From: an uncultured Acidovorax sp.
GTDB lineage: Bacteria; Pseudomonadota; Gammaproteobacteria; Burkholderiales; Burkholderiaceae_C
Reading direction: 5' to 3'
Length of the DNA: 64,000 bases
Assembly (NCBI GenBank): GCA_913774955.1
Contig: CAJYKV010000020.1
Coordinates: 1 to 64,000 of the forward strand
The translations under genes were made by a program, and so were the position numbers. The notes under the pieces are model-generated. The model had not been told where the DNA came from. It did not search any database and was given only the letters and a program-made list of their open reading frames with translations. Positions 1 to 64,000 of the stretch are shown in pieces. Within the stretch, counting starts at the first letter, position 1, and every line of letters starts with the position of its first letter.

Positions 1-1
1 G

Positions 2-97
2 TCGCTGAAAATGTGTTCGCCTCGTGAGTTCAGGCGGCAGCAGGCCGCCCGGGTGCGGCTGGAGCCATCGGTGGACCAGACGCTTTATTGCGAATAG
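2..97 (+). CDS. 3' end of an unidentified plus-strand gene, cut by the left edge
   Basis: One frame is open from the first bases of the window to a TAG at 95-97, giving 31 codons with a basic C-terminal stretch (REFRRQQAARVRLEP). I do not recognise the family. It would converge on the minus-strand operon ending at 125, only 27 bases away, so the two genes would sit tail to tail. The reading frame is short enough to be chance. The rest of 1-124 shows no terminator or other signal. Confidence 0.3.
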   Translation, partial: SLKMCSPREFRRQQAARVRLEPSVDQTLYCE

Positions 98-124
98 GAC
101 GGGGCCGGGAATACGGGGGCAACA

Positions 125-3100
125 TCATCTTGCTGCGCTGGACATGTCACCAGTTCGCTCGAGAGCGAGCGCGTAAGGCGCCGCAGCGGCCCACACGTCT
201 ACGGGAGACGTCTGCAAGCTGACTTCCCTCATAGCTGTTTCCAACAGCATCTCCTGCGCAGCGCATTTTTCTTGCCCCGTAGCAGCGAGTGCTTCCAGCG
301 ACCGTACCAGATCCATCCCGTTCAGCACGCCAGTCCGCAAAAGACCTAGCCAAATTAGGCCCGCCCGTTGGGCGACCCATTGGAGCATGCGCGCGCGCTC
401 GTTATCGTCGGGTGGCTTCGGTAATGCCATCAGCGCAGAGCACTTGTGCAGCATCCACGCTGCATCGAGGTGTGGGCGCTCTTCATCCTCGTCTCCGCAC
501 AACGCACCGAGTGCGAGCAAGGCAATCCCGAAATTATCTTCATCGCTCGCAAAGATGAAAAGCGAGCGCAGTGGCATTCCGTCGCCCGGCGTAGCCCGGC
601 AGCGCAGCAGCACCTGCTCCAGCGGAACTTGCCCGTGCCCGAGCACCTTCATGATACCCACCGCGTCCTCGCCGCTGACACCGGGCTGGGCGAGCAGGTC
701 CAGCAAGCTCTCGCTCCACACCGGGAAGTGCATTTTTGCGGCTTCGGCCATTGCGACGAGCACAGCCGGCGCCCACCGGCCAGACACGACTTCGCCCGCC
801 ATTGCGATGCCTTCCAGGTCTTCTACTGTGCGTTCGGGCGGCTCGCCGATCTCCTGCGCGATGCCGCGCGCTTGATCTGCCGCCTCCCGCATCCAGCCCA
901 GTTCGGCAAGTGTTTTCACCGCATGCAGCCGCACCGCCGCGAGGATCTTCCTGTCCTGCATCACCTGAACAAGGCGCGGGGCGTCGCCCAGTTGGCCCAG
1001 GCAGCGCACCGCAAACTGCGCGGTAATGGGGCCTATACCGCTCGCACGGATAACACGCACGATGTGTTCTGCACAGCCCATGTCCATGAGGTTGCGGATC
1101 TCATTGGCTCCACCTCGCGCGCCGGGAGCAACCAGCGCATGCAGGCACTCGTCCGCGGCAAGATCTACCTGCCCGGTCCGTCCAAGGTTGACTACACAGT
1201 TATCCCACTTCGATGTGCCGCGCAACTGCGCCAGCAGCTTGACTATGCGAGCGCGTGGCGCCTCGTCGCCGTCCGCCGCGATCCAGGCCAGCATCGCTGC
1301 AAAGCGCGTCGTGAGCGGCACCGCCTCAGATGCGACGACGCGATCCAAGATGTCGAGCCGCCGTGCATGGCCCAGGCTCCCCATCAGCGTGGTCCGCGCG
1401 GCATCGTCTAGCTCAGTATCCTGCAGCAACAACAGCATCGCATCGGTATCGATGGGCGCCGCGGGCTCAGCGAAAATCCTAGCGGCTTGCGCATACGCAT
1501 GCACCGCAGGCTCGGCTGCGCTACTGCACAGCGCATACACCCACGTGGCGCATGGTTGAGTATCCATGCCTGGCGCGCTCATGGCAGCGAGGACAGCCGT
1601 CGTCGAAGACTTCAGTGGTGGGCGCTGCACGATGCCGGGTACCGCCAATGCGCGCCGCAGCATCGGGATGTCTCCTTCGCGCCCGACGTAAAAATCGCAG
1701 AAGCCCAAAAGCTCCCTGGCCTGTGCGGCCATCTCATCGTCACGGTAGCGCCGCCATCCGGCGGCCGCCGCAGCGAAACGGGTGTCGGGCGGGATGTCAC
1801 CACTTTCAAGTATGGCACGCAAGTGCTCGCGGGAGCAGTACTCCGCGATCACCTCAGCCACTCTCCACTCATCTGCCTCGCGGCGCTTGCGCTCACCCGC
1901 CTCATAGCGAAGTGCCTCAATCATTGGAGGAGCAGCCGCTTCGCCGTCGCCCGCACGTACCAACAGTGTGGCGGCGGCGAGCGCTACGCCGGGCTCAGCA
2001 TCCAGGTAGCGGCGCAATGCGCGGCTGCCGGCTTGGTCCAGCGTAAGCTCAAGAAAGGCCCACGTACGTATGGCGCACTGCTCCGGGTTTTCGTCGAACT
2101 CCTTAAGTAGCAATTCGACGAAGCGTTCGCGCCGTGTGAGCAGGCGCAGCACGTCCAGCGGGTTCGGTGAGCGAAACTCCGAGAATAGTTCGGCGCAAGG
2201 ATTCCACGAACCCAGCCGGTTGAACAGCGCGGCGGTCACCTGCGCTTCGTTCTCTGGCGGCAGTTGCACCCCCTGGGCTAACGCCATTCCGACGAACTGC
2301 AGCGCGCTGCGCGAGCGTTCCATCAGCGGTGCCAGCAGCAACCAAATTTCGCTCTGCGCTGCTTCACCTTGTTCGCTCCAGCGCGCTAGCGCCAGCAGCA
2401 CGATCTCGCGCCAACGCGGCTCCGACCACGTGCGCACTATGGGCCACATGGCGGCAGCCTGTGGCGGCGTGTCGGCTGTGATCGACTGAGCAGCCAGGGC
2501 CTCACGGATTGTGTTGTGGAAGTACTCCAAGCGGCCCGCTACACCGCTGATAAACAAGCCGCAGCCCAGCATGAGATCGTTCATCAGCACCCATTGCTGA
2601 TCGGCTTGTACCGAGCCGAAGGGCACTATTGGCAGCACTCCGTCCTCTTGCGCGATACGCACAAGGGGTTGTACAAAGTCGTCCGCGCCCAGGCCCGTCT
2701 TGCCTGCCTGAATTTCGACCGCCAGACGCCTGGAAAAATCTAGGCGTTTGCCCCACAGCACATTCGCGAGTGCCTTGCCGTCGCGTGAACGATTCAGTTC
2801 GACGCACAGGTTCTCGAAGTCCTCCCACGCTTTCGCCCCACGTTCTTGCAGCATGAGATCTATAAAGCGGTCGTACAGCTCGCTGCGACGGCGCGGCAGT
2901 GTGCGGCTCGGCGAGCGCTCGAACACGACCGCCGCCATGGTCGCCAGCGCGGGAATTGCGGCCAGCCCCTCTATGCGCGACAGCCGAAGCTCTTCCATAA
3001 ACTCCTGCGCTAGTCGGTGCTGCGCCTGGCCGGAGAACCACGCGCTGGCGAAGGCCTCCAACTGCAGGTCAGTGAAGGGTTGCAACACGAAGTGCTGCGC

Positions 3101-4285
3101 CAGCGAAGGCGGGAACTCGTCCAGTGACGCCAGCGGGCGGCTGGCGATCAACAGACGTAGAGGGCTGCTGCGGAACGAAAGCATGTTGCGGAGCAGCCGC
3201 TCTACTATGCTGCTGCGGTCGTGCACATTGACGACCTCATCTAGGCCGTCCACCATCAGCAGCCATGATGCTCCAGGTGGGAGCGACTGCGCATCGCCAT
3301 GCAGTTCCGCGTCCAGCACCGCCCGCCAATCCGAGGCTACGAGCTTGGCCGCGTGGACGATTATTGGCACAAGCTTACGCGCGTGGCGCGTGCGCCAATG
3401 CTTCACCGCGAGCAATGCGAGCCATCGCAATAGCACAGATTTGCCGGTGCCAGGGTCGCCGCGTAGTACCAGATGCCTCGTGTCCTCGTACAGCACATCT
3501 AGCAGGGAGTCGGCACCGCGCATTCCTCGCGGCGGCGTAGCGCCGCCCCCGCGCTGCGGGTTGTGTGGCGCGCGGAAGCGGGGCGCGGTGAAGATGTCAG
3601 AGAGCCTCGGCGCAGCCCGCCGCAGGAATGGTAGGCGGTGGGTCGGCCTGTCCCACTCCACTTCCTGGCGTGAGAAATAGTTCGAAATGGTGCTGGTCGA
3701 TAGCCAATGAGGCGACGCGCGGTCGCGCCACTTTGGCAATTGAGTCCACGCATCGTCCAGCCGCGTGGCGAAAAGCGTGATCTGTGCCAAGTCCTCCGGA
3801 TAGCCGGTAAGCACGCCGATGACCGCTCCACGAGCATCAAGCACTGGCGCGCCCGACAGTCCACGGAGAAAAGGCTTGGGACCTTGCGCGCAATTCAGTA
3901 CGAGATGGTGCATGCCGTTCGCTGAGGAGCGGGGCGATGACACCGTGCCATTTAGCGGAAAGCCCCCCGGATGCCCTAGCGGATAGCCCCAGCTGTGCCA
4001 AGCGTCATCCCGGCGCATGTCGCCGTCGTCATTCATAGGGAGCGCTGGGGCAGCCAGCTTGCGCTCATCGAAACGTAGCAATGCCACATCGTACTGCGCG
4101 CTGTGGCCAATGCATCGTGCGCTGGCCTCGCCAGCAGCGCACCAAAGCAATTGCCTGTCGACACGCTCCACTACGTGCCATGCCGTGATGGCAAGTCCAG
4201 GGTCGCACACCCATGCGGTGCCCAGATGAGTGCGCTCATGGTCCGCGGCGCAGACCATGAGGATGCACTGGTCCAGCGAGTGCAT
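125..4285 (-). CDS. Trypsin-like protease fused to NACHT (STAND) NTPase, putative conflict/defence protein
   Basis: This is a 1386-residue protein. Residues 1 to about 185 form a trypsin-like serine protease fold with a full triad: His37 in TAWHVVE, Asp66 in YDVALL and Ser144 in RGLSGAPV. A NACHT-type NTPase follows, with Walker A GDPGTGKS (276-283) and Walker B LLMVDGLDE (342-350). The remaining 900 or so residues are helix-rich with Leu/Ala-dense stretches, which suits a winged-helix and alpha-solenoid sensor, though no repeat was recognised by name. Proteases fused to STAND NTPases are known from bacterial antiviral NTPases and from NTP-dependent conflict systems. No signal peptide or membrane segment is seen, so it should be cytoplasmic. 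It is the last gene of a three-gene minus-strand operon, starting 6 bases after the hydrolase stop, with GGAAG about 10 bases before its ATG. Sampled GC is near 60%, unlike the core. The domain call is firm; the defence role is inferred. Confidence 0.88.
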   Translation of the reverse strand: MHSLDQCILMVCAADHERTHLGTAWVCDPGLAITAWHVVERVDRQLLWCAAGEASARCIGHSAQYDVALLRFDERKLAAPALPMNDDGDMRRDDAWHSWGYPLGHPGGFPLNGTVSSPRSSANGMHHLVLNCAQGPKPFLRGLSGAPVLDARGAVIGVLTGYPEDLAQITLFATRLDDAWTQLPKWRDRASPHWLSTSTISNYFSRQEVEWDRPTHRLPFLRRAAPRLSDIFTAPRFRAPHNPQRGGGATPPRGMRGADSLLDVLYEDTRHLVLRGDPGTGKSVLLRWLALLAVKHWRTRHARKLVPIIVHAAKLVASDWRAVLDAELHGDAQSLPPGASWLLMVDGLDEVVNVHDRSSIVERLLRNMLSFRSSPLRLLIASRPLASLDEFPPSLAQHFVLQPFTDLQLEAFASAWFSGQAQHRLAQEFMEELRLSRIEGLAAIPALATMAAVVFERSPSRTLPRRRSELYDRFIDLMLQERGAKAWEDFENLCVELNRSRDGKALANVLWGKRLDFSRRLAVEIQAGKTGLGADDFVQPLVRIAQEDGVLPIVPFGSVQADQQWVLMNDLMLGCGLFISGVAGRLEYFHNTIREALAAQSITADTPPQAAAMWPIVRTWSEPRWREIVLLALARWSEQGEAAQSEIWLLLAPLMERSRSALQFVGMALAQGVQLPPENEAQVTAALFNRLGSWNPCAELFSEFRSPNPLDVLRLLTRRERFVELLLKEFDENPEQCAIRTWAFLELTLDQAGSRALRRYLDAEPGVALAAATLLVRAGDGEAAAPPMIEALRYEAGERKRREADEWRVAEVIAEYCSREHLRAILESGDIPPDTRFAAAAAGWRRYRDDEMAAQARELLGFCDFYVGREGDIPMLRRALAVPGIVQRPPLKSSTTAVLAAMSAPGMDTQPCATWVYALCSSAAEPAVHAYAQAARIFAEPAAPIDTDAMLLLLQDTELDDAARTTLMGSLGHARRLDILDRVVASEAVPLTTRFAAMLAWIAADGDEAPRARIVKLLAQLRGTSKWDNCVVNLGRTGQVDLAADECLHALVAPGARGGANEIRNLMDMGCAEHIVRVIRASGIGPITAQFAVRCLGQLGDAPRLVQVMQDRKILAAVRLHAVKTLAELGWMREAADQARGIAQEIGEPPERTVEDLEGIAMAGEVVSGRWAPAVLVAMAEAAKMHFPVWSESLLDLLAQPGVSGEDAVGIMKVLGHGQVPLEQVLLRCRATPGDGMPLRSLFIFASDEDNFGIALLALGALCGDEDEERPHLDAAWMLHKCSALMALPKPPDDNERARMLQWVAQRAGLIWLGLLRTGVLNGMDLVRSLEALAATGQEKCAAQEMLLETAMREVSLQTSPVDVWAAAAPYALALERTGDMSSAAR

Positions 4286-4291
4286 GTGCTG

Positions 4292-5425
4292 CTACTTCCA
4301 GGCCGCCACCAGTTCCGGGCTGCGCCAATAAACGGAATGTAGCCAGCCGCCTGCTTCAGCGATGGTGCTCGCACTAGCCTGCACCTGGATATCCTGCGGC
4401 GCGCTATCGCCGCTCAGGCGGAACACAGTGGACGTAACGAATGCCAGCACGTCGAGTGGATGCCAGAGGTTAGTCCAGCGCGCGATGGAGCCAGGCAAGT
4501 CCACAGGATGTCCTTGCCGGTAAGGTGATAGACCGTTACGCGGCGTCATAATGTGAAAGAACGCAGGCTGGCTACCGAAGGTGACGAGCTGCCCGACATG
4601 GAGCGTGCGCCCGCATGCACCTAGCGCAGCGTCCAGTACCAGCAGACCGCCCAGGCTGTGCGCCATGACGTGCACTGGCTTGCCCTCTGCGCCCCAGCCC
4701 GGAGCGCTAGCGTCCAGCCGCTCGAATAGACGCTTATGGATGCGCTGGCGATTCTGGTGGTAACCCACAACGTCACCCAGCGTCAGCGCGATCGGCCCGG
4801 CCAGCTTGCCTCGCACGAACTGATTCAGCGTGCCGCCCAACGCACCCGTGAGCTTGCCAATCATCGCGTCGGCGGCGTTGATCACCCCTTTTACCGCCCC
4901 AAACACTGACGACGCGAGGTCAGTGCGTACGGTGATGCCTGCGCTGCGCACGCCGAGGTCGCTGCCGGGCAGCTGCGTCGCGAGTGCGGCGGCGACTAGG
5001 TCTCCCACTGCGTTGAGCACGTCCGGGTCGGTCACGTCTTTCACGAAAGCCGATTGCGACACCGCCACGCGGATGGCTTCCTGTACATCCGTCTGGGGGG
5101 CAGCTCGCACGCCGAAGCCGCCTTGGGCCACCGTCCTGCCTGTCACTCGCACCGCGATGGCCTGCGCCGCTGGCATGCCGCCATTCACCACTGTATGCGC
5201 GCGCGTGAGGTGTTCGTGAAAGTCGCTATCGTCCCCGCCCAACGGGAATATTGCTGGCAGCGAATCCACCAACCCATTGCTGATGCCGCCCAGGTCGCCC
5301 CAGTACACGTCGATCAGCTTGTAGCGGTCTCCTACCTGCTCTTGGAGCCACTCGCATTGCGCAAGGAAACCCTCACGCGAGCGGTTCGCGATGCCATGCA
5401 CCACGAGAATGGGTTCAACGTTCAT
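4292..5425 (-). CDS. Alpha/beta-hydrolase (lipase/esterase-like), middle gene of conflict operon
   Basis: This 377-residue protein opens with a hydrolase beta strand and oxyanion region (ILVVHGIANRS, residues 6-16). It carries a nucleophile elbow AHSLGG with Ser257. Candidate acid and base are Asp325 (HPLDVLAF) and His363 (WLHSVYW), giving a plausible complete triad. About 180 residues rich in Gly/Ala/Val separate the first strand from the elbow; they may form a lid or membrane-contacting segment. No signal peptide is seen. Its ATG overlaps the CHAT gene stop by four bases (ATGA), and the NACHT gene follows 6 bases after its own stop, so the three products are probably made in fixed ratio. 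Bacterial homologues are usually annotated as lipase or serine esterase. The substrate is unknown; a phospholipid target would fit an abortive effector but is not shown by the sequence. Confidence 0.8.
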   Translation of the reverse strand: MNVEPILVVHGIANRSREGFLAQCEWLQEQVGDRYKLIDVYWGDLGGISNGLVDSLPAIFPLGGDDSDFHEHLTRAHTVVNGGMPAAQAIAVRVTGRTVAQGGFGVRAAPQTDVQEAIRVAVSQSAFVKDVTDPDVLNAVGDLVAAALATQLPGSDLGVRSAGITVRTDLASSVFGAVKGVINAADAMIGKLTGALGGTLNQFVRGKLAGPIALTLGDVVGYHQNRQRIHKRLFERLDASAPGWGAEGKPVHVMAHSLGGLLVLDAALGACGRTLHVGQLVTFGSQPAFFHIMTPRNGLSPYRQGHPVDLPGSIARWTNLWHPLDVLAFVTSTVFRLSGDSAPQDIQVQASASTIAEAGGWLHSVYWRSPELVAAWK

Positions 5426-7401
5426 GGTGTGTCTGCTCCCTGGGTTTGCAACACAGCGTCTGGATGGCCGAAAAAGGAATAGGCGAAGCGCGTCGGGTCA
5501 CCCGGCCCGCCGCATTTCGTGCGGGCGCGCTGGAAGGCCGCGCCTAGCGGCTGGTTCAGCCGTGCCTGCTCGTAGAACTCCTTGGCAAAGATTAATGCGG
5601 TTTCATCGCGCACTTCCCAGTTGCTGCCTATGAAGGCGCCTGCACCGGCCTTGAGGAACCTGGCGGCCCAACTGGTGCCCCCCAGCCACTGCACCGTGGG
5701 TGCGGCGCTGGCGCATGCATTGATGAACACCAGTGGCATATGTTCGAGGACGCCCTCTAGATGCGGGCCCAGCATGGACTGCAAGAACGGCTTGTCCAGC
5801 GAGATGAAGCTGGCGGCCGCATCGCCATAGCAGATGTTGTTGTGTGCCGCGATGTGTAGCAGACCCATGCCGGCACGCCTGATGCCTTTGTTGAGCTCGT
5901 CTACTGTTTTCCAGACGGCATCCGATGGAAATATTCCTTGCAGCGTATCGATCTCGTCGTGGGCGGCTGGCGGGGCCTCGGCCGGTATGACGTACACAGG
6001 AGGCCCTGAGCCAACGTCAATTGGTGCGCCTTCGCCAAAACGCCAGCGGGTGACCAGCCACCTGTCGGAAATGAAACCCATGAGCGGACCACCGGGGGAA
6101 AAGGCAAAGAGCAACTCCCACGGCAACATGTCATCGTTGGAGACAATGTCCAGGCGGTCAATGCCGTCCCAGCACCTCGCAAGCACGACCTTGATTCTGT
6201 CCGGAAGAAGTCGGGACCACATCTCGGAGCCAATCCCGATGAGCACCGCCTCCACGGCTTCTTTTGAATATCCGGCAGTTCCACGCGTAAGCTCGTTGGC
6301 CTGCGCCATCAACTTGGGCACAAGTGTGTCGAGGTCTTCGTCTAGCACCAACTCGGCTTCATGTGTGCCGGCTGCATCGCCGAGCAGCATGAACCTGTAT
6401 ATGCGACCTGGCCGCGAGTACGTGATCGTAAGCGTCGCCCGGCGTGCTACTGGCGTTGTCGCCACGATGCCCGACTTCACGTCCTGCAAGTCGGGCGCGC
6501 CCTTATTCGCGACAAGTATGCCAATACGAAGGTCACCGAGGTACGCTTGCTCTGTGCGTGCGCGCAGCACAGCGCTGGCCGAGCCGAGCGCTGCGGCCTG
6601 CAGGTCGATCTCGATCGTCGAAGACTTCTTCCCTGGTAACACCCGAACTTGCAGGCTGGCGGAGCCCAGCAGTTTCAGTTCCCCCTCCACGAGAGTTTCG
6701 ATCGTGACCATCAGGCCGTTCTTCGGAATGGCGACCTCGGCCAGAGGCGCGGAGGAACCTTCGGGGGCTGGCGCGATGTCGATGCACGCGACAATCGAAA
6801 ACTTGGCGCCCAAGGCAATTACGGACGGCGCGCGAGCGCTGAGATAGCGCTTTTCGAACTTTGGGAGCGAGGCTGAAATTCCGCTGTCCTGAGCGGGTGT
6901 CTCCAAACCTGCAGCCGGACCTTGTTCCTCCGCGGAAGTGTTTGGTGTGACCACAGCCGAGTCAACTCCACGGCCCGATGGTTGGTCAATACCCTTGAGG
7001 GAGCTTTGCCTGCCGGTGGCCATGGGCACCGTGTACGGCTTGACTGCGCGGGAATAATGGGTTGTCTTAATTCCACGCCCTAAAATTTGAGCGGTTTGGA
7101 TTTTCAGGGGCATGAGCCTTGAGATGTGGGCCTGCCCCTGACTCCGCGGGATTCGTAAACTCATGCGATGGAGTTCCCTGAACTCATCCCAAGTCATGCG
7201 ATGGAGTTTTGTCAGTTCAGCCCAAGCTTGCTGGAACTGAGCGCTGTGAGTGCGGCGTACCTGTTCCACACTTCTGAAATCCAGCACCAGCCGACGCAGC
7301 AGCGCCGGATCGTCAGGAGTTCTGGCATGGCGGATTGCAGTCTCGAAGTACCGACTCAGCCTGACGTTGACCAGTTTTTCTTCGACTCTCCTTTTGTACA
7401 T
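5422..7401 (-). CDS. CHAT-domain (caspase-like) protease, first gene of conflict operon
   Basis: The product is 659 residues from the ATG at 7401. The C-terminal 250 or so residues form a CHAT domain: the catalytic His lies in LLHIAAHNN (about residue 520) and the catalytic Cys in FINACAS (about residue 563), followed by the family-typical GAGAFIGSNWEV strand. Upstream, residues 1-110 are charged and helical, about 110-175 is a low-complexity linker, and about 180-370 looks beta-rich without a recognised family. The start is fixed by a strong GGAGGAG four bases before the ATG; an upstream TTG in the same frame would start inside that ribosome site. CHAT proteases in bacteria act in conflict systems, cleaving partner proteins once a sensor fires. 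Here the obvious partners are the co-translated hydrolase and the protease-NACHT protein. Domain identity is clear; the target is unknown. Confidence 0.85.
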   Translation of the reverse strand: MYKRRVEEKLVNVRLSRYFETAIRHARTPDDPALLRRLVLDFRSVEQVRRTHSAQFQQAWAELTKLHRMTWDEFRELHRMSLRIPRSQGQAHISRLMPLKIQTAQILGRGIKTTHYSRAVKPYTVPMATGRQSSLKGIDQPSGRGVDSAVVTPNTSAEEQGPAAGLETPAQDSGISASLPKFEKRYLSARAPSVIALGAKFSIVACIDIAPAPEGSSAPLAEVAIPKNGLMVTIETLVEGELKLLGSASLQVRVLPGKKSSTIEIDLQAAALGSASAVLRARTEQAYLGDLRIGILVANKGAPDLQDVKSGIVATTPVARRATLTITYSRPGRIYRFMLLGDAAGTHEAELVLDEDLDTLVPKLMAQANELTRGTAGYSKEAVEAVLIGIGSEMWSRLLPDRIKVVLARCWDGIDRLDIVSNDDMLPWELLFAFSPGGPLMGFISDRWLVTRWRFGEGAPIDVGSGPPVYVIPAEAPPAAHDEIDTLQGIFPSDAVWKTVDELNKGIRRAGMGLLHIAAHNNICYGDAAASFISLDKPFLQSMLGPHLEGVLEHMPLVFINACASAAPTVQWLGGTSWAARFLKAGAGAFIGSNWEVRDETALIFAKEFYEQARLNQPLGAAFQRARTKCGGPGDPTRFAYSFFGHPDAVLQTQGADTP

Positions 7402-7404
7402 AAG

Positions 7405-7411
7405 CTCCTCC
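7405..7411 (-). promoter_or_regulatory. Strong ribosome binding site of the three-hydrolase operon
   Basis: GGAGGAG reads on the minus strand four bases before the ATG at 7401. It decides the start of the CHAT gene: the in-frame TTG at 7413-7411 overlaps this site and cannot be the start. I see no convincing -35/-10 pair between here and the transposase remnant; the operon promoter must lie within about 7412-7600. Confidence 0.75.
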
Positions 7412-7540
7412 AAAGCTTGAACCTACTTTGTAGCACAAGGCTTGCGGCGAAAGCCCCAAGTGCGTATCTGGCGATTAGTTGAGACCGACAGTGCCCGGCA
7501 TTGGGTCTGCAGGTCCAGTTTGAAAATAGTTGTTGGCGCT

Positions 7541-8541
7541 CGGGAACCGCTCAAAACCCCGCTACTCGCTCGTTCACCGACAAGACCTGAGCCCCGCCCT
7601 GCCATGATCACTGCTCGCAGCGCCTTGAAGTTCGATCTGTTTGCCGAGGCCTCGCGCCAGCACAAGATAGATGGAAGTGGGCGATCCGCTGCAGGTGATA
7701 GCGCGGCACATCGACTTCGCCGAGCTGGCGCGGCTGGTGGATGCACTCATCGAGCGCAGCGATGGTCGCAATGGTGGTCGGCCGGCCTATTCCACCGAGG
7801 TAATGGTTCGCATCCTGGTCTTGAAGCGCCTGTACAACCTCTCGGACGAGCAGATGGAATACCAGTTGCTGGACCGCGCAAGCTACCAGCGCTTTTGCCT
7901 GCTGAAGGATGCGATGAACGTGCCGGACCGCAACACGATCTGGCGCTTCGGCGAGCGGCTGGGCGTGGATGGCGCCACGGCGTTGTTCCAGGGGGTGGGT
8001 GCGCAACTGCACCGCCATGGGTATATCGCCCGGGGTGGGCAGGCCATCGATGCGACGCTGGTACTCGCGCCGCGCCAGCACATCGGCCGGGAAGACAGGC
8101 AGGCTCTGCAGCAGGGCCAGCAGCCGGGCTGGAGCGATGCCCGGCGCAGGCAAAAAGATGTGGATGCCACGCACACGAAGAAGCACGGCAGGAGCTGCTT
8201 CGGCTACAAGCTCAGCGTGAGCGTGGACCTCAAGCACGGCTTCATCCGTAGGATCGCCACGGGCACGGCCAGCGAGCACGACGGACACCACTTCGACGAA
8301 GTGCTGGACCTGCACAACACCGGACGGGGCGTGCATACGGACAAGGCCTACGCGAGCCGGCAACGCCAGCAGCTACTCAAGGTGTTGGGCTTCGTGGACG
8401 CGATGCAACGCCGGGCCCGGCCGGGCAAGCCCCTGAGCGAGTGTCAGACGCGGCGCAACCAGCGCATTGCCAGCAAGCATGCCCGGATCGAGCATGCGTT
8501 TAATGATGCGGCTTTGGGCGGCCTTTTGACGATGAAGTGGA
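7541..8541 (+). mobile_element. Remnant of an IS5-family insertion sequence, right end lost
   Basis: Only the transposase body is recognisable. No pair of terminal inverted repeats could be matched: the right end is deleted where the transposase frame meets the hairpin at 8542, and the left end is unclear, with GGAACCGCTCAAAACCCC near 7541-7558 as a weak candidate. No target duplication can be given. The remnant marks the join between lower-GC accessory sequence and the core chromosome. Confidence 0.5.
7604..8541 (+). pseudogene. IS5-family transposase, frameshifted near the N-terminus and truncated at the C-terminus
   Basis: The main frame starts at 7671 (MEVGDPLQVIARHIDF) and matches IS5-group DDE transposases through the segments EVMVRILVLKRLYNLSDEQM, FCLLKDAMNVPDRNTIWRF, QAIDATLV and GVHTDKAY. 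The typical N-terminus (ALKFDLFAEASRQHKID) lies just upstream from an ATG at 7604 in another frame. Deleting one G at 7673/7674 would restore KIDEVGDPL, so a single-base insertion has split the gene. The match ends near RIEHAF (about 8505). The frame then runs through host hairpin sequence to a stop at 8615, so the last 50 or so residues and the right end of the element are missing. It cannot make a full transposase unless a shorter product from 7671 works. It sits between the defence-like operon and the core efflux genes. Confidence 0.8.
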
Positions 8542-8568
8542 AATGGAATCCGGTCGCGAGATTCCATT
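8542..8568 (-). terminator. Hairpin downstream of the efflux operon, possible terminator
   Basis: Perfect 9-base arms AATGGAATC and GATTCCATT flank a 9-base loop. It lies 19 bases past the stop of the outer-membrane channel gene read on the minus strand. There is no clean U tract (only a few T follow), so it is a weak terminator candidate or an RNA-stabilising stem. Confidence 0.4.
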
Positions 8569-8586
8569 CGCGACCCGACTCCCACC

Positions 8587-10134
8587 TCACTCCCACCCCC
8601 CACCCAACGCCATAAACACCGCCACCTGCTCCTGCGCCACCCGCGCCTTCGCGGCGGCGAGATTGGCCTCCGCGGTGGCCAGCGAGCGCTGCGCATCCAG
8701 CGTATCGAGATACGCGCTGCGGCCGCTCACATACAGGCGCTGGGCCTGCCCCGCCACCTGGGCGCTGTCGTCCCGGGCGCGCTGGAGCGCTTCCACGCTG
8801 ACCAGTTCCTGCCGGTAGGCCGACAGCGCGGTCTCGGTCTCGCGCAGGGCCTGCAGCACGGCGCCGTCGAAGCTGGCCAGGGCCATGCGGGTGCCGGCCT
8901 CGGCGCCGGCGATGCGCGCGCGGACGGCGCCGGTGTTGGGCAGGGTCCAGCGGATGAGGGGGCCGAGGTTCCAGGCGAAGGTGTCGCGGCCCAGGAAATC
9001 GCCGGCCGGCCCGGCGGAGCTGGCGGACAGGCCCAGCGACACCTTGGGGTAGAGCTGTGCGGTGGCCACGCCGATGCGGGCGGTGGCGGCGGCCAGTTGG
9101 CGCTCGCTGCGCCGCAGATCGGGCCGCCGGCGCAGCAGCGCGGCGCCGTCGCCCACGGGCAGGGCGCCGGCCACCTGGGGCACGGCGGCGCATTGCTGCA
9201 CCGATGCCGGCAGCGCGCCCGGCGTGCGGCCCAGCCAGGCCGCCAGTTGGTACAGCGCGGCCTGGCGCTGCGCGCGCAGCGCGGGGGGCGATGCTTCCAG
9301 CTGGGCGAGCAGCCCGCGCGAGCGCGCCAGGTCGGTGGCGCCGGCGCGGCCCGCGTCGTGCAGGCGCTGCACCACGCCCAGTTGTTCTTTCTGCAGCGCG
9401 ACGGAGGATTCGGCCACCTTCAATTGCTGGCCGGTGGCGCAGGCCAGGGCGTAGGCGCGCGCGGTGCCGGCGGCCACGTTCACGCGGGCCAGATCGACCG
9501 CGGCCGCCGCGGCCGCGGAGTCGGCCTGCGCGGCTTCGGCGGCGCGCCGCAGTTCGCCCACCACGTCGATCTGGTAGGACAGGCCGCCCTCCAGCCGGTA
9601 GGCGAACTGGTTGGAAGGGCTGAGGCCCGATGCGAGTTCCGACAGGCCCGAGACATGGCCGAAGCCCGGGCCGCCGGAGACCGACAGCTGCGGCTGTTCG
9701 GCGGCCCGCACCTGGGCCAGCGTGGCGTTCTGCAGCTCCAGGTTGGCGGCGGCGACGCGCAGGTCGGTGTTGTGCGTCAGCGCCTCCTGCACCAGCGCGT
9801 CGAGCGTCGGGTCGCGGAACAGGTGCCACCAGCGCGGCGGCAGGGGCTCGGTGGAGAGGGCGGCATGGGCGCCGGGCGTTGTCGACTGCGCCTGCGCCTG
9901 CGCCTCCTGGAAGGGGCGGGCCGCGGCCGGATTGCGCACGGCCGCCTCGGCGGGCACATGGTAGTCGGGCCCGACGGCCAGGCTGCCGCAGCCGGCCAGG
10001 AGGAGGGCGGCGAAGAGGGGCGTGGCCCGCCGGGCAAGGCCGGCAGCGCGGGGCAGGGCCGTGCGCAAATGGGCAGTGCGTAAAAGGGCAGTGCGTAAAG
10101 GGGCAGTGCGTAAAGGGGCGGTGCGGCGTCTCAT
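8587..10134 (-). CDS. Outer-membrane efflux lipoprotein (NodT/OprM family)
   Basis: This 515-residue TolC-like channel completes a tripartite pump. Its lipoprotein signal ends in LLLAGC (Cys at about residue 50) followed by GSLAVGPDYHVP, a family hallmark. Two outer-membrane-efflux domains follow (about 95-290 and 315-505), with the usual repeated Ala/Leu-rich coiled helices and motifs such as RRPDLRRSERQLAAATARIGVA. It is the last gene of the MarR-led operon, its start overlapping the end of the adaptor gene. Oddity: the N-terminus before the signal core is lengthened by a run of RTAPL-type pentapeptides encoded by a 15-base tandem repeat, so the true start may lie further in, although only the ATG at 10134 gives the tight operon spacing. 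Confidence 0.9.
   Translation of the reverse strand: MRRRTAPLRTAPLRTALLRTAHLRTALPRAAGLARRATPLFAALLLAGCGSLAVGPDYHVPAEAAVRNPAAARPFQEAQAQAQSTTPGAHAALSTEPLPPRWWHLFRDPTLDALVQEALTHNTDLRVAAANLELQNATLAQVRAAEQPQLSVSGGPGFGHVSGLSELASGLSPSNQFAYRLEGGLSYQIDVVGELRRAAEAAQADSAAAAAAVDLARVNVAAGTARAYALACATGQQLKVAESSVALQKEQLGVVQRLHDAGRAGATDLARSRGLLAQLEASPPALRAQRQAALYQLAAWLGRTPGALPASVQQCAAVPQVAGALPVGDGAALLRRRPDLRRSERQLAAATARIGVATAQLYPKVSLGLSASSAGPAGDFLGRDTFAWNLGPLIRWTLPNTGAVRARIAGAEAGTRMALASFDGAVLQALRETETALSAYRQELVSVEALQRARDDSAQVAGQAQRLYVSGRSAYLDTLDAQRSLATAEANLAAAKARVAQEQVAVFMALGGGWE
10061..10120. repeat. Four tandem copies of a 15-base unit in the channel gene
   Basis: On the plus strand the units read GTGCGCAAATGGGCA, GTGCGTAAAAGGGCA, GTGCGTAAAGGGGCA and GTGCGTAAAGGGGCG. 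The unit length is a multiple of three, so copy changes keep the frame and only lengthen the basic n-region of the lipoprotein signal by five residues each. Confidence 0.85.
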
Positions 10135-11060
10135 GTCCGGCCTCCCGGAGCCACCACTTCCACGAGCACGGTCTGGCCGGCCACCAGCCCGGCGCCGTCC
10201 GGCTGCGCGTCCAGTTGCACCCGCACGGGCACCCGCTGCGCCAGGCGCACCCAGTTGAAGGTGGGGCTGACGCTGGGCAGCAGGTTGGCGCCGGTGGAGC
10301 GGTCGCGGTCGGCGATGCCGGCGGCGATGCTCTGCACGGTGCCGGCCAGGGCCACGCGGCTGCCCATGGGCGTGACCCGTACGGCATCGCCGGGATGGAT
10401 GCGCGCCAGCTTGGTCTCCTCGAAATAGCCTTCGACGTAGAAGGAGCCGCGATCGACGATCGCCATGGCGCCCCGGCCGGCGGCGGCGTAGGCGCCCGTG
10501 CGCAGGTCCAGGTTGGTGACCCAGCCGTCCACCGGTGCGCGCACCGTGGCGCGCTGCAGGTTGAGTTCGGCCGCGCGCAGATCGACGTCGGCGCGGGCCA
10601 TCACGGCGGCGGCGGCCTCCACCCGGGCGCGCGACTGCTCGCGCGCCTCGCGCGGCACCAGGTCCGAGAGGCTGTCGTTGCGGGCGTCCTCGCGGCGCGC
10701 CTGCGCCAGGGTGGCCCGGGCCGACTGCACGCCGGCGCGGGCCTGCTGCACGGCGAGCGTGAAGCGCGCCGGGTCGATCTCGAACAGCACCTGGCCGGCC
10801 TTGACGGGCTGGTTGTCCTGCACCTGCACCGCGTGCACCAGGCCCGACACGTCGGGGGCCACCTGCACGACGTTGGCGCGCACGCGGCCGTCGCGGGTCC
10901 AGGGCGCGAGTTCGTAGTGGCCCCAGAGGCGCAGGGCGGCCCAGGCGGCCAGGGCCACCATGCCCAGGGTCAGCAGCACGCGGGCCAGCGGCACCGCGAA
11001 GGCGCGGGCCCGCGTCCTCATCGTCTTGGTTCGGGTCGTCGTCGTCGAAGTCGTTGTCAT
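10131..11060 (-). CDS. aaeA: HlyD/EmrA-type periplasmic adaptor (AaeA-like)
   Basis: The 309-residue adaptor has one N-terminal membrane anchor (about residues 20-45), then the membrane-fusion motif DVSGLVHAVQVQDNQPVKAG, a lipoyl/coiled-coil section and the second lipoyl half (RATVRAPVDGWVTNLDL), ending in a beta-barrel domain (YFEETKLARIHPGDAVRV). AaeA proteins join an inner-membrane FUSC transporter to an outer-membrane channel and export aromatic acids. The ATG at 11060 overlaps the aaeX stop by four bases, and GGAGG lies about 10 bases upstream. The N-terminus is a curious TTTSTTTTRTKT run. The pump's actual substrate here is not shown by the sequence. Confidence 0.9.
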   Translation of the reverse strand: MTTTSTTTTRTKTMRTRARAFAVPLARVLLTLGMVALAAWAALRLWGHYELAPWTRDGRVRANVVQVAPDVSGLVHAVQVQDNQPVKAGQVLFEIDPARFTLAVQQARAGVQSARATLAQARREDARNDSLSDLVPREAREQSRARVEAAAAVMARADVDLRAAELNLQRATVRAPVDGWVTNLDLRTGAYAAAGRGAMAIVDRGSFYVEGYFEETKLARIHPGDAVRVTPMGSRVALAGTVQSIAAGIADRDRSTGANLLPSVSPTFNWVRLAQRVPVRVQLDAQPDGAGLVAGQTVLVEVVAPGGRT

Positions 11061-11272
11061 GAGAGGAATCCTCCCGGCGCGGTGAGCCGGGTGAGCGAGA
11101 ACAGGATCAGCACGTAGAGCGCGGTATCGAAGAGGGCGGCATGCCACACCCACCGGTACACGCCCAGGCGGCCCAGCAGCCGGCGCGCGCCCTGGCACAG
11201 GGCCCAGGCCAGCACGGCCAGCACCAGCAGCCAGGGCACGTACACGCCATAGAACGTCGCTTCGCCGGTCAT
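11057..11272 (-). CDS. aaeX: DUF1656 small membrane protein (AaeX-like)
   Basis: This 71-residue protein has two predicted membrane helices (about 10-30 and 45-62) and an N-terminus (TGEATFYGVYVPWLL) typical of DUF1656. It overlaps both neighbours by ATGA junctions, between aaeB upstream and aaeA downstream, the standard aaeB/aaeX/aaeA-type arrangement. Its role is unknown beyond this constant association with AaeAB pumps. Confidence 0.88.
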   Translation of the reverse strand: MTGEATFYGVYVPWLLVLAVLAWALCQGARRLLGRLGVYRWVWHAALFDTALYVLILFSLTRLTAPGGFLS

Positions 11273-13467
11273 GCCACGGCCTCCTGTCCAGGGATGGGAG
11301 CGGCCGTCCAGGGCCGCGAGGGATACAGGTTGCGGCGCAGGCCGACCAGGGCGGCGAGCACCCGGCGGCGCTCATCAAAGGTGCCGGTGTCCGCGCCGTG
11401 GGCGGCCGGCGCTGCTTGTGGTGCGGGCGCCGGGGGCAGCAGCGACCGCAGCGCTTCGTCGATGCGCTCGGCGAGCAGCGGCTGCGCCTGCGCGGCCTGC
11501 TCGGTGGTGGACTGCGACGGATGGTGGCGGAAGAGCCGCGCCACCTGCGCCAGGATGTCCGGCCCCAGCCGGGCCGGCAGCAGCGCGGCGTGGCGGCGCA
11601 GCGCATGCAGGTCGGTGCCGATGCGCAGGTCCACCAGCGCGTCGTCGGCGTTCACGCCCGCCACCGTGCCGCCGGCCTGGGCGATGCGCGGCGCCAGCAG
11701 GCCGATGCGATCGAGCACGCGGGCCGCATGCAGGCGGGCCTGGGCCGCATCGGCCTCGCGCGGCAGCCGCCCCAGTTCGCGCCAGGTGCGGCGCTGGATG
11801 CGGCGGGCGCTCCATTCGGCGCTCACCGAACGCACCAGCGCCGTGACCACCGCGGCCGTGGCCCCGCCGAGCACCTGGCCTATGGAGCTGTTGACGAAAC
11901 TGGCGAAGTCCGCCTGGCCGGTGTCGTGCAGCGACAGCGTGCCGAGCACGCCCGACAGCAGCAGCCCCATGGCCATCAGAAGGGTCGCGGGCCGCGCCAT
12001 GTAGGCGCCCAGCACCAGGAAGACCGGCGCGCACACCACGGCCAGAGAGGGCAGGTCCACCACCAGCGGCATCAGCACCAGCACGTAGAGCGCGCCCAGG
12101 GGCAGCGACAGCAGCAGCGCTTTGAGGAACGAGTAGATCGCCGGCACGGGGTCGTCCATGCCCGCGAAAAAGGAGGAGAAGACCGCCGCCATCATCGGCA
12201 TGGCCGCGCCGCCGGACCAGCCGGTGAAGATCCAGAAGGCCGAGCACAGGCAGATCGCCAGCGCCGCGGCCACGGCCGACCACGCGGCCATGCCCACGTC
12301 GCGGTGCAGCACTTCGCGCGCGGCGGGCACCGCCGCGCGGTGGCCGCGTGCCGAGAGCGGCTGCGGGCGGCCTGCCAGGCCGGTGTCGATGCGTTCCCGC
12401 AGCTGCACGCAGGCGGCCCAGGCATCGATCAGCTCTTCCAGGCGCACGGCCAGTCCCGTGCGCAGCGCCAGGGTCCAGCCGTCCGCGGCGGGCGGTGCTT
12501 CGTCGGCCAGCGCACGGGCCGCCGAGCGCAGTTCGGCCACGTCGGCGGCGGCGAGGGGGAGGCCGGCCTGGCCCGGTGCCGCGCGGCCGCTGTCGGCGAG
12601 GCGTGCCAGCACCCGGCCCACGGTGCGCTCCACGTCCTCCGGCAGGCGGCCCTCTGCATCGCGCAGGGCGCGCAACCGGTCGTCCACGGCCGAGGCGAAG
12701 GGGGTGAGGGCTGCCACTTCGTGCTGCAGCGCGCGGATGGCTTCGGCCGTCCACTGCAGGTGGCTGGTATCGAAGGGCACATGCGTGGCCATCACGCGCA
12801 GTTGGGAGATGTCCCCCGCCAGCTTGCGCCGCGCGGCCTGCTGCGCGCGCGCCGTGGGCCGGCCGGCGTCGGCGGTAGCAGCAGAATCGGGCGGCTGCAG
12901 CATGGCGCGCAGCCATGCGCCCGCATCGGCCAGGGTGCGGTCCACCATGCCGATCAGCGTCGGGCCCATGCTCACCGGCCACACCAGGCTGTGCACCAGC
13001 CCGGCGCAGACGATGCCGATGCCGATCTCCTGCACGCGGGCCGAGGCGGTCTCGAAGATGCCGGTGGGCGCGCTCACGGCGGGAAAGCCGATCAGCGCCG
13101 CGGAATAGCCCGCCAGCATGAAGAGGTAGGAGCGCGGCGTGCGGTCGAGCAGCGAGACGAAGAGGCACAGGGCCACCCACAGCGCCAGCGCGAGCGTGAG
13201 CAGCTCGGGCGCATCGACCATCGCCGGCACCATCAGCAGCGTGGCCGCGCAACCCAGCAGCGTGCCGCCCAGGCGGAAGGCGGCCTTCGATCGGACCGCA
13301 CCGGCCAGCGGGTTGGCCACGATGTAGGTGGTCATCAGCGCCCAGAAGGGCCGCGGCAGGCCGGCCCAGCTCGCCACGGCCATGGCCAGCATGGCGGCGG
13401 CGAAGCATTTGGCGGAAAAGAGCATCTCGGCCGGGCTGAAGCGCGGCAGCAGGCGGGGCGGTGGCAC
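11269..13467 (-). CDS. aaeB: FUSC-family inner-membrane efflux transporter (AaeB-like)
   Basis: This 732-residue protein has two blocks of membrane helices (about residues 20-165 and 385-530), each followed by a soluble helical region, the FUSC/AaeB layout. The first block contains PRPFWALMTTYIVANPLAG, diagnostic of the family. It would expel aromatic carboxylates or similar compounds with the downstream adaptor and channel. The GTG at 13467 leaves one base after the marR stop; an ATG 14 codons in (13425) is the alternative start. Confidence 0.9.
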   Translation of the reverse strand: MPPPRLLPRFSPAEMLFSAKCFAAAMLAMAVASWAGLPRPFWALMTTYIVANPLAGAVRSKAAFRLGGTLLGCAATLLMVPAMVDAPELLTLALALWVALCLFVSLLDRTPRSYLFMLAGYSAALIGFPAVSAPTGIFETASARVQEIGIGIVCAGLVHSLVWPVSMGPTLIGMVDRTLADAGAWLRAMLQPPDSAATADAGRPTARAQQAARRKLAGDISQLRVMATHVPFDTSHLQWTAEAIRALQHEVAALTPFASAVDDRLRALRDAEGRLPEDVERTVGRVLARLADSGRAAPGQAGLPLAAADVAELRSAARALADEAPPAADGWTLALRTGLAVRLEELIDAWAACVQLRERIDTGLAGRPQPLSARGHRAAVPAAREVLHRDVGMAAWSAVAAALAICLCSAFWIFTGWSGGAAMPMMAAVFSSFFAGMDDPVPAIYSFLKALLLSLPLGALYVLVLMPLVVDLPSLAVVCAPVFLVLGAYMARPATLLMAMGLLLSGVLGTLSLHDTGQADFASFVNSSIGQVLGGATAAVVTALVRSVSAEWSARRIQRRTWRELGRLPREADAAQARLHAARVLDRIGLLAPRIAQAGGTVAGVNADDALVDLRIGTDLHALRRHAALLPARLGPDILAQVARLFRHHPSQSTTEQAAQAQPLLAERIDEALRSLLPPAPAPQAAPAAHGADTGTFDERRRVLAALVGLRRNLYPSRPWTAAPIPGQEAVA

Positions 13468-13468
13468 G

Positions 13469-13957
13469 TCAGCCCTCCGCAGCGGCCCCGCCGCGGTCGG
13501 CCTTGCCCAGGCGGGCCCACAGCGTTGCGAAGACGCGCAGGCAGGCGCGCACGTCCTCGGCCGGGACGTCCTGGAACAGCTCGGCGCGCAGGCCGTTCAG
13601 GGCGTCTTCTATGCAGGCGAGGATCGCGTTCCCGGTTTCGGTCAGGTGCAGGGTGCGCGCGCGGCGGTCGGCGGGATCTTCCCGGCGCTCGACCAGGCCG
13701 GCGGCGACCAACTGGTCCAGCGTGCGGATCAGGGTCGGCCCCTCGATGCCCAGCAGGTCCGCGATCACGCCCTGGCGGGTGCCGTCGCCGTGCCGGCCGA
13801 TCGTGAGCACGACCCAGCCACCCGCCTGCGACACGCCCAGGGGCGCGACCGCCCGGTCGGCCGCGGCGCGGTAGGCGCGCTGCAGCAGGCCAAGGGAAAA
13901 AGTGAGATGGCGCAGCTCCGCGGGGTCGGTGGAATCGAGGTCTAAGGCACTGGGCAT
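13469..13957 (-). CDS. MarR-family transcriptional regulator of the efflux operon
   Basis: The 162-residue protein carries a winged helix: the recognition region is QGVIADLLGIEGPTLIRTLD, then the wing (ERREDPADRRARTLHLTETG). It is the first gene of the five-gene minus-strand operon and lies one base from the pump gene, so it most likely represses its own operon until a phenolic ligand binds. A palindromic candidate operator sits 12 bases before the start. A decayed duplicate of part of this gene is present near 19.1 kb. Confidence 0.9.
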   Translation of the reverse strand: MPSALDLDSTDPAELRHLTFSLGLLQRAYRAAADRAVAPLGVSQAGGWVVLTIGRHGDGTRQGVIADLLGIEGPTLIRTLDQLVAAGLVERREDPADRRARTLHLTETGNAILACIEDALNGLRAELFQDVPAEDVRACLRVFATLWARLGKADRGGAAAEG

Positions 13958-13969
13958 GCATTGAAGTTT

Positions 13970-13985
13970 AGTTAGCTAGCTATCT
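13970..13985. promoter_or_regulatory. Palindromic candidate MarR operator
   Basis: AGTTAGCTAGCTATCT is a 16-base palindrome with one mismatched pair, built around a perfect TAGCTAGCTA. Its position 12 bases before the marR start and its TTAG-type half-sites suit a MarR-family dimer. No -35/-10 pair was assigned. The rest of 13986-14109 shows only a GC-rich palindrome (GCCGCCGGCGGC) and no gene. Confidence 0.55.
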
Positions 13986-14109
13986 TTTTGGGGCCATACT
14001 GGGGTTTGACCTTGTTCGCTGTGCGGTTTCATTCGGGGCTTGGCCTCGGGTTGCCCCTGGGAGCCTGCTCGCGCGGCTTGAGGGCTCTGCCGCCGGCGGC
14101 GCCCCGGCA

Positions 14110-14808
14110 TTACCAGGGCAGTTCGTGACCGGTGTAAGCGTAGAAGCCGCCCGTCGACTCCGCCGGCAGCCCGTCGAGCACCTGCAGCATGTCACCCGCA
14201 GCATCAGCGGCAGGGCGGCCGATGTCCTTCCCGTTGAACGGCGCCGACAGGGCCGAGTCGACCGTGCCGGGGTGCAGCGCCACCAGCACAGCCTGTGGGT
14301 GGGTGCGGGCCACTTCGATGGACGCCGTTTTGATCAACATGTTGAGCGCGGCCTTGGAGGCCCGGTAGCTGTACCAGCCGCCCAGCCGGTTGTCGCCGAT
14401 GCTGCCCACCTTGGCCGAGAGCACGGCGAGGAGGCCGCGTTCCTTGCGCGGCAGCAGGGGCGCGAAGTGCGCCAGCACCAGCGCGGGGCCGAAGGTGTTG
14501 GTTCGGAAAGTGGCCTCCATCTGCGCGTAGTTCAGCTGGCCCAGGCGCTTTTCGGGCATGCCGTGGGGGCCGTGCAGCAGGCCCGCGGCGTGGATGATGC
14601 AGTGCCAGGGGCCCTGGGCCTCCAGCTCGCGGGCGGCCTCGGCGATGGTGGCTTCGTCGTCCAGGTCCAGCGCCGGGCGGGTGTGGCGGCCCAGGCCCAT
14701 GGCCAGTGCGCAGCGCGGGTCGGCCTGCAGCCGGGCCAGCAGGGCGCCGCCGATGGCGCCCGTGGCACCGATGACGAGTGCGCGGTAGCCGGGGGGAAGG
14801 GAGTGCAT
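14110..14808 (-). CDS. Short-chain dehydrogenase/reductase, C-factor-like
   Basis: This 232-residue Rossmann enzyme has the cofactor motif GATGAIGGAL near the N-terminus, a catalytic Ser in VLSAKVGS and the YxxxK pair in YSYRASKAAL. It resembles CsgA/C-factor-type SDRs of unknown substrate. It is the last gene of the minus-strand light-repair cluster, 28 bases after the FeS photolyase-like gene; such SDRs are often neighbours of these flavoproteins. Confidence 0.85.
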   Translation of the reverse strand: MHSLPPGYRALVIGATGAIGGALLARLQADPRCALAMGLGRHTRPALDLDDEATIAEAARELEAQGPWHCIIHAAGLLHGPHGMPEKRLGQLNYAQMEATFRTNTFGPALVLAHFAPLLPRKERGLLAVLSAKVGSIGDNRLGGWYSYRASKAALNMLIKTASIEVARTHPQAVLVALHPGTVDSALSAPFNGKDIGRPAADAAGDMLQVLDGLPAESTGGFYAYTGHELPW

Positions 14809-14836
14809 GGGTCAGGTCCTGCGGCCAGGGGAGGGA

Positions 14837-16396
14837 TCAGAGCGTATCGAGGCGGGCGCGCAGGCCGGCCGCATGCGCGCGGAGTTCGTCGAGCTGCGGC
14901 CCTTGCATTTTCCGCAGCTGGCGGTACACCATGCCGAGGCGGAGATTGCTGCCCAGCATGCCTTCGTGGCGCGCGAAGAAGTCCCAGTACAGCGCGTTGT
15001 AGGGACAGGCGCGGTCGCCCAGCTTCTGCTTTTTGTCGTAGTGGCAGCCGCCGCAGTAGTCGCTCATGCGGTCGATGTAGGCCGCGCTGCTCACATAGGG
15101 CTTGGTGGCCAGCAGGCCGCCGTCGGCGAACTGGCTCATGCCGACGGTGTTGGGCAGTTCCGCCCATTCGAAGGCGTCGATGTACACGCCGAGGTACCAG
15201 CGGTGCACGGCGGCCGGGTCGAGCCCCGCCAGCAGTGCGAAGTTGCCGATGACCATCAGGCGCTGGATGTGGTGGGCGTACGCGCCCTGCAGCGACTGGC
15301 CCACGGCATGCCGCATGCAGCGCATGCGGGTGTCGCCGGTCCAGAACCATTCGGGCAGTGGTGCGCTGTGGCCCAGGGCATTGCGCTCGTCGTAGCCGGG
15401 CATGTGGGCCCAGTAGATGCCGCGCACGTACTCGCGCCAGCCCAGGATCTGGCGGATGAAGCCCTCCACGGCGGAAAGCGGCGCCCGGCCGGCCTGGTAG
15501 GCAGCCTCGGCATGCATGACCAGTTCGTGCGGGCGCAGCATCTTGGTGTTGAGCGCGAACGACAGCAGCGAATGGAAGAGCCGTTCGCTGCGGCTGCTCA
15601 TGGCGTCTTCGTAGTCGCCGAAATGCGGCAGCGTGATGGCGATGAAGTGGTTCAGGCAGGCCAGCGCCTCAGCCCGGTTCAGGGGCCAGCGCAGCTGGCC
15701 GGCCTGCGGATGGCCGAAGCTCTTGACGCCCGCCGCTTCGATGGTGGCCCACAGGGCGCCGTGGTCGTGCGTGGGCCGCGCGTCGGGTGGGAGCGCGGGC
15801 GCGTCCCCGGTGCCGGGCCAGGGCTTGCGGTTGTCGTGGTCGTAGTTCCACTGCCCGCCTTCCGGCTCGCCCGCTGCGTCCACCAGCACGCCGTGGCGCT
15901 GGCGCATGCGCCGGTAGAAATGCTCCATGAGCCACTGCTTTCGGCCCTGGAACACCTCGGCCAGTTCCGTGCGGGTGGTGTAGAAGTGCTCGCTGTCCAC
16001 GGCCTGCACGGCGAAGGCCTGTTCCACGCCCCATTTGCGCAACTGCGCGTCCAGCCGCCATTCGTCGGGATGCTGGTATTGCAGCGCCTCTGCGCCGTAG
16101 TGGGCCATGAGGGCGGCCAGGTTGGCGGGAATGGACTGGCGATTGCTCGCGTCGTCGATCGCGACGTAGCGCACGCGGTGTCCCGCCTCGCGCAGCTGGC
16201 GCGCCATGGCGCGCATGGCGGCGAAGAGGGCGAGGATCTTCTGCGCATGGTGCAGCACGTAGTCGGTTTCCTGCCGCACTTCCATCAGCACGTAGACCAC
16301 GCCTTCGTCCTGGGTGGCGAACCAGGAGTGCTCGGGGTTGAGCTGGTCGCCCAGCAGCAGGCGCAGCGTGTGGGTGCGGGGCCGCGGCGGTTTCAC
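14837..16396 (-). CDS. FeS-containing bacterial cryptochrome / prokaryotic (6-4) photolyase
   Basis: This 519-residue protein belongs to the deoxyribodipyrimidine photolyase-related family (FeS-BCP). It starts with LRLLLGDQLNPEHSWF, the family signature in the antenna-binding domain, and ends with the FAD-binding helical domain. Cysteines fit the four cluster ligands: one in RMRCMRHAV, two in YCGGC and one in GDRACPYN. Characterised members repair (6-4) photoproducts with FAD, a ribolumazine antenna and a [4Fe-4S] cluster. The start is GTG at 16396, overlapping the upstream cryptochrome stop (GTGA), so the two are translationally coupled. Whether this copy is a repair enzyme or a photoreceptor cannot be settled by reading. 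Confidence 0.88.
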   Translation of the reverse strand: MKPPRPRTHTLRLLLGDQLNPEHSWFATQDEGVVYVLMEVRQETDYVLHHAQKILALFAAMRAMARQLREAGHRVRYVAIDDASNRQSIPANLAALMAHYGAEALQYQHPDEWRLDAQLRKWGVEQAFAVQAVDSEHFYTTRTELAEVFQGRKQWLMEHFYRRMRQRHGVLVDAAGEPEGGQWNYDHDNRKPWPGTGDAPALPPDARPTHDHGALWATIEAAGVKSFGHPQAGQLRWPLNRAEALACLNHFIAITLPHFGDYEDAMSSRSERLFHSLLSFALNTKMLRPHELVMHAEAAYQAGRAPLSAVEGFIRQILGWREYVRGIYWAHMPGYDERNALGHSAPLPEWFWTGDTRMRCMRHAVGQSLQGAYAHHIQRLMVIGNFALLAGLDPAAVHRWYLGVYIDAFEWAELPNTVGMSQFADGGLLATKPYVSSAAYIDRMSDYCGGCHYDKKQKLGDRACPYNALYWDFFARHEGMLGSNLRLGMVYRQLRKMQGPQLDELRAHAAGLRARLDTL

Positions 16397-17697
16397 AGCG
16401 TGCCCCACTGCCGGCGGTAGGCGCCGTCGGGATCGTGGTCCAGCGCCTGTTTCACGGGGTTGAAGCGCCGGCCGCCGCGCGGGTCGGTGCCGCGCCCCGC
16501 GATGTAGAGCCAGTTGGCCTGGTTGCTGTAGACGTCGTAGTCCACCAGCTGCGATTCGAACCATGCGGCGCCTGCGCGCCAGTCGCCGCCCAGGCCATGC
16601 ACCAGATGGCTGGCGGCCACCTGGCGCAGGCGGTTGCTCAGGTAGCCGGTGGCGGCCAGCTCGCGCATGGCGGCATCCACCAGCGGCTCGCCGGTCTCGC
16701 CCCGCCACCAGCGTTCGAAACCGCGCGGGTCATGGGGCGCGGGCGGCTGCTCCGACAGCCCGCGGGCACGGTACAGTGCCGCGCCCCACTGGAGGTGCAG
16801 CAGCCGGAAATAGTCGCGCCACAGCAGTTCGAACCACAGCCAATAGGTGCCGTCGTTCGCGCCATGGTCGCGCTCGAAGGCCTTCAGTTGCGCATGGATC
16901 TGCCGGGGCGAGAGCGCCCCGATGGCCAGCCAGGGCGAGAACTTGCTGGAACTGTCCCGGCCCATGATCCGGTCGCGCGTGTCCTTGTAGCCGTGCGGCA
17001 GCTTGCGGGCCAGGTACCGCGCGAGATGGGCCAGGGCGGCCGCCTCGCTGCCGTCGAACGCGGGGCTGCCGTAAGGAAAGGAGGAGCGCGCGTCCCAGCC
17101 GGAAGGCGTGATGGGTGGTTGCTCCACAGTGGCGCCCGCGGCCTGCAGGGCCTGCAGCGGCACCGCGGGCGGCGGTGGCAGCGCCGCGGGGGCGGGCAGC
17201 GGCGGGGCGGGCGTGATGCCGGCGCGTTCCACCTGCTGGCGGAAGTGGGTGAACACGCCGGGCAGACGATCGGCCGGCCACGGCATCTGCGACGGGTGCA
17301 GCAGGCTGCTGTGCCACACGGTGCGCACCGGGAGGCCGGCGGCGCGCAGGGCGTCCACCTCGGCCTGCTCCCAGGGGGCGGCGATGTCTTCGCACACCAC
17401 GGCGGCCGCGCCCACCGCGCGGGCGAGGTGCGGCAGGGCCGTGGCGGCGGGGGAGCGGCAGACGTGCAGCGGGTTGCCCAGGGCGGCCATGCGTTCCTGC
17501 AGGCCCCGCAGCGTGGCGGCGGTGAACGCGCGGCGGTGCGCGCCCACGCGGTCGAAGCCCCAGGGCGTGGTTTCCGCGGGCGCGGGCTGGCACGCCACGG
17601 GCAGGAGGTGGGTGGCGCCGCTGGCCAGGGCGGCGTGCAGCGCGGGCTGGTCGTGCAGGCGGAGATCGTTGCGGAACCAGAACAGCACGGTGCTCAT
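16393..17697 (-). CDS. DASH-type cryptochrome / photolyase
   Basis: The 434-residue protein opens with [17 protein letters not shown] of the photolyase/cryptochrome N-terminal domain. The C-terminal FAD-binding region has [29 protein letters not shown] and [20 protein letters not shown], the last being DASH-like. DASH proteins repair cyclobutane dimers mainly in single-stranded DNA. The ATG at 17697 overlaps the DUF2256 stop by four bases. It is co-transcribed with the FeS photolyase-like gene. Confidence 0.9.
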
Positions 17698-17873
17698 GGG
17701 GCGCGGTCCCCGGCCGGGGGCGCCGCCACGGCGCCGCCGCGTTTGCGCTCGGTGCGGCAGCGATCGGAGCAGTACTTCACCTCGTCCCATACCTTCTCCC
17801 ACTTCCTGCGCCAGGTGAACGGCAGGCCGCAGTGCAGGCAGGTCTTGTGTGGGAGATCGGATTTTTTGCGCAT
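17694..17873 (-). CDS. DUF2256 zinc-ribbon-like small protein
   Basis: This 59-residue protein has two CxxC-type pairs, [18 protein letters not shown] and YCSDRC, typical of DUF2256. Four cysteines suggest a small metal-binding fold. DUF2256 genes recur beside cryptochrome/photolyase genes, and here the stop overlaps the DASH start, so it is part of the same unit. Its function is unknown. Confidence 0.85.
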
Positions 17874-17928
17874 GGTGTGGTCCAGCGGGGCCGGCGGGCT
17901 CTGATGGATGGTGAGGGTGCCGGCGGCT

Positions 17929-18978
17929 TCAGCCCGCCACGGCCCGGGCCAGCGAGCGGCCGCTGAGCCATGCGCCTTCCACCTGGCCGCCATGCAGCCA
18001 GTCGCCGCACATGCCGACCCGGTGGTCCGCATCCCACCAGTGGCCGATGGTGAGGGCCGGCGCGGTGTCGGCATAGCGCCAGCGGTGGGCGGTGGCCTGC
18101 ACGTGCGCGGGGGCCGGGCCGCCCAGCGCATGGAAGGCGGCCAGCAGGGTGGCCGCCACGCTGCCGGCCTCGTCTTCGATGTGCGCTTCGCTCCATTCCG
18201 GGCTGGCGTGCAGCAGCCAGGTTTCCGTGCCTGCCGGTGCCGTGCGGCCGGGCTTGCTGCTGTCGCGCGCGATCCAGTGCAGAGGTCCGCCGTGGACGAA
18301 GGCGCCGTCGCAGGGCAGATCCACCGGTGCCGCGCAGCGCACCATCACCGCCCAGCTGCCGCGCATGCGCGCGCCGGCCGCCACCGAGGCTCCGACAGGG
18401 GCAGCCGCCGTGAGCAGGGGCACGGCCTGCGGTGCGGGAACCGCCAGCAGCACGGTGCCGTAGCGCACGGCGTGCGGCCCGTGCTCGGCGGACGTAAGGG
18501 CCAAGCCATCGCGATGGCGCTCCAGCCGCTGCACCGTGGTCTGCCACTGCGCGAGCGCCCGATCGCCCACCTGCCGCAGGCCCTCCACCAGCCACCCGGC
18601 GGGCGACGTCATGCGCGGGGTGCCGACGAAGCACGCCTGCGGCGTGGCCGGTGCGGTCCACGCGGCGCCGTCCAGGCGGGCCAGGCGCGCGTCCCACCGG
18701 GCGGCCACGCCCGCCTCCTGCCAGCGTGCCAGCTCGGCACGGAACTCCGGAGTGCTCGCCGTGAAACAGGAAACGCCATGGTCGCACTGCCAGGGGCCGG
18801 CAGGATCTTCCGCCCGGCGGGTACTCATGCGGCCCGAAGGCCCGCGGCTTTTGTCGAATACGTGGACCGTATGGCCTGCCTGCAGCAGGGCCTGGGCGCA
18901 CGACAGGCCGGACAGGCCTGCGCCGATCACGGCGACGGGCGCATCGGCAACGGTGCGTGGTGAAGAGGGAATGGTCAT
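17929..18978 (-). CDS. FAD-dependent oxidoreductase, renalase-like
   Basis: The 349-residue protein begins with a dinucleotide-binding fold ([20 protein letters not shown]) followed by [16 protein letters not shown], characteristic of the renalase/NAD(P)-binding amine oxidase group. A C-terminal FAD motif is seen in [18 protein letters not shown]. It heads the minus-strand light-repair cluster, 55 bases before DUF2256. Its substrate is unknown; linkage to flavin photoproteins hints at flavin or cofactor redox, which is inference. Confidence 0.82.
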
Positions 18979-19059
18979 TGCAGCGATCTGTACGTGGGTC
19001 CGCGCTTCCTGGATTACCCGGCGAAGCGGACGCAGTCATCAGGACGCGACAGGCAGGTG

Positions 19060-19132
19060 CAGCGGTGCGCGCGCGAGGGTCGGCCCCTCGATGCTCCAGC
19101 AGGTCCGCGATAACGCCCTGGCGGGTACCGTC
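19060..19132 (-). pseudogene. Decayed marR fragment duplicating part of the gene at 13.5-14.0 kb
   Basis: Positions 19076-19132 match 13731-13787 inside marR almost base for base, with one inserted T (frameshift) and two substitutions. On the minus strand it still reads GTRQGVIADLL before the frame breaks. There is no start or complete domain, so it is a remnant. It lies between the renalase-like gene and the DUF2141 gene; the rest of 18979-19195 shows nothing else. Confidence 0.75.
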
Positions 19133-19195
19133 TGCTGCCACAATCGGCTGGTCGTCCCATGACGGTTCCTGTCAACACGCGAACCCCCGGTACTC

Positions 19196-19609
19196 GTGAA
19201 AAAACTACCCATTCTCCTGTTGTCGCTCTTCGGGTTCACTGCGGTTCGGGCCGCGGATGTCGGCATCACCATCGATAACCTGCCGGCCGCGCCGAGCCGG
19301 GTTTTCGTGGCCGTCTATCCCAGCGCAGACGCCATGACCAAGAACAAGCCATCGCATACGAACATCTCTGACTCGCAAGGCGAACCGACGACGGTGCTCT
19401 TCAAGGATCTGGCGCCTGGGACGTATGCCTTCGTTGCATTCGCGGACGAAAATTCCAACGGGAAGCTGGATACGAATTTCCTGGGGATACCCAGCGAGCG
19501 CTACGGGTTCTCCAACAACGTCATGGGTTTGTTCGGGCCACCGGATTTCTCCGCGGCGTCGCTGCAGCTGAAGGACGAGAAAACCCGGATCGCTATCAGG
19601 CTGCGCTGA
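19196..19609 (+). CDS. DUF2141 secreted protein
   Basis: The 137-residue product has a signal peptide (KKLPILLLSLFGFTAVRA, cleavage after AVRA) and a beta-rich body with the DUF2141 features LAPGTYAFVAFADENSNGKLD and GIPSERYGFSNN. It is likely periplasmic; the function is unknown. The start is a GTG at 19196 with no clear Shine-Dalgarno. Sampled GC is lower than its neighbours, compatible with separate acquisition. Confidence 0.82.
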   Translation: MKKLPILLLSLFGFTAVRAADVGITIDNLPAAPSRVFVAVYPSADAMTKNKPSHTNISDSQGEPTTVLFKDLAPGTYAFVAFADENSNGKLDTNFLGIPSERYGFSNNVMGLFGPPDFSAASLQLKDEKTRIAIRLR

Positions 19610-19740
19610 TTTCCCTTCGGGTTCCGGCAGGGGCCGCCGGCAATGCCCGATGCCTGCCGACTCGCAGTCCTGGCCTGTGCGATGACGCCCGGCGCGGCGT
19701 CCATTGAAGGGAGACGTGGCGCCGCCTGCCGGGTGCTCCA

Positions 19741-20343
19741 TCAGCGTGCCGATGGCGGCGCGGCCGGAAACAGATGCAGTGCCGCGTATTGCAGCAGCAT
19801 GATGGTCTTGCCATCCCGTATCGCTCCGGAGTCGACCATCGCCAGCGCTTCGGCGATGCCCAGCTCCATCACGGCGATGTCCTCGCCCTCGGATGCGATG
19901 CCGCCGCCGGCCGATTGCCGGTCCCCGGGCTGGTACTCGCCCACGAAGAAGTGCAGCCGCTCCGTCACCGACCCGGGGCTCATGAAGGCATCGAACACCT
20001 GGCGCACTTCGCGCACGCGAAAACCCGTTTCCTCTTCCACCTCCGCACGGATGCGCGCCTCGGGTTCCGCGTCGTCGAGCAGGCCCGCAGGCGTTTCGAT
20101 CAACAGATCGTCGTGCCCGTTGACGAAGGCGGGATAGCGGAACTGGCGGGTGAGGACCACGGTGCGGCGGCGCGGGTCGTAGAGGAGGATGGTCGCACCG
20201 TTGCCCCGGTCATAGGTCTCGCGCGACTGGCGCTGCCAGCTGCCGTCGCTGCGCTGGAACGAGAACGTGGTCTTCTTCAATGTGTACCAGTCGTCCGAGA
20301 GGGTGGTGACGTCTTCGATGCGGATGCGGTGGGCGATGCTCAA
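19741..20343 (-). CDS. nudK: NudK-type Nudix hydrolase (GDP-mannose pyrophosphatase-like)
   Basis: The 200-residue product carries a NudK-type Nudix box GLLDDAEPEARIRAEVEEET and the flanking family motifs FDAFMSPGSVTERLHFF and IRDGKTIMLLQYA. NudK hydrolyses sugar nucleotides such as GDP-mannose. No ATG fits: the start is taken as TTG at 20343, seven to eight bases after AGGAG, giving the normal family length. It is divergent from the amidohydrolase gene. Confidence 0.85.
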   Translation of the reverse strand: MSIAHRIRIEDVTTLSDDWYTLKKTTFSFQRSDGSWQRQSRETYDRGNGATILLYDPRRRTVVLTRQFRYPAFVNGHDDLLIETPAGLLDDAEPEARIRAEVEEETGFRVREVRQVFDAFMSPGSVTERLHFFVGEYQPGDRQSAGGGIASEGEDIAVMELGIAEALAMVDSGAIRDGKTIMLLQYAALHLFPAAPPSAR

Positions 20344-20498
20344 GGGGATGACTCCTGTTCGTGTAATGCCGTGTAGTCGGCCCCCACCCGCCGCCCGGCA
20401 GGTGTGCGGTATCGTGGCCGAGGACTTCGACGCCCGCGCAGCGGGCCGTGCGGAAGTCTGCAGAGCATACGAACTCACCATTACGGAGGGGGAATCCC

Positions 20499-22367
20499 AT
20501 GTCGGATACCGTTTCATTCGGCTGCGCCTGCTGCAGCCCACGCATGCTGCCGGCGTACCGGCACGACCACGATGCCTGGAACGACCTGCTCGCGGACGTG
20601 GCGCAGCAGGAAGGGCCCCGGGGGCCTGCGCAGGCCGTCATCTTCCATGGCGGCCACATCCATCCGGACCCGGAGCATCCCGAAGAAACCGTGGAGGCGA
20701 TCGGCATCGCGGGCGGGGAGGTGGTGGCGAGCGGCAGGCTGCACCACGTGCGCAAGGCGATGGCGAAGTTCGATCCGCTCGAACGGCCGCTCAAGGGAGA
20801 CCAGACGCTGCTGCCCGGGCTGGTCGAGCCGCACGCGCACACGCTGACGAGCGCGCTGATCGCCGACTGGGTGGATCTGTCGCCGTTCGATGGACAGTAC
20901 CTCGACACGCGGTACGACATCGATGCGATCGAGACCCGCCTGCGGGCCGCCGTGAAGGCGGCGAAGGATGCGCAGCCGCCGCAGCCATGGGTGCTGGGCT
21001 TCGGGGTCGACCCGTCGCTGATGGCGGTCTGGACGGACATCGATGCGAAATTCCTCGACCGCATCGCTCCCGACGTGAAGGTGTTCCTGCTCAATGCGTC
21101 GGGCCACATCAGCTACGTGAACACGCCCGCGCTGAAGGCCGCGAAGCTCGACCAGCAGTTTCCCGCGGGTGTGCTGACGGAGACGCAGTCCGCGATGATG
21201 CTGGGCGCCATGCCGCCCGTCACGCCGGACCGCCTGCTCGCCGGCTTGCAGAAGGTCTTCCGGCAGGCCAACGAGCGCGGCATCACTACGGTGTTCGAGG
21301 CGAGCGTCGGTCTCATGAACGGGCCGAAGGAGGTCACGCTGCTGAAGGCGCTGGCGGCCACGTCCGCGATGACGGTCCGCATGGGCGGCGCGCTGTACGG
21401 CAACAACAACGACCTGATGACCTGGGTGAATTTCTACGAGCCGGAGCTGGCGAGCGGCGGCAATGCCCTCTTCACGGTGCGCGCCATGAAGCTGATCGCC
21501 GACGGCTCGAACCAGGGACTGACCGGGTTCCAGAGCCGCCCCTACCGCTGCTGCGACGAGCATTCGGTGCCCGGCGTCGGCCCCTGGGGCCTGTTCAACT
21601 ACGACCCGGTGCGCAAGCTCGCCGACACGATGGCGATGGTGGCCGCCGCGGGCTGGCCGATCCTGACGCATGCCAACGGCGACGAGGCGATCACCAACGT
21701 GCTGGCCGCCTACCAGCTGGCGCTGAGCGAGGTGCCGGCCCTGGTCCCGCCGGGCACGCCCCGGGCATCCCTTCCCGCCACTCCCGCCTGGGCGGACAAG
21801 CGCCACCGCATCGAGCATGCCTCGCTGCTGCACGACGACGCGATCGGCCTGATGGCGCGCATGGCCGTGTCGCCGAGCTTCCTGATCGGCCACGTGGGCT
21901 ACTGGGGCCAGGCGTTCCGCACCACCATCCTCGGCAAGAAGCGGACGCAGTTGCTCGACCGCTGCGCTTCCGCCCTGGAAGCCGGGCTGCGCATCAGCCT
22001 GCACAGCGACCATTTCGTGACGCCGCTCGGGCCGCTGCGCTGCATGGAGCAGTCGATCGGGCGCGTGATGGAGGCCACCGTGAAGGCGACGGAAAAAGGC
22101 GCTCCTGCGGGCGGGAGTGGCAAGGTGCTGAATCCCGAGGAATGCCTCACGCCGCAGCAGGCGCTGCGCGCCGTGACCATCGATGCGGCCTGGCAATGCC
22201 ACCTCGACCACCAGATCGGCTCGCTGCTGCCCGGCAAGCAGGCCGACCTCGTGATCCTGGCGGACAACCCGCTGCAGTGGAGCGCGCCGCACGCCGCGGG
22301 CCTGCGCGACATCGCGGTGCTGGAGACCTGGGTGAACGGCAGCCGGGTGTTCGTGGCCGGGCAGTGA
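20499..22367 (+). CDS. Amidohydrolase-family metal-dependent hydrolase
   Basis: The 622-residue protein has the amidohydrolase metal motif as LVEPHAHT near residue 110, further metal or substrate histidines in THANGDEA and RHRIEHASLL, and an Asp-type motif in ISLHSDHFVTPLGP. The layout resembles YtcJ-like exoenzymes. The ATG at 20499 follows GGAGGGGG by about six bases. The substrate is unknown and no pathway neighbours help. There is no signal peptide. Confidence 0.85.
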   Translation: MSDTVSFGCACCSPRMLPAYRHDHDAWNDLLADVAQQEGPRGPAQAVIFHGGHIHPDPEHPEETVEAIGIAGGEVVASGRLHHVRKAMAKFDPLERPLKGDQTLLPGLVEPHAHTLTSALIADWVDLSPFDGQYLDTRYDIDAIETRLRAAVKAAKDAQPPQPWVLGFGVDPSLMAVWTDIDAKFLDRIAPDVKVFLLNASGHISYVNTPALKAAKLDQQFPAGVLTETQSAMMLGAMPPVTPDRLLAGLQKVFRQANERGITTVFEASVGLMNGPKEVTLLKALAATSAMTVRMGGALYGNNNDLMTWVNFYEPELASGGNALFTVRAMKLIADGSNQGLTGFQSRPYRCCDEHSVPGVGPWGLFNYDPVRKLADTMAMVAAAGWPILTHANGDEAITNVLAAYQLALSEVPALVPPGTPRASLPATPAWADKRHRIEHASLLHDDAIGLMARMAVSPSFLIGHVGYWGQAFRTTILGKKRTQLLDRCASALEAGLRISLHSDHFVTPLGPLRCMEQSIGRVMEATVKATEKGAPAGGSGKVLNPEECLTPQQALRAVTIDAAWQCHLDHQIGSLLPGKQADLVILADNPLQWSAPHAAGLRDIAVLETWVNGSRVFVAGQ

Positions 22368-22455
22368 GACGGGCCGCGACCGGAGCGGCGATTCGCTGAG
22401 ACATAGCGCTTTGGCGGGTGATGGTGAGGCGCCGGGGCGACACGGCGCGTGGGTT

Positions 22456-22482
22456 TGTTAATGCAACCTGATTGCGTTAACA
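22456..22482. promoter_or_regulatory. 27-base dyad upstream of the TonB receptor, possible Fur/Zur-family site
   Basis: Eleven of thirteen base pairs match across a centre at 22469. The left arm reads TGTTAATGCAACC and the right arm GATTGCGTTAACA. The inner AATGC-N9-GCGTT pattern resembles the Fur-like dyad before bfd at 40079 (AATGC-N9-GCATT). It lies 121 bases before the receptor ATG, in an otherwise featureless 235-base gap. The regulator is not identified. Confidence 0.5.
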
Positions 22483-22602
22483 TCGGCGCCACCCGCCCGG
22501 CCGCACGCCAGGGCAGGGCATCCACCTTCCCGACATCCCGGCGGGCGGCCTGCGCGCCTGCTTGCCCGCCCGCGCCTGCGCGCGCCTCGCCGACAATACG
22601 CC

Positions 22603-24819
22603 ATGCCTTTTTCTCCCGTTCCCGGTCCGCGCGCGTGGGCCTTCCTGCTGGGCACCGCGCCCGTCGCCGCGCTGGCGCAGTCTTCCGTGCCGCAGGATTC
22701 TCCGGCGGCCTCCCTGCCGCCGGTCGAGGTGCGCGAGCGCGCCGAAACCCCGCGCCTCGCACAGCCGGCCACATCCGCCTCGCGCCTGGGGCTCACCGTG
22801 CGCGAGACGCCCGCCTCGATCGACGTGGTGCCGCGCGAAGTGCTGGCCGAGCGCGGCCTGCGCACGGTGTCCGAGGCGGCGCAGGCGGCCGTGGGCGTGC
22901 TGGCCGGGGATTTCCCCGCCGAGCCGGCCGCCTTCTCGATGCGCGGTTTCGCCAACAGCCAGATCAACACCCTCTACAACGGCATCAAGATCGGACCGCC
23001 GAACATGACCTCGCGCGTCACGGGCACGGCGAATCTGGAGCGCGTCGAATTCCTGAAGGGGCCTGCCTCGCTGATGTCGGGCGAGGGAGCCGCGGGAGGC
23101 GCGGTGAACTTCGTCACGCGTGCGCCGCACCGCGGGCCCGTCGAGACCGAGGTGACGGCCGCCGCGGGCTCGTTCGGCGAGCGGCGGTTTTCCCTCGGGG
23201 CCGGCGGCACCACGGCCTGGAAGGACGTCGACTTCCGGCTGGACGCCAGCGGCTCCGACGGCGACGGCTTCGTGCACGATACCGGCCAGCGCCTCTGGCA
23301 CCTGTCGGGCGGGCTCGATTGGCACCTGCAGCCGGGGCTCAGGCTGTTCGTGGCGGCGGAGGTGCAGCGCGACCGCGGCCACCCGTACTGGGGCACGCCG
23401 CTGGTGTCGGCCGGCTCCGCGGGCATCGAGGCGGAGCCGGGCGTGGTCTCGGGCACCTACGCCTCGGGCTTCAACGGCAGCGTGCTCGGCCCCGTGGCGA
23501 TCGACCGGCGCACGCTGCGCACCAACTACAACGTGCTGGACAACCGCAACGAAGCGCGCGAGACCTGGCTGCGCACGGGGGCGGATTGGCGCATCGAACC
23601 GGCCTGGGCAGTGCGCACACAGTTCTACCGCTACACCGCCACGCGCTCGTGGCTGAACAACGAAGTGCTCGCTTTCAACACCGGCACGGGCCTGGTGGAC
23701 CGCGAACGCTTCTTCGTCGCGCAGGACCAGACCACCACCGGCAACAAGACCGAGCTGCAGTGGGACGGCCGGCTCGCGGGGCTGGAGAACCGTGCCGTCG
23801 CCGCGCTCGAATTCAGCCACACCGACCTGACGCGGCCCGGCGCCGCGAACTTCCCAGGCGACAGCGTGTCGCTCGTGGCGCCCGACCGCGGCTTCTACGG
23901 CCCGCTCGTGCAGCAGCTCCAGACCACGCGCCTGCGCAACACGGCGCTCGCACTGGAAGACCGGCTGCGCCTCACACCCGCGGTGGCGCTCGTCGCCGGG
24001 CTGCGCCACGAGTCGATCGGGCTGGACCGCACCTCCACCGATGCGGCCGGCGCGGCGCGGCGGGGCTTTCCCTACGGCAAGACCTGGCACCCGACCACCG
24101 GCCGGCTGGGCCTGACCTGGGAAGCCGCGCCGGGCACCACGTTCTACGCCCAGGCAGCGACCGGCGCCGACGTGGCGGCCAACAACATCTTCCTGCTCGG
24201 GCCCACGCAGCCGCTCGATCTGACGCTTGCGCGCAATGCCGAGGTCGGCGTCAAGCAGAGCTTCTGGCAGGAGCGCGGCGAATGGACGCTCGCGCTCTAC
24301 GACGCCGAGCGCCGCAACGTGTACGCGGGGCAGGGTGGCCAGTCGCTCGCGCGGGCGGGCGCACTGCAATCGCGCGGCGCGGAGATGTCGCTGGCGCTGC
24401 GGCCCACCGCGGCGTGGAGCGTGTGGACGCAGCTCGCTCTCAACCGCGCGCGCTACGAGGATTTCGAGCTGGCCAACGGCACCTCGTTCTCGGGCCACAC
24501 CCCGCCGAATGCACCGAAGGCGATGGGCAGCCTGGGCGCGTCCTACCGCTTCACGGCGGGCCGGCCCATGCAGGTCTCGGCCTCGTTGCGGCACGTGGGC
24601 GAGCGCTTCCACAGCGATGCGAACACCGTGCGGCTCGCGTCCTACCGCGTGCTGGATGCCTCCTGGAGCGTGGACGTGGCGCCGGGCACCCAGCTCACGC
24701 TGCGCGGCCGCAACCTGACCAACAAGGTCTATGCGGCCTGGGCGGACCCGTTCTACCCCGACCAGATCCTGCTCGGCGCACCGCGCAGCTTCGAGCTGGC
24801 GCTGCGCTGGACGCTGTGA
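22603..24819 (+). CDS. TonB-dependent outer-membrane (siderophore-type) receptor
   Basis: The 738-residue protein has a signal peptide cleaved after AALAQ. The plug domain follows (RETPASIDVVPREVLAERG, AFSMRGFANSQINTLYNGIK, NLERVEFLKGPASLMSGEGA), then a 22-strand-type barrel ending in FELALRWTL with a terminal aromatic-rich strand. No signalling extension for a FecI/FecR system is present. It is the first gene of a four-gene import operon with ABC components. The ligand is unknown; siderophore-class receptors also carry cobalamin-like or metallophore cargo. Confidence 0.92.
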   Translation: MPFSPVPGPRAWAFLLGTAPVAALAQSSVPQDSPAASLPPVEVRERAETPRLAQPATSASRLGLTVRETPASIDVVPREVLAERGLRTVSEAAQAAVGVLAGDFPAEPAAFSMRGFANSQINTLYNGIKIGPPNMTSRVTGTANLERVEFLKGPASLMSGEGAAGGAVNFVTRAPHRGPVETEVTAAAGSFGERRFSLGAGGTTAWKDVDFRLDASGSDGDGFVHDTGQRLWHLSGGLDWHLQPGLRLFVAAEVQRDRGHPYWGTPLVSAGSAGIEAEPGVVSGTYASGFNGSVLGPVAIDRRTLRTNYNVLDNRNEARETWLRTGADWRIEPAWAVRTQFYRYTATRSWLNNEVLAFNTGTGLVDRERFFVAQDQTTTGNKTELQWDGRLAGLENRAVAALEFSHTDLTRPGAANFPGDSVSLVAPDRGFYGPLVQQLQTTRLRNTALALEDRLRLTPAVALVAGLRHESIGLDRTSTDAAGAARRGFPYGKTWHPTTGRLGLTWEAAPGTTFYAQAATGADVAANNIFLLGPTQPLDLTLARNAEVGVKQSFWQERGEWTLALYDAERRNVYAGQGGQSLARAGALQSRGAEMSLALRPTAAWSVWTQLALNRARYEDFELANGTSFSGHTPPNAPKAMGSLGASYRFTAGRPMQVSASLRHVGERFHSDANTVRLASYRVLDASWSVDVAPGTQLTLRGRNLTNKVYAAWADPFYPDQILLGAPRSFELALRWTL

Positions 24820-24838
24820 GCGCCGAAGGTTGACGGAC

Positions 24839-25612
24839 GTGTCGGTGGCATTGCAGGCCCGGGGCCTCGGATGGTGCTCGCCCCGCGGCGACTGGCTGCT
24901 GCAGGGCGTGGACGTGCAGGCCGTGCGCGGCGAATGCGTGGCGTTGGTGGGCCCCAATGGCGCCGGCAAGAGCACGCTCATGAAACTGCTGGCGGGCCGC
25001 ATCGCGCCCACGGCCGGCACGGTGCGCTGGCTCGGGCAGGACGTGGCCCGCTGGCCGGCGGCGGAGCGTGCGCGCTGCGTGGCGGTGCTCGGCCAGGACG
25101 ACGCGGCGCAGGGTGGCCTGCGCGCCTGGGACTACGTGGCGCTCGGCCGCCTGCCGCACGAAGGCCGCATGGCGGCCGACGGGCATGCCCGCGCCGTCGC
25201 GGACGCGCTGCGCACCTGTGGTGTGGAGGCACTGGCCGATCGCGCGCTGTCCAGCCTCTCCGGCGGAGAACGCCAGCGCATGCACCTGGCCCGCGCGCTC
25301 GCGCAGGCGCCGGAACTGCTGCTGCTCGACGAACCCACCAACCACCTCGATCTCGCGGCGCGCGCCGACGTGCTGGCGCTGGTGCGCGGCCTGGGCATCA
25401 GCGTGGTCGCCGTGCTGCACGAACTGGCGCTGGTGCCGTCGTTCGCCGACCGGGTGTGGGTGCTGCAGTCCGGCCGCCTCGTCGCGGAGGGTTCGCCCGC
25501 CGAGGCGCTGCGCGGCGAATGCGTCTCGCAGGTGTTCGGCATGGAACTGGTGCATACGCGCCACCCCCGGCATGGCGGCCTGCTGTGGTCGTTCGAGCGG
25601 GAGGCGGCATGA
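24839..25612 (+). CDS. ABC importer ATP-binding protein (FecE/BtuD type)
   Basis: The product is about 257 residues. It has Walker A VGPNGAGKST, signature LSGGERQRMHLA, Walker B LLLLDEPTNHLDL and an H-loop in VAVLHELAL. The start is taken as GTG at 24839, nine bases after GAAGG; TTG at 24830 and GTG at 24845 are alternatives. It lies 19 bases after the receptor stop and overlaps the binding-protein gene by four bases. Confidence 0.9.
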   Translation: MSVALQARGLGWCSPRGDWLLQGVDVQAVRGECVALVGPNGAGKSTLMKLLAGRIAPTAGTVRWLGQDVARWPAAERARCVAVLGQDDAAQGGLRAWDYVALGRLPHEGRMAADGHARAVADALRTCGVEALADRALSSLSGGERQRMHLARALAQAPELLLLDEPTNHLDLAARADVLALVRGLGISVVAVLHELALVPSFADRVWVLQSGRLVAEGSPAEALRGECVSQVFGMELVHTRHPRHGGLLWSFEREAA

Positions 25613-26607
25613 CGCTGAACGGATGGCGCCGCCGGGTCTTGGCCCCGGCCCTGGCCCTGGCGTTCGTGTCCGTCGCGGAACTGGCGATGGGGCAGGGTGC
25701 GCTCGCGGCCTACGCCACCTACCCCGTGATGGTCTCCAATTGCGGCGAGCCGCTGCGCATCGACCGGCCCCCGCGGCGGCTGGTCGTGCACGACCTCAAC
25801 ATGACCGAGATGGCGCTCGCGCTCGGCCTGCGGCCTGTGCTCGTCGGCGTGACGGGCATCACCGGCTGGTACAAGCAGACCGGCGAGGCGCTGCTGCGCA
25901 CGCTGGACGGGGTGCCCGAGCTGGCGCCCAAGTACCCCACGCTGGAAACGCTGGTGGCCGCGCGGCCCGATCTGTTCTTCGCGGGCTGGTACTACGGCAT
26001 GCAGCCCGGTGGCGAGGTGACGCCCGCCACGCTCGCGCGGCACGGCATCCAGACCCTGGTACTGACCGAAAGCTGCGCGCAGAACCGCGCCGACAAGCCG
26101 CATGCCACCATGGAGCTGCTCTACGGCGACATCCTGCGCCTGGGCCAGGTGTTCGGCCGCGGCGCGCAGGCACGCCAGCTGGTGGACGGATGGCGCGCGC
26201 GCGTGGCCGCCGCGGCGCGCCCCGCGCTCGCCGGCCGGCCTGGCGTCTTCGTCTACGACTCCGGCGAGGACAAGCCCTTCACCGCCGGCCGGGCCGCCAT
26301 GCCCACCGCGCTCATCGACGCCGCGGGCGGCCGCAACGTGCTGGACGACCTGCCCATGAGCTGGGGCAACGCCGCCTGGGAGGCCGTGGCGCGGCGCAAT
26401 CCGCAGTTCATCATCCTGCTCGACTACCAGAACGGCCAGGGGCCGGACCATCTGGAGCGCGTGCTGCGGGAGCATCCCGCCATGCGCCTGACGGATGCGG
26501 TGCGCAACGGCCGCTTCATCGTGCTGCGCTATGCCGAGCTCACGCCCGGGCCGGCCAACATCGACGCCATCGAGAAGATCGCCCGGGCGCTGCGGAGCGC
26601 GCGGTGA
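25609..26607 (+). CDS. ABC importer periplasmic substrate-binding protein (FecB/BtuF type)
   Basis: This is a 332-residue protein with an N-terminal signal sequence (hydrophobic residues about 11-34, cleavage near ALAA). The two-lobed class III fold is seen in MVSNCGEPLRIDRPPRRLVV, VVHDLNMTEMALALGLRPV and the lobe-linking helix region. It should hand the ligand from the TonB receptor to the permease. ATGA overlap with the ATPase gene and GTGA overlap with the permease gene couple all three. The binding-pocket ligand cannot be read off. Confidence 0.88.
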   Translation: MTLNGWRRRVLAPALALAFVSVAELAMGQGALAAYATYPVMVSNCGEPLRIDRPPRRLVVHDLNMTEMALALGLRPVLVGVTGITGWYKQTGEALLRTLDGVPELAPKYPTLETLVAARPDLFFAGWYYGMQPGGEVTPATLARHGIQTLVLTESCAQNRADKPHATMELLYGDILRLGQVFGRGAQARQLVDGWRARVAAAARPALAGRPGVFVYDSGEDKPFTAGRAAMPTALIDAAGGRNVLDDLPMSWGNAAWEAVARRNPQFIILLDYQNGQGPDHLERVLREHPAMRLTDAVRNGRFIVLRYAELTPGPANIDAIEKIARALRSAR

Positions 26608-27635
26608 GCGTGCGTGTTCCGCAGACGGGCTGGCGCCGCTGGATGCCGGGGCTGCTCCTGCTTGCGATGGTGGCGCTCGTGCTGCTGTCGCTCATGGCCG
26701 GCGGCGTGCCGATCGGCGGGCGCGACGTGCTGTGGGCGCTGGCCGGCCGCGATGCCCCGGCCGATTCCGGTACCGCGATGGCCCAGGCCATCGTGCGCGA
26801 CCTGCGCCTGCCGCGCGTGCTGCTCGCCATCGCGGTGGGCGGCGCGCTCGCGCTCGTCGGCAGCCTGCTGCAGACGACCACGCGCAATGATTTGGCCGAC
26901 CCGTTCCTGTTCGGGCTCTCGTCCGGCGCCTCGGCCGGCGCGGTGGCCGTGATCACGCTCGCGGGCACGGCGCTCGGCATGTGGACGCTGCCGCTCGCCA
27001 CCTTCGCGGGCGCGCTCGTCGCGGCCGCGGCGGTGCTGCTGATCGTGCGCGGCGGCGCGGGGCAGGGGCCCGCGCGGATCGTGCTGGCCGGCGTGTCGGT
27101 TTCGTTTCTGTTCGGCGCGCTCACGCATGCGCTGATCTTCGCGGGGGACCAGCGCGCCGCGCATTCCGTCGTCTTCTGGTCGCTCGGCGGCCTGGGGCTC
27201 GCGCGCTGGGACAACCTCTGGCTGGCGGCCGCGGGCCTGCTGGTGCCGGCGCTGTTCGTCGCCCGGCGCCACCGGGCGCTCGACGCGCTGCTGGCGGGCG
27301 ACGACACCGCCCACAGCCTGGGCGTGGACCCGCAGCGGCTGCGCACGCAGACCTTCGTGGTGGCGGCCTTCGCCACCGCCTGCTGCGTCGCGCTCACCGG
27401 CCTGATCGGCTTCGTCGGGCTCATGGTGCCGCACCTCGCGCGCCGCTGGAAGGGGCCGCTGCACGGCGCATCGTCTCCTGCTGCGGTGGCGCTGGGCGCC
27501 GTGCTGCTGCTGGCGAGCGACCTCGTCGCCCGCACGCTGCTGGGCGCGCAGGAGCTGCCCGTGGGCATCGTCACCTCGGGGCTGGGGGCGTGTTTCGTGA
27601 TCGTGCTGCTGCGGCGGGGGGAGGGCGGCGCTTGA
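26604..27635 (+). CDS. ABC importer permease, FecCD family
   Basis: The 343-residue polytopic protein has about ten membrane helices and the FecCD signatures RLPRVLLAIAVGGALALVGSLLQ, NDLADPFLFGLSSGASAGA and GLIGFVGLMVPHLARR (coupling helix), ending in the typical PVGIVTSGLGACFVIVLLRR. It starts at GTG 26604, overlapping the binding-protein stop. It is the last gene of the operon. Confidence 0.92.
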   Translation: MSVRVPQTGWRRWMPGLLLLAMVALVLLSLMAGGVPIGGRDVLWALAGRDAPADSGTAMAQAIVRDLRLPRVLLAIAVGGALALVGSLLQTTTRNDLADPFLFGLSSGASAGAVAVITLAGTALGMWTLPLATFAGALVAAAAVLLIVRGGAGQGPARIVLAGVSVSFLFGALTHALIFAGDQRAAHSVVFWSLGGLGLARWDNLWLAAAGLLVPALFVARRHRALDALLAGDDTAHSLGVDPQRLRTQTFVVAAFATACCVALTGLIGFVGLMVPHLARRWKGPLHGASSPAAVALGAVLLLASDLVARTLLGAQELPVGIVTSGLGACFVIVLLRRGEGGA

Positions 27636-27788
27636 GGTGGGCGGCGCGCTGACCGCGTGCGTGTGCATGCGCATGCGGGACGGCCTGGAGTCCGTGGAGC
27701 GCTGCGGCGCACCGCAGACGCCGGGCGGTGCTCACGATCGTGGAGCGGAAAACGAACAGGCCGAAGAAAGGCCGTGGCAGGTCATCGC

Positions 27789-27879
27789 AAAAAAAGCCTG
27801 GCTACGCGGGAAAACCGTTGGCTGGCAAAAACGACCCTTGGGACCCTTGACGGGCCCGGAGTCGCCCCACGATGAAACC
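27789..27879. repeat. Intergenic repeat, copy 1 of a pair (about 90 bases)
   Basis: This copy begins with a run of seven A, contains GCCTGGCTACGCGGG, CCGTTGGCTGGC and ACGACCC, and ends GAGTCGCCCCACGATGAAAC. Copy 2 at 37288-37382 has the same orientation and is alike over nearly its full length (roughly 85% by eye). On the minus strand it ends in a T tract, and a Fur-type site lies 70 bases upstream in that sense. There is no convincing protein frame. Confidence 0.75.
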
Positions 27880-27927
27880 TGTCTGGAGCGGCTGGCCCGA
27901 TCGCCTGGGAGGCGGTGAGGTCAGCGA

Positions 27928-27964
27928 TTGACGGCAGTGTAGCACTCAATGAGAATGCTTATCA
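27928..27964 (+). promoter_or_regulatory. Promoter with overlapping Fur box before the DUF2325 gene
   Basis: TTGACG (27928-27933) and GAGAAT (27951-27956) are 17 bases apart, a fair sigma-70 promoter. TGAGAATGCTTATCA at 27950-27964 matches the 7-1-7 Fur consensus TGATAATnATTATCA at 13 of 14 positions and covers the -10, so Fur-iron would block transcription. Confidence 0.75.
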
Positions 27965-27995
27965 ATACAAACAGTCGTTGAATGGTTATCTGGGA

Positions 27996-28048
27996 GGGCC
28001 GTACGGCAATGGCGGCGCGTCCGCTTACCTTGAGCGCCGTACGGGCCC
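27996..28048 (+). promoter_or_regulatory. Strong leader hairpin before the DUF2325 ribosome site
   Basis: Arms GGGCCGTACGGC and GCCGTACGGGCCC pair over 12 bases with one bulged G and a 28-base loop. The stem ends eight bases before the AGGAGG at 28057-28062. No U tract follows, so it is not a simple terminator; it may shape translation or RNA stability. The remainder of the 27636-28069 gap holds copy 1 of the repeat and the Fur promoter. Confidence 0.6.
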
Positions 28049-28069
28049 CCGCGCCCAGGAGGAAAATGC

Positions 28070-28810
28070 ATGGAAGCTGGTCCGGAACCGGTGCTCGACG
28101 AGCACCGCGCATTGCTTGCCGAGTACGGCCGTGCGCAGCGGCGCTGCAGCCGCGATCTGGCGGCGCAGGCGCGCCGCATCGACGATCTGCAGGCCGAGGT
28201 GATGCTGCTGCGGGCGCGCGCGATCGTGGCCGAGACGGCGCTGGCCTATGCGCTGGAAGACCGGCGTCTGCAGGAGGAGGCGGTGCCTGGCCTCCGCCGG
28301 CGCCGCGCGCTGGCCCGGCAGGTGGAGGGGTTGACGCACCGCCTGCAGGGCCTGATGCGCGAGGTGCTGCACTGGCAGTGGCGTGCCGCCGCGCGTGAAG
28401 CGGCGCGCGGCGTCGCGTCAGGCCCGGTTGCTGCGATGGCCGCTGCATCGGAGCCGGGTGGCGCGCGCGCCCCGGCGCCGAAGTCCGTGGTGTGCATCGC
28501 CCGGGGACCTCGCGGCGCGCTGGTCGCCCAGCCCTTCGGCGGTGCGGACGGATCTGCATCGGCCCGCGATGCCGCGGCCATTGCGCAGAACGCGGCCAGC
28601 ATGCCGGACGACCCCGCCGGGTTCGAGGCCAGCCTGCGCGCCGCCGATTTCGTCATCTGCCAGACCGGCTGCGTCGGCCACGACGACTACTGGCGCGTGC
28701 AGGACCACTGCCGCCGCACCGGCAAACCCTGCGTGCTCGTAGACCAGCCGCAGGTGGTGCATGTCATGCGGAGCCTTGCCCGGGCCGGGACGCAGGAAGC
28801 GGCTTCCTGA
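28070..28810 (+). CDS. DUF2325 domain protein, Fur-controlled
   Basis: The 246-residue protein has a coiled N-terminal half (about 1-110, heptad-like and Arg/Leu/Ala-rich), a linker, and a C-terminal DUF2325 domain with ADFVICQTGCVGHDDYWRVQ and CVLVDQP. The ATG at 28070 sits seven bases after AGGAGG. The family's function is not established; the Fur box suggests a role when iron is scarce. It converges on putA with 40 bases between the stops and no clear terminator. Confidence 0.82.
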   Translation: MEAGPEPVLDEHRALLAEYGRAQRRCSRDLAAQARRIDDLQAEVMLLRARAIVAETALAYALEDRRLQEEAVPGLRRRRALARQVEGLTHRLQGLMREVLHWQWRAAAREAARGVASGPVAAMAAASEPGGARAPAPKSVVCIARGPRGALVAQPFGGADGSASARDAAAIAQNAASMPDDPAGFEASLRAADFVICQTGCVGHDDYWRVQDHCRRTGKPCVLVDQPQVVHVMRSLARAGTQEAAS

Positions 28811-28850
28811 GCCCTGGCGTTTCCTCGCGGGGGATCGGGCGCGATGCCGG

Positions 28851-31800
28851 TCAATCCATGGTCATCAGGCTCGCATTGCCGCCCGCCGCGGCCGTGTTGA
28901 TGCTCACCGCCCGCTCCGCCACCAGGCGTTCCAGCGACACGTTCGCATCGCCGGGCGCATGGCCCGAGACGCCCACGATCGGCCCCGGGCGCGCCGCCAC
29001 CGCGCGGCAGACGTCGCGCAGTGCCTCCGGCGTGCCGTGGTGCAGCACCGCATCCAGCGCCACGGCAGGGGCCTGCCAGTCCGCCACCAGCACCGTGCGC
29101 TCCCGCACCGCCGGGGGCAGCGTGGAATGCAGCGTGGCTGCGGAGGCCGGCCACACGGCGTGGCCACCCACGGCCAGCACCGCGGCCAGCTGCAGCAGCC
29201 GGTCGGCATCGCCGCCCGCCAGGCACAGGACCCGCTCGCGCGGCAGCACGCTGTACTGATTGCGCTCCCCGGTAGGCCCTGGGAGCAGCACCGTGGCGCC
29301 GGCCGGCGATTGCCGGGCGAAGGCGCCGCAGGCCGCCTCCAGCGCAACGTGGCCCGACGTGGCCGCCCAGTCCGCCAGCGCCTGCAGCGGGCCCGGAACC
29401 GTTCTTTCGCCTGCCGCGCCGCGCACGGCGGCAGCGTCCGCTCCCACCGCGGCAACGGCGGTGCGCGCCGCGTCCGCGGGCGCCTGCGCCACCAGCCGCA
29501 ACAGGTAGAGCGGGCCGCCGGCCTTCGGCCCCGTGCCGGACAGGCCCTCGCCGCCGAACGGCTGCACGCCCACCACGGCGCCCACCATGTTGCGGTTCAC
29601 GTAGAGGTTGCCGGCGCGTGCGCGGCGCAGCACGCGCTCCACGGTTTCGTCGATGCGCGTGTGCAGCCCCTGGGTGAGCCCGTAGCCGGTCGCCGCGATC
29701 TGGTCCAGCAGCGTGTCGAGCCCGCTGCGCGGATAGCGCACCACGTGCAGCACCGGCCCGAAAATCTCGCGCTCCAGCTCGGACAGATCTTTCAGCTCGA
29801 TCAGCGTGGGCGGTACGTAGGTGCCCGCCGCATCGGCGTCCCGCGGCACCGGCACCTGGTGCACCTTGCGGCCTTTCGCGCGCAGGGCGTCGATGTGCCG
29901 CAGGATGCCCGTGCGCGCCTCGTCGTCGATGACCGGGCCGACGTCCACCGCCAGCCGGTCTGGCCGGCCCACCTGCAGTTCCGCCATCGCACCGCGCAGC
30001 ATCTCGAGCACGCGGTCGGCCACGTCCTCCTGCAGGCACAGCACGCGCAGCGCCGAGCAGCGCTGGCCCGCGCTGTCGAAGGCGGAAGAGACGGCGTCCG
30101 CCACCACCTGCTCCGCCAGGGCGGAGGAGTCCACGATCATCGCGTTCTGCCCGCCCGTCTCGGCGATCAGCGGCACCGGCCGGCCCGCGGCATCCAGGCG
30201 GCCCGCCACGCTGCGCTGCAGGATGCGGGCCACGTCGGTGGAGCCGGTGAACAGCACGCCCATCACGCGTGCATCGCCCACCAGCCGCGCGCCGACGGTC
30301 TCGCCGCGGCCCGGCAGCAATTGCACCGCACCGCGCGGCACGCCCGCGCCGTGCAGGATGCGCACGGCCTCCGCCGCCACCAGCGGGGTCTGCTCCGCGG
30401 GCTTGGCCAGCACCGTGTTGCCCGCCGCGAGCGCCGCGGCCACCTGGCCCATGAAGATCGCGAGCGGGAAGTTCCACGGGCTGATGCAGACCACCGGCCC
30501 CAGCGGCACCCAGCCACCGCCGGCCGATTGCGATTCGGCCTGCGCGGCATAGAAGCGCAGGAAATCCACCGCCTCGCGCACCTCGGCGACGCCGTTCGCG
30601 CAGGTCTTGCCCGCCTCGCGCACCAGCAGCGAGAGCAGGGCGGGCATGTGCTCCTCCAGCGCGTCGGCGGCGCGGCGCAGCGCGGCGGCGCGTTCCGCGG
30701 CCGGCGTCGCGGCCCAGGCGGGCGCAGCTTCCTGCGCCCACTGTACGGCGTGGCCGGCATCGTCCTCGGTGGCCTCCTGCACGCTGCCCACCACGTCAGC
30801 GTGCCATGCGGGATTGCGCACCGGCTCGCGCGGCCCGCCCTCCGCCGGGCCGGCCAGCAGCGGAGCCGCCTCCCAGGCGCGCTGCGCATGCTGCCGCAGC
30901 GCATCGGCCAGGGGCTCCAGCACCGCGTCGCTCGCCAGGTCCAGCCCGGCGGAGTTGCGACGCTCCGTGCCGTAGAGGGCCGGCGGCAGCGGAATGCGCG
31001 GGTGCGCCCGGCCGGGCGGCGTTTCGGCGGCCACGGCGGCCACGGGATCGGCCACCAGCGTGTCCAGCGGCAGGGTCGCGTCGGCCACGCGGTTCACGAA
31101 CGAGGTGTTGGCGCCATTCTCGAGCAGCCGCCGCACCAGGTAGGCCAGCAGCGTTTCGTGCGTGCCGACGGGGGCATACACCCGGCACGGCCGGTTCAGG
31201 CCCGCCGCGCCCACCACCTGCTCGTAGAGCGGCTCGCCCATGCCGTGCAGGCACTGGAATTCGTACTGGCCCGGCGCGTAGCGCTCCGGCCCGGCCAGTT
31301 CGTGGATCGCGGCCAGCGTGTGGGCGTTGTGCGTGGCGAACTGCGGATAGACGGCATCCGGTGCCGCCAGCAGCCGGCGCGCGCAGGCGATGTACGACAC
31401 GTCGGTGTGCGCCTTGCGCGTGTAGACCGGGTAGTCCGTGAGTCCGTCCACCTGCGCGCGCTTGATCTCGCTGTCCCAGTAGGCGCCTTTTACCAGCCGC
31501 GCCATCAGGCGGTGCCCCGAACGCCGGGCGAGGTCGACCACGTAATCGATCACGAACGGGCAGCGCTTCTGGTAGGCCTGGATCACGAAACCGATCCCGT
31601 TCCAGCCCGCGAGCGAGGGTGCCTCGCACAGCGCTTCGAGCAGGTCGAGCGAAATCTCCAGCCTGTCCGCTTCCTCGGCGTCGATGTTCAGCCCGATGTC
31701 GTAGCCGCGCGCGAGTTCCGCGAGCCCCAGCACGCGCGGGAACAGCTCCTGCATCACCCGGGCGTGCTGGGCCCGGCTGTAGCGCGGGTGCAGTGCCGAC

Positions 31801-32600
31801 AGCTTGATGGAGATGCCCGGGCCTTCGTAGGGCCCGCGGCCCGCCGATGCCTTGCCGATGGCGTGGATCGCATCGACGTACGACTGCAGGTAGCGCTCGG
31901 CATCCGCGCCGGTGAGCGCGGCCTCGCCCAGCATGTCGTAGGAGTAGCGGAAGCCCTGCGCCTCGCGCGGGCGGGCGTTCGACAGCGCCTGGCCGATGGT
32001 CTCGCCCGTCACGAACTGCTCGCCCATCATGCGCATCGCCACGTCCACGCCCTTGCGCACCAGCGGTTCGCCGCCGCGCGCGGTGATGCGCCGCAGCGCC
32101 GCGCCCAGGCCCTGCTCGCTGTGCGTGGCCACCAGCCGGCCCGTGAGCAGCAGGCCCCAGGTGGCCGCGTTCACGAACAGCGACGGGCTCTTGCCCAGGT
32201 GCGCTTCCCAGTCGCCGCCGCCGATCTTGTCGCGGATCAGCGCGTCGCGCGTGGCCGCATCCGGAATGCGCAGCAGCGCCTCGGCGAGGCACATCAGGGC
32301 CACGCCTTCCTGCGAGGAGAGCGCGAACTCCTGCAGCAGCCCCTGCACCCAGCCGGCGCGCCCGCTGGCCGCCTTGCGCTCGCGCAGCCCGCCGGCCAGC
32401 CGCATCGCCAGGGCCTGAACGCGGCCGGCCGCGGGCCCGTCGATCCGTGCGGCCTCCAGCAGCGGCGCCACGGCGTCCGGCTCGGGAATGCGGCAGGCGG
32501 CCGCGATGGCCTGGCGCAAGGGCGAGGCGAGGGGCGCGCCGGCATGCGGGGCGAAGTCGGCGAACGGGGCGGAATGCAGGAGCGGCAGAGGGGCGTTCAT
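28851..32600 (-). CDS. putA: Bifunctional proline dehydrogenase / P5C dehydrogenase PutA
   Basis: The 1249-residue enzyme oxidises proline to glutamate. The N-terminal half holds the FAD-binding proline dehydrogenase barrel (GPGISIKLSALHPRY, DAEEADRLEISLDLLE, GIGFVIQAYQKR, RLVKGAYWDSEIK). The C-terminal half is an aldehyde dehydrogenase with PWNFPLAIFMGQ, the Glu motif ETGGQNAMIVD and catalytic Cys in SAGQRCSALRVL. A ribbon-helix-helix operator-binding domain, present in enterobacterial PutA, is absent, so it should not repress itself. The start is taken at ATG 32600; ATG 32636 is possible but neither has a good ribosome site. A divergent Lrp-family gene probably activates it. Confidence 0.93.
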   Translation of the reverse strand: MNAPLPLLHSAPFADFAPHAGAPLASPLRQAIAAACRIPEPDAVAPLLEAARIDGPAAGRVQALAMRLAGGLRERKAASGRAGWVQGLLQEFALSSQEGVALMCLAEALLRIPDAATRDALIRDKIGGGDWEAHLGKSPSLFVNAATWGLLLTGRLVATHSEQGLGAALRRITARGGEPLVRKGVDVAMRMMGEQFVTGETIGQALSNARPREAQGFRYSYDMLGEAALTGADAERYLQSYVDAIHAIGKASAGRGPYEGPGISIKLSALHPRYSRAQHARVMQELFPRVLGLAELARGYDIGLNIDAEEADRLEISLDLLEALCEAPSLAGWNGIGFVIQAYQKRCPFVIDYVVDLARRSGHRLMARLVKGAYWDSEIKRAQVDGLTDYPVYTRKAHTDVSYIACARRLLAAPDAVYPQFATHNAHTLAAIHELAGPERYAPGQYEFQCLHGMGEPLYEQVVGAAGLNRPCRVYAPVGTHETLLAYLVRRLLENGANTSFVNRVADATLPLDTLVADPVAAVAAETPPGRAHPRIPLPPALYGTERRNSAGLDLASDAVLEPLADALRQHAQRAWEAAPLLAGPAEGGPREPVRNPAWHADVVGSVQEATEDDAGHAVQWAQEAAPAWAATPAAERAAALRRAADALEEHMPALLSLLVREAGKTCANGVAEVREAVDFLRFYAAQAESQSAGGGWVPLGPVVCISPWNFPLAIFMGQVAAALAAGNTVLAKPAEQTPLVAAEAVRILHGAGVPRGAVQLLPGRGETVGARLVGDARVMGVLFTGSTDVARILQRSVAGRLDAAGRPVPLIAETGGQNAMIVDSSALAEQVVADAVSSAFDSAGQRCSALRVLCLQEDVADRVLEMLRGAMAELQVGRPDRLAVDVGPVIDDEARTGILRHIDALRAKGRKVHQVPVPRDADAAGTYVPPTLIELKDLSELEREIFGPVLHVVRYPRSGLDTLLDQIAATGYGLTQGLHTRIDETVERVLRRARAGNLYVNRNMVGAVVGVQPFGGEGLSGTGPKAGGPLYLLRLVAQAPADAARTAVAAVGADAAAVRGAAGERTVPGPLQALADWAATSGHVALEAACGAFARQSPAGATVLLPGPTGERNQYSVLPRERVLCLAGGDADRLLQLAAVLAVGGHAVWPASAATLHSTLPPAVRERTVLVADWQAPAVALDAVLHHGTPEALRDVCRAVAARPGPIVGVSGHAPGDANVSLERLVAERAVSINTAAAGGNASLMTMD

Positions 32601-32680
32601 GGCGGCGGGACAGTGGAGAGGATTTCTCGCCATCATCCGTCTGTGTTGGGAGAATTAATGCGTAAAAATAAGAGGTATCG
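32601..32680. promoter_or_regulatory. Divergent putA / lrp control region
   Basis: Only 80 bases separate the two starts (44 if putA begins at 32636). The stretch TGTGTTGGGAGAATTAATGC and the AT-rich TAAAAATAAGAGG are the only low-GC sequence nearby and must hold both promoters and any Lrp site. AAGAGG before the lrp ATG is its ribosome site. No exact promoter was assigned. Confidence 0.45.
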
Positions 32681-33193
32681 ATGAATAAATCACTGTCAAT
32701 CGGAGAATCCATGGAGGAACTGGATCGCATCGACCGCAAGATCCTGGCGATCCTGCAAAGCGACGGCCGCATCGCCAACCTCAAGCTCGCGGAAAGCGTC
32801 GCGCTGTCGCCCACGGCGGTGCTGGCGCGGGTGCAGCGGCTCACGCGGGAGGGCTACATCCTGGGTTACGAGGCACGGCTCAATCCCCAGAAGCTCGGGG
32901 CCGGCATGCTGGTGTTCGTCGAGGTGCTGCTCGACCGCACCACGCCGAACGTGTTCGACCAGTTCAAGGCCGCCGTGCAGGTGCATCCCGCCATCATGGA
33001 ATGCCACATGGTGGCCGGCGGCTTCGACTACCTGCTCAAGACGCGGCAGGCCGACATGAACGCCTACCGCCAGTTCGCCGGCGAGGTGCTCTGGCAATTG
33101 CCGGGCGTGCGCGAGACGCGCACCTACGCGGTGATGGAAGAGGTGAAGCATTCCTTCCACCTGGCGCTGGAGACGCGCGGAACGCGGGCCTGA
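32681..33193 (+). CDS. Lrp/AsnC-family regulator, likely proline-responsive activator of putA
   Basis: The 170-residue protein has an N-terminal helix-turn-helix (LDRIDRKILAILQSDGRIAN, then LAESVALSPTAVLARVQRL) and an AsnC/RAM ligand domain (MLVFVEVLLDRT, ECHMVAGGFDYLLKTR). It is transcribed away from putA, the arrangement of PutR/Lrp-type activators in other proteobacteria. The ATG at 32681 follows AAGAGG; an internal ATG at 32711 (MEELDR) is also possible. The proline ligand is inferred from the neighbour only. Confidence 0.88.
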   Translation: MNKSLSIGESMEELDRIDRKILAILQSDGRIANLKLAESVALSPTAVLARVQRLTREGYILGYEARLNPQKLGAGMLVFVEVLLDRTTPNVFDQFKAAVQVHPAIMECHMVAGGFDYLLKTRQADMNAYRQFAGEVLWQLPGVRETRTYAVMEEVKHSFHLALETRGTRA

Positions 33194-33305
33194 GGCCCCG
33201 GGGCCCGCAAAGTCCGCAATAATCTTCCGCAGTACCTTGCGGCGCGGCAACGCAGCGTTGCCTGTCCCCGGTTCCCGCCCGCGCCCCTTCCCGAGGAGTT
33301 TCCCG

Positions 33306-33632
33306 ATGACCGCCTGCCGTTTCGCCCTGTACGCCGCCGCGCTGTCCGCGGGGCTCTGGAGCACCGCCGCGTCCGCTGCCTGCTACCTGGTCTATTCGCC
33401 CGCCCAGCAGGTGATCTACCGCTCGCAGACCCCGCCGGTCGACTTGTCGCGGCAGATCCACCAGACCCTGCCGGCCGTCGCGCCGGGCAGCACGCTGGTG
33501 TTCTCGCTCGACTCCAGCGACTGCCAGGTGGAATTCAACCGCCTGCCCGGCGCTGCCTCGATGCCCGCCGCGCGCCGGGGCCTGCCCCCCCACGATCCGA
33601 CGCCGCGTCTCGTGCGTCCCGCGCGCAGCTGA
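33306..33632 (+). CDS. Small secreted protein of unknown function
   Basis: The 108-residue product has a signal peptide (cleavage after ASA) and a short beta-rich body starting CYLVYSPAQQVIYRSQTPPV; two cysteines (in ACYLVY and SSDCQVEF) could form a disulfide. The start is ATG at 33306 with GAGGAG about nine bases upstream. I do not recognise the family. It stands alone between lrp and rlmD. Confidence 0.75.
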   Translation: MTACRFALYAAALSAGLWSTAASAACYLVYSPAQQVIYRSQTPPVDLSRQIHQTLPAVAPGSTLVFSLDSSDCQVEFNRLPGAASMPAARRGLPPHDPTPRLVRPARS

Positions 33633-33687
33633 CCGGCGCCGATCGCCCTCGCCGGTGGCGGTCCGGCGGGCCTGAGACAATCGGGGG

Positions 33688-35163
33688 ATGAGCGACCCCA
33701 CCGACCACACCGCGACCCTTCAGATTCCCGAAATACCCGCACCGGCCCCCGGTGCCGCCGATCTCCCGCCCGGCTGGCTGGAGGTCACGTCCATGGACAT
33801 GGATGCCCAGGGCGTGGCCCGCAGGCCCGATGGCAAGGTCGTCTTCATCGACGGCGCCTTGCCTTTCGAATGGGTGAGCGCGAACACCCACCGCAAGAAG
33901 AACAACTGGGAGCAGGCCAGCCTCACCGCCATCCACCGCGAGTCGCCCCAGCGCGTGCGGCCCGGCTGCCCGCATTTCGGGCTGCATGCCGGCGCCTGCG
34001 GCGGCTGCAAGATGCAGCACCTGCACGTCGGCGCGCAGGTGGCCGTGAAGCAGCGCGTGCTGGAGGACAACCTCTGGCACCTGGGCAAGGTGAAGGCCGA
34101 GATGGTGCTGCGCCCCATCGAAGGGCCGGCCTGGGGCTATCGCTACCGCGCGCGCCTGGCCGTTCGCCACGTCGCCAAAAAGGGCAAGGTGCTGGTGGGC
34201 TTCCACGAGCGCAAGAGCCGCTACATCGCCGACATGGAAGTCTGCCCGGTGCTCCCGCCACACGTGAGCGCCTTGCTCATGCCCCTGCGCGAGCTGATCG
34301 CCTCCCTGGATGCGCGCGACACCTGCCCGCAGATCGAGCTGGCCTGCGGCGATGACGTCACCGCCCTGGTGCTGCGCCACCTGGAGCCGCTCTCGGATGC
34401 CGACCTCGACCGGCTGCGCGCCTTCGCCGCCGCGCACGGCGTGCAGTGGTGGCTGCAGCCCAAGGGCCCGGACACCGTGCGCCTGCTGGACGAGGGCGGC
34501 CCGCAACTGGCCTATGCGCTGCCGGACTTCGGCATCACCATGCCGTTCAAGCCCACCGATTTCACGCAGGTGAACCCGCACATCAACCGCGTGCTGGTCA
34601 CGCGCGCCCTGCGCCTGCTGGACGCGGGCCGCGACGATCGCGTGATCGACTGGTTCTGCGGCCTGGGCAATTTCACGCTGCCCATCGCCACCCTGGCCCG
34701 CGAGGTCGTCGGCATCGAGGGCAGCGAGGCGCTGGTGGCCCGCTCGCGCGAGAACTACCGCAAGAACCAGGAGGGCCGTGCGCAGGGGCAGGCGCTGGCC
34801 CCCACCACGTTCGTGGCGCGCAACCTGTTCGAGATGACGCCCGAGATGCTGATCGCCGACGGCGTGGCGGGAAAATGGCTGGTCGATCCCCCGCGCGAGG
34901 GCGCGTTCGCCCTCGCCAAGGCGCTGGCCGACATCCACCAGGCGCGGATCGGCGGGGAAGACGCGCCGCCCCTGCCGGCCTCGGCCGAAGGCTGGACGCC
35001 GCCGCAGCGCATCGTCTACGTGAGCTGCAACCCGGCGACGCTCGCGCGCGACGCGGGCCTGCTGGTACACCAGGCGGGCTACCGCTGCGTGGCGGCCGGC
35101 GTGGTGAACATGTTCCCCCACACGGCGCACGTGGAGAGCATGGCGGTGTTCGAGCGCGCCTGA
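33688..35163 (+). CDS. rlmD: 23S rRNA (uracil-5-)-methyltransferase RlmD
   Basis: The 491-residue protein has an N-terminal TRAM-like segment, a [4Fe-4S] cysteine set ([18 protein letters not shown] with a fourth Cys in MEVCPVLPP) and a SAM-binding domain ([16 protein letters not shown]). The nucleophile Cys is in [12 protein letters not shown]. Members methylate U1939 of 23S rRNA. At 491 residues it is slightly longer than the E. coli enzyme, with an insertion near the C-terminus (about 415-435). Confidence 0.92.
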
Positions 35164-35232
35164 GCGCCTCGGCGCAACTCGCCCGCCCACGCAGGGGGGC
35201 CGGGCCCGCGGGTGGGGGCTGCGCCACCGCCG

Positions 35233-35643
35233 TCAGCTGCGGCTGCGTCCCGCTCCGCCTTCGCGTGTTTCGGCCTCGCTGCGGCGGGCCGGTGCCGCGG
35301 GCGCGGCCGGCGGCTTCTCCAGGTTGCTCAGCACCGAGGGCGCACCCTCGAGCTTGTTCTCGCGCATGTACTGGTCCATCTCCTTCCAGCCGGCGAACAC
35401 CTGGGCCTTGGCCGCCTTCGGATTGAGGATGAAGCAATCCTCCAGCCCGCGCAGGGCGTGCCGGCAGGCACCGCCGATGGCCTTGGCCTCGGACTCCTTC
35501 TGCACGGCGCGCGGGTCCGGCCCCAGCCCGGGAATGTCGCAGCCCGCGAGCAGCAGGGGCGCGGCCAGGCACGCGGCGACCCACGCAGCGCGGGGGCGTG
35601 GCCATGGCGCGGCCGGGCGGGTGGGGTAGCGGCGATGAGGCAT
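35233..35643 (-). CDS. Small lipoprotein of unknown function
   Basis: The 136-residue product has a lipoprotein signal ending LLLAGC (Cys at about residue 35). The short mature part has two further cysteines (GGACRHALRGLEDCFILNP), suggesting a disulfide, and a Pro/Ala-rich tail. It is probably anchored in the outer membrane facing the periplasm. The family is not recognised; similar small lipoproteins are common in Comamonadaceae. It converges with rlmD. Confidence 0.7.
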   Translation of the reverse strand: MPHRRYPTRPAAPWPRPRAAWVAACLAAPLLLAGCDIPGLGPDPRAVQKESEAKAIGGACRHALRGLEDCFILNPKAAKAQVFAGWKEMDQYMRENKLEGAPSVLSNLEKPPAAPAAPARRSEAETREGGAGRSRS

Positions 35644-35716
35644 GTTCCCGACATTATCGGCAGTGCGGCCGGATCATTGAGGGCGGACCGCTGCGAAGGA
35701 CGTGACGGCGGCGCCA

Positions 35717-35751
35717 GAAAAAGAAAAAGGCCTCGCGGGGGCGGAGGCCTT
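35717..35751 (-). terminator. Rho-independent terminator of the BI-1 family gene
   Basis: Arms AAGGCCTC (35727-35734) and GAGGCCTT (35744-35751) form an 8-base stem. On the minus strand it is followed by TTTTTCTTTTT, directly downstream of the gene ending at 35806. Confidence 0.85.
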
Positions 35752-35805
35752 CTTCGTGTGGGCAAGAACAGTACCCCTGCGCCGGCATGGGGGTACCGGG
35801 GGCGG

Positions 35806-36501
35806 TCAGTCGCGCTCGCCGCCCATGATGCCCAGCAGGGCCAGCAGGCTCTGGAACACGTTGAAGACATCCAGGTACAGCGCCAGCGTGGCACTGATGT
35901 AGTTCGTCTCGCCGCCGTCCAGGATCTGCTTCAGGTCGTAGAGCATGTAGGCGCTGAAGATGCCGATGGCGGCCACCGAGATCGCCATCATGCCGGCCGA
36001 GGAGCCCACGAAGACGTTGATCACCGAGCCGACCACCAGCACCATGGCGCCCACGAAGAGCCACTTGCCCATGCCGGAGAGGTCGCGCTTGATCACGCTC
36101 GCGAGGCTGGCCATGACGAAGAACACGCCCGCGGTGCCCGCGAAGGCCGTCATGATGAGATCGGTGCCGTTCTTGAAGCCCAGCACCATGCCGATCAGGC
36201 GCGACAGCATCAGGCCCATGAAGAACGTGAAGCCCAGCAGCACGGGGACGCCGGCCGCGGAGTTCTTGGTCTTCTCGATGGCGAACATGAAACCGAACGC
36301 GCCGCCCAGGAAGACGATGAGGCCCACGCCGCCCCGCAGGGACTCCGTGATGCCCGTGGCCACGCCGATCCAGGCGCCCAGCACCGTGGGCAGCATGCTC
36401 AGCGCGAGCAGCCAGTAGGTATTGCGCAGCACGCGGTGCCGCTGCTCCTGCGAGATGCCGTATCCCGCGGAGTCGTACGTGGTGACCCGGTCGTTCATCA
36501 T
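35806..36501 (-). CDS. Bax inhibitor-1/YccA family membrane protein
   Basis: The 231-residue protein has seven membrane helices and the family motifs KNSAAGVPVLLGFTFFMGLM and YMLYDLKQILDGGETNYI, ending in the typical ALYLDVFNVFQSLLALLG. Family members are calcium-leak or stress-related membrane proteins; in bacteria YccA also modulates FtsH. Two ATGs (36501 and 36498) are equivalent. It is monocistronic, with its own terminator. Confidence 0.9.
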   Translation of the reverse strand: MMNDRVTTYDSAGYGISQEQRHRVLRNTYWLLALSMLPTVLGAWIGVATGITESLRGGVGLIVFLGGAFGFMFAIEKTKNSAAGVPVLLGFTFFMGLMLSRLIGMVLGFKNGTDLIMTAFAGTAGVFFVMASLASVIKRDLSGMGKWLFVGAMVLVVGSVINVFVGSSAGMMAISVAAIGIFSAYMLYDLKQILDGGETNYISATLALYLDVFNVFQSLLALLGIMGGERD

Positions 36502-36712
36502 TTTCTGTCTCTCCCTTTGCCTGTTGAGGCCTGCACATCGCAGACGGACAAATTCTAGGTGGAGGCTTTCAAACAGCTTTCAAATAACCTTGGCTGATCC
36601 CGACCTTTTGGGATGAAGTGTTTTGCCGGGAATCGCCCCGGAACGGTCCTCGGCGGAAGCTATCCTGCACGAGGTACTGCACCGCACCGGCCCGTCGCGG
36701 CCCCGGTGGCCT

Positions 36713-36740
36713 GCATTCCGCATTCCGCATTCCGCGTTCC
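36713..36740. repeat. Four tandem 7-base repeats
   Basis: Three copies of GCATTCC and one GCGTTCC run head to tail, 36 bases before the GlcG/HbpS-like start, followed by GTTTTTATTT. Unit length 7 would change spacing in the leader if copies are gained or lost. Nothing else is seen in the 36502-36775 gap. Confidence 0.7.
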
Positions 36741-36775
36741 GTTTTTATTTCCCCCTCTATTCCCGACGCCATTCC

Positions 36776-37183
36776 ATGAAGACCCGACACGCACTCGAAT
36801 ACGCCGACGTCAAGAAAATCGCCGCCGCCGCGGAAGCCGAGGCCGCCAGCAACGGCTGGGCCGTGACCATCGCCATCGTGGACGACGGCGGCCACCTGCT
36901 GTCCCTCCAGCGCCTGGACGGCGCCGCGCCGCTGTCCTCGCACATCGCGCCGGGGAAGGCCCGCACGGCCGCGCTGGGCCGCCGCGAGAGCAAGTTCTAC
37001 GAAGACACCATCAACGGCGGCCGCACGGCCTTCCTCACGGCACCGTTCATCGACGGCATGCTGGAAGGCGGCGTGCCGATCCTGAAGGACGGCCAATGCC
37101 TGGGCGCCGTCGGCGTGAGCGGCGTGAAGTCGAGCGAGGACGCGCAGATCGCCCGTGCGGGCATCGCCGCCATCGGCCTCTGA
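36776..37183 (+). CDS. GlcG/HbpS-family (DUF336) heme-binding-type protein
   Basis: The 135-residue protein shows the GlcG/HbpS fold signature: AVTIAIVDDGGHLLSLQRLDGA, then AALGRRESKFYED and GGVPILKDGQCLGAVGVSGVKSS. HbpS proteins bind heme; GlcG proteins occur in glycolate loci. Position 450 bases from hemP supports a heme link, which is inference. ATG at 36776 gives the family's normal length. A terminator follows at 37243. Confidence 0.85.
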   Translation: MKTRHALEYADVKKIAAAAEAEAASNGWAVTIAIVDDGGHLLSLQRLDGAAPLSSHIAPGKARTAALGRRESKFYEDTINGGRTAFLTAPFIDGMLEGGVPILKDGQCLGAVGVSGVKSSEDAQIARAGIAAIGL

Positions 37184-37242
37184 GAGGGCGCCCTGGGGGA
37201 ATGGCCCCCGAAGGCTGCGTTGCCCCTGCTGTGCGCCCATGG

Positions 37243-37266
37243 AAAAACCGGCCGAGGCCGGTTTTT
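37243..37266. terminator. Bidirectional rho-independent terminator
   Basis: AAAAACCGGCC and GGCCGGTTTTT form an 11-base self-complementary stem with A and T tracts on either side, so it can stop transcription from the GlcG/HbpS-like gene (plus) and from hemP (minus). Confidence 0.88.
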
Positions 37267-37287
37267 CTACGTTCAAGCCGTGGAGGG

Positions 37288-37382
37288 AAAAAAAGTGCCT
37301 GGCTACGCGGGCGAACCGTTGGCTGGCGAATACGACCCGGCGGGCCCTGAACGTGGCCCGGGAGTCGCCCCACGATGAAACC
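37288..37382. repeat. Intergenic repeat, copy 2 of a pair
   Basis: This is the same element as 27789-27879 in the same orientation: an A tract, then GCCTGGCTACGCGGGCGAAC, TTGGCTGGCGAA, and the end GAGTCGCCCCACGATGAAAC. It lies just downstream of the hemP stop on the minus strand, before the bidirectional terminator, so it would form the hemP 3' untranslated region. Confidence 0.75.
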
Positions 37383-37416
37383 GTCGGAGCAGGCGCTGCG
37401 GCTGCTCCGGATGTCT

Positions 37417-37632
37417 TTACTTGGTGAGGATCAGCTTGCCGAGCTTGGTGGCCTGCAGTCGGTAGATCGAACCGTTGTGGAAGATCGCCACGGTCTTCTG
37501 GCCCTTGAGCAGATCGCTGCTGTCTACCGCCGGGGCGGAAGCGGGCAGGCCGTTCACGTCCGTATGCCGGTCGTGGAGGCCCGCGCCGAAGAAAGCTGCG
37601 GAAGGGGACATGGCGGTCAGGCTGGCGTGCAT
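37417..37632 (-). CDS. hemP: Hemin uptake protein HemP
   Basis: The 71-residue protein ends in the HemP signature VAIFHNGSIYRLQATKLGKL followed by ILTK. HemP proteins are small, Fur-controlled and needed for heme use in several proteobacteria, including as an activator of heme receptor expression in Burkholderia-type species. The ATG at 37632 is preceded by a weak GAGG. A Fur box lies 35 bases upstream. The repeat copy and a terminator follow. Confidence 0.88.
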   Translation of the reverse strand: MHASLTAMSPSAAFFGAGLHDRHTDVNGLPASAPAVDSSDLLKGQKTVAIFHNGSIYRLQATKLGKLILTK

Positions 37633-37666
37633 GGGTGGGGTCCTCGGTGCGTTGGCAATGGATTAA

Positions 37667-37681
37667 TGATAACCATTCTCA
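37667..37681 (-). promoter_or_regulatory. Fur box before hemP
   Basis: TGATAACCATTCTCA matches TGATAATnATTATCA at 12 of 14 positions. It lies between the hemP start and the exbD stop and would control hemP on the minus strand. Confidence 0.75.
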
Positions 37682-37725
37682 ATTGAGCGTCAAGGCCCGG
37701 CCCGGCTTTATTGCAAGTATTTGTC

Positions 37726-38133
37726 TCACTGCGGATCGGTGACGAAACCGATCTTGCGCACGCCCGCGCGCTGCGCTGCCGCCATGGCCTGCGCCACGCG
37801 CTCGTAGCGCACTTCCTTGTCGCCGCGGATGTGCAGGTCCGGCTGCGGATCCTTCGCCGCCTCGGCCTTCAGGCGGGGCTCCAGCTCGGCGTCACTGATG
37901 TCGGTCTCGTTCCAGTGGTACTTGCCGTCGGCGGTCACGCTCAGCCGGATGGTCTCGGGCTTGACGTTCTCGCGCTCCGCCGAAGCGCGCGGCAGGTCCA
38001 CCGGCACCGCATGCTTCATGACGGGCACGGTGATGATGAAGATGATGAGCAGCACCAGCATGACGTCCACCAGGGGCGTCATGTTGATCTCGTTCATTAC
38101 CTCGTCGGCGTCGTCCTGGGTTCCGAATGCCAT
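37726..38133 (-). CDS. exbD: ExbD biopolymer transport protein
   Basis: The 135-residue protein has a short cytoplasmic N-terminus, one membrane helix (about 20-42) with the essential Asp in NMTPLVDVMLVLLIIF, and a periplasmic domain ending AGVRKIGFVTDP. With ExbB it uses proton-motive force to energise TonB. It lies 6 bases after exbB. Confidence 0.92.
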   Translation of the reverse strand: MAFGTQDDADEVMNEINMTPLVDVMLVLLIIFIITVPVMKHAVPVDLPRASAERENVKPETIRLSVTADGKYHWNETDISDAELEPRLKAEAAKDPQPDLHIRGDKEVRYERVAQAMAAAQRAGVRKIGFVTDPQ

Positions 38134-38139
38134 GGCGCA

Positions 38140-38856
<717 letters not shown>

Positions 38857-38940
38857 GAGAACTCCTGAAGCTGTAGAGGATTTGAGAACGGGTGGGCACG
38901 CCGGAAACCGCCGGGGCACCGGAAGATCGCGCCCGGCCGC

Positions 38941-39648
38941 TTATTCGAGAACGAAATTGACCGGAACGAGGTTCCACATGGTCTCGGGCACGCCATTGCG
39001 CTTTCCGGGGACGAATTTCCAGCGCATGACCGCGTCCACGGCCTGCCGGTCCAGGCGTTCGTAGCCGCTGGACTTGTTGATTTCCACCTTCTGGGGCTGG
39101 CCGTCGGTGCCGATCAGCACGCGCAGCACGACCTTGCCCTGTTCCCCGAGCCGCCGGCTGATCGCGGGGTAGGTGGGCTTGGGGTTGTTCAGGTAGGCGG
39201 CATCGCTGGAGGGCAGCTCGATCCTGGGGGGCGCCGGCGGAGCGGGCGGTGCCGGCGCCGGCGCCGGCGGTGCCTGGGGCGCGGCGATCGGCGGCGCCGG
39301 GGGCTGCGGCTCGGTGATGCCCACGGGCGCATTCGGCGCGGGTGCGGGATCGGGCACGGCCACTGGCATGGGCGCCGGGCGAGGGGCGGGAGCGCGCGGC
39401 GCGGGCTTGGGCGGCGGTGGCGCCGGCTTCGGGGGCGGCGGAGGCGGCGGCACCGGCGGGGCCGGAGGCGCGGGCGGGGTGATGAACTCGCTCAGGACTT
39501 CCGCTGGAACGATGATTTCGGCGGCCTTGCGCACCAGGCCGGACTGCAGTGCCCACAGGCCGGCGACGTGCAGCAGCACGACCGAGCCTGCGATCACCGC
39601 ATTGCGGCTCACGCCCCCGGAGGAGCCATAGCGATCAAACTGGGACAT
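38941..39648 (-). CDS. tonB: Energy transducer TonB
   Basis: The 235-residue protein has an N-terminal membrane anchor (about 17-36), a long Pro/Ala-rich periplasm-spanning region (about 58-145) and a C-terminal TonB domain (YPAISRRLGEQGKVVLRVLI, then DAVMRWKFVPGKRNG). It drives TonB-dependent receptors such as the one at 22.6 kb. It follows bfd and the small overlapping ORF on the same strand. Confidence 0.93.
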   Translation of the reverse strand: MSQFDRYGSSGGVSRNAVIAGSVVLLHVAGLWALQSGLVRKAAEIIVPAEVLSEFITPPAPPAPPVPPPPPPPKPAPPPPKPAPRAPAPRPAPMPVAVPDPAPAPNAPVGITEPQPPAPPIAAPQAPPAPAPAPPAPPAPPRIELPSSDAAYLNNPKPTYPAISRRLGEQGKVVLRVLIGTDGQPQKVEINKSSGYERLDRQAVDAVMRWKFVPGKRNGVPETMWNLVPVNFVLE

Positions 39649-39722
39649 AGGGAAAAGGTTTGCCGGCGCCCAGGCGGTGCCGTGGCACCGGCGCGCACAA
39701 CAGCTGAGCAGAAAAGGAGGGA

Positions 39723-39797
39723 TTATTTACGGAAGATCCACCACATGGATCCCAGAACGAAGATCAGGCTGCCAGCGAGGACGCAGAGCAGTTCCAT
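39723..39797 (-). CDS. Possible 24-residue single-helix membrane peptide between bfd and tonB
   Basis: An ATG at 39797 opens a frame of 24 residues, almost all one hydrophobic helix (LLCVLAGSLIFVLGSMWWIF) with a basic end. It overlaps the last 34 bases of bfd in another frame. GGAG lies about 10 bases upstream. The composition is strongly membrane-like, but the frame is short and could be chance. Confidence 0.4.
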   Translation of the reverse strand: MELLCVLAGSLIFVLGSMWWIFRK

Positions 39798-40039
39798 GCC
39801 TTGCTCTCCAGAATGGACGGTGCCAGCTGGATCGGCTGCGGCACGGCCTCTTCCTTGTGGATCGCCGCCACCTGCTGCCCGCCACCGCAGCGCGCCACGA
39901 CGTCGCGCGCGCAGGATTCGCAGCGGCCGCACTGGGTGGCCACGCCGAGTTCGAACTGGATTTCATCGAAGCTCAAACCCGCATGCGCGTGGCGTGCGAT
40001 CTCCCGGTCGGAAACCCGGCGGCATACACAGACGATCAT
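39764..40039 (-). CDS. bfd: Bacterioferritin-associated ferredoxin Bfd
   Basis: The 91-residue protein has the [2Fe-2S] ligand set CVC at residues 4-6 and CGRCESC about 33 residues later, typical of Bfd. Bfd reduces bacterioferritin iron for release when iron is low. It leads the minus-strand run toward tonB, exbB and exbD, and a Fur-like dyad lies 40 bases upstream. The tail past the cluster is somewhat long. Confidence 0.88.
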   Translation of the reverse strand: MIVCVCRRVSDREIARHAHAGLSFDEIQFELGVATQCGRCESCARDVVARCGGGQQVAAIHKEEAVPQPIQLAPSILESKAWNCSASSLAA

Positions 40040-40078
40040 GGGGCAGCGGCGTTCAGTGGATTGGCGATGGAGCATTAT

Positions 40079-40099
40079 AAATGCGAATTCATCGCATTT
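40079..40099 (-). promoter_or_regulatory. Fur-like dyad before bfd
   Basis: Arms AAATGCGA and TCGCATTT are perfect 8-base inverted repeats around ATTCA. The AATGCGAAT half resembles Fur sites of betaproteobacteria, and position and target (bfd, then tonB-exbBD) fit iron control. Confidence 0.6.
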
Positions 40100-40190
40100 G
40101 CAATCCTTTCGATGCATGCCCCTCGCAATGGTTCCCTGTAGTGGTGTGCCACATCCCAAAGCCCAGCCGACCGGGGGTCACCGACAGCCC

Positions 40191-40218
40191 AAAAAAAAGC
40201 CCGGCAGTGCCGGGCTTT
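40191..40218 (-). terminator. Rho-independent terminator of the phasin gene
   Basis: AAAGCCCGGC and GCCGGGCTTT form a perfect 10-base stem with a 3-base loop (AGT). On the minus strand eight T follow. It lies 55 bases after the phasin stop. Confidence 0.92.
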
Positions 40219-40272
40219 GAATGGATCCAGGAACGCTAGCCCGAGGATCCAAGGAGACAACGGGTTCGTGGC

Positions 40273-40851
40273 TCAGCGCTTGCGTGCAGCAGCGTCGGCG
40301 GCAGCCGCTGCGGCGTTCGTGGCCGTGGCAGCGTTGCTGGCAGCCGTGTTGGCCACCGCGTTGAAGTTGGCACCGGCCACGTCGCTGGCCTGCTTCACGG
40401 CCTTCTGGACGGTTTCGAAGGCATTGTTGGCGGCGGAGACGGCGCTCTTGAACACGGCCACGCCGGTTTCGGTGCCGGCGGGCGCGTTGCGGGCGGCGGT
40501 GTCCACGATGTTGCTGAGGTTGCGCTGCGCTTCAGCGGCCTGTGCTTCGAAGGCGCGGCCGAATTCTGCGCTGGTGCTCGAAGCGATGTCGTACAGGTGG
40601 CGGTTGTAGGCGGCGGTCTTCTCGGCCAGGGGCTGGAAGAAGGCGGCCTGCAGGGACAGGAGTTCCTGGGCGTCCTTCACGGACAGCAGGGCCTGGGTGT
40701 GGGCAGCGGCTTCGGACAGGGTGGCGCGCGATGCCGTCACGTTCAGCTCGACCAGCTTTTCCATGCCTTCGAAGGCCTTGTTCGTGAGGCCGAACAGGGT
40801 GTCCAGATGGGCCTTCTGGGTGGCGATCACTTGTTCAGGGGTCAGGGACAT
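40273..40851 (-). CDS. phaP: Phasin, polyhydroxyalkanoate granule protein
   Basis: The 192-residue Ala-rich helical protein matches the phasin 2 family: [20 protein letters not shown], then [20 protein letters not shown], with an Ala-repeat C-terminal tail. Phasins coat PHA granules. AGGAG precedes the ATG at 40851 and a strong terminator follows, so it is monocistronic. The 40852-41059 gap holds a short palindrome (GGCCGGTGACCGGCC, 41014-41028) of unknown meaning. Confidence 0.92.
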
Positions 40852-41059
40852 GGATATCTCCTCAGGAAGTAAAAGATGGCTGGACGGAACCGCGCCGCTT
40901 CATTGGATGTTGCAGTGCAGCATGGAATGAATTTTAGGGTCTTCCCGCAGGGATGCAAGCCCTTTTGTTGCAATGCAGCATTTTTAGAGGCGGGGCTCCA
41001 AAAACGCAGGTCCGGCCGGTGACCGGCCTTCCCGCGGCCCGCTGGCAGAATCTGGGGGC

Positions 41060-41542
41060 ATGATCCACGCCACGCCTTCCGCCCCCGCCGCCGCGCCCCG
41101 GCGCGCTCCCGAACCGCGTGCCGGCTATGCCGTGTTCCGCGGCATCACCACCCGCTGGGGAGACAACGACGTCTACGGGCACGTCAACAACGTCGTCTAC
41201 TACAGCTGGTTCGACACCGCCGTGAATGCCTATCTGATAGAGCAGGGCGCACTCGACATCCATGGCGGCGACACGATCGGGCTCGTGGTCGAGACGCAGT
41301 GCAACTATTTCGCGCCGCTGGCCTTTCCGCAGACCGTGGAAGCCGGCATCCGCGTGGCGCGGCTGGGCGGCAGCAGCGTGCGCTACGAAGTGGGTCTGTT
41401 CGCGCGTGGCGAGCCGCTGTGCGCCGCGGCGGGCCACTTCGTGCACGTGTACGTGGACCGCACCGACCGGCGCCCGCGCCCGCTGCCCGAGGCGCTGCGC
41501 CGTGCGCTCGAGCCGCTGCGCCGGGAGCCGTCCAGCGCGTAA
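41060..41542 (+). CDS. Acyl-CoA thioesterase, 4HBT hotdog family
   Basis: The 160-residue hotdog-fold enzyme has the active-site region [20 protein letters not shown], with Asp in the 4HBT position, and a long helix that follows. It hydrolyses acyl-CoA thioesters; the specific substrate is unknown. It is single, between phasin and the convergent ggt gene. Confidence 0.87.
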
Positions 41543-41660
41543 CACGGCGCGCGGTACGGCCGTGTCCAGGGGCCTGCCCTTCCGGAGGCACGCCCGGCTG
41601 CGGCCTGCGGGCACCCCGCCCACGGGGGGCGGGGCCGGTCCGGCGGTTTCCCGCCCGCCG

Positions 41661-43670
41661 TCAGGGCTTGAAGGTGTCGCCCAGCACGACGCCTTCGCGC
41701 CGCGGATCGGCGCCGCCCTGCAGCACGCTCGCGCCGTTGCGGTTCACGCGCAGGATCGTCGCGGTGCCGCTCGACTGTGCCGAGGTCGAGACCGTGTGGC
41801 CCAGCGCACGCAGGCCGGTGATCAGCGGATCGTCGTTGCCGTTGTTCGCCGTGTTGACGTTCGGATGCTCGCCGCCCACCGAGGTGGTGGCGCTGTTGCT
41901 GGCGCCGAAGTCCACCAGCGAGGTGGCCTGCTGGGCATCGAGGCCCCAGTCGAGCGCGCCGACCACGGTCTTCACCACGTACTGGATGATCGTGCCGCCG
42001 CCGGGCGAGCCGGTGCCCATCACGAAGTCGCCCATGCTGCCGTCGGAGGCCTTGCGGAACACCAGGGTCGGGGCCATGGAGCTGCGCGGGCGCTTGCCGG
42101 GCTCGACGCGGTTGGCGACGGGCGCGCCGGAAGCGTCGGTGGGCGTGGCGGAGAAGTCCGTGAGCTGGTTGTTCAGCAGGAAGCCCTGCGTCATGTGGAA
42201 CGAGCCCATGCTGGCCTCCACCGTCGTGGTCATGACCACGGCGTTGCCGTTGCGGTCCACGATGGTGAAGTGGGTCGTGCCGCGCTCCTCGACGGGCACC
42301 ACGCCGGCCGCACCCGTGCCGAAGTCCCCGGCCGTGGCCGTGCCCATGCTGCGCGTGGTGCTGATCAGGTTCGCACGCGTGCGCAGGTAGCCCTTGTCCA
42401 GCATGCGCGCGGGGGAGCCGCCTGGCAGCGGGACGAAGTCGGTGTCGGCCACGTACTTGTCGCGGTCGGCATAGGCGAGGCGTTCGGCTTCGCTCACGAG
42501 GTGCACGCCCATCACCGTGGGCTTGCCGCCCTCGATGTCGATGGCCGTGGGCTTGTACGGAGCGAGGTCGAAGTTCTCCAGGATGCCGAGCGCCGAGGCC
42601 ACGGCGATGCCGCCCGAGGACGGTGGCGACATGCCGCACACCCAGTAGTCGCGGTAGGTGGTGCAGACCGGGTCGCGGCGCTTCGCGCGGTAGTTGGCCA
42701 GGTCGCTCAGCTCCGTGAGGCCCGGGGTGATCGCCACGGCCGGCGAGCCGCCGCTGGTGGTCTTGATCTTGTCGACGATGCCCCGGGCGATGGACCCGCT
42801 GTAGAAGGCGTCGGCGCCGTTGCCGGCGATGGACGACAGCGTGTCGGCATAGGCGGGGTTCTTCAGCACCGTGCCCAGGGCCTTGGGCGTGCCGTCGGCA
42901 TTGAAGAAATAGGCGACGGCCTCGGAATCGCGCGAGAGGCCGGACGCGGAGCCGGAAATCGCGGCGGCCATGCGGCCGCTGATGCGGAAGCCGTCGCGCG
43001 CGAGCTGCACCGCCGGCTGGAACAGGTCGCCCCAGGCGAGCCTGCCGTAATCGCGGTGCGCCATCTCCAGCATGCGCACGGCGCCCGGCGTGCCGATCGA
43101 GCGGCCGCTGGCGCGCGCGCCGCCCGGCTGGGGCGCGGTGCGGTCGGTGTCGCTCACCCAGCGCAGGTAGTTTTCGTTGGCCGCCGCGGGCGCGGTCTCG
43201 CGGCCGTCATAGGCCTGCACTTTCTTCTGGGCGGCGTCGTAGTGGAGCATGAAGGCTCCGCCGCCGATGCCCGAGGACTGCGGCTCCACGAGGCCCAGCA
43301 CCATCTGCACGGCCACGGCCGCATCCACGGCCGAGCCGCCCTTCTTCAGCACCTCGCAGCCCGCGCGCGAGGCGAGCGGGTTCGCGGTGGCGACCATGTA
43401 CCGCTTGGCGTGCACGGCGGTCTTGCCGACGCGGTAGCCCGAAGCGGGTTCCGGTGCCGCGGGATCGCCGGGAAGGCCCGAGCCGACGGTGACCAGGCCG
43501 CTGTCGCTCGAAACCGCGCAGGCATTGGCGTCCTGCTCGGGCAGCGTCGCGAGGCCGTCGCTGTTGCCGCCGCAGCCCGCGAGCGCGAGCAGCGCGGCGG
43601 TCAGCACGGCGGTGAGGCCCCAGGCGGGGCGGGCGGAGGGGGGCGCGTGGAGCTTGCCGAAGGTGTGCAT
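41661..43670 (-). CDS. ggt: Gamma-glutamyltransferase (lipoprotein-type signal)
   Basis: The 669-residue protein belongs to the GGT Ntn-hydrolase family. The large-subunit region starts after the signal with VATANPLASRAGCEVLKKGG and QMVLGLVEPQSSGIGGGAF. The autocleavage/catalytic Thr is in ERGTTHFTIVDRNGNAV (about residue 465), and the small subunit has the oxyanion region GSPGGGTIIQYV. The signal ends LLALAGC, so it should be lipid-anchored rather than free periplasmic. It transfers gamma-glutamyl groups from glutathione and related peptides. The start is at ATG 43670. Confidence 0.9.
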   Translation of the reverse strand: MHTFGKLHAPPSARPAWGLTAVLTAALLALAGCGGNSDGLATLPEQDANACAVSSDSGLVTVGSGLPGDPAAPEPASGYRVGKTAVHAKRYMVATANPLASRAGCEVLKKGGSAVDAAVAVQMVLGLVEPQSSGIGGGAFMLHYDAAQKKVQAYDGRETAPAAANENYLRWVSDTDRTAPQPGGARASGRSIGTPGAVRMLEMAHRDYGRLAWGDLFQPAVQLARDGFRISGRMAAAISGSASGLSRDSEAVAYFFNADGTPKALGTVLKNPAYADTLSSIAGNGADAFYSGSIARGIVDKIKTTSGGSPAVAITPGLTELSDLANYRAKRRDPVCTTYRDYWVCGMSPPSSGGIAVASALGILENFDLAPYKPTAIDIEGGKPTVMGVHLVSEAERLAYADRDKYVADTDFVPLPGGSPARMLDKGYLRTRANLISTTRSMGTATAGDFGTGAAGVVPVEERGTTHFTIVDRNGNAVVMTTTVEASMGSFHMTQGFLLNNQLTDFSATPTDASGAPVANRVEPGKRPRSSMAPTLVFRKASDGSMGDFVMGTGSPGGGTIIQYVVKTVVGALDWGLDAQQATSLVDFGASNSATTSVGGEHPNVNTANNGNDDPLITGLRALGHTVSTSAQSSGTATILRVNRNGASVLQGGADPRREGVVLGDTFKP

Positions 43671-43928
43671 CCGGAATCGCTTTCTGAATGGAGGGAGGGA
43701 AGGCGCGCCGGGGCCGCTGCGTGCCCGGGCGCCGTGCAAGCATATGCCTCCTGAGGGGGTTCGGGGAGCATGAATGGGGGCATTCGGCCCGCATCGTGGA
43801 ATCGCGTGCATCGCGCGCGGCAGCGCAGCGCGGCCGTGCGTGGCCGCTGCCGCGCGCGGTGTCGCGCTTGGTGCCACAATGCTCCGCGCACCCTGCCGCT
43901 TTCCGTTCCGCGCCGTGGCCCCGCCGCC

Positions 43929-45161
43929 ATGCCGCGCGCCGATGCCTCCGACATGATCATCACCAGCCTGCTCGACACCGACCTGTACAAGTTCACCATG
44001 ATGCAGGTCGTGCTGCACCAGTTTCCGGGGGCGCAGGTGGAATACCGGTTCCGCTGCCGCAATCCGGGCGTGCAGCTCGCGCCGTATGCGGCGGAGATCC
44101 GCGACGAGATCCGGTCGCTGTGCAGCCTGCAGTTCCAGGACGCCGAGCTGATGTACCTGCGCTCGCTGCGTTTCGTGAAGAGCGATTTCGTGGATTTCCT
44201 CGGGCTGTTCCGGCTCAACGAGAAGTACATCACCGTCACGCCGCTGCCCAGCGGGGAGATCGACATCCATATCGCCGGGCCGTGGCTGCACACCATCCTG
44301 TTCGAGATCCCGGTGCTGGCGATCGTCAACGAGGTGTACTTCCGCAACACGCAGAAGGTGCCGGATTTCCCCGAGGGCCGCCGCCGGCTGGAGACGAAGA
44401 TCGCGCAGCTGCAGGCGGACGGGCTGGGCGAGCTGAAGATCGCCGACTACGGCACCCGCCGCCGCTTCAGCCGCGCCTGGCACGAAGAGGTGCTGCGCGT
44501 GCTGCTCGCGCGCCTGGGCACCGGCGACCGCCGCCCCGACGGGCGCACGGGGCCGGGCCAGTTCGCGGGCACGAGCAACGTGCTCTATGCGATGAAGCTC
44601 GGCATGACGCCGCTCGGCACCATGGCGCACGAATACCTGCAGGCCTGCCAGGCGCTGGGGCCGCGGCTGCGCGACAGCCAGATCTACGGCTTCGAGATGT
44701 GGGCGCGCGAATACCGCGGCGACCTCGGCATCGCACTGTCGGACGTCTACGGCATGAGCGCCTTCCTGCGCGATTTCGACCTGTACTTCTGCAAGCTGTT
44801 CGATGGCGCCCGGCACGACAGCGGCGATCCGTTCGCGTGGGGCGAGCGGCTGCTGGAGCACTACCGCCGCAACCGCGTCGATCCGCTGACCAAGACGCTG
44901 ATCTTCAGCGACGCGCTCACGGTGCCGCGCACGATCGAGCTGTTCCGGCAGTTCCATGGCCGCTGCCAGCTGGCCTTCGGCATCGGCACCAACCTCACCA
45001 ACGACCTGGGTTGCGAGCCGCTGCAGATCGTGATCAAGATGACGCGCTGCAACGGCCAGCCCGTGGCCAAGCTGTCCGACACGCCCGGCAAGGGCATGTG
45101 CGACGACGAGAAATACCTCGCCTACCTCCGGCAGGTGTTCGAGATACCCGCCCCGGCCTGA
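43929..45161 (+). CDS. pncB: Nicotinate phosphoribosyltransferase
   Basis: The 410-residue enzyme converts nicotinate and PRPP to nicotinate mononucleotide in NAD salvage. Family signatures are [56 protein letters not shown] and [12 protein letters not shown]. The start is ATG 43929; ATG 43953 (MIITSLL) is equally likely by length, and neither has a clear ribosome site. It is divergent from ggt. Confidence 0.93.
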
Positions 45162-45267
45162 GCCCCGGCGGCGCCCGGTCCGCGCGCCGCTCCCGGCGCC
45201 CGCGGCGCCGTGGCACGCTTTCTTTTTCTGCTCCCCCGTTTCTCCCAGCCCATCAGGAACTTCGCCC

Positions 45268-46248
45268 ATGACCCGACCCCGCATCCTCGTCGCCCGCGCC
45301 ATCTTCCCCGACGTGGTGAACCGCCTCGCCGGGCACTTCGAGGTGGAGGCCAACCCGGACGACGTGATCTGGAGTCCGGCCGAACTGGCCGAGCGCCTCG
45401 CCGACAAGGACGGCGCCCTCACCACCGGCAGCCAGCGCATCGACGCGGCGCTGGTCGCTGCCTGCCCGCGCCTGCGCATCGTCGCCAACATGGCGGTGGG
45501 CTACAACAACTTCGACGTGGACGCGCTCACCGCCGCGGGCGTGCAGGCCACGAACACGCCCGACGTGCTGACCGAAACCACGGCGGACTTCGGCTTCGCG
45601 CTGCTCATGGCCACCGCGCGGCGCGTGACCGAAAGCGAGATCTACCTGCGCGAAGGACGCTGGAGCAAGTGGAGCTACGACATGTTCGCGGGCTCCGACG
45701 TGCACGGCTCCACGCTGGGCATCCTGGGCATGGGGCGCATCGGCCAGGGCATCGCGCGCCGCGGCGCGCACGGCTTCGGCATGAACGTGATCTACCACAA
45801 CCGCTCGCGGCTCTCGCCGGAGCTGGAGGCCGAATGCAAGGCCCGGTACGTGACCAAGGAAGAACTGCTGCGCGAGGCCGACCACGTCGTGCTGGTGCTG
45901 CCCTATACGGCCGAATCGCACCACGCCATCGGCGCGGCCGAACTCGCGCAGATGAAGCCCACGGCGAACCTGATCAACATCGCGCGCGGCGGCATCGTGG
46001 ACGACGCGGCGCTGGCGCAGGCGCTGCGCGAGCGGCGCATCGCCGCGGCAGGCCTGGATGTGTTCGAGGGCGAACCGAAGGTGCATCCGGACCTGCTCAC
46101 GGTGCCCAACGTGGTGCTCACGCCCCACATCGCGAGCGCGACGGTGCCCACGCGCCGCGCCATGGCGAACCTCGCGGCCGACAACCTGATCGCGTTCTTC
46201 GACGGCCGCGGCCCGCTCACGCCCGTGAACACGCCCCGGCCCCGCTGA
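45268..46248 (+). CDS. D-2-hydroxyacid dehydrogenase (glyoxylate/hydroxypyruvate reductase type)
   Basis: The 326-residue protein has NAD(P)-binding GILGMGRIGQGIARR, substrate loop NMAVGYNNFD, and catalytic Arg, Glu and His in INIARGGIVDD, LDVFEGEP and LTPHIASAT. Close families reduce glyoxylate or hydroxypyruvate. It is followed 42 bases later by rmuC on the same strand. Confidence 0.9.
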   Translation: MTRPRILVARAIFPDVVNRLAGHFEVEANPDDVIWSPAELAERLADKDGALTTGSQRIDAALVAACPRLRIVANMAVGYNNFDVDALTAAGVQATNTPDVLTETTADFGFALLMATARRVTESEIYLREGRWSKWSYDMFAGSDVHGSTLGILGMGRIGQGIARRGAHGFGMNVIYHNRSRLSPELEAECKARYVTKEELLREADHVVLVLPYTAESHHAIGAAELAQMKPTANLINIARGGIVDDAALAQALRERRIAAAGLDVFEGEPKVHPDLLTVPNVVLTPHIASATVPTRRAMANLAADNLIAFFDGRGPLTPVNTPRPR

Positions 46249-46290
46249 TTCTTTCCTTGAACGCATAGCAACCGAAACGTCTGGAGTTCC

Positions 46291-47718
46291 ATGTCGATCG
46301 AATGGCTGGTGGTGATCGCGATGCTCGTGGTCGCCATCGTGCTCCTGGGAATGCTGCTGCTGCGCAGCCCCCGCCTGGAGCTTCCTCCCGAGTGGGCCGT
46401 GCGCCTGCAGCGCCTGGAGCAGATGGCGCAGGCCACGCAGCTCGCCGTCGCCAAGAACGATGGCGCGCTGGAGGGCATGGCGCAGCAGCTGCGCGGCTTC
46501 ACCCATGCCACGCAGGCGCATCTCGAAGGCCAGCGCGCGGCGCTGGACGAGCGGCTCGCGCAGGCGGTGCACGACGCGCGATCGGGCCGTGCGGAGCTGC
46601 GCGAAGGCTTCGATGCCTTCGAGGCGCGCCTGGGCCAGCGCATGGCGCAGGTGCAGGCCGATGCCGCGGTCGCGCGCCGCGAACTGGCCGAGGCGCTCGG
46701 GGCGTTCCGGGCCGAGATGTCGCAGACGTCGGAATCGATGCGCGGCACGCTGCACGAGCGCCTGTCCGCCATCCAGGCGGACAACGCCGCCCGCCTGGAG
46801 GACATGCGCCGGACGGTGGACGAGAAGCTGCATGCCACGCTGGAGCAGCGGCTCGGCGAATCCTTCAAGCTGGTGAGCGACCGGCTGGAGCAGGTGCACC
46901 GCGGGCTGGGCGAGATGCAGACGCTCGCCGGCAGCGTGGGCGACCTCAAGCGCGTGATGACCAACGTGAAGACGCGCGGCACCTGGGGCGAGTTGCAGCT
47001 CGGCGCCATCATCGAGAACGTGCTCGCGCCCGAGCAGTACGCGCGCAACGTCAAGACCGTGCCGGGAAGTGCGGATATGGTGGAGTTCGCGATCCGGCTG
47101 CCGGGCCGCGGCCAGGAAGAGCCCGTCTGGCTGCCGATCGATGCGAAGTTTCCCGTGGAGTCGTACCAGCGACTGCTGGATGCGCACGACACGGCCGACA
47201 AGCCCGCGATCGTGGCCGCCGGCAACGCGCTGGAGGCCGCGGTGCGGCTGGAGGCGCGCAAGATCGCGTCCAAGTACGTCTCGCCGCCGCACACCACCGA
47301 CTTCGCGGTGCTGTACCTGCCGACCGAGGGCCTGTTCGCCGAGGTGATCCGCCGCCCCGGGCTGGTCGAGGCGCTGCAGGGCGAATGCCGCGTGATGGTG
47401 ACCGGGCCCGCGAACCTCGCGGCGATGCTCAGCAGCCTGCAGATGGGCTTCAAGACGCTGGCGATCGAGAAGCGCTCCTCCGAGGTCTGGGGCCTGCTCG
47501 GCGCGGTGAAGACCGAGTTCGCCAAGTTCGGCGACGTGGTGGAAGCCACGCGCAAGTCGATCGACGCCGCTGCCAAGCGCTTCGACGAGGTGGGCGTGCG
47601 CACGCGCGCCATCCAGAAGCGGCTGCGCGACGTTCAGGAGCTCCCGGCGCCGCAGGACGGTGCGACCGCTGCGCTCGGCACCCCCCGGGGGGACCGCGCG
47701 GAGGGGGAGGGCGCCTGA
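46291..47718 (+). CDS. rmuC: RmuC-type DNA recombination protein
   Basis: The 475-residue protein has an N-terminal membrane helix (about 5-24), a long coiled coil (about 35-205) and the nuclease-like RmuC domain with VKTRGTWGELQLGAIIENVL, WLPIDAKFPVESYQRLLDA and ILPTEGLF-like text (VLYLPTEGLFAEVIRR). RmuC limits rearrangements at inverted repeats. The downstream MFS gene starts one base after its stop. Confidence 0.92.
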   Translation: MSIEWLVVIAMLVVAIVLLGMLLLRSPRLELPPEWAVRLQRLEQMAQATQLAVAKNDGALEGMAQQLRGFTHATQAHLEGQRAALDERLAQAVHDARSGRAELREGFDAFEARLGQRMAQVQADAAVARRELAEALGAFRAEMSQTSESMRGTLHERLSAIQADNAARLEDMRRTVDEKLHATLEQRLGESFKLVSDRLEQVHRGLGEMQTLAGSVGDLKRVMTNVKTRGTWGELQLGAIIENVLAPEQYARNVKTVPGSADMVEFAIRLPGRGQEEPVWLPIDAKFPVESYQRLLDAHDTADKPAIVAAGNALEAAVRLEARKIASKYVSPPHTTDFAVLYLPTEGLFAEVIRRPGLVEALQGECRVMVTGPANLAAMLSSLQMGFKTLAIEKRSSEVWGLLGAVKTEFAKFGDVVEATRKSIDAAAKRFDEVGVRTRAIQKRLRDVQELPAPQDGATAALGTPRGDRAEGEGA

Positions 47719-47719
47719 T

Positions 47720-48880
47720 ATGGACACGGCCCTCGCGCGGCTGATCGCCGGCCAGGTGTGCATCCACGCCAGCATGACGGGCATGCGCCTCGCGGCGCCA
47801 CTGCTGGCGCTGCGCGAGGGATACAGCCCCGCGGCCGTGGGCGCGCTGCTGGCGCTGTTCGCGCTCACGCAGGTGTTTCTGTCGCTGCCCGCGGGCCGCT
47901 ATGCCGACCGCCACGGATTGAAGCGCCCGGTGGGCTGGGCCGTGGCCGTGGCGTCGGCCGGCGCCGCGGGCGCGCTGGTGTGGCCGGCCTTCCCGATGCT
48001 GTGCGTGGCGGCGCTGATGACCGGCGGCGCCTCGGGCGCGGCCATGATCGCGCTGCAGCGCCACGTCGGCCGTGCGGCGCACGATTCCGAGCAGCTGCGG
48101 CGGGTGTTCAGCTGGCTGGCGATCGGCCCGGCCGTATCGAACTTCGTGGGTCCGTTCTTCGCAGGGCTGCTGATCGACCATGCGGGCGCCGCGCCTGGCA
48201 GCACCACGGGCTACCGGGCGGCCTTCGCGCTCACCGCGCTGCTGCCGGTGGCGACCTGGTTCTGGGTGCGCGCCACGGTGGAATTGCCGCCGATCATCGC
48301 GCCCGCAGGCGGCACCCGGCCGCGCGCCTGGGATCTGCTGGGCGATGCCGGCTTCCGCCGGCTGCTGCTCGTGAACTGGTTGCTCTCGTCCTGCTGGGAC
48401 GTGCATACCTTCGTGGTGCCGCTGCTCGGACACGAGCGGGGCCTGTCCGCCTCGGTGATCGGCTCCATCCTGGGCGCGTTCGCCATCGCCGCGGCGGCGA
48501 TCCGCATCCTCATGCCGCTGGTGGCCGCGCAGCTCAGGGAGGCGGCGGTGGTCGCCTGGGCGATGGTGGCGACGGCCCTGCTGTTCGCGGTCTACCCGCT
48601 GATGCCGACCGCCTGGGAGCTCGGCCTGTGCTCGGTGCTGCTGGGCTTCGCGCTCGGCTCGGTGCAGCCGATGATCATGAGCATGCTGCACCAGATCACG
48701 CCGCACCACCGCCATGGCGAGGCCCTGGGCCTGCGCCTGATGGCGATCAATGCGTCCAGCGTCGCCATGCCCGTGCTGTTCGGCTCGGCCGGCGCGCTGA
48801 TCGGGGTGGCGGGGCTGTTCTGGGTGGTGGGCGGTGTCGTGGGGATGGGGTCGCGGACTGCCGCCAGGCTGGGGCAGTAG
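47720..48880 (+). CDS. Major facilitator superfamily transporter
   Basis: The 386-residue protein has about 12 membrane helices and the MFS loop motif GRYADRHGLKRPVGW between helices 2 and 3. It looks like an exporter of the drug:proton type, but the substrate is unknown. ATG at 47720 follows the rmuC stop by one base, so it is coupled to rmuC. Confidence 0.87.
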   Translation: MDTALARLIAGQVCIHASMTGMRLAAPLLALREGYSPAAVGALLALFALTQVFLSLPAGRYADRHGLKRPVGWAVAVASAGAAGALVWPAFPMLCVAALMTGGASGAAMIALQRHVGRAAHDSEQLRRVFSWLAIGPAVSNFVGPFFAGLLIDHAGAAPGSTTGYRAAFALTALLPVATWFWVRATVELPPIIAPAGGTRPRAWDLLGDAGFRRLLLVNWLLSSCWDVHTFVVPLLGHERGLSASVIGSILGAFAIAAAAIRILMPLVAAQLREAAVVAWAMVATALLFAVYPLMPTAWELGLCSVLLGFALGSVQPMIMSMLHQITPHHRHGEALGLRLMAINASSVAMPVLFGSAGALIGVAGLFWVVGGVVGMGSRTAARLGQ

Positions 48881-48935
48881 GGCGAGGCCGCACGGACACC
48901 AGGGCCCGTGCCCGGGGGACGCCGCCGCGAATCCT

Positions 48936-49601
48936 TCAGGGGTGGCTGGACGAGGTCGCACGGGCGGAAAGCACCGGCTGGCCATCGTCTCCCCTGACCA
49001 GGCCGAGCAGCAGATGTACCAGTTCCCTGGAACTATCGGCCCTGTAGGCCACGTTCACCACGCGCTGGTCAGCGACTCCGTCCGCCAGGTCGGCAAGGTG
49101 ATCGACCACCTGCTGGGTATGGCGCCCGGTCACATCGGTCATGTCGTCGGGGTCGTCTTCCGAAGTCGCGGCGACGTGGTTCAGCGCCCCGAGAAGCAGG
49201 TTCCTGTCGATTTGCGGAGCGAACATCCGTCTGACTGCCGCGATGGCTTCCTGCAGCAGGGGAGCCGCCAGCACGGCGATCGAACGCCCTGCCAGCATGG
49301 TGAAACCCGCTTGCGCAATATGGGCGCCCTGCGCCGCAGCGGTTCCGTTTCCGCGCCGCTCATTGATCACGGCTTGGTGGGCCCCCGCCGCCATCAATCC
49401 GATGGCCGTGGTGGTGTAGGTGTGGTGGAGTAGCGTGCGGGTCGAGGGCAGGTTGAAGCGGGCGGCTTCGCGCTGCGGAAGACCTTCCGGCGCGTCGTGC
49501 CGAGCGCTCGGCCGCGCACGGGGCGGAGAGGTGTCGGAGTCGTCGTCCTGCGACGAGTTGGCGCGGGACGTACTGGCAGCGTGGCTGGATATGCGGCGCA
49601 T
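48936..49601 (-). CDS. Candidate type III secreted effector (PIP-box gene), unknown family
   Basis: The 221-residue protein matches no family I know. The first 50 residues are rich in Ser, Arg and Pro, without acidic residues in the first 18 (MRRISSHAASTSRANSSQ), typical of type III secretion signals. A helical, Ala-rich middle (about 60-125) includes TAIGLMAAGAHQAV. The C-terminal part is mixed. A perfect PIP box lies 71 bases before the ATG, with a -10-like hexamer at the right distance and AGGA eight bases before the start. Together these suggest HrpX/HrpB-type control and secretion into plant cells. It is monocistronic. Both the secretion signal and role are inferred. Confidence 0.68.
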   Translation of the reverse strand: MRRISSHAASTSRANSSQDDDSDTSPPRARPSARHDAPEGLPQREAARFNLPSTRTLLHHTYTTTAIGLMAAGAHQAVINERRGNGTAAAQGAHIAQAGFTMLAGRSIAVLAAPLLQEAIAAVRRMFAPQIDRNLLLGALNHVAATSEDDPDDMTDVTGRHTQQVVDHLADLADGVADQRVVNVAYRADSSRELVHLLLGLVRGDDGQPVLSARATSSSHP

Positions 49602-49634
49602 GGGTGGATTCCTGGAAGGGTTTGGATTGCGTCC

Positions 49635-49696
49635 ATTCTTCCCGGCGTCGGCGGACCTCGGACCGCGCCGCGCGAAGCGGTCGCGCGCCTCGCGAA
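49635..49696 (-). promoter_or_regulatory. PIP box (TTCGC-N15-TTCGC) with -10 hexamer
   Basis: On the minus strand TTCGC (49696-49692), exactly 15 bases, then TTCGC (49676-49672). Thirty-one bases further on is AAGAAT (49640-49635), close to the YANNNT -10 used with PIP boxes. Spacing of 30-32 bases is that of functional PIP promoters in Xanthomonas-type regulons. High local GC makes TTCGC pairs less rare, so a chance match is possible. Confidence 0.65.
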
Positions 49697-49756
49697 CGCC
49701 GGCGGCGCGCGCGAGCTGCCGCGCGGCCGCGTTCCGGCCGCCCTCTCAGGCTGCCG

Positions 49757-50620
49757 TCACAGCTGGTAGAACTTCTTGATGAAGCCCCAGGCCTCTTCGG
49801 GATCGTCCGTGTAGCGGAACAGGTTCAGGTCGGCCGCCGAGATCGTGCCCTGCTCCACCAGCGCCTCGAAGTTCACCACGCTCTTCCAGAACTCGGTGCC
49901 GAACAGCACGATCGGCACCGGCTTGGCCTTGCCGGTCTGCACCAGCGTGAGCACCTCGAACAGCTCGTCGAGCGTGCCGAAGCCGCCGGGGAAGGCGACC
50001 AGTGCCTTCGCTCGCATCATGAAATGCATCTTGCGCAGCGCGAAGTAGTGGAACTTGAAGGAGAGCGAGGGCGAGATGTAGCGGTTGCCGCTCTGCTCAT
50101 GGGGCAGGGCGATGTTCAGGCCCACGTTCAGCGCGCCGGCTTCGTGCGCGCCGCGGTTGGCGGCTTCCATGATGCCCGGGCCGCCGCCGGTGCAGATATA
50201 GATGCGGTCGGAAGGCGGCAGCTGCTGGCTGTGATCGGCCACGACGCGGGCGAAGCGGCGGGCGAGGTCGTAGTAGCGGGCGTTGCGCACGGCCAGTCGC
50301 GCGCGCGCGATGCGGTCCGGGTCGCCGCTGGCCTCGGCATCGGCCAGTTGCTGCGCGGCGTCTTCGGGCGCCAGGAAGCGCGCGCTGCCGTACACCACCA
50401 CGGTGTTCTCGATGCCCTGGGCCGTCTGCCCGAGGTCGGGCTTGAGCATCTCCAGCTGGAAGCGGATGCCGCGGGTCTCGCGGCGCAGCATGAATTCCGG
50501 GTCGGCGAAGGCGAGCCGGTAGGCGTCCGCGTGCAGCGGGTTGCCGTTCACGGCATGGTTGTGCAGCTCGGCCCAGGCGTTGGCCAGTCGGCTTTCGTTG
50601 AGTTCGGTGTTGGATTCCAT
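49757..50620 (-). CDS. LOG-family protein (TIGR00730-type, lysine-decarboxylase-like Rossmann)
   Basis: The 287-residue protein has the paired LOG motifs GGGPGIMEAANRGAHEAG and PGGFGTLDELFEVL. LOG proteins are phosphoribohydrolases that can release cytokinin bases, or are nucleotide 5'-monophosphate nucleosidases; the large bacterial subgroup is less well characterised. ATG 50620 is chosen, with 50650 possible. A plant-associated host makes the cytokinin link interesting but unproven. Confidence 0.85.
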   Translation of the reverse strand: MESNTELNESRLANAWAELHNHAVNGNPLHADAYRLAFADPEFMLRRETRGIRFQLEMLKPDLGQTAQGIENTVVVYGSARFLAPEDAAQQLADAEASGDPDRIARARLAVRNARYYDLARRFARVVADHSQQLPPSDRIYICTGGGPGIMEAANRGAHEAGALNVGLNIALPHEQSGNRYISPSLSFKFHYFALRKMHFMMRAKALVAFPGGFGTLDELFEVLTLVQTGKAKPVPIVLFGTEFWKSVVNFEALVEQGTISAADLNLFRYTDDPEEAWGFIKKFYQL

Positions 50621-50692
50621 GGATGCGATGGTGCAGGGGAAAGATGGCACGGCCGTGGCCGTGCCGGGAGACAGTGGCGAGTGTGCGACAAG

Positions 50693-51073
50693 TCAGCGGG
50701 CGAGCCACCAGAGTGCCGTGCGCATGCCCGCCCAGGTGAGGGCCAGCGAGCCGCCCAGGTGCAGCGCGATGGTGCCGAGCGCCACCCCGAAGCGTTGCTG
50801 CATCAGCATGGTCACCACCTCGCCCGAAAAGCTGGAGAAGGTGGTGAGCGCGCCGAGGAAACCGGTCACGACGAGCAGGCGCCAGGCCGGATCGATGTCG
50901 GGCCGCGCGGTGAACAGCGCGATGGCGAAGCCGATGCCGTATCCCCCGACGAGGTTCACGGCCAATGTGCCCCAGGGGAGCCAGCCCCCCGGGTTGAGCC
51001 AGAGCGCGAAGCCCCAGCGCATCAGGGCGCCGACGCAGGCGGCCACACAGATGACGGCGATATTCAGCAGCAT
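50693..51073 (-). CDS. crcB: Fluoride channel CrcB/Fluc
   Basis: The 126-residue four-helix protein has NLVGGYGIGFAIALF and TGFLGALTTFSSFSGEV, the fluoride-pore signatures including the Phe-box region. It exports fluoride as a dual-topology dimer. No fluoride riboswitch is seen in the short gap upstream. It is downstream of the TRAP genes on the same strand, 39 bases after dctM. Confidence 0.92.
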   Translation of the reverse strand: MLLNIAVICVAACVGALMRWGFALWLNPGGWLPWGTLAVNLVGGYGIGFAIALFTARPDIDPAWRLLVVTGFLGALTTFSSFSGEVVTMLMQQRFGVALGTIALHLGGSLALTWAGMRTALWWLAR

Positions 51074-51112
51074 GCCCCGGAGTATGTCAGCAGGCGCGGG
51101 CGTGCCGGAAGC

Positions 51113-52414
51113 TCATCCGCCGTCCTTGCCCATCACCAGATCGGGCAGCACGGTGACGATCTGCGGGAACAGGGTGATCAGCGCGATGCAGACCACCAGG
51201 CAGATGAAGAAAGGAATGGCGGCGCGGGCGATGGTGTTGCTGTCCTTGCCCGTCATGTTCTGCAGCACGAAGAGGTTGAACCCGACCGGCGGCGTGACCT
51301 CGGCGATCTCCACCAGCAGCACGATGAAGATGCCGAACCACACCAGGTCGAAACCGGCCTTCTGGATCATCGGCAGCACCACGGCGCTGGTGAGCACGAT
51401 CATGCTGATGCCGTCGAGCGCCGTGCCCAGCACCAGATAGACCACCGTCAGCACCGCGATCAGGGCATAGGGCGGCAGCTGCATGGACTCCACCCATTCG
51501 GCCAGCTCGCGCGGTATGCCGGTGAAGGCCATGGTCTTGGTGAGGAAGGCCGCGCCCGCCAGGATGAACATGATCATGCAGCTGGTGCGCGTCGCGCCCA
51601 TCAGCCCCTCGGAGAAATTCTTCCAGGTGAGCGACCGGCTCCAGAGGGCCAGCCCCAGCGATCCCGCCACGCCGAAGGCAGCGCATTCGGTGGCCGTGGC
51701 ATAGCCCGCGACCAGCACCCAGACGATGAACACGATCAGCGCCGTGACGGGGATGAGGTGGCCCGATTGCCGGATCTTCTCGCGCAGCGTGCTGGGCGGA
51801 TCCGCCGCCGGAACCCGTTCGGGATGCCGCAGGCTCCACCAGCCGATATAGCCCGAGAACAGCAGCATGAGCAGCAGCCCCGGCAGGAAGCCCGCCAGGA
51901 AGATGCGGATGATCGAGGCGTCGGCGGCCACCGCGTACACCACCATGGTGATGGAGGGCGGGATGAGGATGCCCAGCGTGCCGGCCGTGGCCAGTGAGCC
52001 GAGCGCCAGCCGCTCGTCGTAGCCGCGCCGCAGCAGTTCCGGCAGGGCGACCTTGCTGATGGTGGCGCAGGTGGCGGCCGAGGAGCCCGACACCGAACCG
52101 AAGATGCCGCAGCCCAGGATGGTGGTGTGCATCAGCCGGCCTGGCACCCGGTTGAGCCAGGGCCTCAGCCCTTCGAACATCTCCTCGCTGAGCCGCGTGC
52201 GGAACAGGATCTCGCCCATCCAGATGAAGAGCGGGAGCGCGGCCAGCTCCCAGCTCGCATTGCTCTCCCAGAAGGCCGAGAACAGGTTCTTGCCGGGCTG
52301 GGTGCTGGTGAAGAAGGCCTGGCCCACCCAGCCGCAGATGGCCAGCGTCATCGCGATCCAGACGCCGCCCGCGAGCAGCACGATCATCAGCAGCAGCAGG
52401 ATGCCGCCCACCAT
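51113..52414 (-). CDS. dctM: TRAP transporter large permease (DctM)
   Basis: The 433-residue protein has about twelve membrane helices and DctM motifs GIFGSVSGSSAATCATISK, LATAGTLGILIPPSITMVVY and VEIAEVTPPVGFNLFVLQ. It works with DctQ and DctP in sodium- or proton-driven uptake of an organic acid. It is the third gene of the P-Q-M order on the minus strand, 108 bases after dctQ. Confidence 0.92.
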   Translation of the reverse strand: MVGGILLLLMIVLLAGGVWIAMTLAICGWVGQAFFTSTQPGKNLFSAFWESNASWELAALPLFIWMGEILFRTRLSEEMFEGLRPWLNRVPGRLMHTTILGCGIFGSVSGSSAATCATISKVALPELLRRGYDERLALGSLATAGTLGILIPPSITMVVYAVAADASIIRIFLAGFLPGLLLMLLFSGYIGWWSLRHPERVPAADPPSTLREKIRQSGHLIPVTALIVFIVWVLVAGYATATECAAFGVAGSLGLALWSRSLTWKNFSEGLMGATRTSCMIMFILAGAAFLTKTMAFTGIPRELAEWVESMQLPPYALIAVLTVVYLVLGTALDGISMIVLTSAVVLPMIQKAGFDLVWFGIFIVLLVEIAEVTPPVGFNLFVLQNMTGKDSNTIARAAIPFFICLVVCIALITLFPQIVTVLPDLVMGKDGG

Positions 52415-52522
52415 CAGGATATCCAGGGCACAGGTCTTTCTGCCGCGCGCGGCGGCGCAGGCTCGGGTACCGGTAAACGGTGGCGGGCGGTGGGTGGGTG
52501 GAGGATGCGCGGCGGGAGCGCC

Positions 52523-53056
52523 TCAGATGTCGGCGGAGAAATCGCCGCGCGCGTGGCGTTCCTCGACGGCGCGCACGAAGCTCGGCGTGCCACCGCGCAG
52601 CACGATCAGGAATTCGTCCAGCACGGCCACGAGCAGCAGCACGGACCCGATCGCGAAACTCATCTGGGGAATCCACATCGGCAGCGGCAGCAGGCCCTGG
52701 GCCACGTCGTTGAATTCCCAGCTCTCGTACGTGAACAGGCAGGCGGACCAGGCGAGGTAGGCGGTCGCCACCGTGCCGATGGCTAGCGCCGCCAGCTCGA
52801 ACGCGCGCCGAGCTCCCTGCGGCAGCTTTTCCAGCAGCAGGGTGACGCGCACGAAATCGCCGTGCTTGAAGGCATGGGCCATGGCGAAGAACGCGGCGGC
52901 CGCGCACAGCCAGGCCACCACGTCGTTGAGCGCGCCGGTGCGCACGCCGACCTCGCGCAGGATGCTCTGGGCGATCATCAGTGCGCAGATCAGCGCGACG
53001 CAGGCGGCGCCCAGGGCGCCCGCCGCGAGGTACAGCCGGTCGAGAAAGCGCCGCAC
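52523..53056 (-). CDS. dctQ: TRAP transporter small permease (DctQ)
   Basis: The 177-residue protein has four membrane helices and the DctQ pattern of conserved small residues and Trp (VAWLCAAAAFFAMAHAFKHG, LPMWIPQMSFAIGSVLL). It starts 7 bases after the dctP stop and is followed by dctM. Confidence 0.88.
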   Translation of the reverse strand: MRRFLDRLYLAAGALGAACVALICALMIAQSILREVGVRTGALNDVVAWLCAAAAFFAMAHAFKHGDFVRVTLLLEKLPQGARRAFELAALAIGTVATAYLAWSACLFTYESWEFNDVAQGLLPLPMWIPQMSFAIGSVLLLVAVLDEFLIVLRGGTPSFVRAVEERHARGDFSADI

Positions 53057-53063
53057 GGCCGCC

Positions 53064-54062
53064 TCACTTCGCCGCGGCCGGCGCCGACTTGCGGTAGGCC
53101 GCGATGATGGCCTCGCCGTCCGGGCCCGCCTTGCGCAGCCAGTCGGCCAGCATCACGTCGCCCACCTGGCGCAGGTCGGCGGTCAGCTTGGCCGGCGGCG
53201 GCAGGATCTTCATGCCCTTGTCGGCCAGGGCTTTCTTGTACCACTCGTTCTTGTCCGCGCTCAGCTTCCAGCCGCGCGCCTCGGCCTCCGCGGCGGCCTT
53301 CAGCAGCGCGTCCTGCGCGGGCTTGTCGAGCGCATCGAAGGCCTTGCGCGACACGATGACCGCGTTCTTCGGCAGCCAGGCCTGCGTGTCGTAGAAATAC
53401 TTGATGCTCTCGTAGAGCTTGCTGTCGTAGCCGGTGGAGCCGGAGGTCATCATCGATTCCACCGCGCCCGTGGCCATCGCCTGCGAGAGTTCCGCGGCCT
53501 GGATCGTGACCGGCTGCGCGCCGATGAGCTCCGCGATCTTGGCCGTGGCGGGGCTGTACGCGCGCCACTTGATGCCGCGCAGGTCTGCCACGGAGGCGAT
53601 TTCCTTCTTGCTGTAGATGCCCTGCGGCGGCCAGGCCACCGTGTAGAGCAGGCGCAGCCCCTGCGCGCCCAGCAGGCGTTCGAGCACCGGCTTCTGGGCT
53701 TCGTACAGCCGCCGCGACTCGGCGTAAGAGGTGGCGAGGAAGGGGATGCCGTCCGCCCCGAAGACGGCGTTCTCGTTCTCGAAATTGGGCAGCAGGATCT
53801 CGCCCGCCGGCGCCTGGCCGCCCTGGACCGCGCGCTTGATCTCATTGGCCTTGAAGAGCGAGGCGTTCGCGTGCACCGTGATGCGCAGCTTGCCGCCGGT
53901 GCCGGCCTCCACGTCCTTGGCGAACTGCACCAGGTTCTCGGTGTGGAAGTTGCTGGCCGGGTACGCGGCCGCGAGGTCCCAGCGGACCTGCGCGGCGGAC
54001 GGCGCCGCGGAAAGAACGCCGGCCAGGGCCAGGGCGAGGAAGGGAACGGCTCTGCGCTGCAT
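53064..54062 (-). CDS. dctP: TRAP transporter substrate-binding protein (DctP)
   Basis: The 332-residue protein has a signal peptide cleaved after SAA and the DctP fold (WDLAAAYPASNFHTENLVQF, then LRGIKWRAYSPATAKIAELI with the ligand-binding Arg region). The carboxylate ligand is not identifiable. It begins the P-Q-M operon. The 54063-54266 gap upstream shows no gene or clear promoter. Confidence 0.9.
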   Translation of the reverse strand: MQRRAVPFLALALAGVLSAAPSAAQVRWDLAAAYPASNFHTENLVQFAKDVEAGTGGKLRITVHANASLFKANEIKRAVQGGQAPAGEILLPNFENENAVFGADGIPFLATSYAESRRLYEAQKPVLERLLGAQGLRLLYTVAWPPQGIYSKKEIASVADLRGIKWRAYSPATAKIAELIGAQPVTIQAAELSQAMATGAVESMMTSGSTGYDSKLYESIKYFYDTQAWLPKNAVIVSRKAFDALDKPAQDALLKAAAEAEARGWKLSADKNEWYKKALADKGMKILPPPAKLTADLRQVGDVMLADWLRKAGPDGEAIIAAYRKSAPAAAK

Positions 54063-54266
54063 AGGGGCTCCGGAAGGAAAGGTCGTCCAGGAAGGGCTGT
54101 ACGGCCCGGCACCGCGCGAACACCGGTGCGGCCGCCAGGGGGCGCATCGAATGTAAGCGGGGTGACGGGGAAGGTCGCCTCGGGTGCTACCCGGATGCTG
54201 CCTGTGCCGCGCCAGTGCTATGCATGTGCCGTGCCAGGTCGGCGCCGGCCGGGACGGACCGCCGCA

Positions 54267-56072
54267 TCAGGTGCCGGCCATGATGTCCTGCCAGGCCCGC
54301 TCCGCCGCCAGCACCGCGGCGCACTGCGCCGTGTGGGCGAACCGGAAGTCCGCTCCGTGGAGGGTCTCGTCGGGAAACTCCGTGATGAGCGTGACGGGGG
54401 CGCCGCGCGGCACCTCGGACTGGATGCAGGCGGTGCCGTGGATGCGCTCGAACGGCAGCGCGCCCGCATGGCGCTGGTAGAGGGCGATCTGCCGGTCGTT
54501 GAATGCCGGCAGGCCGGGCACCTGCCGCAAGGCGGCGGCCACGCGTTCCAGCAGGGCCCGGCCGCGCGCTTCCCATCCGGCATGGTGGCGCAGGATCAGG
54601 AAGAAGCCCTTGGGAATCGTCCACAGATCGAAGCCGCGCGGAACGTAGCCGGTGAGCGGGCGCGTCCATTCGTGGGCCGGGTAGCCGTGCAGGTTGAGGT
54701 GCAGCTGTGCGCCGGAGAGCGCCAGGCCCTGCTCGAGGGCTTCGCGTTCGTACCAGGGAGCGCTCGCGCGGTACTCCAGATCATCGCCCAGCGCGGTGTA
54801 GCGCGCGGCGTGGTGCATGTGGTTCGGGTGGTGGGCCCCGAGCTCCCGGTGCAGCGCGTAGCCGTCGGGATTCTTCAGCGGCAGTAGTGCGAAGTGCGCG
54901 CCCGGCTGTGCCGCCAGCGCCCGGGCCGCCCGCAGCGCGCCGACCACCCCGGAGGTCTCGTTGGCATGCTGGCCCCCGCTCACCAGCACGGGCGCACGGC
55001 TGCCGCGCAGGTAGCGTCCCCGGACGGCGCGGCCCTGGCGCGAGTGCGCTCCGAACGGCTCGCCGCCCAGCTGCTCCAGCTCGCGCGCGATGCGCTCCGG
55101 CGAGGGGGCCTTGTCCAGGGCGTCCAGCGGCTGGCCGGCATCGGTGTCGTTCCATGCGGCGGCGTCCTGCGCGGCGGTGTCGAACGGCCGGGCCTCGACG
55201 CGCACGCGCGGCGGTGCACCGGGGGCGCACGGCCGGACGTCGGGCGCGAGCTGCCCCGGCTGCAGCAGGCGATCGCCGGGCGGCCGGCCCGAGTGGCGCT
55301 GGAAGAACTCCAGCAGACCGAAGTACAGGTCCTCGTGCAAGGCCTCGAAGGTGCTGATGCATTCGTGGGGCACGTCCAGCGGGCATTCGTAGCCCGGCAG
55401 GTCCACGCGCAGATCCAGCCGCTCGAAGTACGGCTCCTGCAACGGCCAGGGGTGGGATTGCACGGCCTCCACCGCGCGCCAGAACAGGTTATAGAACTCC
55501 GTGGCCTGAGCGGTATCGATCAGGTCGCCCGCGCCTTCCGAGCGGCCTGCGCGCAGCCAGCCGGCGGGGCAGAGCTGAACCGTCCCCAGCACGTCGGGCC
55601 GCAGCTGGTTCGGGGCGAACACCCGGTGCGTCTGCTGCGCGCCGCCGGCGAAGGTCAGTGCGACTTCGTAGTACAGAGTGTCCGCGCCCGCCTCGAAGTC
55701 CAGCGTGCAGGCGGGAAGCAGTGCGGCGAGCGGATAGGCTTCCAGCAGAAAGCGCTGCGCGCCCGCACCAGGATGGACCGGATAACGCACCACGGCGGCC
55801 ACCGGGCGCTCGCCCCCGGAGCATGCGGGAAGCTCCTCGAGGAACCAGTGCACCAGCGGCTTGTAGGCACTGCGCAGGCGCGCCTGCACGCCGGCCGCGG
55901 CGAGTCGCCCTTCAGCCGCGCGCCGTGCCTCGGCGCCCTCGAACAGCCAGCCTTCCACGAAGCACCCCCGCCACTGCGGCGTGGCGAAGCGCGCCAGCCA
56001 TTCGTCCAGCGTGCGGGGTTCCGTCGCGTCGAGCAGCAGTGTTGTGGTGGGGGCGTGGCCGGCAGGTTTCAT
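54267..56072 (-). CDS. M14-family zinc carboxypeptidase
   Basis: The 601-residue protein has an N-terminal region of about 350 residues of unknown fold. An M14 domain follows with zinc ligands in [12 protein letters not shown] (HxxE) and [13 protein letters not shown], and a late Glu in [11 protein letters not shown]. No signal peptide is seen, so it is probably cytosolic. It resembles uncharacterised M14-type peptidases; the substrate is unknown. ATG at 56072 is the first good start. It is divergent from the oxoprolinase-type gene. Confidence 0.83.
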
Positions 56073-56218
56073 GGCAGGGAAGAAGGGGCGGAAGGCGGGG
56101 GCGGCACCGGGCACGATCCCTGCGGGACAGGGGAAGGCCCCATGGGCCCCTACATTATGGAAATCGCAGGCCGTGCCATGCACGCGCCGCAACAACGGAA
56201 TCTGGACGAGGACGCACT

Positions 56219-59878
<3,660 letters not shown>

Positions 59879-59944
59879 GTGTCCGGGGGCTGCAGCAGCA
59901 CCATGCTGCAGTCTTCGGCGGCGGCGGGCCGCAGCCCGCGGCCG

Positions 59945-60316
59945 TCAGGAGTCGCGTTCGCCGGCCTGGTCGGCCTGGCGGCTCAGGCTCGGCGGAACGT
60001 CGCGGCCCGCGCGGCGCGCACGGAACAGGGCGGCGCGCATGAGGAAGATGTTGGTCACGGGCACCGTCACCGCGACGAACAGCGCGATCAGCAGCGGATG
60101 CAGCGCCAGGCCATGGCCCGCGACCGAGAAATACAGCAGCGTGCCGTGCATGATGCACCAGCAGCCCATGGTGGCGATGATCGAAGGCGCATGCACGCGC
60201 TCGAAATACGTCTTGAGCCGCAGCAGGCTGAGCGAGCCCAGCATCGCGATCGCCGCGCCCACGAGCACCAGCACGGCCACGGCGATCTCGGCCCAGAGCG
60301 GGATCGCCTGCGTCAT
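59945..60316 (-). CDS. mnhG: Mrp-type Na+/H+ antiporter subunit G
   Basis: The 123-residue protein has three membrane helices and the MnhG/PhaG pattern AMLGSLSLLRLKTYFERVHAP and VTVPVTNIFLMRAALF. It is the last gene of the antiporter operon, overlapping the F gene by four bases. Confidence 0.92.
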   Translation of the reverse strand: MTQAIPLWAEIAVAVLVLVGAAIAMLGSLSLLRLKTYFERVHAPSIIATMGCWCIMHGTLLYFSVAGHGLALHPLLIALFVAVTVPVTNIFLMRAALFRARRAGRDVPPSLSRQADQAGERDS

Positions 60317-60603
60317 TCGATCACCTCGCCACGCAGCAGGAACTTCGCCATGGCGGTGGAACTGGCGAACCCCAGCAGCGCGATCAGCAGCGCCGCCTCG
60401 AAATAATTGGTGCTGCCGTAGTAGATGCCCAGCACCAGCATCGCCAGCATGCCGCTCTGGTACATGCAGTCGAGCGCCAGCACCCGGTCCTGCGCGGAAG
60501 GGCCCTTGAGGATGCGCACGAGCGCGAACACGATCGCCAGCGCGAGCATGGCCAGCGCGAGGGGCAGGGCCCAGGAGAGCACGGGGCTGGTGGTCATCGT
60601 CAT
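60313..60603 (-). CDS. mnhF: Mrp-type antiporter subunit F
   Basis: The 96-residue protein has three helices and the MnhF motif RILKGPSAQDRVLALDCMYQ. It starts at ATG 60603 inside the E gene's stop (ATGA overlap) and ends over the G start. Confidence 0.92.
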   Translation of the reverse strand: MTMTTSPVLSWALPLALAMLALAIVFALVRILKGPSAQDRVLALDCMYQSGMLAMLVLGIYYGSTNYFEAALLIALLGFASSTAMAKFLLRGEVIE

Positions 60604-61094
60604 GATTCGAAGATCTCCATCAGGGGGCGTTCGTAGCGCTGCTTGATGTGGCCGATCACGGCCTCGTGGCTGTCGAGCTCCAGCACGTGCAGCATCAGGA
60701 TGGAACGGTCCAGCGACAGCTCGGCCCACGAGGTGCCGGGCGTGATGCAGACGATCACCGCCAGCACGGCCAGCCCGTTCGCGTCGCGCAGGTCCAGGGG
60801 GATCTGAACGAATCCCGGGGGATGCTTGCGCTGCGACTTGAAGACGAGGAAGCGCACCACGTTCAGGTTGGAGAGCGAGGTGTCCACCATCACCGACCAT
60901 GCCAGGCGCAGGATCGCACCGGGCCGGCGCACCCGTACCGGCAGCGGGCGCAGTCCGCGCGTGAGCAGTGGAATCGCCACGCCCACGATGGCCGCGAGGA
61001 TCAAATGGCCGGCGCTCACCGAGTGGTTGAGAAGCAGCCACATGCCGGCCAGCGCGACGGACAGCAGCGGGGCGGGGAAGAGGCGCTTCATCAT
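60600..61094 (-). CDS. mnhE: Mrp-type antiporter subunit E
   Basis: The 164-residue protein has two to three N-terminal helices, then a soluble part with NLNVVRFLVF and CITPGTSWAELSLDRSILML, typical of MnhE. Two adjacent ATGs (61094 and 61091) are possible. It overlaps the D gene stop by four bases. Confidence 0.92.
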   Translation of the reverse strand: MMKRLFPAPLLSVALAGMWLLLNHSVSAGHLILAAIVGVAIPLLTRGLRPLPVRVRRPGAILRLAWSVMVDTSLSNLNVVRFLVFKSQRKHPPGFVQIPLDLRDANGLAVLAVIVCITPGTSWAELSLDRSILMLHVLELDSHEAVIGHIKQRYERPLMEIFES

Positions 61095-62914
61095 GGCACG
61101 GCCTTCGGTTCGGCCACCGGCCGTGCCGCCACGTCGGTCGCCGGAGAGCCCGCCGGCAACGGTGAGGGCGCGGGAGGCATCCTGCGCACGGTGGCGCCGG
61201 CCCCCGCGCCTTCGGGCGTGGCGGGCCCGGGCTTCGGCCGGGCCGACATCACGGCGTCGATGTAGCCTCCGGGCGCGTGCAGCGCGTTCGCCGTCGCCTG
61301 CGTGAAGTCCATCACCCGGCCGGCCAGCAGCGTGAGGCCCATGCAGCAGGCCAGCAGCAGCGCGATCGGAATGCCTTCGAGCACCCGCAGCTGCGGGGCG
61401 GCGCGGTCGTGCGTGGTCCAGAAATGCCGCATGCCCGTGCGCGTGAGCGCGAGCAGCGCCATCAGCCCCGTGGCGATCAACATGGCGAACAGCACCCAGC
61501 CGACCGTGCCGGCCCGCAGGCCGGAAGACGCGCCCAGCCCCAGCGGATTGAGCAGCGCCGTGAGCATCGCGAACTTGCCGACGAAGCCCGACAGCGGCGG
61601 CAGGCCCGCGATCACCAGCGTGCACACCAGGAAAGCGAGGCCCAGAAAGGCCACCGCTGCCGGAATGACGCGGCCGACCAGCACCATTTCCTGCTCGTCC
61701 ATGTTCATGCGCTGCGCGGGCACCAGCTCGGGCGTGAGGAAGGGGGCATCGTCGTCCAGCTCGTGGGGCGCGAGCGTGGCGCCGTCGTTGCGCCAGCGGT
61801 CGATCAGGTCGGTGAGCAGGAAGAGGGCGCTGATGGCCAGCGTGGAACTCGGCAGGTAGAAGAGCAGGCCTGCGGTGAGCAGGTTCTGCCCGAAGCCCGC
61901 GGCCGCCAGCAGCGTGCCCGACGACAGGATGGCCGCATAGCCCGCCAGCACCCCGATGCGCTGCGAACCCAGCATGCCGATCGCGCCGAAGGCCATCGTC
62001 ACCAGGCCGCCGCCGATCAGCCACAGGCTGCCGAACAGCGCGGACGGCCCGGCCTCTGCGCCGAACATCAGCGTCCACAGGCGCAGGATGGTGTAGACGC
62101 CGACTTTCGTCATCAGCGCGAACAGCGCACCTGCGGGAGCGCTCGCCGCGCTGTAGGCCGGCGCCAGCCAGAAGTTCAGCGGCCAGACCGCCGCCTTGAT
62201 GAGGAAGGCCGTGGCCAGGATGCCCGCGGCCGCGTGCAGCAGGCCACGGTCGGCATCGGCCACGTGCGGGATGGTCCGCGCGAGGTCCGCCATGTTCAGC
62301 GTGCCCGTGATGCCGTAGAGCATCGACACGCCGATCAGGAACAGCGACGAGGCCGCGAGGTTGATCGCGATGTAGTGCAGCCCCGCCTGCACCCGCGTGC
62401 GCCCGGAGCCGTGCAGCAGCAGTCCGTACGACGCCGCCAGCATGATCTCGAAGAACACGAACAGGTTGAAGAGATCCGCCGTGAGGAAGGCGCCCGCCAG
62501 ACCCATGAGCTGGAACTGGAACAGCGGATGGAAATGCACGCCCGCGCGGTGCCAGCGTGCCGCGGCGAAGACGATGGAGCACAGCGCGACCACGCCCGTG
62601 AGCACCAGCATGAGCGCCGAGAGCCGGTCGAGCGCGAGCACGATGCCGAAGGGCGCGGGCCAGTTGCCCGGCAGGTACACGCCCATGGTCACGGGCTTGC
62701 CGCCCAGGTGCGTCCAGAACAGCAGCGCGACCGCGATGCACAGCCCGGCCAGGGTGGACACCAGGTTCATGCCCATCTTGAGGCGCTGGCGCTCCTCGCG
62801 CAGCAGCAGCATCAGCGCAGCCGTCAAGAGCGGAAGCATGATGGGCGCGAGCATCAGATGCGGCATCGCGGCCGCCATCCACTGCGAGAACTGTGCCTGC
62901 ATAGCCGCGCTCAT
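61091..62914 (-). CDS. mnhD: Mrp-type antiporter subunit D
   Basis: The 607-residue polytopic protein is NuoN/NuoM-like, with about 14 helices and proton-channel residues in FHPLFQFQLMGLAGAFLTAD and FLIKAAVWPLNFWLAPAY. The C-terminal 60 or so residues are a Pro/Ala-rich soluble tail beyond the usual end. It begins 49 bases after the C gene. Confidence 0.93.
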   Translation of the reverse strand: MSAAMQAQFSQWMAAAMPHLMLAPIMLPLLTAALMLLLREERQRLKMGMNLVSTLAGLCIAVALLFWTHLGGKPVTMGVYLPGNWPAPFGIVLALDRLSALMLVLTGVVALCSIVFAAARWHRAGVHFHPLFQFQLMGLAGAFLTADLFNLFVFFEIMLAASYGLLLHGSGRTRVQAGLHYIAINLAASSLFLIGVSMLYGITGTLNMADLARTIPHVADADRGLLHAAAGILATAFLIKAAVWPLNFWLAPAYSAASAPAGALFALMTKVGVYTILRLWTLMFGAEAGPSALFGSLWLIGGGLVTMAFGAIGMLGSQRIGVLAGYAAILSSGTLLAAAGFGQNLLTAGLLFYLPSSTLAISALFLLTDLIDRWRNDGATLAPHELDDDAPFLTPELVPAQRMNMDEQEMVLVGRVIPAAVAFLGLAFLVCTLVIAGLPPLSGFVGKFAMLTALLNPLGLGASSGLRAGTVGWVLFAMLIATGLMALLALTRTGMRHFWTTHDRAAPQLRVLEGIPIALLLACCMGLTLLAGRVMDFTQATANALHAPGGYIDAVMSARPKPGPATPEGAGAGATVRRMPPAPSPLPAGSPATDVAARPVAEPKAVP

Positions 62915-62963
62915 CGGCGGCTCCCGGCCCGGTGGCGGCGATGGGTGGAGGCGCGCACGGCGG

Positions 62964-63329
62964 TCATGGCATCTCCTGCACGTCGCGCGAGTTCGATCCG
63001 TCCACGTGGTCGGTGCCCGACATGCCGCGCGAAGCGAGCAGCACCACCAGGAACAGCGCCGTCATCGCGAAGCCGATCACGATGGCCGTCAGCACCAGCG
63101 CCTGCGGCATCGGGTCGGCGTAGTGCAGCAGGTCTTTCGGCACGCCTTCGGCGAGCACCGGCTCCTTGCCCACGGCCAGGCCCAGCCGGCCCATGCTGAA
63201 GATGAACAGGTTCACCGCATACGACAGCAGCGCCAGTCCCATGATGACCTGGTAGGTCCGCGGGCGCAGCACCAGCCACACGCCCGATCCCGCGAGCACG
63301 CCGATCGCGACGGCCAGAACGATTTCCAT
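62964..63329 (-). CDS. mnhC: Mrp-type antiporter subunit C
   Basis: The 121-residue protein is NuoK-like, with three helices and family motifs RTYQVIMGLALLSYAVNLFI and DPMPQALVLTAIVIGFAMTA. Its ATG shares one base with the A/B gene stop (TGATG). Confidence 0.93.
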   Translation of the reverse strand: MEIVLAVAIGVLAGSGVWLVLRPRTYQVIMGLALLSYAVNLFIFSMGRLGLAVGKEPVLAEGVPKDLLHYADPMPQALVLTAIVIGFAMTALFLVVLLASRGMSGTDHVDGSNSRDVQEMP

Positions 63330-64000
63330 CAGGGGGTCCCTCCGGGTGCGGTGGCGGCGGCTCCGCCGCGCGCGCCTTCCAGCGCCGCCGGCTGCTGGCC
63401 TTCAGCGGCCTGGGCCGCCTGCGCGGACTGCGCCGATTCTTCCGCCTCGCGCTCCTCCGCGAGGCGGGCGTGGAAGCGGTGGCCGCGCACCGACTGGTGG
63501 GCGATGGCCGTCAGCATGAGCAGCGTGGCGCCGACCACGAGCGCGAACACGCCGATGTCGAAGAAGAGGGCGCTGGCCACGTGGATCTCGCCCACCACCG
63601 GCAGGTGCAGGTGGGCGGTGTGGCTGGTGAGGAACGGGTAGCCGAAGAACAGCGCGCCCGCCCCCGTGCCGAGCGCGAACAGCAGCCCGGTGGCGATCCA
63701 GCGGCGCGGGTACAGGGCCAGGTGCGCCTCCACCCACTGCGTGCCCGAAATGATGTATTGCATCAGCAGGCCGACCGAGAGCACCAGGCCCGCCACGAAG
63801 CCGCCGCCGGGCTGGTTGTGCCCGCGCATGAACATGTAGAACGACACCAGCAGCGTGAACGGCAGCAGCAGCCGCACCAGCACGGCCGGCACCATCAGAT
63901 AGCCGACTGCGGTGTCGGTCGCGTGGCGGGGGTTCAGCAGGTCGGTCTGCAGGTCGGCGGGCATGTTGCGCTGCTGTTCCGGCAGGTCCATGGCCTCGCG
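63329..64000 (-). CDS. Mrp-type antiporter fused subunit A/B, C-terminal part, cut by right edge
   Basis: The frame is open through the right edge; the visible 220 or so residues are the MnhB-like end: LVSFYMFMRGHNQPGGGFVAG, then HVASALFFDIGVFALVVGAT. In group 2 (Pha-type) systems this B domain is fused to the C-terminus of the NuoL-like A subunit, and the absence of a separate mnhB here fits that. The visible tail is Ala/Glu/Gln-rich. The N-terminal A domain lies outside the window; an internal ATG at 63991 is not the start. Confidence 0.85.
   Translation of the reverse strand, partial: REAMDLPEQQRNMPADLQTDLLNPRHATDTAVGYLMVPAVLVRLLLPFTLLVSFYMFMRGHNQPGGGFVAGLVLSVGLLMQYIISGTQWVEAHLALYPRRWIATGLLFALGTGAGALFFGYPFLTSHTAHLHLPVVGEIHVASALFFDIGVFALVVGATLLMLTAIAHQSVRGHRFHARLAEEREAEESAQSAQAAQAAEGQQPAALEGARGGAAATAPGGTP

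What the first reader, a model, noticed from the sequence alone, without database searches (positions are those of the whole stretch)
125..7401. Coupled three-hydrolase operon: CHAT protease, alpha/beta hydrolase, trypsin-NACHT
Seen: three minus-strand genes joined by a 4-base overlap and a 6-base gap, each with intact catalytic residues (His/Cys; Ser257/Asp325/His363; His37/Asp66/Ser144 plus Walker A/B). Known: trypsin, CHAT, lipase-like hydrolases and STAND/NACHT NTPases are building blocks of bacterial NTP-dependent conflict and antiphage systems. Inference: the NACHT protein senses a trigger, its protease or the CHAT protease activates the hydrolase by cleavage, and the hydrolase damages membranes or metabolites to stop phage. 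I do not know this exact three-gene set as a described system.
Basis: partly seen in the sequence, partly recalled or inferred. Interest (0 to 1): 0.88.

Follow-up and report, generated by a model that had tools for sequence, protein, structure and literature searches.

The report
Protease-paired hydrolase with swappable sensors
A bacterial gene cassette pairs a caspase-like protease with a lipase-like enzyme that carries what look like three built-in cutting sites, and different bacteria attach different sensor domains to the same pair.

Summary
In detail: three minus-strand genes, CHAT protease (7401-5422), alpha/beta hydrolase (5425-4292) and HtrA-type protease-NACHT (4285-125), joined by a 4-base overlap and a 6-base gap. 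The NACHT gene is 78 codons shorter than its near-identical Paracidovorax oryzae relative.

The recurring unit is the CHAT-hydrolase pair, not the trio. CHAT lies directly upstream of the hydrolase in 14 of 25 scanned loci plus three others, across several phyla. The window's NACHT protein recurs with it only in P. oryzae; elsewhere TerB, TCAD7, vWA, NACHT or NNH1-ParA modules take its place. Most examined distant hydrolase relatives sit beside caspase/VMAP genes, a pairing already published.

New here: the hydrolases carry a 127-160-residue insert (58 in five solo relatives). Three [VLT]R[GSADE] sites recur in it at corresponding places in 17 of 19 CHAT-type hydrolases (shuffle mean 0.3). The one with none is the one known to lack a CHAT neighbour. 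Nine distant relatives have the insert but never the triple.

Best reading: a zymogen hydrolase that CHAT activates by cutting at arginines, under an exchangeable sensor, probably for defence. Pairing, sites and homology are shown; cleavage and function are inferred.

The parts
5422..7401 (-). CHAT-domain protease gene (659 aa): uncharacterised N-terminus, an Ig-like region (my reading; aligned to weak DUF7363 matches in relatives, no such match in the window protein itself), C-terminal CHAT domain with His520 and Cys563
4292..5425 (-). alpha/beta hydrolase gene (377 aa), triad Ser257/Asp325/His363
4895..5284 (-). insert of the hydrolase (residues 48-177, 130 aa); the same span is 58 aa in five solo relatives
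5201..5203 (-). Arg75, candidate cleavage site 1 (HLTR/AHTV; weak form)
5105..5107 (-). Arg107, candidate cleavage site 2 (FGVR/AAPQ)
4946..4948 (-). Arg160, candidate cleavage site 3 (LGVR/SAGI)
125..4285 (-). HtrA-like protease-NACHT gene with a long C-terminal part that looks helical-repeat-like (my reading) (1386 aa; 78 codons shorter than the P. oryzae copy)
3812..4222 (-). Trypsin_2/HtrA-like domain (residues 22-158; His37, Asp66, Ser144)
3032..3475 (-). NACHT NTPase domain (residues 271-418; Walker A GDPGTGKS, Walker B region LLMVDGLDE)
1..127 (.). contig-end sequence, also at the start of contig C8, standing where L025 has the 3' end of the NACHT gene
7671..8615 (+). DDE transposase (DUF772/DDE_Tnp_1) next to the operon: mobile surroundings

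Best explanation
The CHAT gene and the hydrolase gene form a protease-zymogen pair. The hydrolase is made in a restrained state; its insert (about residues 48-177) covers or blocks the active site. When a linked sensor is triggered, the CHAT protease becomes active, cuts the insert after arginine at up to three sites of the type [VLT]R|[GSADE], and so releases an active lipase/esterase that damages membranes or another essential ester and stops growth or kills the cell. The sensor is exchangeable: in the window it is the separate HtrA-NACHT protein; elsewhere other modules are fused to CHAT or encoded beside it (TerB, TCAD7, vWA, NACHT, NNH1-ParA). Shown here: gene pairing, module exchange, conserved catalytic residues, insert, three sites, homology to the caspase/VMAP-paired hydrolases. 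Inferred: cleavage, its direction (CHAT cuts hydrolase), the lipid substrate, activation by the NACHT protein, and phage as the trigger.
For: CHAT directly upstream of the hydrolase, same strand, in 14 of 25 loci of a hydrolase-seeded scan and in L004, L056, L057. Spacing is -8 to +33 nt in 15 of these 17 pairs, exactly -4 in six of them and in the window; L035 is +71, L036 +9 or +72 by choice of start. CHAT-seeded reverse test: of 299 genomes, 4 (the window's included) have E<1e-100 and all 4 are followed by the hydrolase. Ser/Asp/His and His/Cys invariant. Insert 127-160 aa in 19 CHAT-type hydrolases, 124-190 in nine distant relatives, 58 in 5 of 5 scored solo forms. All three sites in 17 of 19 CHAT-type hydrolases (shuffle mean 0.316, maximum 3 in 1000), in 0 of 9 distant and 0 of 5 solo forms; L038, the only CHAT-type form with none, has no CHAT match within its 21-kb locus. 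Later-fetched L056 and L057: 11 sites in the insert against 2.3 expected. Profile match to five distant hydrolases: probability 99.9, E 1.1e-31. By analogy, CHAT proteases encoded next to gasdermins activate them by cleavage in fungi (passages of PMC12881547 and PMC10197012).
Against: The motif and the three position windows were set after seeing the sequences; only L057 is a fairly separate test (41% identical to the window; L056 is 74% identical to L027). The window's own site 1 is weak and L048 lacks site 2. Single blocks are also filled in the controls: 1, 3 and 5 of 9 distant forms, 3, 2 and 1 of 5 solo forms (against 18, 17 and 18 of 19). The motif also exceeds shuffles in the Ig+CHAT part of CHAT proteins (78 against 53) and in the rest of the solo hydrolases (13 against 5.7), so excess alone is not proof of cutting. 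CHAT linkers show only a borderline excess (17 against 11.2, p 0.05). No structure could be predicted and the S1 pocket of this CHAT group was not determined. No substrate is known. The window NACHT gene is shortened, so this copy may be partly inactive.
Confidence: 0.5

Rival explanations
1. CHAT and the hydrolase are parallel effectors in one complex; the Arg motifs are docking sites or structural turns, and the hydrolase is not cleaved.
For: The [VLT]R[GSADE] or narrower motif is also above shuffle in Ig+CHAT regions and in the rest of solo hydrolases; some block-2 and block-3 hits lie in helix-like sequence (e.g. AVRDAV). Kaur et al. 2020 say only that caspase and hydrolase operate together.
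Against: Three sites at corresponding places in an otherwise variable insert, tied to the kind of protease partner (17 of 19 against 0 of 9 and 0 of 5).
Confidence: 0.25
2. The HtrA-type protease fused to NACHT, not CHAT, activates the hydrolase; CHAT is a second effector.
For: HtrA-like domain with its triad and NACHT are in one protein.
Against: Among the loci the window NACHT protein matches only L025, yet the sites are present in the others. The residue six before the catalytic Ser is Pro138, not the Asp of Arg-cutting trypsins (sequence, with a recalled rule).
Confidence: 0.08
3. A non-defence regulated lipase system (stress, development or self-recognition) with the same protease-zymogen logic.
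For: Window neighbours are a fusaric-acid-type efflux operon, a photolyase and a transposase, with no PADLOC defence match apart from two 17-bit CARF hits. PADLOC has no model for the CHAT or hydrolase protein.
Against: Mobile, patchy distribution: operon dS 0.020-0.029 against 0.27 for a flanking gene, lower G+C than the surroundings, a plasmid copy with a type III restriction system about 6 kb from the hydrolase, modules named for conflict systems (TCAD7) or STAND proteins (NNH1, NACHT).
Confidence: 0.15

Closest known systems
alpha/beta-hydrolase-caspase pairs of MoxR-vWA-VMAP ternary conflict systems (Kaur et al. 2020, eLife e52696; passages seen)
   Same: Homologous hydrolase (profile match 99.9%) beside a caspase-fold protease gene in an NTPase-linked operon; relatives found here fit it (L058 and L061 with VMAP and C14 domains, L005 and L060 with VMAP-C).
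   Different: CHAT instead of C14 caspase; CHAT precedes the hydrolase; no MoxR, vWA or VMAP domain in the three window proteins; triple Arg sites seen only in the CHAT type. The word CHAT does not occur in that paper.
Two-gene clusters of CHAT protease and gasdermin (fungi, bacteria; reviews PMC10197012 and PMC12881547, passages seen)
   Same: A CHAT protease gene next to the gene of a membrane-damaging effector that it activates by cleavage.
   Different: The effector here is an alpha/beta hydrolase, not a pore former; cleavage is predicted at internal Arg sites of an insert.
bNACHT/Avs-type STAND antiphage proteins (recalled; EruA in NCBIfam)
   Same: NACHT NTPase with N-terminal protease domain and long C-terminal part; weak match to EruA (35 bits, cut-off 1000).
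   Different: Encoded with a CHAT-hydrolase pair; no Avs match in PADLOC (its best match is RT-Protease_XI, 31 bits, on the protease domain).
Craspase/TPR-CHAT and other CRISPR-linked CHAT proteases (recalled)
   Same: A CHAT protease switched on by a sensor to cut a partner; the nearest PDB chain is 8tl0 'CHAT domain-containing protein' (E 1.9e-5), TPR-CHAT chains and separase follow at E 0.1-0.4. I did not establish what 8tl0 is.
   Different: The linked modules here are NACHT, TerB, vWA or TCAD7, and the partner is an enzyme; CRISPR arrays were not searched for.

Membership tests
MoxR-vWA-VMAP ternary system | MoxR AAA+ ATPase, vWA and VMAP genes in the operon | tested here: not met
   Pfam on the three window proteins gives none of them
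Caspase-superfamily peptidase paired with alpha/beta hydrolase | Caspase-fold protease gene adjacent to a hydrolase gene | tested here: met
   CHAT adjacent to hydrolase in window and 17 other loci; Pfam CHAT
Caspase-superfamily peptidase paired with alpha/beta hydrolase | Hydrolase homologous to the VMAP-associated one | tested here: met
   hhalign probability 99.9, E 1.1e-31, against five distant hydrolases, of which three lie beside VMAP domains (L005, L058, L061) and two beside annotated caspases (L059, L063)
STAND/NACHT antiphage protein | NACHT domain with Walker A and B | tested here: met
   PF05729 34.8 bits, cut-off 26.7; Walker motifs read in the sequence
STAND/NACHT antiphage protein | Match to a described Avs/bNACHT family | tested here: not met
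   No Avs match in PADLOC; EruA 35 bits against cut-off 1000
CHAT peptidase | CHAT domain with catalytic His and Cys | tested here: met
   43.8 bits against 24; His and Cys invariant in 11 rows
CHAT peptidase | Proteolysis of a partner protein | not testable with these tools
   no biochemical assay; structure prediction switched off
alpha/beta hydrolase (lipase/esterase) | Nucleophile elbow, Asp, His in order | tested here: met
   H256-S257-L258-G259, D325 and H363 invariant in 16 rows; Pfam matches weak

The most novel reading that the evidence does not exclude
A general immune effector cassette not described in the papers I could search: CHAT proteases activate a lipase-like zymogen by excising pieces of its insert at three arginine sites, and evolution plugs this two-gene cassette into very different sensors (NACHT, TerB, TCAD7, vWA, NNH1-ParA), in parallel with a caspase/VMAP-linked branch that keeps the insert but uses another cutting rule.
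Probability: 0.4. Interest if true: 0.82.

Novelty: new variant of a known kind. Interest (0 to 1): 0.62.

Why it matters
If true, it supplies a concrete, testable activation step for a protease-hydrolase pairing noted in 2020 (in the passages seen, without a named cutting site in the hydrolase), and predicts the cutting sites residue by residue. It would put a protease-activated lipase beside the pore-forming gasdermins among microbial cell-death effectors, and show how one effector cassette is re-used under many sensors.

Tried and rejected
Rejected: the three-gene set as the conserved unit. NACHT_WIN matched only L025 among the loci. Of 13 plasmid records with a NACHT relative I looked at 3 (L064-L066, 26-30% identity); none has a CHAT or hydrolase match. 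Rejected: the trypsin-like domain as the likely Arg cutter (HtrA-like). Inconclusive: autoprocessing sites in CHAT linkers (p 0.05). No relatives: viral contigs, phage records for the hydrolase.

Rarity. Hydrolase profile or protein hits: class 2 of 274 genomes at E<=0.001, one being the window genome and one weak; phylum 15 of 398 at E<=0.001, most weak; family 6 of 250 at E<=1e-15; order 1 of 389, the window itself; phylum 2 of 378. Only 4 to 7 candidates per genome are scored in most of these runs, so these are lower bounds. The 25-locus scan used two peptide patterns from two CHAT-paired hydrolases; it is neither complete nor unbiased.

Papers. Searches: no listed title or abstract start describes a CHAT-hydrolase pair; passages were opened for PMC8195603, PMC7159879, PMC10910872, PMC10907252, PMC12881547 and PMC10197012 and none seen describes one. 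Most subscription papers and preprints are not held.

Rows left out. Site counts omit L025 (near copy of the window), L042, L044, L046, L049 (partial or weak). The 19 'CHAT-type' rows include L038 (no CHAT neighbour) and L029 (contig starts 67 bases before the hydrolase). Of the nine distant relatives, 7 lie beside VMAP or caspase genes; L022 and L062 have neighbours without a Pfam match; L060 is a short annotated form. Other distant hits (L003, L010-L021, L024, L054, L055) were not analysed for sites. In one search the frame was picked wrongly for L047 and L057; their spacing is.
Full report
What is there. The window starts at base 1 of contig C20 of its genome (contig length 332,042). On the minus strand lie a 659-aa CHAT protein, a 377-aa alpha/beta hydrolase and a 1386-aa HtrA-like-protease/NACHT protein. 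The CHAT and hydrolase genes overlap by 4 bases; the next gap is 6 bases. G+C is 0.59-0.64 over the first 8 kb against 0.68-0.75 from 8 to 34 kb. A transposase gene (7671-8615), a fusaric-acid-type efflux operon (OEP, HlyD, FUSC and MarR proteins) and a photolyase follow.

Near copy and mobility. The same three genes lie in Paracidovorax oryzae ATCC 19882 (L025). The operon is 98.9% identical in DNA there, while the shared efflux flanks are about 90% identical. dS is 0.020-0.029 for the three genes and 0.27 for the flanking FUSC gene; dN/dS of the three genes is 0.24-0.28, from few substitutions. The operon was therefore exchanged recently and appears constrained. The NACHT gene of the window ends 78 codons earlier than in L025. 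The sequence beyond also stands at the start of contig C8, and the missing part was not found in the held assembly. A full-length copy exists in P. oryzae.

The recurring unit. A scan of the genome collection (one genome for each of 84,980 species) with a two-row hydrolase alignment gave 25 loci. In 14 of 25 a CHAT gene lies directly upstream on the same strand (L025-L028, L030-L037, L047, L048). Of the rest, L029 starts 67 bases before the hydrolase (undecidable), L038 has no CHAT match, and eight Planctomycete loci (L039-L046) and L049 have none. L004 (a Hymenobacter plasmid), L056 and L057 (family relatives) add three pairs. Spacing is -8 to +33 nt in 15 of these 17 pairs and exactly -4 in six of them and in the window. 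The scan was seeded with hydrolases already known to lie next to CHAT, so it favours pairs. The reverse test, seeded with Ig-CHAT regions of paired proteins, found 35 of 299 family genomes at E<=1e-15; the 4 beyond E 1e-100 (window, G809, G744, G916) are all followed by the hydrolase, and the next two (G735, G685) show none in the 14-16 kb fetched. G916 holds the same contig as L027.

Sensors change. Pfam on CHAT partners (10 proteins; L047, L056, L057, the large L004 CHAT and the second L036 CHAT; L034 and L035 not scanned) finds TCAD7 (L056 89.8 bits; L027 23.8, just under its cut-off of 24), vWA (L032, L033), NNH1 plus a ParA-type ATPase (L037), a weak NACHT (L036, 24.3 bits against 26.7), and TerB on an overlapping upstream ORF (L004). 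L048 has a separate NACHT gene upstream (35.8 bits). A DUF7363 match before CHAT passes its cut-off only in L056, is weak in others, and is absent from the window protein. L026, L028, L030, L031, L047, L048 and L057 show no known sensor domain on CHAT itself. The window's NACHT protein is thus one of several alternatives.

Link to published systems. Seven of nine distant hydrolase relatives lie beside VMAP or caspase genes: L058 (VMAP-M4 and C14) and L061 (VMAP-C and C14), L005 and L060 (VMAP-C), L059 and L063 (annotated caspase; C14 20.3 bits against 21.4 in L063), L023 (C14 18.0 bits, below cut-off); L022 and L062 have no Pfam match in the neighbours scanned. Profile comparison of five of them with the CHAT type gives probability 99.9 and E 1.1e-31 over most of the length. 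Kaur et al. 2020 (eLife e52696; passages seen) state that whenever a VMAP has a caspase domain a neighbouring alpha/beta-hydrolase gene is always present, and propose proteolytic release of effectors in general. The word CHAT is absent from that paper and, as a whole word, from the 2021 follow-up (PMC8195603). A 2024 PNAS paper (PMC10907252, passages) mentions a CHAT domain in a diversified sensor; the word hydrolase has no occurrence in it. Two reviews of fungal immunity (PMC12881547, PMC10197012; passages) describe two-gene clusters in which a CHAT protease activates a neighbouring gasdermin by cleavage, with similar clusters in bacteria: the closest published logic.

Insert and sites. Taking window residues 48-177 as reference, the insert is 127-160 aa in 19 CHAT-type hydrolases, 124-190 in the nine distant ones and 58 in five scored Planctomycete forms. 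In 17 sequences (including L029 and L038) the motif [VL]R[GSAD] occurs 65 times in the insert against 13.0 in shuffles, and 18 against 20.0 elsewhere in the proteins. Two sequences fetched later (L056, L057) give 11 against 2.3; the nine distant ones 10 against 7.6; the solo forms 3 against 2.1 in the insert but 13 against 5.7 elsewhere. In a position test with the wider [VLT]R[GSADE], all three blocks are filled in 17 of 19 CHAT-type sequences (shuffle mean 0.316, maximum 3 in 1000 runs), in 0 of 9 distant and 0 of 5 solo sequences; single blocks are filled in 18, 17 and 18 of 19, 1, 3 and 5 of 9, and 3, 2 and 1 of 5 (in the short solo forms the windows overlap). L048 has two of three. L038 has none and is the only one of the 19 known to lack a CHAT neighbour. 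The commonest residue at P3 is Gly (27 of 81 sites), and Gly, Asp, Ala and Ser lead at P1'; P2 is set by the motif's definition. Motif and windows were chosen after seeing the alignment.

Mechanism. The likeliest reading is a zymogen: CHAT, when freed by its sensor, cuts the insert at up to three arginines and releases an active lipase/esterase. Arg cutting by caspase-fold proteases (metacaspases, gingipain R, separase) is recalled knowledge. The HtrA-like domain of the window protein has Pro, not Asp, six residues before its Ser, so Arg preference is not expected from it (inference). Against this reading stand the post hoc choice of motif, the weak first site of the window, motif excess in other parts of some proteins, and the lack of structure or assay.

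Defence. The evidence is indirect: mobility; patchiness (no CHAT match at E<=1e-15 in the same-genus genomes G485, G648 and G910; no hydrolase match in G485 and G648); modules named for conflict or STAND systems; and a type III restriction system about 6 kb from the hydrolase on the Hymenobacter plasmid. No PADLOC model matched the window's CHAT or hydrolase. Among seven further window proteins, the transposase and two L025 neighbours PADLOC gave only two 17-bit CARF hits on a MarR regulator; of seven neighbours of other loci scanned besides the plasmid restriction pair, none matched.

Verdict. New variant of a known kind: the CHAT branch of the protease-hydrolase pairing, with a specific, testable activation rule. 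The trio as such is, in the data seen, a local arrangement of Paracidovorax.

Noticed in passing
window 10056-10125: In-frame 15-bp tandem repeat (4.7 copies) near the start of the efflux outer-membrane protein gene (8587-10134); most of that stretch is not covered by the DNA match to P. oryzae L025.
   Followed up: partly
L036:5882-14009: Streptomyces viridochromogenes has CHAT-hydrolase followed by a convergent second CHAT gene whose N-terminal part matches sigma-70 region 2.
   Followed up: partly
L004:9440-15880: Hymenobacter plasmid carries a TerB protein, a small CHAT, the hydrolase and a second, large CHAT in a row, near a type III restriction-modification pair.
   Followed up: partly
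L067 (Agrobacterium Ti plasmid pTiCFBP5877), 2189-12236: Three CHAT genes, two TIR genes, a metallophosphoesterase and a caspase gene close together on a Ti plasmid (as annotated).
   Followed up: no
window 7161-7226: Two imperfect 33-bp repeats in the N-terminal part of the CHAT gene.
   Followed up: no
L039-L046: Phycisphaeraceae/Planctomycetota carry relatives of the hydrolase without a CHAT neighbour; the five scored have a short insert and keep the Ser and Asp; possible ancestral form.
   Followed up: partly
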